Source: a virus
Direction: 5' to 3' (one strand)
IMG/VR virus record: IMGVR_UViG_3300027396_000104
Span: 1 to 20,319 of that record
Length of the DNA stretch: 20,319 nt
Below, in pieces: positions 1-20,319 of the stretch (its first letter is position 1; each line of letters begins with the position of its first letter). The notes under the pieces are model-generated. The model had not been told where the DNA came from, searched no databases, and was given only the letters and a program-made list of their open reading frames with translations. A program made the translations under genes and the position numbers.

Positions 1-19
1 CTAAAAAAGCTCCACCAGG

Positions 20-199
20 TCAAACTCTTTTTTCCAATTTTTTATTTTCTGGGGCCTCCTCAGAGGATTCGAAATTTTTTTCTGGAGCCCCGATGTATTC
101 CAACCTCATAGAACAAGTCTCAAAGTCACATAGAAAGCCGTCTACGTGAGCACAGCCTTCGTCCTTATACAGGTCACAATGTCTTACTGGATCCATCAT
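20..199 (-). CDS. Small Cys/His-rich protein, 59 aa
   Basis: Unrecognised function. The protein begins MMDP and its first half is rich in Cys and His (H7, C8, C16, H18, C24, C29), a spacing that could bind one zinc ion. The second half is charged and probably disordered (ESSEEAPENKK). The start ATG overlaps the stop of the upstream 67-aa gene in an ATGA arrangement, which is the usual coupling in this gene string and supports a real gene. A second ATG three bases later is an equally possible start. I recall similar short CDLYK-type proteins in T4-like marine phages, but no role is known to me. It is the last gene in the window; the remaining 19 bases show no start codon. Confidence 0.7.
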   Translation of the reverse strand: MMDPVRHCDLYKDEGCAHVDGFLCDFETCSMRLEYIGAPEKNFESSEEAPENKKLEKRV

Positions 200-399
200 T
201 TATTTGGAAATTTTTTTTCGGAGGTGGAACGGCTTACTGGAATTTCGTAGTTTCTTTTCTTAACGAATTCTTCATAAGCCTCTCTGGTTCCGATGGAGTA
301 ACCGCCGTCACCAGAATGAATCTCTGCACCTGCTTGAATTTTGTCCTTCAGACTATCTTCAAGGTTTGCAATTAATCTATTCACATCACTTGTTTTCAT
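196..399 (-). CDS. Hypothetical protein, 67 aa
   Basis: Unrecognised. A soluble, highly charged protein beginning MKTSDVNRL, with a helical N-terminal half and a segment GDGGYSIGTREAYEEF in the middle, ending in a basic tail. The start lies 14 bases inside the upstream 100-aa gene and its stop overlaps the next ATG (ATGA), so it sits in a translationally coupled run of small genes. No signal peptide, membrane segment or metal motif is visible. The coding call rests on the tight packing on the same strand and the lack of a better frame. Confidence 0.65.
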   Translation of the reverse strand: MKTSDVNRLIANLEDSLKDKIQAGAEIHSGDGGYSIGTREAYEEFVKKRNYEIPVSRSTSEKKFPNK

Positions 400-688
400 T
401 TACATATTCTCCATATACTTGTAGTGCTTTCAATATCTGTGTGTTTACTTTATTACCACTCATGTGAAGTATTGTAAGTATCTCACGGATATCTTTTCTT
501 TCATACCAGTTACCAATAAAGACACCATGTGGATCGGAGTAACCTCTGAGTTGTTCTGGTCCAGACACATAAATGTAGTCAGACAAGGTGATAGAGGTTT
601 CTCCGGCACGATATCTCTTATCCACATCTTCTTTAATCCATATTCTAGCGTGGTCGTGGTTACCAGCAATAACAAAGGTCTTACTCAC
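386..688 (-). CDS. Hypothetical protein, 100 aa
   Basis: Unknown function. Begins MSKTFVIAGNHDHARIW; the conserved-looking core is the segment DYIYVSGPEQLRGYSDPHGVFIGNW, followed by a helix (RKDIREILTIL). From memory, proteins with the YV...LRG...PHGVFIG core are common small unknowns in T4-like cyanophages. The GNHD string near the N-terminus looks like a metallophosphoesterase motif, but the protein is far too short for that fold and none of the other metal motifs are present. The start overlaps the stop of the upstream 67-aa gene by four bases, consistent with an operon. Confidence 0.75.
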   Translation of the reverse strand: MSKTFVIAGNHDHARIWIKEDVDKRYRAGETSITLSDYIYVSGPEQLRGYSDPHGVFIGNWYERKDIREILTILHMSGNKVNTQILKALQVYGEYVNENK

Positions 689-888
689 CAGCTACTCTCG
701 TCCACGATGGTTTTCACAATAGTAACAAGGTCACCGTTGACCACAGTCGGTAAAGAAACAGTGACAATTGAACCAATACCAGAAGAACTGTCTACTTCGA
801 TAGTCAGATATTCAGAATCTGGATACTTTTCACAAAATTCTTTGATTGCCACCAAATCTTCTTGGTGTAGTGATACTCTATTAATCAT
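685..888 (-). CDS. Hypothetical protein, 67 aa
   Basis: Unknown function. Begins MINRVSLHQEDLVAIKEFCEKYPDSEYLTIEVDSSSGIG and ends TIVDESSW. The pattern is a short helix followed by alternating beta strands (YLTIEV, IGSIVTVSL, LVTIVKTI), suggesting a small alpha/beta domain. Similar SSGIG...VDESSW proteins are, from memory, widespread in T4-like marine phages. The ribosome binding site is a purine-rich (GA)n tract about nine bases before the ATG. It lies between an exported protein upstream and the 100-aa unknown, which it overlaps by four bases. Confidence 0.75.
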   Translation of the reverse strand: MINRVSLHQEDLVAIKEFCEKYPDSEYLTIEVDSSSGIGSIVTVSLPTVVNGDLVTIVKTIVDESSW

Positions 889-906
889 AATATAATACTC
901 TCTCTC

Positions 907-1212
907 TTAAATGGACATACCGTCTGTGCTACTACTGGTTTCGCCAGCACCAATTACACACGCAAGCCTACTGTCATATTCTATGAGTGTCCATGTTTTG
1001 GTTTCTTTGTTTACCATTAACACAATATGTGTGCCAGTAGATGTTTTGCCAACCCACAATGGCTTCTCTTTGAATTTCTCTGCAAAGAAGTTCATCACAG
1101 ATTCTGCTCGGGAACATTTTAATGGTTTGACCAAGTCAATGATTTCGTCCGGTTGCTGTGCAAACGTTGTGGTGGTTAGCAGGAGTGCTAAGGTGAGTAT
1201 TGTTTTTCGCAT
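907..1212 (-). CDS. Exported small protein with Sec signal peptide, 101 aa
   Basis: Function unknown, but the N-terminus MRKTILTLALLLTTTTFAQQ is a clear Sec signal peptide: two positive residues, a hydrophobic core, and an AxA-like end (TFA) around residues 16-18. The mature part is about 83 residues with two cysteines (about C33 and C84) that could form a disulphide in the periplasm. A short beta-rich segment (PLWVGKTSTGTHIVLMV...TWTLIEYD) follows a helix. It probably acts in the host periplasm during infection. It directly follows a 47-aa membrane protein whose 3' end it overlaps, so both may act in the envelope. Confidence 0.8.
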   Translation of the reverse strand: MRKTILTLALLLTTTTFAQQPDEIIDLVKPLKCSRAESVMNFFAEKFKEKPLWVGKTSTGTHIVLMVNKETKTWTLIEYDSRLACVIGAGETSSSTDGMSI

Positions 1213-1331
1213 GGTTTATTGACCTCTAAGTTATGCATCACATAATCGTGTGCTTTGTCCCAAACATCGGGTTCGCCCCAAAATAGAAAGAAACAGAGGA
1301 AGATAAACATCCATTCGAAAAAAGCGTTCAT
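1188..1331 (-). CDS. Small membrane protein, 47 aa
   Basis: A very short gene. The product has one hydrophobic helix at residues about 4-18 (FFEWMFIFLCFFLFW) followed by a polar tail containing GEPDVWDKAHDYVMHNL. I recall the W-GEP(D/N)-(V/I)-W/Y pattern in small membrane proteins of T4-like marine phages, with no assigned role. The start overlaps the stop of the 163-aa gene as ATGA, and its 3' end overlaps the exported protein by 25 bases in another frame, so it fills an otherwise gene-free gap. Likely inner membrane. Confidence 0.7.
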   Translation of the reverse strand: MNAFFEWMFIFLCFFLFWGEPDVWDKAHDYVMHNLEVNKPCEKQYSP

Positions 1332-1819
1332 TGTGTTAATACCTTTTTAAATTCCTCTGGTAGTCGGACATTGGAAAGTCCGGAAGCGCTGGAAAACATC
1401 GGTGCTATCTGAGAAGGATTATAACCAGCAAGACCACAACCAATCGCTGTCACATTAAACAGTAAGTCTGGTGTAAGTCTAGCAAAATCTATAAACTGGT
1501 CCACATATAGCTGGATGGTTTCTAACGGTAATGTTTTGATGTTCTGGTCTTTGGTAGGAATACCATAAGAGTCTCCTTGTAGACCAACACCAATACCATA
1601 AATCGCTTTATGGTTTTCTACTGCAAACTTGGCTGCGCCAGCACCGTGACGGCCAGCCAGGTTCGAACCAAAGACAAAAATCTCTCTCATTGGTTTCTCT
1701 GGTCGACCATGACGGCCAACACAAAGGTCGCACTCTGGATCATCACAGATATCCTCTAACCACTCATTGGTCTGCTCATCATAATAAGCGTCATACTGTT
1801 CTGAATATCTCTGGTTCAT
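1328..1819 (-). CDS. A1S_2505-type phage protein, macro-domain-like, 163 aa
   Basis: The region from about residue 45 (REIFVFGSNLAGRHGAGAA) through IGCGLAGY near residue 125 matches the family I know as the A1S_2505 phage non-structural protein, which resembles macro (ADP-ribose binding) domains: FGSNLAGxHGAGAA would be the phosphate-binding loop and IGCGLAGY the second nucleotide loop. Biochemical role not established to my knowledge. An unusual N-terminal extension of about 44 residues carries C25, C30 and C33 plus H37 (DDPECDLCVGRHGRP), which could bind a metal. The start overlaps the 49-aa gene by 29 bases; an alternative start is the Met just before REIFVFG, which would remove the Cys extension. 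Confidence 0.8.
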   Translation of the reverse strand: MNQRYSEQYDAYYDEQTNEWLEDICDDPECDLCVGRHGRPEKPMREIFVFGSNLAGRHGAGAAKFAVENHKAIYGIGVGLQGDSYGIPTKDQNIKTLPLETIQLYVDQFIDFARLTPDLLFNVTAIGCGLAGYNPSQIAPMFSSASGLSNVRLPEEFKKVLTQ

Positions 1820-1940
1820 AATATTTCATTAACCTTACATAATACGCAAAAACTTTAGGTTGATGTTCAAAGTTGGGTAAGTCATCACCATACTTTTCGA
1901 CCAATCGATTATAAATGGCCAAAGCCTGCTCATCGGTCAT
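1791..1940 (-). CDS. Hypothetical protein, 49 aa
   Basis: A short gene filling the gap between the 163-aa and 157-aa genes. The product begins MTDEQALAIYNRLVEKYGDD and continues with LPNFEHQPKVFAYYVRLMKYY, two probable helices rich in Tyr. From memory, small proteins with LPN-(F/P)-x-H-x-P-(K/R)-x-F-x-(Y/F)-YV are common in T4-like cyanophages; function unknown. The ATG overlaps the stop of the upstream 157-aa gene (ATGA), the same coupling seen repeatedly here, which is the main reason to call it real. Confidence 0.75.
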   Translation of the reverse strand: MTDEQALAIYNRLVEKYGDDLPNFEHQPKVFAYYVRLMKYYEPEIFRTV

Positions 1941-2410
1941 TCTGCAAAATACCTGTTCACAAGAACTTCCAAAATCTGCATGACTTCTTCTTCATTCATA
2001 CCACTATCTTGGTCTAATCGGTCTTCCAGCGGAATCACATCCCAATACCAGTTGCCATCAACCTCACTTTTGGAATGCCAAGCATATAAACAAACTTCTT
2101 CTTTTGGTCGGTGAATCACCATGTTACCAAAAGTGAAAGATGCCACTTCATGTTCTGGAAAGACAAAACCTTTTCTTCCTGAATTCTTATGAATATAGAT
2201 TGCATACGATTCATTATCGGTGTTACCATGTTCAATATACTGATACTCACCGTTCTCATCTTCGGTCTCTAGGTCTCCAAAACCATCAAATGCGATTTTG
2301 ATTTCTGAAATAGGTGAAATGTCCTCACCATAATCTAGTTCATCATCCCATTGTCGATTCTCAAGTAGTTTGACAACCAGTTCTTCAAATTTATTAAAAT
2401 CGTATTCCAT
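1937..2410 (-). CDS. Hypothetical acidic protein, 157 aa
   Basis: Unrecognised. A strongly acidic soluble protein; begins MEYDFNKFEELVVKLLENR (helix), then mixed beta strands with several aromatic residues (KGFVFPEHEVASFTFGNMVIHRP, VDGNWYWDVIPLEDR), and a C-terminal helix (EEEVMQILEVLVNRYFAE). No signal peptide, membrane helix or catalytic motif is seen. It is one base downstream of the MazG-like gene and coupled to the following 49-aa gene through ATGA, so it belongs to the accessory operon that starts at the promoter near 5900. Confidence 0.75.
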   Translation of the reverse strand: MEYDFNKFEELVVKLLENRQWDDELDYGEDISPISEIKIAFDGFGDLETEDENGEYQYIEHGNTDNESYAIYIHKNSGRKGFVFPEHEVASFTFGNMVIHRPKEEVCLYAWHSKSEVDGNWYWDVIPLEDRLDQDSGMNEEEVMQILEVLVNRYFAE

Positions 2411-2411
2411 C

Positions 2412-2690
2412 TTATGCCTCTTTGTAGATGTTTGACCAAATCTTTAATTTCTCTTTTTTGGCTTTTCGAGCCTCGTTAATCTTGTCATCGGAAACAATGC
2501 ATCTTTCAACCATGATATCAATCATTGCTAAAAGGTCACCAACTTCTTCCTCCAAGCTTTGCATATTGCTTTTGTTTGTAACGGGGTGAACAGAATCAAA
2601 ACCAAAACGAAAAATCTTGGAGATTGCCTGCGTTACCTCAGCACATTCTTCCTGTGTAATACAGAAAATCTCCTTACTTACCTTATCCAT
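2412..2690 (-). CDS. MazG-like nucleotide pyrophosphohydrolase, about 92 aa
   Basis: All-alpha NTP pyrophosphatase (MazG-like) fold: an N-terminal helix with the metal-binding pattern EECAEVTQAISKI (E-E-x-x-E), a loop with FGFDS, and the second helix LEEEVGDLLAMIDIMVER, i.e. the E-x-x-D metal motif (EEVGD). Family members hydrolyse (d)NTPs, or possibly (p)ppGpp, to monophosphates. In T4-like marine phages MazG-like proteins are thought to tune host nucleotide or stress pools. Start chosen at MDKVSKEIF because GAGG lies about nine bases upstream and the ATG overlaps the stop of the 78-aa gene by eight bases; a longer form starting MRSSI at 2705 is possible. This is the second MazG-like protein in the window; the other at 12480 is quite different in sequence. 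Confidence 0.82.
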   Translation of the reverse strand: MDKVSKEIFCITQEECAEVTQAISKIFRFGFDSVHPVTNKSNMQSLEEEVGDLLAMIDIMVERCIVSDDKINEARKAKKEKLKIWSNIYKEA

Positions 2691-2919
2691 TATTGATGAC
2701 CTCATTCAACAAAATTTGAGTGCCATCACCACCTTGAACAAAAGATTCTGCCAAGTTTTCGGCTTCTTCTTCGTGGTGGCATGAAGTTCTCTGAATGACT
2801 TTATCACCAACATATAAGGTAACTTCCCAAACATCAAACTTTGGATCCAAACTTCTTCTCAATCTGGTCACACTGGCTTTTCTGCCAGTTCCATAGTATT
2901 CTGAATAAATCTCCGACAT
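2683..2919 (-). CDS. Hypothetical protein, 78 aa
   Basis: Unknown function. Begins MSEIYSEYYGTGRKASVTRL, then FDVWEVTLYVGDKVIQRTSCHHEEEAENLAESFVQG. Predicted pattern beta-beta-beta-alpha: two strands (WEVTLYVGD, KVIQRTS) and a helix (EEEAENLAESFV). From memory, DPKFDVWEV...A(E)xFV proteins of this size recur in T4-like marine phages beside the CobT-like gene. A strong ribosome binding site (AAGGAG) precedes the ATG, in the nine-base gap after the 709-aa gene. It overlaps the MazG-like gene downstream. Confidence 0.78.
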   Translation of the reverse strand: MSEIYSEYYGTGRKASVTRLRRSLDPKFDVWEVTLYVGDKVIQRTSCHHEEEAENLAESFVQGGDGTQILLNEVINNG

Positions 2920-2928
2920 AATAACTCC

Positions 2929-5058
2929 TTATGCAATTAATCCAATAAAACGATTCAAGATAACTCGACTGTTGTGTTTACCACTATTGTATTTGGTAAA
3001 TGCGGATGCAATACCTCTAAAGGTTGCATTTTCTTTAACCTCAAAAGACGAATCATCATCGGTATCTAGGCTATTTGACCGCAAGATATAATACTCATCA
3101 TATCCTGTGTTCTCCAAGATGGTGAATTGATTTTTTCGGAAATTTTCTTTCATTTCTTCGTGGTTAAATTGTTTTGGAAACCATTGATAGACCTTACGGT
3201 TGAAATCTCTACCATTAATCACATAGAAACCAACAACGTTTGATTTGGTTCTAGCTTTTAACAAACGAATCAAAGCATTTGTTTGTGAGTCACGTTCACG
3301 CAAATCAATTCTTTCTTCATGTTTGGTGACGGTATCACGGATAACTAAACGGTCACACTTGATGTGTGTTGTGTAATCGCTGTAGTAAGAACCATAATGA
3401 GACCCCGACATATTCAATGGATCGTAGTAACGATTCAATGTATGTCCTTCACCATCGGTCAGGAAAATTGTGTTTACAATTTGTAACTTGTTTTGTTTCT
3501 GAAATTCTGGAACAATTGACATGGCGTGAATGATGGCTTCATTCAAGGGTGTGCCTTGCATATGCATCCAATAAGGCAAATACAATCTAGTTGTTGAACC
3601 CAAACCAGACATGTGAACCAGTGCTGAACACGCATATGTGAATTCTGAACTGTTCATACGTGATGACAACAAGTTCATTGCAGCATAAGGCTTTGTGTAT
3701 AGGTCATTTCCTTTTGGTGCAGCTCGTGCCACAGACATTTTGGTGTCAGTATCTTCAACAAAAGCATACACTTCATAAGGAATGTTTTGTTTCTTACAAA
3801 ACAATACCAAGTTGATTAATTGTTTTACTGTATTACCAATATGGTCACACATTGAACCTGACCAGTCCAAAAACATAACCAATCCATGTGACTTGCCACC
3901 AGGAACAACCGAAACCTTTTTGAAAATATCTTCATTGAATTTATATGAATAAATTTTAGACATATTCAAATCACCAGTTTTGGCAACTGTTGCACGTTTT
4001 AGTTGGTCGGCATTCTTACGTAGTTCAAATTCTTTGACAAGATAGGAAACTACTTTGTTGCTTTCATTTCGAATTTTTATAAATTCTGGTGTTGAAATGG
4101 AAAAATTTTCTTCCTTATATCTTTTCCAGATTACCTTGAAGTCGTTGACTTGTTTATAATCTAGATTTGGAATGTTTGTGTAAATGATATTTGAAATACT
4201 TGTATCAAACAACTGTTGTTCATTTTTCTTGAATGCTTCATCTGTGTGTGAACGAATTTGCTCATCAAGTTTTTTATCTAGTTCATCCTTACCATCTTGG
4301 TCGGATGCTTTTTGACCTTTTTCAGTTTCTTTATCAGAATCTTCCTTATCCTCATCTTCGCCACTATCACCGCTAGCTGACTGTTCTTCCTTTTGTTCTA
4401 ACGGTTCACCATCATCATCGAATTCGACTTCTTCATAATCTTCTTCATCTTGTTCATCACTATGTTCAGCTTTTGCTTTGGCCTTTTTCTGTTCTTCCAA
4501 TTCAATTTGTTTCTTCATATAATCGATGATTTTTTTGGAAACCTCGATAACATCATCATAGGTTTCGGTGGTTTCTACTTCATTGAGTAAAACCACTTCT
4601 TCATCATTGAATTGAATACGTAGAGCTGCGCCACCTTTGCAATGCAGGTTAATACGATCCAAAAAATTCATCTTATTGATATCGGTTCCTTTGACACCAA
4701 AGAAATCTTTTTCCATAAGCTCTTTGTATGCTTTGGCAAAAGAATTTTTTAGACCAGGATATTTGTATTTGATTTTTCGTTCGATGCGGGAATCTTCAAC
4801 CACATTGGCAACATCTTTATTGATTTTCAATTCTCTAACTTTCAACATTCCTTCGATGGGAGTGTATAGAGCATGACCAACTTCGTGACCAGTAAATAGG
4901 TCATAAAGAGCACTAGAGATATTTTTATCCAAAATTGGCAAAGTTAAAATCCTATTTTTAACATCAAATGATGCTGTTTGAACTGGACGTTGTTCAACAA
5001 CAAGATTTTCTGTCGCCATCAATTTGGCCAATAGAGATTTTGATTCAAGTAATTCCAT
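2929..5058 (-). CDS. CobT-like protein: HExxH metalloprotease-type domain plus VWA domain, 709 aa
   Basis: Three regions are visible. Residues 1-190: helical domain with a zinc-protease motif HEVGHALYTP (H58, E59, H62) and a possible third ligand in VVEDSRIER (about E88). Residues about 195-265: a very acidic, probably disordered linker (Asp/Glu/Lys). Residues about 390 to the end: a von Willebrand A domain with a complete MIDAS (D398-x-S400-x-S402 in FLDWSGSM, T503 in QGTPLNEA, D535 in FLTDGEG). This layout, acidic stretch then VWA, resembles CobT, the partner of the AAA+ protein CobS in cobalt chelatase and of MoxR-VWA pairs; T4-like cyanophages carry cobS-like genes. A remodelling or protease role with an AAA+ partner is inferred, not shown. 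No AAA+ gene is in this window. The start overlaps the AbrB-like gene as TAATG. Confidence 0.82.
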   Translation of the reverse strand: MELLESKSLLAKLMATENLVVEQRPVQTASFDVKNRILTLPILDKNISSALYDLFTGHEVGHALYTPIEGMLKVRELKINKDVANVVEDSRIERKIKYKYPGLKNSFAKAYKELMEKDFFGVKGTDINKMNFLDRINLHCKGGAALRIQFNDEEVVLLNEVETTETYDDVIEVSKKIIDYMKKQIELEEQKKAKAKAEHSDEQDEEDYEEVEFDDDGEPLEQKEEQSASGDSGEDEDKEDSDKETEKGQKASDQDGKDELDKKLDEQIRSHTDEAFKKNEQQLFDTSISNIIYTNIPNLDYKQVNDFKVIWKRYKEENFSISTPEFIKIRNESNKVVSYLVKEFELRKNADQLKRATVAKTGDLNMSKIYSYKFNEDIFKKVSVVPGGKSHGLVMFLDWSGSMCDHIGNTVKQLINLVLFCKKQNIPYEVYAFVEDTDTKMSVARAAPKGNDLYTKPYAAMNLLSSRMNSSEFTYACSALVHMSGLGSTTRLYLPYWMHMQGTPLNEAIIHAMSIVPEFQKQNKLQIVNTIFLTDGEGHTLNRYYDPLNMSGSHYGSYYSDYTTHIKCDRLVIRDTVTKHEERIDLRERDSQTNALIRLLKARTKSNVVGFYVINGRDFNRKVYQWFPKQFNHEEMKENFRKNQFTILENTGYDEYYILRSNSLDTDDDSSFEVKENATFRGIASAFTKYNSGKHNSRVILNRFIGLIA

Positions 5059-5234
5059 TATTTTTTCTCAGTAATGATTAGAACGTTGCCTGTAGGTGTT
5101 TCTTCAACTTTCAAATTCAACACGGTGCCTTCTTTCCAACCGGTTTCAGCAATTAATTCGTCAGGAAATTGTAAGATTGCATCACCTGTGCCATCATTCG
5201 CTTCAAGAATGTCAGCAATATAGGTCTTACTCAT
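5058..5234 (-). CDS. AbrB/SpoVT-like small DNA-binding-type protein, 58 aa
   Basis: Begins MSKTYIADILEANDGTGDAI and continues LQFPDELIAETGWKEGTVLNLKVEETPTG. The pattern I-L-x-(F/L)-P-x-E-(L)-(x)8-GWKEGxxL is that of the swapped-hairpin AbrB/SpoVT and MazE antitoxin fold, normally a homodimer that binds DNA, although in phage homologues a DNA-binding role has not been proven to my knowledge. At 58 residues it is about one such domain. Its stop and the ATG of the 709-aa CobT-like gene overlap (TAATG), so the two are translationally coupled and made together; it may regulate this operon or assist the CobT-like protein. Confidence 0.75.
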   Translation of the reverse strand: MSKTYIADILEANDGTGDAILQFPDELIAETGWKEGTVLNLKVEETPTGNVLIITEKK

Positions 5235-5382
5235 AATATTCCTTCATTTTTTTATACCAATCTTGGTCAGCCTCAAATTGTGTCATCACGGCCCACTTTT
5301 TTGTGACTTCCCAAAGTGCTTCCCAAGCATTTTCCATATTTTCTTGTGGTTTTTCGTCCACTACATCAGCATTTTGCGACAT
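5227..5382 (-). CDS. Hypothetical small protein, 51 aa
   Basis: Unrecognised. Begins MSQNADVVDEKPQENMENAW and is mostly one amphipathic helix rich in Trp (ENAWEALWEVTKKWAVMTQFEADQDWYKKMKEYY). It has an excellent ribosome binding site (AGGAG, about six bases before the ATG), located in the last codons of the upstream 50-aa gene, and overlaps the AbrB-like gene by eight bases. A hairpin at 5399-5420 lies just upstream of its ribosome binding site and could affect its translation. Confidence 0.72.
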   Translation of the reverse strand: MSQNADVVDEKPQENMENAWEALWEVTKKWAVMTQFEADQDWYKKMKEYYE

Positions 5383-5383
5383 T

Positions 5384-5536
5384 TTAATCTCCTAGAGCAG
5401 TGATTTGCGACAAAATCACTTTTTTCTCATCTTTACGATTGTATTTTACGACATTTTTATGTGCCTGAACAGGTTTGATTGGTGTTCGACACACAGGACG
5501 TTGTAATTTTACAACAAAACTCATTTTCTTGTTCAT
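5384..5536 (-). CDS. Small basic protein, 50 aa
   Basis: Unrecognised. Begins MNKKMSFVVKLQRPVCRTPI and is lysine/arginine rich throughout, ending ILSQITALGD. Two similar short stretches (FVVKL and NVVKY) give rise to repeated TTTTACRAC DNA on the plus strand. A GAGG ribosome binding site lies in the end of the upstream gene. An internal Met at residue 5 is an alternative start. Its basic charge and early position would fit binding to nucleic acid, but that is only inference. Confidence 0.62.
   Translation of the reverse strand: MNKKMSFVVKLQRPVCRTPIKPVQAHKNVVKYNRKDEKKVILSQITALGD
5399..5420 (+). terminator. Hairpin followed by T-run in plus-strand sense
   Basis: Perfect 8-bp arms AGTGATTT and AAATCACT with loop GCGACA, followed on the plus strand by six T residues (5420-5425). 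In plus sense this has the form of an intrinsic terminator and could stop antisense transcription entering the operon. In minus (gene) sense there is no T-run; the hairpin lies inside the 50-aa gene just upstream of the AGGAG of the 51-aa gene. The stem is AT-rich, so strength is uncertain. Confidence 0.4.
5500..5515. repeat. Inverted repeat GTTGTAATTTTACAAC (copy 1)
   Basis: Arms GTTGTAA and TTACAAC separated by two bases. It lies inside the 50-aa gene. It matches 15 of 16 bases of the inverted repeat at 5939-5954 upstream of the consensus promoter. It may be a second operator-like site, or a result of coding FVVKL in AT-rich DNA. Confidence 0.4.
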
Positions 5537-5537
5537 T

Positions 5538-5876
5538 TTAGCGCCTCATTTTTGAAATTTCTACAGCTTCCTCGCTGTTAAACACAGGAACAGCGTTTGA
5601 TTTGTGCATAGTTGCGATTCCCATCACTTTTGTGCCAGTATAAACCTTAGGTGCAGCTTTTGTGGCTTGACCAATGCCTGTATCCAATGACGGATAACGC
5701 ACGGTTTCACGGCCAGCAGGCACAGACAGTTTGTATACTAATTGATTAGTAGTTTTTTGTGGGACTTTAATAGGTTTTGTTGGCTGATGTGATTTCAGCC
5801 AAGCTTCATATTGTTCACGTGCAGCCTTAGGTCCACGTTTTTTCTTGGACTTAGGTGTTCGAACATAAATCATCAT
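5538..5876 (-). CDS. Hypothetical basic protein, 112 aa
   Basis: Unknown function. Very basic N-terminus (MMIYVRTPKSKKKRGPKAAR) followed by a helix (EQYEAWLKSHQPTKPIK), a central segment LSVPAGRETVRYPSLDTG and a conserved-looking end VPVFNSEEAVEISKMRR. The 'basic stretch, EAWLKSH, VPAGRET, YPSLDTG, FN.EEA..ISKMRR' pattern is one I recall from T4-like marine phages as a common unknown. It is the first gene after the consensus promoter; the AGGAG ribosome binding site is eight bases before the first of two adjacent ATG codons. Being first behind a strong host-type promoter suggests early expression. Confidence 0.8.
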   Translation of the reverse strand: MMIYVRTPKSKKKRGPKAAREQYEAWLKSHQPTKPIKVPQKTTNQLVYKLSVPAGRETVRYPSLDTGIGQATKAAPKVYTGTKVMGIATMHKSNAVPVFNSEEAVEISKMRR

Positions 5877-5902
5877 AACAAAATCTCCTATGCAATGTGT
5901 AT

Positions 5903-5931
5903 ATTATACAACATACACAAAGGAGTGTCAA
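5903..5931 (-). promoter_or_regulatory. Consensus sigma-70 promoter, TTGACA-17-TATAAT
   Basis: On the minus strand a perfect -35 (TTGACA, 5931-5926), a spacer of exactly 17 bases and a perfect -10 (TATAAT, 5908-5903). The start of transcription would be near 5896, giving a leader of about 20 bases with AGGAG before the 112-aa gene. An inverted repeat TGTGTAT-N10-ATACACA brackets the -10 box, and another (TGTGTTGT-N6-ACAACACA, 5936-5957) sits just upstream of the -35. It should be read by unmodified host RNA polymerase and drive the region down to coordinate 20 as an early operon. Confidence 0.88.
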
Positions 5932-5935
5932 TAGG

Positions 5936-5957
5936 TGTGTTGTTATTTTACAACACA
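5936..5957. repeat. Inverted repeat upstream of -35, operator-like
   Basis: Perfect 8-bp arms TGTGTTGT and ACAACACA around a 6-base AT-rich centre. It lies five bases from the -35 hexamer, in the gap after the 62-aa gene. There is no T-run following it in gene sense, so it looks more like a protein-binding site than a terminator. Its 16-base core is nearly identical to that at 5500-5515. Confidence 0.5.
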
Positions 5958-5961
5958 AATA

Positions 5962-6150
5962 TTAATCAAAATGTCTAGCTTTTCTTCTAGTTGGTTTTTG
6001 GTAATCTTCATAACCTCGGAAATAATCATCATCTTCAAAGTATGATTTTTTGCGAGGTGCTTTTTGTTGATTCCTTTTCTTTTTTCTAGTTTCGAAAGTA
6101 TATTCATCTTCGTAATCGTAATCACGAAACTTTCCAGAAAATTTAGACAC
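5962..6150 (-). CDS. Hypothetical charged protein, 62 aa (GTG start)
   Basis: Unrecognised. Alternating acidic, aromatic and basic residues (FRDYDYEDEYTFETRKKKRNQQ, then SYFEDDDYFRGYEDYQKPTRRKARHFD) with very low complexity, probably disordered. The start codon is GTG; it is supported by a strong AAGGAG ribosome binding site about ten bases upstream, which lies in the last codons of the nucleotidyltransferase-like gene. A competing frame at 5943-6125 lacks this support. It is the last gene before the consensus promoter region. Confidence 0.7.
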   Translation of the reverse strand: MSKFSGKFRDYDYEDEYTFETRKKKRNQQKAPRKKSYFEDDDYFRGYEDYQKPTRRKARHFD

Positions 6151-6155
6151 TTTAA

Positions 6156-6545
6156 TTAAACTCCTTGTTGGATAATATCAAAAGTTGTGAAGGTTACACC
6201 ACGAATTCTGGATTCTGGCATATTGTGCATGTCCATTTCGGACACAAATGTGATGATTGATGCTGGGTAGCACATTTTGACTAATTTCAAAAGGTTGCAT
6301 GATGTTCCATCGAGGTCATTAAATGCGAAAGTTTCATCCACGAACGGGAAACTGCTAATGACTTCTTTTCGTTGTTCATAATTATTGTTAAAACTGCCAT
6401 AACGTAAATGCATAAAAGCGTCTGAATGAATTCCTACGATGAGTAAATCACATTTCGATTTACACGTTTTTAATAATTTAAAATCATTATATGTTAAAGG
6501 ATCAAATTCACCAGATACGACAATTATACTTTCTTTTTTTGTCAT
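6156..6545 (-). CDS. Nucleotidyltransferase-fold protein lacking the HxGH motif, 129 aa
   Basis: The sequence follows the cytidylyltransferase-like Rossmann fold: first strand and loop IIVVSGEFDPLTYNDFKLL, where active members have G-x-FD-P-x-H-x-G-H; then LLIVGIHSDAF (strand and helix), EQRKEVISSFPFVDETFAFND (family-like ER.x.I..x..VDEV) and a C-terminal IPESRIR-like segment (MPESRIRG). Both catalytic histidines and the glycine of HxGH are replaced (TYND), so ordinary nucleotidyl transfer is unlikely; it may be a nucleotide-binding pseudoenzyme. Related marine phage proteins annotated as nucleotidyltransferases keep HSGH, as I recall. The ATG overlaps the stop of the ligase-domain gene (ATGA). 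Confidence 0.75.
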   Translation of the reverse strand: MTKKESIIVVSGEFDPLTYNDFKLLKTCKSKCDLLIVGIHSDAFMHLRYGSFNNNYEQRKEVISSFPFVDETFAFNDLDGTSCNLLKLVKMCYPASIITFVSEMDMHNMPESRIRGVTFTTFDIIQQGV

Positions 6546-6967
6546 GGCAACATATTTGGAAATGCCTCTTTTACAAATTTGTAATCTAGTCCCTTTACAC
6601 CTAAATCTTTTTGGAAAATACCTAAAATGATTTCTGCTTCTCTAGGTTCTAGTGATTCTAACAATTGAACTAATAATTCCTTTCGGCGTTGTTCTGTTAA
6701 TTTCTCCGCTGTTGGATTACCAACCTGAAACATATAAAGTTTACGAAGCTGCCTGTTTAACGTATCGTGTGTAATTCCAGGTAATACGTCCGTAGGAACT
6801 TTATAATCTTCAGGTAAATGTTTTACTTTCCACTCAAAGTTTGGATGAAATGTCAATTTTAATACATCAACGAGTAATTGTGAAAGATTCCTCCCAATTA
6901 CATCCATTCTTTCTTTTTTATTTTTCGACATTTCAAATTCATCGAAAACTTCATACAAAGGTCTCAT
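6542..6967 (-). CDS. Stand-alone domain resembling the N-terminal domain of T4 DNA ligase, 141 aa
   Basis: All-helical protein beginning MRPLYEVFDEFEMSKNKKER. Its order of motifs resembles the DNA-binding N-terminal domain of T4 gp30 ligase: K-K/Q-I start helix, LLxxVLxLT, a Leu-rich middle (LNRQLRKLYMFQVGN), a helix with EAEIILGIFQKDLGVKGL, and the end KEAFPNMLP, comparable to the RDLECG...NKVWPGLIP of T4 ligase. It then stops; there is no KxDG catalytic domain. I believe this is the family called DUF6433 in T4-like marine phages. It is coupled by TAATG to RNase H, which removes primers before ligation, so a role in guiding nick sealing by host ligase is a reasonable guess but unproven. Confidence 0.68.
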   Translation of the reverse strand: MRPLYEVFDEFEMSKNKKERMDVIGRNLSQLLVDVLKLTFHPNFEWKVKHLPEDYKVPTDVLPGITHDTLNRQLRKLYMFQVGNPTAEKLTEQRRKELLVQLLESLEPREAEIILGIFQKDLGVKGLDYKFVKEAFPNMLP

Positions 6968-7830
6968 TAAAATTCCTCAATAACTTCCATTAGGTTTTTA
7001 AGTTTGTGTTCAATCAAATAATTTAAGATTTTACCTTTTGGTGCAGGTTTAGTTTCTTCATAAGTATTTATGATTTTGTCCTTTATATCACCTGGTATAT
7101 TTCTTAGGTCAATGAGTGTCTGGTTACGAGAAAAACCGATACGTGCGTTTTCATCGTCATAATCACCATATTCTTGTGACATGAATTTGGTAAGTTTTGT
7201 TTCTGTCATAACCTTTTGACGAATTTCACGCACAAAGGTGTCACTAGGTGAGAGAATGTTTGGAATACCATCACCCTTATCACCTTGAATGATTTTTTGT
7301 TTTAGTTCTTGCAATGGATTGCTAGACACCACAAATTTCTTTTGGGCAGGATTATACTGTTTGATGGTATACTCACTACGACCATTATACATTTGCAATT
7401 GCAAGAAATCTCCATCACTGGAAATAATCAACACATTTTCGTGCATGACATGGCGTGGTGCCAGTGTGCCGATAATATCATCAGCCTCAGCACCCTCAAC
7501 ATCAATAACTTTGTATGGGAAACTTTCACGCAATTCTTGTTTGAATTTGGAAAGCATATCAAAAATTAGATGCCAGTCCAAATCAGACTTCTCACGTGCT
7601 TTTTTGCGGTGCGCCTTGTAGAAAGGAAAGAACTCCTTGCGCCAATATTTGCGGTTGTCAGCACACAACACCACTTCACCATATTCTTCACGGAAGTTCT
7701 TCAGGTGTGTCCTGATAATATTGAGAATCATGTGCCTAATGAGGCCTTCTTCAAGTTTGATTCCTTTTTGACTGGCAATTTGAGCCATCAGTCCGGACAA
7801 CAATACTTGGTTTAAATCAACGAGAATCAT
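6967..7830 (-). CDS. rnh: RNase H / 5'-3' exonuclease (T4 Rnh-type, FEN family), 287 aa
   Basis: Removes RNA primers and adjacent DNA from the 5' ends of Okazaki fragments. FEN-family landmarks are present: N-terminal Asp in ILVDLNQ, the CADNRKYWRKEFFPFYKAHRKK region with D-N and the basic helical arch residues, VEGAEADDIIG (metal-binding E/D cluster), SSDGDFLQL (metal-binding Asp pair) and QGDKGDGIPNIL, the helix-hairpin-helix/Asp motif. Length is close to the 305 residues of T4 Rnh. It starts 30 bases after the 113-aa gene and its stop overlaps the next gene as TAATG, in a replication operon with the primase and dNTP genes upstream. Confidence 0.92.
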   Translation of the reverse strand: MILVDLNQVLLSGLMAQIASQKGIKLEEGLIRHMILNIIRTHLKNFREEYGEVVLCADNRKYWRKEFFPFYKAHRKKAREKSDLDWHLIFDMLSKFKQELRESFPYKVIDVEGAEADDIIGTLAPRHVMHENVLIISSDGDFLQLQMYNGRSEYTIKQYNPAQKKFVVSSNPLQELKQKIIQGDKGDGIPNILSPSDTFVREIRQKVMTETKLTKFMSQEYGDYDDENARIGFSRNQTLIDLRNIPGDIKDKIINTYEETKPAPKGKILNYLIEHKLKNLMEVIEEF

Positions 7831-7860
7831 AATAAACTTTCAGTTTCTAATGCTTATATT

Positions 7861-8202
7861 TTACATCAATTCTTTGAATTTGGCAATAGCATCTTCTAGG
7901 AAAATATTTGAAGTGGTTGTCTTTTTTGCAACAACACCATAAAAACCACATGGTATCAAGGTTGATATGTATTCTCTAGGATCCGAGAAAATGGCATCAA
8001 ACGTGTCCAGGTTTTCAACAGCACCGGTTTCTTCGTTGCATTTAAACAACAAAATGTGCCACCAAGGACCGATTGCATTACCTTCTAACACTTCACCTGG
8101 ATTTTTATATTTGTTGGCAACAATTCGTATTTCATCTTCATCATCTTGCGGTAAGAAAAACAAAGCATCAAAACCTTCAATATCTTCTAGGTATCCTAAC
8201 AT
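7861..8202 (-). CDS. Hypothetical protein, 113 aa
   Basis: Unrecognised. Acidic soluble protein beginning MLGYLEDIEGFDALFFLPQDDEDEIRI, with beta-rich middle (GPWWHILLFKCNEETGAVENLDTFDAIFSDP) and a C-terminal helix EDAIAKFKELM. No signal peptide, membrane helix or catalytic motif. It is coupled to the upstream GIY-YIG-like gene by TAATG and precedes RNase H, so it is part of the nucleotide/replication operon; that is the only hint of a role. Confidence 0.7.
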   Translation of the reverse strand: MLGYLEDIEGFDALFFLPQDDEDEIRIVANKYKNPGEVLEGNAIGPWWHILLFKCNEETGAVENLDTFDAIFSDPREYISTLIPCGFYGVVAKKTTTSNIFLEDAIAKFKELM

Positions 8203-8612
8203 TACAGTCCTTTAATGTGTGAGTCTCTTACCCTCACCATAATCCATGTGTTATAATAATCATCACTCTCTAATACTCGCCTTGTGAATTGTTCTCTGGC
8301 TTCAAGATATCCTGCGGTGCCTTTGGACAAACACAAGTGTAGTATTTCTCTAGTGAAGTTTTCTCGTCCATGCATTATAACATCTTTTTTCAATTCCTCA
8401 TTGCTACCATAGTAAGTTTGCCAGTCCGAGGAAACCTTGAACTTCTTTTTCTTACCTTTTACCTGTTTTGTCTTTGAGGAATAAAAAAACTTTTTACCAA
8501 TGTATTTCTTATTGTTTACATTGTTTGTTATGAGATACACAAAACCATAATTATCACCAATCAAATCTTCTGTAAAAATTTTATTGTTATAAATCCAATT
8601 TAATTGTTCCAT
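8202..8612 (-). CDS. GIY-YIG nuclease-like protein, 136 aa
   Basis: Residues 23-39 read GFVYLITNNVNNKKYIG: F-V-Y followed ten residues later by Y-I-G matches the GIY-YIG core (here FVY-N10-YIG). Further matching features are a basic loop (KGKKKKFKVSSDW), W/YYGS near residue 68, R88 in NFTREIL and the putative metal-binding Glu in GYLEAREQF (about E104). The family cuts DNA with one metal ion; phage members include homing endonucleases and repair nucleases. No DNA-recognition domain follows, so a conserved small nuclease is as likely as a mobile homing enzyme. It sits between the zinc-ribbon gene (13-base overlap) and the 113-aa gene (TAATG). Confidence 0.72.
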   Translation of the reverse strand: MEQLNWIYNNKIFTEDLIGDNYGFVYLITNNVNNKKYIGKKFFYSSKTKQVKGKKKKFKVSSDWQTYYGSNEELKKDVIMHGRENFTREILHLCLSKGTAGYLEAREQFTRRVLESDDYYNTWIMVRVRDSHIKGL

Positions 8613-8791
8613 TCATCATCTTCATTGAGTTCATCATCCTCTATATATTCTTCTTCGGATAATGTATCAATGGGTTCACCACAAAACGGGCAAAACTCTG
8701 GCAATTCATCTGATACTAGTTGTTCCATAAAAATCACATCATAACTAGATTCACAATTGCTGCACTCGGCTGTTATAGTTCTTGTTGTCAT
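8600..8791 (-). CDS. Small zinc-ribbon protein with acidic tail, 63 aa
   Basis: Two CxxC knuckles: C10-x2-C13 (ECSNCESS) and C34-x2-C37 (FCPFCGEP), 20 residues apart, a classic zinc ribbon. The last 20 or so residues are almost all Asp/Glu (EEEYIEDDELNEDDEW), probably disordered. Such proteins can act as nucleic-acid or protein adaptors; the acidic tail could mimic DNA. From memory similar MTTRTITAEC proteins follow nrdB in T4-like marine phages. It lies nine bases after nrdB and overlaps the GIY-YIG-like gene. Confidence 0.78.
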   Translation of the reverse strand: MTTRTITAECSNCESSYDVIFMEQLVSDELPEFCPFCGEPIDTLSEEEYIEDDELNEDDEWNN

Positions 8792-8800
8792 ATTTTTTTC

Positions 8801-9787
8801 TTAATGAGCCCACACATCACCCCAATCTCCAGATAATGCACCTTTTGCGTAATCGGTTGCACGATTCTCAAAGAAGTTGGTGTGTGTTGGAGCATTAATC
8901 ATCTCCTCTACCCACGGAAGTGGATTACGTTTAACTTTAAAAATACCCTTCATACCAAGACCAATCAATCGGCGGTCGGCAATGTAACGAATGTATTTCT
9001 TAACTTCTTCCTTTGTTAAGCCTTCCATATCAGTTACACCAAATGCTAAGTCGATAAACCTATCTTCTAGTTCAACCATTCTCTCTGCAATCGTGTAGAT
9101 GCTTGATTTTAATTCATCGTTCCAGATTTCAGGGTTCTCGTTTATATATGTTTTAAACAATTTCATCATATTCTCAGCGTGCATCGTTTCATCAACGATA
9201 GACCAAGTAACGATTTGTCCCATACCCTTCATCTTACCACGCCTTGGGAAATTCAACAACATAATAAAAGATGAGAACAACTGCATACCTTCAGTAAATG
9301 CACTGAACACGGCGATATGGCGTGCAGTATTCTCTTTTGTGCTATTTTGACCTGCAATGTCCAACACGTAATCGTGTTTGTCTTTCATTTCTTGGTATGC
9401 CAAAAATTCACTATATGTTGTTTCTGGTAAACCAAGTGTTTCGATTAGATGGCTATAAGCAGCAACGTGTAGTGCTTCTCTTGCAGCAAAACCCAACAAC
9501 ATCATACGAACTTCTGGTTGTGGAAAATATGGAAGATAGTTCTTCACATAACCACCAGCAACGTCAACATCACCTTGTGTAAAGAAACGGAAGATGTGTG
9601 TTAAGAATTGTTTTTCTTCTTTGGTTAATTTCTTTTTCCAATCTTTAACATCTTCCAACATCGGAACTTCGGTATGAAGCCAATGTGATTGTTCATGTTT
9701 CAACCATGCATCATAGGCCCATGGATATGCGAACGGTTTGAATGAACTGCGTTCATCCGTTAGTTTGTGGTTTAGTTTCTTAATCAT
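8801..9787 (-). CDS. nrdB: Class I ribonucleotide reductase small subunit NrdB, 328 aa
   Basis: Generates the tyrosyl radical used by NrdA to reduce ribonucleotides. All di-iron ligands can be placed with spacing equal to E. coli R2: D73 (QGD), E104 and H107 (REALH), E166 (FTEGM), E200 and H203 (DETMH). The radical Tyr is Y111 (HVAAY), four after the His, exactly as Y122 in E. coli. The C-terminal tail (GDWGDVWAH) would dock in NrdA. It overlaps the thioredoxin gene by eight bases, so reductase subunits and reductant are co-expressed. Apparently complete and active. Confidence 0.95.
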   Translation of the reverse strand: MIKKLNHKLTDERSSFKPFAYPWAYDAWLKHEQSHWLHTEVPMLEDVKDWKKKLTKEEKQFLTHIFRFFTQGDVDVAGGYVKNYLPYFPQPEVRMMLLGFAAREALHVAAYSHLIETLGLPETTYSEFLAYQEMKDKHDYVLDIAGQNSTKENTARHIAVFSAFTEGMQLFSSFIMLLNFPRRGKMKGMGQIVTWSIVDETMHAENMMKLFKTYINENPEIWNDELKSSIYTIAERMVELEDRFIDLAFGVTDMEGLTKEEVKKYIRYIADRRLIGLGMKGIFKVKRNPLPWVEEMINAPTHTNFFENRATDYAKGALSGDWGDVWAH

Positions 9788-10025
9788 TCAACCAGTCCTC
9801 TAGTTGTTTTAGTGATTGCATACCCACAAGACGTTTGACTTCCATGTTTTCATCCAACATCACCAATGTTGGAACACCACGAACACCATATTCGATTGCT
9901 ACTTCTGGTAATACATCAATGTCAATAACTTCAATTGGAAGATTAGTATTAACATCTTCCAAGTTTCTCGCTAACATCTTACATGGACCACACCATGATG
10001 CTGTAAATCTTAATACCCTTTTCAT
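9780..10025 (-). CDS. Minimal thioredoxin, 81 aa
   Basis: Contains the active site WCGPCK with the first Cys at residue 12, and the cis-Pro segment GVPTLV near residue 52. Compared with E. coli Trx (108 residues, Cys at 32) the first beta-alpha unit is missing, so this is the short glutaredoxin-sized form. It most likely re-reduces the NrdA C-terminal cysteine pair, since its gene lies between the amidotransferase-like gene and nrdB within the reductase operon. The ATG directly abuts the stop of the upstream gene, whose last codons supply a GAGAG ribosome binding site. Confidence 0.9.
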   Translation of the reverse strand: MKRVLRFTASWCGPCKMLARNLEDVNTNLPIEVIDIDVLPEVAIEYGVRGVPTLVMLDENMEVKRLVGMQSLKQLEDWLND

Positions 10026-10664
10026 TTATCTCTCCATTAAATCGTTTACAAATTCTAACAATAATTTATGGTGTTCTCCACCATGATACTTATTTTTCAT
10101 CCAACTATATGATTCATACCAATGTGGCTGACTTTCTGGATGACAACCAATTAAACCAACACGACCTTGTATGATAGCCATAGGATCATCGTTCATATAC
10201 TTTGCTATTATATCATAATGTCCTGGTCCAAAAGCACAACCATCATAAAAAAACATGTTTTCATCTTTTCCCAACCATTGAACTTTTAGGTTTTTGGCGT
10301 GCGGTCTTTTTGTGTCTGTGTTCGGCCTTTTAATATATTGTTCCACGTCCACATTATGCAATATATTAAAGTAGTCGCTGCCAGCCCAATAGGCACCCAT
10401 ACAAATCCCCAAGTAACGGCCACCATTACGTATAAAATCATAAATGCGGTCACGATTATCTTTAAGCAAGTAATCAAAACTATCACTGTCACCCAAGCCA
10501 CCAGGAAAAGCAACAATATCGACACCGTTAAAGAAGTCATCTTCCAACTCATGCTTAGTAAAGATTTTAAAATTGTAATGATTTTCAAGTGCTTTGATTA
10601 TTCCATTTCCAGATTGCACCGAACATTTTGGTTGATGTAAGAATAATGCAATTGTTGGTTTCAT
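10026..10664 (-). CDS. Class I glutamine amidotransferase-like (BPL_N-type) protein, 212 aa
   Basis: DJ-1/GATase1-fold protein closest to the BPL_N family: VDIVAFPGGLGDSDSFDYLL, then NGGRYLGICMGAYWAG carrying the nucleophile elbow with C88, and a histidine site LIGCHPESQPHWY with H175 and E177. A Cys-His-Glu triad of the GATase1 type is therefore possible, giving amide or glutamine hydrolysis, but no synthetase partner is adjacent. It sits between nrdA and the thioredoxin gene, one base after nrdA, so it is transcribed with the dNTP genes; a role in nucleotide or protein modification is only a guess. Confidence 0.8.
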   Translation of the reverse strand: MKPTIALFLHQPKCSVQSGNGIIKALENHYNFKIFTKHELEDDFFNGVDIVAFPGGLGDSDSFDYLLKDNRDRIYDFIRNGGRYLGICMGAYWAGSDYFNILHNVDVEQYIKRPNTDTKRPHAKNLKVQWLGKDENMFFYDGCAFGPGHYDIIAKYMNDDPMAIIQGRVGLIGCHPESQPHWYESYSWMKNKYHGGEHHKLLLEFVNDLMER

Positions 10665-10665
10665 T

Positions 10666-12474
10666 TTAACCTTCGCAAGCTATACAATCATTTCCTTGTG
10701 CTACTTGAACCATGTCTAATTCTTTAATTACTTCACGTTCAATTCGTTTAGAAACTTTATCGGCTTTAGCCAGTTTCTCACTACGGCAGTAATAAAGTGT
10801 TTTCAATCCTTTTTTCCATGCCATAAAGTGAATCGCATGAATGTATTTAATGTGTGCATCAGGACGGAAGAACAAGTTTAGTGATTGTGCTTGGTCAATA
10901 TGTGTTTGACGGTCAGCAGCTAGTTCAATAACCCAACGTTGGTCAATTTCCATCGAAGTTTTATACACAGCCTTCTCATTCTCATCTAAAATATCCAAGT
11001 GTTGCACCGAACCATCATTAGCAATAATAGATGACCAAATTTCACTATACTTTTCGGATGGCACAGCACCAAATTCTTGACCTTCACCAAGTTTGTTTTT
11101 AATTAATTCATCCAAATATTTGTTTTTATTTAAATGTGCGCCCGATAGAGTGTCTTGACGGTAAGCGTTAGCACGGTAAGGCTCGACACTAGGGCTAGTA
11201 TTTCCCATGATGATAGACGAAGAAGCATTTGGAGCAATAGCCATAAGGTGACTAAAGCGCTTGCCAGTGCCGACAGCATCAGGAGCTTCGCCTCGTTCTT
11301 TGCCAAGAATTTCGTTAGCATCATCCAATCCTTTTCTAATGTGTTTAAAAATTTGATTGTTGACAACCTTGGCCATTACACCTTCAAAAGCAATATTGTT
11401 CTTTTGCAAGTATGCGTGAAATCCTAAGGCTCCAACACCAATAGAACGCTCAGACCTAGCAGAGTAAATAGCCCTGGAAATTGCACTAGGCCCATTATCA
11501 ATAAAATACTGTAAAACGTTATCGAGCATTTCAGCAACATCACGTAGGAAGAGAGGTTCATTTTTCCATTCATCATAATACTCCAAATTTAAGGATGATA
11601 AACAGCAAACAGCTGTTCTCTGTTCGTTAGTTGGTAAAATAATTTCAGAACAAAGATTTGATTGATTGATTCGTAGACCTTTATCTTTTAACCATTGTGG
11701 CATTTCTTTATTGCTAGTATCAATGAAATGTAGATAAGGTTCACCCGTGTGCATACGTAATTCTAGAATTTGTTGCCACAAGTGTTTAGCTGATACTGTT
11801 TCTCTTACTTCACCTGTATGTGGATCTTTTAATTCCCATGCATCACTTGCTTCTGGATCCAACATACACTTTTCAATGATGTGCATGAAGTCATCTGTAA
11901 TATTAATACCATGGTGTAAATTCAAACAACGAACGTTTGGATCACCAGTTGGCTTTCTCATCTCAAGGAAGGGAATAATATCAGGATGGCTAATATCAAG
12001 ATAAGCAGCGTAGCTTCCACGGCGAGTACGCCCCTGGCGATATGCCAAGCTAGACGCATCGTAAATTTTGAGGTGCGGCATAACGCCAGTAGATTTATCA
12101 TCTGCCGAACGAATACCAAACCCAATCCCAACGCCGCCACCAAGCATACTAAGCCAATTAGTTTCACTAAGATTATCAACTAAACCCTCCGCTGTATCTT
12201 CAACATAATTTAAAAAACAACTAATCGGCAATCCACGCTTACTGCGCCCAAAGGAAAGGATAGGTGTCGAATACGACAACCAGTGTTTGCTTGCGTAGTC
12301 ATACAACCGCTGAGCATGTTCATTGTTACTACCAAAAGAACTACTAACAAAAGCGAATCTGTGTTGTGGACTTTCTTCATCTTCCCTCATGTAACTTTCT
12401 TTTAATCTTATTCTTCCTAATTCATCAAATAGTTTATCTCTTTCAAGGTCTATTTTAATACCCATATGTTCCAT
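10666..12474 (-). CDS. nrdA: Class I ribonucleotide reductase large subunit NrdA, 602 aa
   Basis: Reduces ribonucleoside diphosphates to deoxyribonucleotides with NrdB. Key residues are present: C86 (LPISCF, first active-site Cys), N273, C275 and E277 (QSNLCSEI, radical Cys and its partners), C290 (CCLSSLN, second redox Cys), two Tyr in KTLYYCRSE for radical transfer, and the C-terminal shuttle pair C597-x2-C600 (CIACEG). At 602 residues it is well short of the usual 750 or so; the N-terminal ATP-cone is absent, so overall inhibition by dATP is not expected. Start MEHMGI has AAAGG about nine bases upstream; the Met at residue 4 is an alternative. Confidence 0.95.
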   Translation of the reverse strand: MEHMGIKIDLERDKLFDELGRIRLKESYMREDEESPQHRFAFVSSSFGSNNEHAQRLYDYASKHWLSYSTPILSFGRSKRGLPISCFLNYVEDTAEGLVDNLSETNWLSMLGGGVGIGFGIRSADDKSTGVMPHLKIYDASSLAYRQGRTRRGSYAAYLDISHPDIIPFLEMRKPTGDPNVRCLNLHHGINITDDFMHIIEKCMLDPEASDAWELKDPHTGEVRETVSAKHLWQQILELRMHTGEPYLHFIDTSNKEMPQWLKDKGLRINQSNLCSEIILPTNEQRTAVCCLSSLNLEYYDEWKNEPLFLRDVAEMLDNVLQYFIDNGPSAISRAIYSARSERSIGVGALGFHAYLQKNNIAFEGVMAKVVNNQIFKHIRKGLDDANEILGKERGEAPDAVGTGKRFSHLMAIAPNASSSIIMGNTSPSVEPYRANAYRQDTLSGAHLNKNKYLDELIKNKLGEGQEFGAVPSEKYSEIWSSIIANDGSVQHLDILDENEKAVYKTSMEIDQRWVIELAADRQTHIDQAQSLNLFFRPDAHIKYIHAIHFMAWKKGLKTLYYCRSEKLAKADKVSKRIEREVIKELDMVQVAQGNDCIACEG

Positions 12475-12479
12475 ACTTT

Positions 12480-12839
12480 TTACCTTTTTATAATTGCTTT
12501 AATATTCGGTGGTGTCCACCCATCAGGTTTTAAAACTTTACCATCTGCACGTTTTTCGACTTTACCACTAGGACTAATTTTTGCCAAATTACTTCTAGCA
12601 ACTTCATCCCAAACTTCTTGTTGTGGAATACCAAGTGTATGTTCTAATCCTTCAATCACCCATTTCAAATCTGCACAAGCATCTGCTATTTCAACTTTGT
12701 CCCTGTTGCCATAAGCTGTAATTAATTCTCTGAATTCTTCCATGACGAGGTCAACATATAATTCTGCTTGAGGTCCAAAATCTTTATCATTTTGACCACA
12801 AGCATACATGAATTTTTCTACATCTTGTCTACTGTCCAT
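12480..12839 (-). CDS. MazG-like / phosphoribosyl-ATP pyrophosphohydrolase-like protein, 119 aa
   Basis: All-alpha NTP pyrophosphohydrolase fold: helix LVMEEFRELITAYGNR with E-E-x-x-E, then VEIADACADLKWVIEGLEHTLG, giving the D-x-x-x-D half of the metal site. The C-terminal part (DEVARSNLAKISPSGKVEKRADGKVLKPDGWTPP) is the typical 'N..K...GK..R..dGKvlKP..w..P' substrate-loop seen in phage members of this family. It probably hydrolyses a nucleoside triphosphate to the monophosphate, either to feed dNTP synthesis or to clean the pool. It lies between thyX (11-base overlap) and nrdA (5-base gap) in the dNTP operon. Confidence 0.85.
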   Translation of the reverse strand: MDSRQDVEKFMYACGQNDKDFGPQAELYVDLVMEEFRELITAYGNRDKVEIADACADLKWVIEGLEHTLGIPQQEVWDEVARSNLAKISPSGKVEKRADGKVLKPDGWTPPNIKAIIKR

Positions 12840-13479
12840 TCGTAAACTCCTTAATCATAGGAAAGATTGGTTCAATTGCGTCAGCGCAAGCCAAAGCAAC
12901 ATCTTGGTGTTCTTTTTGTGTTCCGTTTGCGCTACGGAGTTGTATATAGTGAACCCAAGAACGAAGGGTTCCATTCATATACAAACGTGAACCTGTCATA
13001 CCTTCTGGCAATACTGCTCTCGCTTGTTCTTTTGCAATACCATTTGCAAGTGCCCATTCATAAGCATTTTTACTTTCTTCTAACACTCTTTTCTGGCGTT
13101 CTTCCCACCAAGCTTGTAAAGCAAGATTATCTGTTGTGACACTATTCTGTCTATTCTTCAAATCTTGCATCCTTGCTTCTTTCATTTCAAAACCTAATTG
13201 TGATGCATCAGCATATCGTTGACTAAATTCCTGAAAGGAAAAGGAACGATGCCTTAGAATCTGTCTTGCAATATCTCTTGTGGTGTCTATTTCCAAACAC
13301 ACGTTCACCATTTCTAGTGGTGACCAATGTTGGTTTTTGATAAGATAACGAACCAACTTTTCGGAAGTTTCGCTATTATTTTGATTGGCAGGATTTGAGA
13401 CTCTGGCTGCAAATGCAACCTGTTCTAACAAATTCTTACCGTCTGTGCCTTGTGTGTATGAAATCAATTTTACTTGCAT
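12829..13479 (-). CDS. thyX: FAD-dependent thymidylate synthase ThyX, 216 aa
   Basis: Makes dTMP from dUMP using FAD, NADPH and methylene-tetrahydrofolate. The ThyX signature is perfect: RHRSFSFQEFSQRY at residues 76-89 (RHRxxSxxExSxRY). Further family features are HWSPLEM near the N-terminus, and the C-terminal RAVLPEGMTGSRLYMNGTLRSWVHYIQLR, which binds dUMP. Length is typical. A good ribosome binding site (GGAG) stands ten bases before the ATG in the 17-base gap after the primase; the 15-base leader is identical to that of the 112-aa gene at 5876. Operon with primase upstream and MazG-like and nrdA downstream. Confidence 0.95.
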   Translation of the reverse strand: MQVKLISYTQGTDGKNLLEQVAFAARVSNPANQNNSETSEKLVRYLIKNQHWSPLEMVNVCLEIDTTRDIARQILRHRSFSFQEFSQRYADASQLGFEMKEARMQDLKNRQNSVTTDNLALQAWWEERQKRVLEESKNAYEWALANGIAKEQARAVLPEGMTGSRLYMNGTLRSWVHYIQLRSANGTQKEHQDVALACADAIEPIFPMIKEFTNGQ

Positions 13480-13496
13480 AACAAAATCTCCATTTT

Positions 13497-14510
13497 TTAA
13501 GTTTTTTTCCAGTTAATAAATTCCATCTTTGCTCTTAAATTCACAAAGGTATTCTTACTTATGATATCTTGGATTTCGTCAGGTGAGAACCCACTCAAAA
13601 CCATATCATTTATGTCCTTTTCTTCAATCATTTCAGGCCAGATTACCACATTATAGTGTTCCTCAATGGCTCTTTCCATTTGTTTGTGTAGTTCTTTGTT
13701 CCGTGGTTCATTATCATACACCAAAACAAGTTTGGACTTGTCAAAGTGTTTAGATGCAGCCATCAGGTTCGAATCCGCAGTCGCTACGGCATTCTCCAGA
13801 AACATGGAGTCAATAGGACCTTCCACCACATATATCATCTGTTCCGTGTCGATCCGGTCGGTGCCGAATAGCTTGTGATTCTCTTTGTCTGTCTTTACGG
13901 TGATATATCTCAATTTAGATTCACCCAAAGCACGACCTTGGAAAGCCACTAGATTTTTATCTTCATCATAGAATGGTATTACCAGTCTAGGGTCATCTTC
14001 CTTGAGGCCCTCTTTTTCTATTTGCAAACCCTCGACAAAACCTTTAAAGTCTTGTGCAAAATAAAGGTGTGCATGGAACGACTCTGGTATTTTGCGGGAT
14101 TTGACATACACTTTCGCAAAATGTTCTTCTGGTAACGATTCGACCGATGGAATATCAAACTTAGTTCGAAACTTCGGGGTTTCAGATTTGAATTCTTCGA
14201 AAGTTGGTTTAACGTAATTGTCACGCCCGTGTTCACCATTTTTGTACCTCTCAAGTGCATATTCTTTAACTAGGTTTGGATCAACCTTCTCCAGGAAATT
14301 ATAAAAGGAAGTGGATGCGCCACAGTTGTGGCACATATAGAAATAATTGTTCTTTTTTTCATAAACATAACCACGAGCTTTGGTTTTGTTTTTTTGTGAA
14401 TCGCCACAAAGTGGACACCTGAAGTTATACAGGTTATCCTTCTTTTGTGTGAATTTTTGAAGCTTTGGGGATACCCTCAGCAGAAAGGTTCTATCAATAA
14501 AAACGGACAT
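13497..14510 (-). CDS. DNA primase, T4 gp61-type, 337 aa
   Basis: Synthesises RNA primers for lagging-strand replication. The N-terminus holds a zinc-binding domain with C32/C35 (RCPLCGD) and C60/C63 (MCHNCGA). The middle carries substrate-binding segments (DPRLVIPFYDEDKNLVAFQGRAL), followed by a TOPRIM core with the catalytic Glu in YVVEGPIDSMF and the Asp pair region LVLVYDNEP. Length equals T4 gp61 (342). First gene behind the promoter at 14543-14571. The leader has no clear Shine-Dalgarno sequence, only a T-rich stretch ending TTTTTGTT before ATG, which is unusual here. Confidence 0.92.
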   Translation of the reverse strand: MSVFIDRTFLLRVSPKLQKFTQKKDNLYNFRCPLCGDSQKNKTKARGYVYEKKNNYFYMCHNCGASTSFYNFLEKVDPNLVKEYALERYKNGEHGRDNYVKPTFEEFKSETPKFRTKFDIPSVESLPEEHFAKVYVKSRKIPESFHAHLYFAQDFKGFVEGLQIEKEGLKEDDPRLVIPFYDEDKNLVAFQGRALGESKLRYITVKTDKENHKLFGTDRIDTEQMIYVVEGPIDSMFLENAVATADSNLMAASKHFDKSKLVLVYDNEPRNKELHKQMERAIEEHYNVVIWPEMIEEKDINDMVLSGFSPDEIQDIISKNTFVNLRAKMEFINWKKT

Positions 14511-14542
14511 AACAAAAAGTTGTGGAGTTTACAAGAAACTAC

Positions 14543-14571
14543 ATTATACACTAATTAGTGAAAAAATGCAA
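14543..14571 (-). promoter_or_regulatory. Sigma-70-type promoter for the primase/dNTP operon, with palindromic spacer
   Basis: Minus strand: -35 TTGCAT (14571-14566), spacer 17 bases, perfect -10 TATAAT (14548-14543). The spacer contains a perfect 12-base palindrome CACTAATTAGTG (14549-14560) touching the -10. Transcription should start near 14536, about 26 bases before the primase ATG. The -35 lies in the last codons of the upstream coiled-coil gene. The palindrome may be a repressor or activator site. Confidence 0.8.
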
Positions 14572-14869
14572 GTATCTCTTTTAAGTGTCCAGAAAATATA
14601 CCTAATACGGCAACTCCACCGGCAACCATCCACATTGTTCTTTCACGGATTTTTTCCAAAGAACTAATCTTTTTGGCAAGTTCGGCATGTTGTGTGCATG
14701 ATGCACCATACATTTCATCCAACTTGGCTTTTAAATCATCACGTGTTTTATCCAAACAATCGTGCATTTCTTTAACATCACCTTTTAAATCATCCAGTTT
14801 TTCACTAAGATTTTCCACCTTAGTTTCAACGATGCCAAGTCTTTCCACCTGAGTTGCCATTTTTCTCAT
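14555..14869 (-). CDS. Coiled-coil protein with C-terminal membrane anchor, about 104 aa
   Basis: Unknown function. Residues about 8-75 show heptad-like helices (VERLGIVETKVENLSEKLDDLKGDVKEMHDCLDKTRDDLKAKLDEM and HAELAKKISSLEK), followed by one membrane helix near the C-terminus (MWMVAGGVAVLGIFSGHL). It is therefore probably tail-anchored in the inner membrane with the coiled coil in the cytoplasm. Start is MRKM at 14869; the Met at residue 4 (MATQVERL, 14860) is a good alternative with GAG upstream. It is five bases after IscA and the last gene before the primase promoter. Confidence 0.75.
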   Translation of the reverse strand: MRKMATQVERLGIVETKVENLSEKLDDLKGDVKEMHDCLDKTRDDLKAKLDEMYGASCTQHAELAKKISSLEKIRERTMWMVAGGVAVLGIFSGHLKEILAFFH

Positions 14870-14874
14870 CTTTC

Positions 14875-15183
14875 TTATACACTAAAACTGCTGCCACATC
14901 CACAAGTGGATTTGGCATTTGGATTACTTACAACAAAGTTTGCGCCCATAAGCTCTACCTTATAGTCAATTGTTGCACCTGTTAGATATTGCATACTCAT
15001 AGAGTCTACAATTAGATTTTCTGTGATTTCGAAATCATCATCATTCTTTTCATCATCTAACATGAAACCATAATTGAAGCCAGAACATCCGCCACCTTCA
15101 ACAAAGGCTCTTACATATTTAGAATTCTCACCAGACAAAATTTCCTTTATCTGTTTATCAGCATTTGCAGTTATGGTTAACAT
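14875..15183 (-). CDS. iscA: A-type Fe-S cluster carrier (IscA/ErpA/HesB family), 102 aa
   Basis: Receives Fe-S clusters from a scaffold and hands them to apo-proteins. The three cluster cysteines are present: C33 ([12 protein letters not shown]) and C94/C96 (STCGCGSSF), with the family landmarks [13 protein letters not shown] and the C-terminal [15 protein letters not shown]. Length is normal (107 in E. coli IscA). The ATG lies 26 bases inside the 3' end of iscU, with GGA before it, so the two are translationally coupled. Family assignment is firm; whether it is IscA-, SufA- or ErpA-like cannot be told by eye. Confidence 0.92.
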
Positions 15184-15556
15184 TTTTTTCCAAATAATTA
15201 TTTATTGCTGCTTTGACTGCATCTTCTGCAAGTATGCTACAATGTATTTTAACCGGCGGTAAGGCAAGTTCTTCAGCAATTGATTTATTAGTAATTTTTC
15301 GTGCCTCGTCAAGCGTTCTGCCCTTGACCCATTCTGTGACAAGGCTACTTGAGGCAATTGCTGAACCGCATCCGTATGTTTTGAATTTTGCATCCGTAAT
15401 TACTCCTTCTTCACTTACTTTAATCTGAAGTTTCATCACATCACCGCAAGCAGGTGCGCCAACAAGACCAGTGCCAACGGTATTGTCACCATTAGGAAGA
15501 TTGCCCACATTTCTGGGGTTTTCATAGTGGTCTATGACCTGCTGCGAATAGGACAT
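15158..15556 (-). CDS. iscU: Fe-S cluster scaffold protein IscU, 132 aa
   Basis: Scaffold on which [2Fe-2S] clusters are built from IscS sulphur. Start chosen at [18 protein letters not shown], the normal IscU N-terminus; the longer form from 15589 adds 11 residues not typical of the family and overlaps the upstream gene. All assembly residues occur at E. coli numbering: C37 and D39 (GAPACGD), C63 (YGCGS), H105 and C106 (KIHCS). The LPPVK site (99-103) recognised by the chaperone HscA is intact. The C-terminus ends NHNCKC, two additional cysteines not usual in bacterial IscU. One base after the 65-aa gene; GGAACGGAAGTTCC just upstream can form a GGAA-tetraloop hairpin. Confidence 0.95.
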
Positions 15557-15557
15557 A

Positions 15558-15755
15558 TTATTTCTTTTGTGGAACTTCCGTTCCTTCAAGTTTCTTATGA
15601 ACTTTCATTTCTTTGCAATTTTGTTTTGGCTTGCCGTCTTTGCCTTTAACAACTTGTCCTTTGTTGTCTTTTACATCGACACAAACTTTAGTTGTTTCTG
15701 CTGCATGAGCAAATAGTGATAGGCTTAGGCCTGCAATCAATAGAAGTTTTTTCAT
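15558..15755 (-). CDS. Small periplasmic lysine-rich protein, 65 aa
   Basis: MKKLLLIAGLSLSLFAHAAE is a clear Sec signal peptide ending AHA, cleavage after about residue 19. The mature 46 residues are Lys-rich with two cysteines (VCVDVKDNKGQVVKGKDGKPKQNCKEM) that may pair. Unknown role; exported and positioned at the end of the lysis/envelope block, it may bind the cell wall or outer membrane. Ribosome binding site AAAGGA is eight bases before the ATG. Confidence 0.78.
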   Translation of the reverse strand: MKKLLLIAGLSLSLFAHAAETTKVCVDVKDNKGQVVKGKDGKPKQNCKEMKVHKKLEGTEVPQKK

Positions 15756-15757
15756 TT

Positions 15758-15976
15758 TTAATCCTTTTTAGCAAATTTTTCCGAAGCGGTAAAACCGAGA
15801 CCAGCCAATACAATATACATCATTGCATCTAGTGTCTGTGGTTTAACATCCAAACCATAAAACAATTCACAAACAAATTCTAAAGCGCACAATAGAAATG
15901 CTATGAATGTTACTACTCTTTTACTGGAGATGGTGCCATTAACACCATCTGCCAACATACTTTTAATAAATTCCAT
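15758..15976 (-). CDS. Holin-like small membrane protein, 72 aa
   Basis: Two predicted membrane helices, residues about 23-41 (VVTFIAFLLCALEFVCELF) and about 48-64 (TLDAMMYIVLAGLGFTA), joined by a short loop, with a charged C-terminus SEKFAKKD. The N-terminal DGVNGTISSKR segment resembles that of small phage holins, as I recall. Size, topology, and position in the same operon as endolysin and spanins point to a class II holin that triggers lysis, but T4 itself uses a different holin, so this stays tentative. No clear ribosome binding site precedes the ATG. Confidence 0.6.
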   Translation of the reverse strand: MEFIKSMLADGVNGTISSKRVVTFIAFLLCALEFVCELFYGLDVKPQTLDAMMYIVLAGLGFTASEKFAKKD

Positions 15977-15981
15977 AATAT

Positions 15982-16497
15982 TTAGATTTCAGGTTGTGGT
16001 GCAGGCGCAGGCGCAGGTTTTCCACCGAATCCAACAATAACTTGTGCTGGTTGTGGTGCAACTGGTGTTACTGTCGGAGTCAAAGATGGTTCAACTCTTT
16101 GAACAGGCGGCGGCGCAGACATTAATTTTTTTGTTTCAGCAAAATTGTCTTGTGCTTGTTTTTGAGCAGCTAACATGGCAGCCTGATCCTCAGGTTTACT
16201 TCCAGCTAACATGATACCTGATAGTGTTCCAGTTAAGAATGTAGCAATTGGCACAATCAACTCAAAAAACTTTTGGTCAATTGGTGAAATAGCATTCAAT
16301 GGTTGTGTCACAAAAATTAGTGAATATAACACAACGAAAACGATACCAGTTAATGTTAATGCGAGACATATACCAATAAAGAATTTCAGACGAGCCATCA
16401 ATTGCTCTTCTGTGTATAAGAAATCATTATTTTGCACAGTTAGCTCCTTGAGGCGGTTGAGGTGTAGAAAGTTTGATAGCGTCTTTATTAAATTCAT
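15982..16497 (-). CDS. Two-TM membrane protein with Pro/Ala-rich tail, 171 aa
   Basis: Unknown function. Helices at residues about 37-63 (KFFIGICLALTLTGIVFVVLYSLIFV) and about 84-102 (LIVPIATFLTGTLSGIMLAG), then a coiled region (QAAMLAAQKQAQDNFAE) and a Pro/Ala/Val-rich tail (TPTVTPVAPQPAQ...APAPAPQPEI) that could span a periplasmic space or wall. The annotated start overlaps the upstream gene by 71 bases; the Met at residue 34 (MARLKFF, 16398), with GAAGAG upstream, would remove the overlap. Located in the lysis block; a holin or accessory lysis role is possible. Confidence 0.68.
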   Translation of the reverse strand: MNLIKTLSNFLHLNRLKELTVQNNDFLYTEEQLMARLKFFIGICLALTLTGIVFVVLYSLIFVTQPLNAISPIDQKFFELIVPIATFLTGTLSGIMLAGSKPEDQAAMLAAQKQAQDNFAETKKLMSAPPPVQRVEPSLTPTVTPVAPQPAQVIVGFGGKPAPAPAPQPEI

Positions 16498-16711
16498 CTT
16501 TTGGAGGTCCTAATCTAGGGTCACGTTGTCCTTTAAAGATGTGTTCAGGACATTCCCTACGCACATCACATTGAGGCATTTTACACATATCTTTGTCCCA
16601 ATTTGCTGGGTCTTGACATGGGTATCTAAATCTGTCACCACTACACATTGCCATGCCAAGTGGTAACACTAACAAAATTAATAAAAATTTTGCTAATTTA
16701 AAATCAGTCAT
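16427..16711 (-). CDS. Cysteine-rich exported protein, 94 aa
   Basis: N-terminal hydrophobic segment MTDFKLAKFLLILLVLPLGMAMC acts as signal peptide or membrane anchor. The sequence at the cysteine (GMAMC) is a poor lipobox because of Met at -1, so lipidation is doubtful. The mature part carries five further Cys (FRYPCQDPANWDKDMCKMPQCDVRRECPEH and C92), arranged like a small disulphide-bonded domain, then a proline-rich end. From memory CSGDRxRYPCQDPANW proteins accompany the endolysin in T4-like marine phages; role unknown. The ATG lies one base after the endolysin stop. Confidence 0.75.
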   Translation of the reverse strand: MTDFKLAKFLLILLVLPLGMAMCSGDRFRYPCQDPANWDKDMCKMPQCDVRRECPEHIFKGQRDPRLGPPKDEFNKDAIKLSTPQPPQGANCAK

Positions 16712-16712
16712 A

Positions 16713-17336
16713 TTACGCTCCTAATACATGTAGAGCGTGTTCATAATGTTTAATTCTATCTTCAAGACCAATGGTTCCACCATTGATACGCTTAGTTAAT
16801 GTTACGATATCTCCTTTATCGGCCCATTGGTTTAGGTTGTTTGTTTCCCAAAACCAGCAAGCAGATTGTGCAGCACCTTCAAATGTTTGAAGATACTCAG
16901 ATGCTTCTTCTACTGTGATACCTAAACTGCCCGCAAAGAAGGTGTAGTTGTCACGGCCAGTTAATTGAATCAGTCCACGACCACAAAATTTGTATCCATC
17001 ACCTGACGATTCATCACCATTACCCATACGTGATGCATAGATGCGGTTTGCAATTGCTTCTTGTTTGTTTGGTTTGGATGCATACTCATTTGCAATGTCA
17101 TCATTTGGAAAATATTTACCAAATAATTTGCGTAGTGTTGCAGGCTTATAATTTAAGTTTTCTTTGAGTGCCGTGAAACCACCAGATTCATGTGAACATT
17201 GAGCGATAAAAGCCGCTATTCTTTTTGGTGTGTTGATTTCATAATCAGGTAATAGAATTGACAATGCATGATGCCAGTGGTCAATGTATGGGTTTTTTGG
17301 AAGCAGTTGTTTTAATTGTTCTTTTGTCAGTTCCAT
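16713..17336 (-). CDS. Endolysin, glycoside hydrolase family 19 (chitinase-like lysozyme), 207 aa
   Basis: Cleaves peptidoglycan at the end of infection. GH19 landmarks: RIAAFIAQCSHESGGFTALKENLNY with the catalytic Glu in SHESGGF (about E50), a lysozyme-type core, and YKFCGRGLIQLTGRDNY, the family's conserved GRGxxQLTGRxNY segment. No signal peptide, so it needs a holin for release. It differs from the T4 lysozyme e (GH24), a replacement common in marine T4-like phages. Its ATG is directly coupled to the o-spanin stop, giving an ordered lysis cassette with the spanins. Confidence 0.93.
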   Translation of the reverse strand: MELTKEQLKQLLPKNPYIDHWHHALSILLPDYEINTPKRIAAFIAQCSHESGGFTALKENLNYKPATLRKLFGKYFPNDDIANEYASKPNKQEAIANRIYASRMGNGDESSGDGYKFCGRGLIQLTGRDNYTFFAGSLGITVEEASEYLQTFEGAAQSACWFWETNNLNQWADKGDIVTLTKRINGGTIGLEDRIKHYEHALHVLGA

Positions 17337-17593
17337 TATTTTACACTTTCATAAATGTGTTTTTGAATTTGATACCATTCAATCCATGCATCATTTTTCA
17401 CCGCACACTCATAATAAGTTGTATAATTATTTGCTACTGTTTTTGAAATGTCTGATAGTTTTGCTTCGTTTTCTAATTTTTCTAATTGAGGGCATTTTTG
17501 CATCAACCTTTCTGGAACCTCAGGAAATTTAGACTTCACGGGAACAGTTGTAGAACAACCAGTCAATACTAATATTATTAACAAATATTTCAT
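17336..17593 (-). CDS. o-spanin-like outer-membrane lipoprotein, 85 aa
   Basis: Start chosen at MKYLLIILVLTGCSTT: the ATG overlaps the stop of the 47-aa gene as ATGA and yields a signal peptide with a perfect lipobox LTGC (Cys at residue 13). The mature protein (VPVKSKFPEVPERLMQKCPQLEKL...TYYECAVKNDAWIEWYQIQKHIYESVK) is proline-containing at the N-terminus, then helical, like Rz1-type o-spanins. It would sit in the inner leaflet of the outer membrane and pair with the i-spanin across the periplasm. The longer reading frame from 17632 lacks a proper signal start. Confidence 0.85.
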   Translation of the reverse strand: MKYLLIILVLTGCSTTVPVKSKFPEVPERLMQKCPQLEKLENEAKLSDISKTVANNYTTYYECAVKNDAWIEWYQIQKHIYESVK

Positions 17594-17733
17594 TTTACCG
17601 CCCATGCCATGCCTATTTGACCGAGTGACCACCCAGCGAAAGCCAGACCAGTGCCAATTTCACCTTTTATGAATTGGTCTACCGAACTAACAGCGTAGAT
17701 TAATGCTATAATTAACATACCAACAGTGCTCAT
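17590..17733 (-). CDS. Small membrane protein, 47 aa
   Basis: A short gene encoding MSTVGMLIIALIYAVSSVDQ and a second hydrophobic stretch (GTGLAFAGWSLGQIGMAWAV), i.e. two short membrane helices with a polar hairpin (DQFIKGE). It overlaps the i-spanin gene by four bases and the o-spanin gene by four bases (ATGA), which strongly supports expression. Small two-TM proteins with VDQxIKG occur, as I recall, in T4-like marine phages. It might be a holin, a pinholin-like or an antiholin component. Confidence 0.75.
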   Translation of the reverse strand: MSTVGMLIIALIYAVSSVDQFIKGEIGTGLAFAGWSLGQIGMAWAVK

Positions 17734-18185
17734 TTCGGTGCCTCGGCTGCTTTGTTATGTGCTTCAATAAACTCTTTAGGTATTTCACAGACACCGCCTG
17801 GTGCAAATTTTGTGTCATACTTAACTATTTCTCTATCCACATATTTAACAATATCTTGGCCACGGGTCTTAACAATTTGTATCTTGTTTACCACTTTTTC
17901 AACAATCTTCACATTTTCTTCTTTAGACTTTGCCTCTGCTGCGGCAACCTTTTCTTCCATTTCACGCACTCTTGCTTCCCATGCTTCATTATCATGTATA
18001 GCACCTGACATAAATGTTCCTATTGCGATTGCTGCAATTGAAGCGAGTTGTATTGGCGTTTTATAAACGTATAGGAAAGGAATAAAACTTAAAAATCTGA
18101 TAAAATATGTCGCAACCAAACCAAAAACGCCGGCTAATAAGACGGCGTAGAAAATCCAATTAGGTAACCATTGAAGTATCCACAT
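17730..18185 (-). CDS. i-spanin-like protein with multiple membrane helices, 151 aa
   Basis: Residues about 10-62 contain two or three hydrophobic helices (NWIFYAVLLAGVFGLVATYF, IRFLSFIPFLYVY, IQLASIAAIAIGTFMSG). A long charged coiled coil follows (EAWEARVREMEEKVAAAEAKSKEE...), then VKYDTKFAPGGVCEIPKEFIEAHNKAAEAPK, whose C-x-(I/L)-P-x-x-F-I-x-x-HN-x-AA end is typical of phage Rz-like i-spanins. The periplasmic coiled coil would bind the o-spanin and fuse the two membranes. Unlike lambda Rz, which has one helix, the anchor here is multi-spanning. Coupled to the 47-aa gene. Confidence 0.8.
   Translation of the reverse strand: MWILQWLPNWIFYAVLLAGVFGLVATYFIRFLSFIPFLYVYKTPIQLASIAAIAIGTFMSGAIHDNEAWEARVREMEEKVAAAEAKSKEENVKIVEKVVNKIQIVKTRGQDIVKYVDREIVKYDTKFAPGGVCEIPKEFIEAHNKAAEAPK
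18127..18148 (-). other. Terminator-like hairpin inside the i-spanin gene
   Basis: On the minus strand, perfect 6-bp GC-rich arms ACGCCG and CGGCGT around a 10-base loop, followed directly by further T residues (CGGCGTTTTTGG). The form is that of a weak intrinsic terminator, yet it lies in codons for the first membrane helix. It could lower read-through into the lysis cassette, or be chance. Confidence 0.3.
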
Positions 18186-18186
18186 A

Positions 18187-18357
18187 TTACATTTTTGGTT
18201 GTTTACGTTTGAAAAAGGACATTACAGGGTTTCTTTTCTTTGAAACACCTGGTTCTCCGCCTTTGCCACCAGAACCAGCGATATTACCACCACCAACAGT
18301 ATTAGTTGGTGCAGCACTCATCGCTTCTTCTCTGACAAAATCTTTAAATGTTTTCAT
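18187..18357 (-). CDS. Small protein with capsid-targeting-like N-terminus, 56 aa
   Basis: Start chosen at MKTFKDFVREEA: its ATG overlaps the stop of the 265-aa gene as TAATG. A start four codons earlier (18369) is possible but hides this N-terminus. MKTFKDFVREEA resembles the T4 capsid-targeting sequence MKTYQEFIAEA of internal head proteins, which the prohead protease removes after Glu. The remainder is Gly-rich (NTVGGGNIAGSGGKGGEPG) with a basic C-terminus (KKRNPVMSFFKRKQPKM), as expected for a DNA-associated internal head peptide. The virion role is inferred from the N-terminus and the neighbour with the same motif. Confidence 0.72.
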   Translation of the reverse strand: MKTFKDFVREEAMSAAPTNTVGGGNIAGSGGKGGEPGVSKKRNPVMSFFKRKQPKM

Positions 18358-19154
18358 TAGCAATTCCACTTACGCAAAGATTTATTAATACGTGAATCTG
18401 GATCTTTTGCGGTTGCTGCTGATGTTAGACGTTTCTTCATACCAGACATACGAGCACAGAATGACTTGCGGCGGTTCGCTGCTTTAGAACCAGGTTTTAG
18501 TTTTGATGGTTTTGTTGTGACAGCGGTCTTTAATTTAGAACCTGGATTTTCTCTGCGGTAAGATTCAACACCTTTTTGATTCAAACCACCAGATTCGGAC
18601 TTACCCTCTTTGCGTTGCCAAGCAGCAGTCTCATCTAGTTCAACTTCTTCATTTTGTGGTTTTAATTTAGCTGCGTCAAGTCTTTTCTTTTCATAATCTC
18701 TTGTTCTATCCAAAGCTTTCATTGTTTGCAACTTAGCTTTTGCAGTTTGTGTTGCTTTTCGATACATCTCTGCTGGGTCACCTATTTCATCAATTTGTTC
18801 AACTTCTTCATTTTTTGGTGTGCCGTCAGCCTTCTTATGTGACTTGTAACCCTTGTTCTTCATAGACCATGCAAGTGCCCAAGGATTATCAATGTCTTTG
18901 TGTTTCTTCATTGCCTTGACGGTGCCCTCAAAACCTGGAGGTGCCTTTTCGTCCACTTGTTCAACTTCTTCACCTAAACCAAAACTATCATCACATTGGC
19001 AAGGATCTTGGTTACACTTATCACAAACCTCAAATTCTTCTTTTACTTCTTCACAACTTCCTGGTGAATATGGTTTTTTACCAGGAACAGGTTTGTAACC
19101 AGTCCAGCAACGACCTTTTTTAGCTTCTTCGATGTATTGTTTTAGTGTTTTCAT
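18357..19154 (-). CDS. Modular capsid-targeted-type protein (DUF6321-like C-terminus), 265 aa
   Basis: N-terminus MKTLKQYIEEA matches the T4 capsid-targeting sequence (MKTYQEFIAEA). Four modules follow: residues 11-60, Cys-rich and ribbon-like (VCDKCNQDPCQCD); 70-114, APPGFEGTVKAMKKHK...NPWALAW, a module seen in other phage proteins; 124-167, basic helix; 176-265, very basic WQRKEGKSESGGLNQKG...KAANRRKSFCARMSG...LRKWNC, resembling what I know as DUF6321. Between modules stand EEVEQVDE (62-69), EEVEQIDE (116-123) and EEVELDE (169-175), each ending in (V/I/L)-D-E, like the (I/L)-x-E sites of the T4 prohead protease. A processed internal head protein is inferred. Four-base overlap with the upstream 128-aa gene. 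Confidence 0.78.
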   Translation of the reverse strand: MKTLKQYIEEAKKGRCWTGYKPVPGKKPYSPGSCEEVKEEFEVCDKCNQDPCQCDDSFGLGEEVEQVDEKAPPGFEGTVKAMKKHKDIDNPWALAWSMKNKGYKSHKKADGTPKNEEVEQIDEIGDPAEMYRKATQTAKAKLQTMKALDRTRDYEKKRLDAAKLKPQNEEVELDETAAWQRKEGKSESGGLNQKGVESYRRENPGSKLKTAVTTKPSKLKPGSKAANRRKSFCARMSGMKKRLTSAATAKDPDSRINKSLRKWNC

Positions 19155-19537
19155 ATGTTCCTTAATATCTCTGCGACATTCATATCTAATGGTATTTCTG
19201 ATGATACTATTGTTTTTCCACCAACACCATAAACAAAATCAGGCATGATATCCAAATATCCTAAAAAGGTTTTAAGTATATCATAATCACGCTCATCAGT
19301 CTTATAGAATAATATTCTTGCTGTCGCTTCTGGACCAAAAACATTATTCAATAAAATGATGTGGTTCAATATCAAGCGTTCCTTTAGTGATTTTGTCACT
19401 TTATATCTTCTAAACAAACGTTTGAGATACTTGGTTCGCTTGATATCTCCCTCAAATTCGGACATAATGCAGTGTGGTGATGTATAGCATTTCATAGCAT
19501 ACATCATAAAGTTTTCTTCATTCAAATCATCAAACAT
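19151..19537 (-). CDS. Hypothetical protein, 128 aa
   Basis: Unknown function. Begins MFDDLNEENFMMYAMKCYTS; the middle is a basic helical core (DIKRTKYLKRLFRRYKVTKSLKERLILNHIILLNNVFGPEATARILFYK), then LKTFLGYLDIMPDFVYGVGG. From memory, KRxKYLKRLFxRY...LKERLILNHxIxLxNVFG is a common unknown of T4-like phages, near structural genes. The ATG begins only eight bases after the terminator hairpin and has no Shine-Dalgarno sequence, so its message must begin upstream or use the hairpin region. It overlaps the 265-aa gene by four bases. Confidence 0.8.
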   Translation of the reverse strand: MFDDLNEENFMMYAMKCYTSPHCIMSEFEGDIKRTKYLKRLFRRYKVTKSLKERLILNHIILLNNVFGPEATARILFYKTDERDYDILKTFLGYLDIMPDFVYGVGGKTIVSSEIPLDMNVAEILRNI

Positions 19538-19544
19538 ATTAAAG

Positions 19545-19563
19545 AGGGGGTGATTAACCCCCT
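19545..19563 (-). terminator. Rho-independent-like terminator after the structural gene
   Basis: Minus strand: perfect 7-bp arms AGGGGGT and ACCCCCT around loop TAATC, followed by CTTTAATATGTTT. The stem is strongly GC-rich in an AT-rich genome and comes six bases after the TAA of the structural gene. The U-tract is imperfect, so partial read-through into the next gene is likely. Confidence 0.75.
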
Positions 19564-19568
19564 GTTAA

Positions 19569-20255
19569 TTAAGCAACTGTAAGAATTGCGTTTGCAGATG
19601 TTGCGTTTACGCCTTCGTCTGCTGCTGTTACCACAACACGTAGGACTGTGCCGTTGTTTGCGGTTGTTGCAGGACGTGCTTGCAATGTTGCAGAAGTTTT
19701 GCCAGACCATTGAATTGGGTTGGTGTTTGCTGGAACGTTTGCCCAGCCAGCTGAACCGTCTGCATTGTTGTATTGCCATTGATAGGTCAATGTAGCTGAT
19801 GTGTCTCCATCCAAAGTTGGTGTTACTGTGAATGAAACCACGTTTGCAAATTGAGCGTTTGCAACGACAGAACCACTAGATGGACCAGACAATGTGATAG
19901 AAACGTTAGCATATGTTTGTGCATCACCATCAACACCATCAGCACCGAAAGCACTCATTGCAACCAATACTTCTTCTTGAACACGACCAGCACGGCCACC
20001 AGAACCAGTAGTTCTTAGGACCCAACCAGTGTGAACACGATTTGATGTGGAAGCTTCTTGTGCATCAACACCAAACAAACCGATGGTTTCACCAGCTGTA
20101 TAAGCGTCTGCTTGTGTATTTGCATACAGAAGTGCAACGTTTGCTGCTGTAGGTGCAGCTGCAGCGGCTTTTACGTCTGCTGCGTTGACTATTGTTGAGT
20201 TAACTGCCCAATATGGTGCGTTAGCTGCGTTATCGTTATTTCCCCAAGATGACAT
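19569..20255 (-). CDS. Virion structural protein with C-terminal Ig-like domain, 228 aa
   Basis: N-terminal part (MSSWGNNDNAANAPYW, then HTGWVLRTTGSGGRAGRVQEEVLVAM, about residue 75-100) is a pattern I recall in T4-like cyanophage structural proteins. The Ala/Val/Thr-rich C-terminal 110 residues form an Ig-like beta domain: ISLSGP-type strand, VVSFTVTPTLDGDTSATLTYQWQYNNADG, SGKTSATLQARPATTANNGTVLRVVVTA, ending LTVA, typical of Big/Ig-like decorations on phage heads and tails. Good ribosome binding site AAAAGGAG. A late-promoter-like box (ATAAATA) lies upstream and a terminator downstream, so it may be a highly expressed single-gene transcript. Whether head or tail cannot be told. Confidence 0.82.
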   Translation of the reverse strand: MSSWGNNDNAANAPYWAVNSTIVNAADVKAAAAAPTAANVALLYANTQADAYTAGETIGLFGVDAQEASTSNRVHTGWVLRTTGSGGRAGRVQEEVLVAMSAFGADGVDGDAQTYANVSITLSGPSSGSVVANAQFANVVSFTVTPTLDGDTSATLTYQWQYNNADGSAGWANVPANTNPIQWSGKTSATLQARPATTANNGTVLRVVVTAADEGVNATSANAILTVA

Positions 20256-20267
20256 TTATTTCTCCTT

Positions 20268-20318
20268 TTAACCGAGGGTTATCTTACTATTTATGTTTTC
20301 CAGTTTACTGTGGTCTAC
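20268..20318 (-). CDS. 3' end of an upstream gene (partial)
   Basis: The only open minus-strand frame entering the window encodes VDHSKLENINSKITLG and ends at a TAA 12 bases before the structural gene's ATG. The tight packing of this genome makes it likely to be the C-terminus of a gene starting outside the window. Too short to identify. Confidence 0.45.
   Translation of the reverse strand, partial: VDHSKLENINSKITLG
20288..20295 (-). promoter_or_regulatory. T4-late-promoter-like box CATAAATA
   Basis: Minus strand CATAAATA matches seven of eight bases of the T4 late consensus TATAAATA read with gp55 sigma. It lies about 33 bases before the structural gene's ATG, leaving space for a start near 20277 and the AAGGAG site. 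No -35 is expected for this class. The position before a virion gene is right, but the box is short and could be chance. Confidence 0.45.
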
Positions 20319-20319
20319 C

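Follow-up and report, generated by a model that had tools for sequence, protein, structure and literature searches.

What kind of protein is encoded by a phage gene that starts like a capsid-targeted internal protein of T4 and then joins distinct modules by nearly identical short linkers? The gene in question, P0001, is read from the minus strand (19154 to 18357) of a 20,319-base viral fragment, the whole of which is referred to here as the window. It is an open reading frame of 265 aa with an ATG start, and the plus strand at 18357-19154 holds no open frame. Profile matches are to phrog_727, phrog_4689 and phrog_3477, which are families of unknown function. As argued below, P0001 is probably a capsid-targeted cargo polyprotein whose linkers are cut by the prohead protease gp21.

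Residues 1-10, MKTLKQYIEE (19125..19154, minus strand, as for all features of the gene), have hydrophobic residues at positions 4 and 7, I8 and E10. In mutational work on T4 IPIII, residues 4 and 7 were found to matter for targeting and residues 8 and 10 for processing (PMC9026906); the match at these key positions bears out the proposal of the initial annotation that MKTLKQYIEEA is a T4-type capsid-targeting start, with a predicted first cut after E10. Module 1 (residues 11-61; 18972..19124) consists of a CWTGYK..GSC unit and a CDKCxxxPCQC stretch; the CWxGYK unit recurs in many contexts, preceded by targeting sequences or by linkers. Linker 1, EEVEQVDE (residues 62-69; 18948..18971; predicted cut after E69), leads to module 2 (residues 70-115; 18810..18947), which reads KAPPGFEGTVKAMKKHK...KADGTPKN and is called the PPGFEG module in the following. 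It had first been noted as a PPGFEGTVKAMKKHK peptide; it is indeed a separate module, but a longer one of about 46 aa, which recurs elsewhere as a unit and was seen once alone directly after a targeting sequence (L620). Linker 2, EEVEQIDE (residues 116-123; 18786..18809; predicted cut after E123), is followed by module 3 (residues 124-168; 18651..18785), a single long predicted helix that is nearly an orphan, with almost no relatives found. Finally, linker 3, EEVELDE (residues 169-175; 18630..18650; predicted cut after E175), precedes a strongly basic C-terminal module (residues 176-265; 18360..18629). The resemblance of the latter to DUF6321 proved to be a real Pfam match (PF19846, residues 183-262, E 1e-18, 68.2 bits versus a cut-off of 28.5), and all three linkers are present as first described. 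DUF6321 was the only hit in the Pfam search of P0001, which returned neither a large enzymatic domain nor an embedded peptidase.

Module 2, module 3 and the DUF6321 module are all basic, with net charges of +7, +6 and +18, and none of them contains an internal [ILVM]xE. Apart from its occurrences in the targeting start and the linkers, this motif is found in P0001 only at VKE37-39 and LGE60-62, in or adjoining module 1. A chance origin of the linkers was ruled out by a shuffle test, in which three EEVx(1-2)[VIL]xE motifs were never reached in 100,000 composition shuffles and a single one was reached in 171.

The initial annotation treated P0001 as a single odd protein. Instead, it belongs to a very large modular class that is widespread in aquatic T4-like phages. 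With tblastn, 529 phage records were matched, mainly of Synechococcus, Prochlorococcus and Pelagibacter phages. A degenerate DNA scan located EEVEQIDE in at least 120 stretches of viral contigs, in frame before dozens of unrelated modules. Among the collected contigs, 72 proteins carry three or more canonical linkers at a median spacing of 76 aa, up to a maximum of 13 linkers in a 1,431-aa protein (L127, minus strand). In this longest chain, a KFDVYPSAYANGW module is interrupted by an insertion that looks like an intein (CVPLDSLAIAKSGPISYEDL...GLITITGN|S).

Border statistics were anchored on the modules rather than on the linkers, and distinct upstream octamers were counted. The octamers end in [ILVMF]xE at the border in 9/9 cases for the NHIAIAMGKE module, 13/13 for PEKW, 18/20 for DLRKWF and 27/29 for LSxxTLxSY, the last set being partly chosen via EEVEQIDE; together these four modules give 67/71, with Glu at P1 in 69/71 and P2 open. 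When the EEVEQIDE-selected cases were left out and a looser anchor that also matches unrelated sequence was used, the LSxxTL module still had the motif at the border in 38 of 48 cases, compared to 0-2 of 48 at the next six offsets. The PPGFEG module has [VILM]xE directly before it in all 25 distinct contexts, including VDE, VSE, LNE, MKE, IQE, VNE and VIE. Pooled over the five modules, [I/L/V/M/F]-x-E stands at the junction in 92 of 96 distinct boundaries and Glu at P1 in 94, against a background frequency of about 2.5% of positions in such proteins; the counts are not independent events because the sequences are related, though the modules are mutually unrelated. Judged by sequence, this pattern is the signature of gp21, with V common at P3 as a departure from strict L/I, and the sites suspected at the outset between the modules recur across the class.

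Furthermore, the same modules also sit right behind targeting sequences with identical spacing. DUF6321 follows targeting sequences in MLTFQEFITE|ATPAWQ, MLSFSEFIVE|AAPAWQ and MLKSFKEFMVE|TAAWQ and a linker in VELDE|TAAWQ; the CWxGY module is found in FKEFITE|KGRCW and FKQYLDE|KGRCW as well as in TNLDE|KCW, and PPGFEG in MKSFIQYLNE|VSPPGFEG. On the other hand, many linker proteins have no canonical targeting start (MINLKKQDPVADAV..., MDSKELRGLMEAY...). The 131 distinct contexts of DUF6321, classified by regular expression with a few rows borderline, comprise 58 with an internal site, 8 with a direct targeting sequence, 39 standalone and 26 without a site; site-less and standalone forms (e.g. 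GGKTPAWQ, GSKSPAWQ) together make up 65. In four long contigs with such forms (G004, G006, G009 and G066; 47-125 kb) gp21 was not detected, absences that carry little weight because contigs are fragments, and a 352-kb contig in which the same search found gp21 has VEE before DUF6321.

The window, itself a fragment, contains neither gp21 nor gp23. A search for the protease gene elsewhere was positive in the long relatives: the nearest ones, G001 (104,626 bases) and G002 (156,657 bases), both encode gp21 (Peptidase_S77) and gp23, and gp21 was also found in G070-G076. Each of the 10 linker contigs whose gp23 is complete has it too, as do 7 of 8 contigs above 105 kb with the companion module described below. 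In gp23 of linker-bearing phages, LxE stands where the maturation site is expected. Modules of distant T4-like phages (L265-L384; L076), some above 250 kb, are separated by a second linker dialect, KQQGVAE/EQGVAE/QQGVTE, which is put forward with caution; several KQQGVAE matches were discarded as chance occurrences in proteins that have no relation to the class, for example the MAKVIKKGIFPSQAV family. All four contigs of this dialect with a full gp23 encode gp21, and their gp23 sites read LLE, LAE and LTE. Covariation of linker dialect and gp23 site was looked for and not found, LxE being used in gp23 with both.

At the G002 locus, a phrog_613-like gene and a DUF7207-like gene are followed by the polyprotein gene, in synteny with the window, where P0001 has a DUF7207 gene and a head-protein gene of phrog_613 upstream of it. 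The G002 polyprotein runs from a targeting sequence through a CWxGH module, EEVSIQE, a DLRKWF module, EEVQQIQE and a KNKPTSPEKW module to the P0002 sequence. Compared with the window, the first module is thus kept and the others are replaced, while the linkers keep EEVx(1-2)IxE. Further such arrangements were found in nine more contigs. A sister sequence (L565), 98.4% identical over 2,039 aligned bases, lacks 159 bp that comprise exactly module 3 and a linker, with the reading frame kept, and the breakpoints fall in an 18-bp repeat (AAAATGAAGAAGTTGAAC) common to linkers 2 and 3. Together with the border counts, these two loci support the expectation that linkers are conserved in homologues while modules are shuffled.

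Such exchange raises an alternative, namely that the head-targeted protein loses only its N-terminal sequence and that the linkers are uncut recombination seams or flexible spacers, kept by descent and exchange. The breakpoints in L565 fit this reading. The codon usage of the linkers also speaks for it, as it shows shared descent: CAG encodes the Gln of EEVEQIDE in 80% of cases compared to 27% in flanking codons, and the octapeptide has 60 distinct 24-mers where 78 would be expected. At the two leading Glu positions, GAA is used in 94-96% (linker DNA in L089-L208). In addition, the linker is conserved across eight residues, which is beyond the need of a protease recognizing three. Recombination at linker repeats can account for part of this conservation. 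Cutting by gp21 is further opposed by the V that occupies P3 in linker 1 and many others, where T4 has I or L, and by the KQQGVAE dialect, which has V at P3 while gp23 in those phages keeps LxE. As the whole explanation, however, conservation at the DNA level was rejected, EEVEQIDE being encoded by 60 different 24-mers in 113 contexts, and retained as a contribution. Moreover, Glu at P1 and an aliphatic P3 persist where linker DNA is not conserved and P2 is open (VSE, MKE, LNE, IQE, VIE), ends of linkers and of targeting sequences interchange before identical modules, and the site is missing from contexts in phages without detected gp21. Uncut linkers are for these reasons an unlikely account, and the linker is probably both a site at the protein level and a recombination seam.

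The predicted structure agrees with cleavable linkers. An AlphaFold2 model of P0001 based on 48 sequences (pTM 0.28) has a helix at residues 4-13 over the targeting sequence and small folded units, among them the helix of module 3 (residues 127-163, pLDDT 93-95) and DUF6321 (pLDDT mostly 80-90). The linkers are at about 40-60, falling below 50 at residues 57-73 and 167-174. As modelled, P0001 is a set of separate units joined by flexible, accessible and disordered linkers. Searched against the PDB, the model gave no significant match, so that no function of DUF6321 was obtained from structure.

Taken as a cargo polyprotein, P0001 would hold several small modules, mostly basic, in one precursor, which its ten N-terminal residues would direct into the prohead core in the manner of T4 internal proteins. 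During head maturation gp21, with its specificity for (I/L)-x-E, would trim the targeting sequence and also cut after the final Glu of each disordered linker, releasing a Cys-containing CWxGY peptide, the PPGFEG module, the helical module and the DUF6321 domain. These products would remain with the DNA, presumably via their positive charge, and then be ejected into the host. As a DNA repeat, the linker would allow modules to be gained, lost and swapped by recombination, and any module order would work because each module is proposed to have its own cut site. In this scheme, comparison gives good support to the predicted capsid targeting and to gp21-type sites where modules meet, and we infer cleavage at the linkers, retention in the head, ejection and the functions of the modules.

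Evidence from virions comes from the Synechococcus phage S-SCSM1, in which 45 virion proteins were identified by mass spectrometry (PMC9602691). The record of this phage labels ORF29, ORF89, ORF91 and ORF92 as virion proteins. ORF29 consists of CWxGY, DACYHKVK and DUF6321 modules, ORF92 carries EEVELDE, the heptapeptide of linker 3, and ORF89 carries EEVENVDE; none of these three has a canonical targeting start. Peptides are assigned to whole ORFs only (PMC9602691), and in the accessible literature no cleavage product or cleavage report for linker proteins was found. S-SZBM1_192, with a targeting start and DUF6321, is missing from the list of 30 virion proteins of its phage. Phage nucleotidyltransferases encoded beside linker proteins (S-SCSM1 ORF91; P-TIM68 AIR93495, L398:2626-3831; G002:148291-150150) have targeting-like starts as well (MKSFLQFLKEA in ORF91, MKSFTSFFTEA), and capsid targeting may explain their published detection in virions.

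Detection of members of the class in mature virions also speaks against a second alternative, a protein of the assembly core like T4 gp22, gp67 and gp68, whose gp21 pieces would mostly exit the head and whose role would lie in core assembly rather than delivery. T4 core proteins are indeed cut by gp21 into several fragments (PMC9026906) and share with the linker class the presence of several sites per chain. However, the pieces of the T4 proteins are scaffold remains, whereas the sites of the linker class lie between exchangeable modules and hardly within them, and gp22-like proteins are acidic and encoded in the portal-gp21-gp23 block, whereas modules 2 and 3 and DUF6321 of P0001 are basic and the gene lies elsewhere (in G002 at 154 kb, compared to 101-105 kb for the block). 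Modules are also found as standalone genes in other phages, and a core function appears quite improbable. That P0001 is a modular tail or cytoplasmic protein whose start and linkers merely resemble gp21 sites is very improbable, as some homologues do have tail-fibre and terminase genes for neighbours (S-SCSM1 ORF29) but targeting-like starts are in excess (9 observed in 1,142 genes versus 1.8 expected, with several located within the same gene cassettes) and the border statistics argue against it.

Directly behind P0001 lies the companion gene P0002 (18187..18357, minus strand), encoding 56 aa with a second targeting-like start, MKTFKDFVREEA, and a basic tail (MKTFKDFVRE|EAMSAAPTNTVGGG...). 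It belongs with the modules that stand directly behind a targeting sequence at the common spacing (FKDFVRE|EAMSAAPTN), and some relatives have it fused to the polyprotein; depending on the genome, P0002 is thus either a gene of its own that brings a targeting start or the module that closes the chain. P0002 (VRE|EAMSAAPTNTVGG) resembles the mature N-arm of gp23, with an equally distant cut site (LNE|TTYSAAPTNVTGG in G002 gp23). S-SCSM1 ORF97 (L085:43121-43306), which has 61 aa and is found in virions, has an N-arm that matches phrog_696, the family of the major head protein (4.7e-12). Proteins of this type (also in L220 and L225) are small putative mimics of the capsid arm with basic tails. 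The gene downstream of these two in the window weakly matches Rz-like spanins and an endolysin. Elsewhere in the window (15589-14875, minus strand), two adjacent genes resemble, by eye only, Fe-S cluster proteins (NifU/IscU-like and IscA-like), which are unusual in phage.

The internal proteins of T4 are known to act in defence and takeover and are cut once, at the N-terminus. The linker proteins are like IPI, IPII, IPIII and Alt in the ten-residue N-terminal targeting sequence, its key positions, the basic cargo and the gp21 consensus (PMC9026906, PMC3012670), and unlike them in having up to 13 sites between unrelated modules per chain. Head and ejection proteins of SPN3US and PhiKZ have propeptides with several A-x-E type sites and are ejected (PMC10052503); there, the multiple cuts dismantle a propeptide without freeing modular cargo, whereas release of cargo is predicted here. 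Polyvalent proteins of phages and conjugative elements, which their authors likened to viral polyproteins, also carry many modules per chain and are delivered with DNA (PMC5512222). They have large enzymatic domains and often embedded peptidases, in contrast to the short modules of P0001, for which the protease would act in trans. The initial annotation knew of no description of such a protein, and searches of open-licence papers for DUF6321 or for capsid-targeted modular proteins of cyanophages or pelagiphages gave none either; the class is apparently undescribed.

Overall, there is about an even chance that a general polyprotein strategy exists in tailed phages: T4-like phages of aquatic habitats would deliver small proteins as whole libraries, made as precursors in which gp21 has up to a dozen sites, one short sequence serving both as protease site and as recombination seam, so that new module orders would still be processed correctly. 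Cutting at the linkers would mean that abundant marine and lake phages carry multi-product precursors, with many small proteins delivered from a single gene. It would also turn many proteins now listed as hypothetical or under a DUF (DUF6321, perhaps DUF5872 and DUF7443) into predicted head cargo whose ends are known. The reading yields exact predicted N-termini, which can be checked against existing virion data, and the linker could serve to package several proteins into T4 heads.
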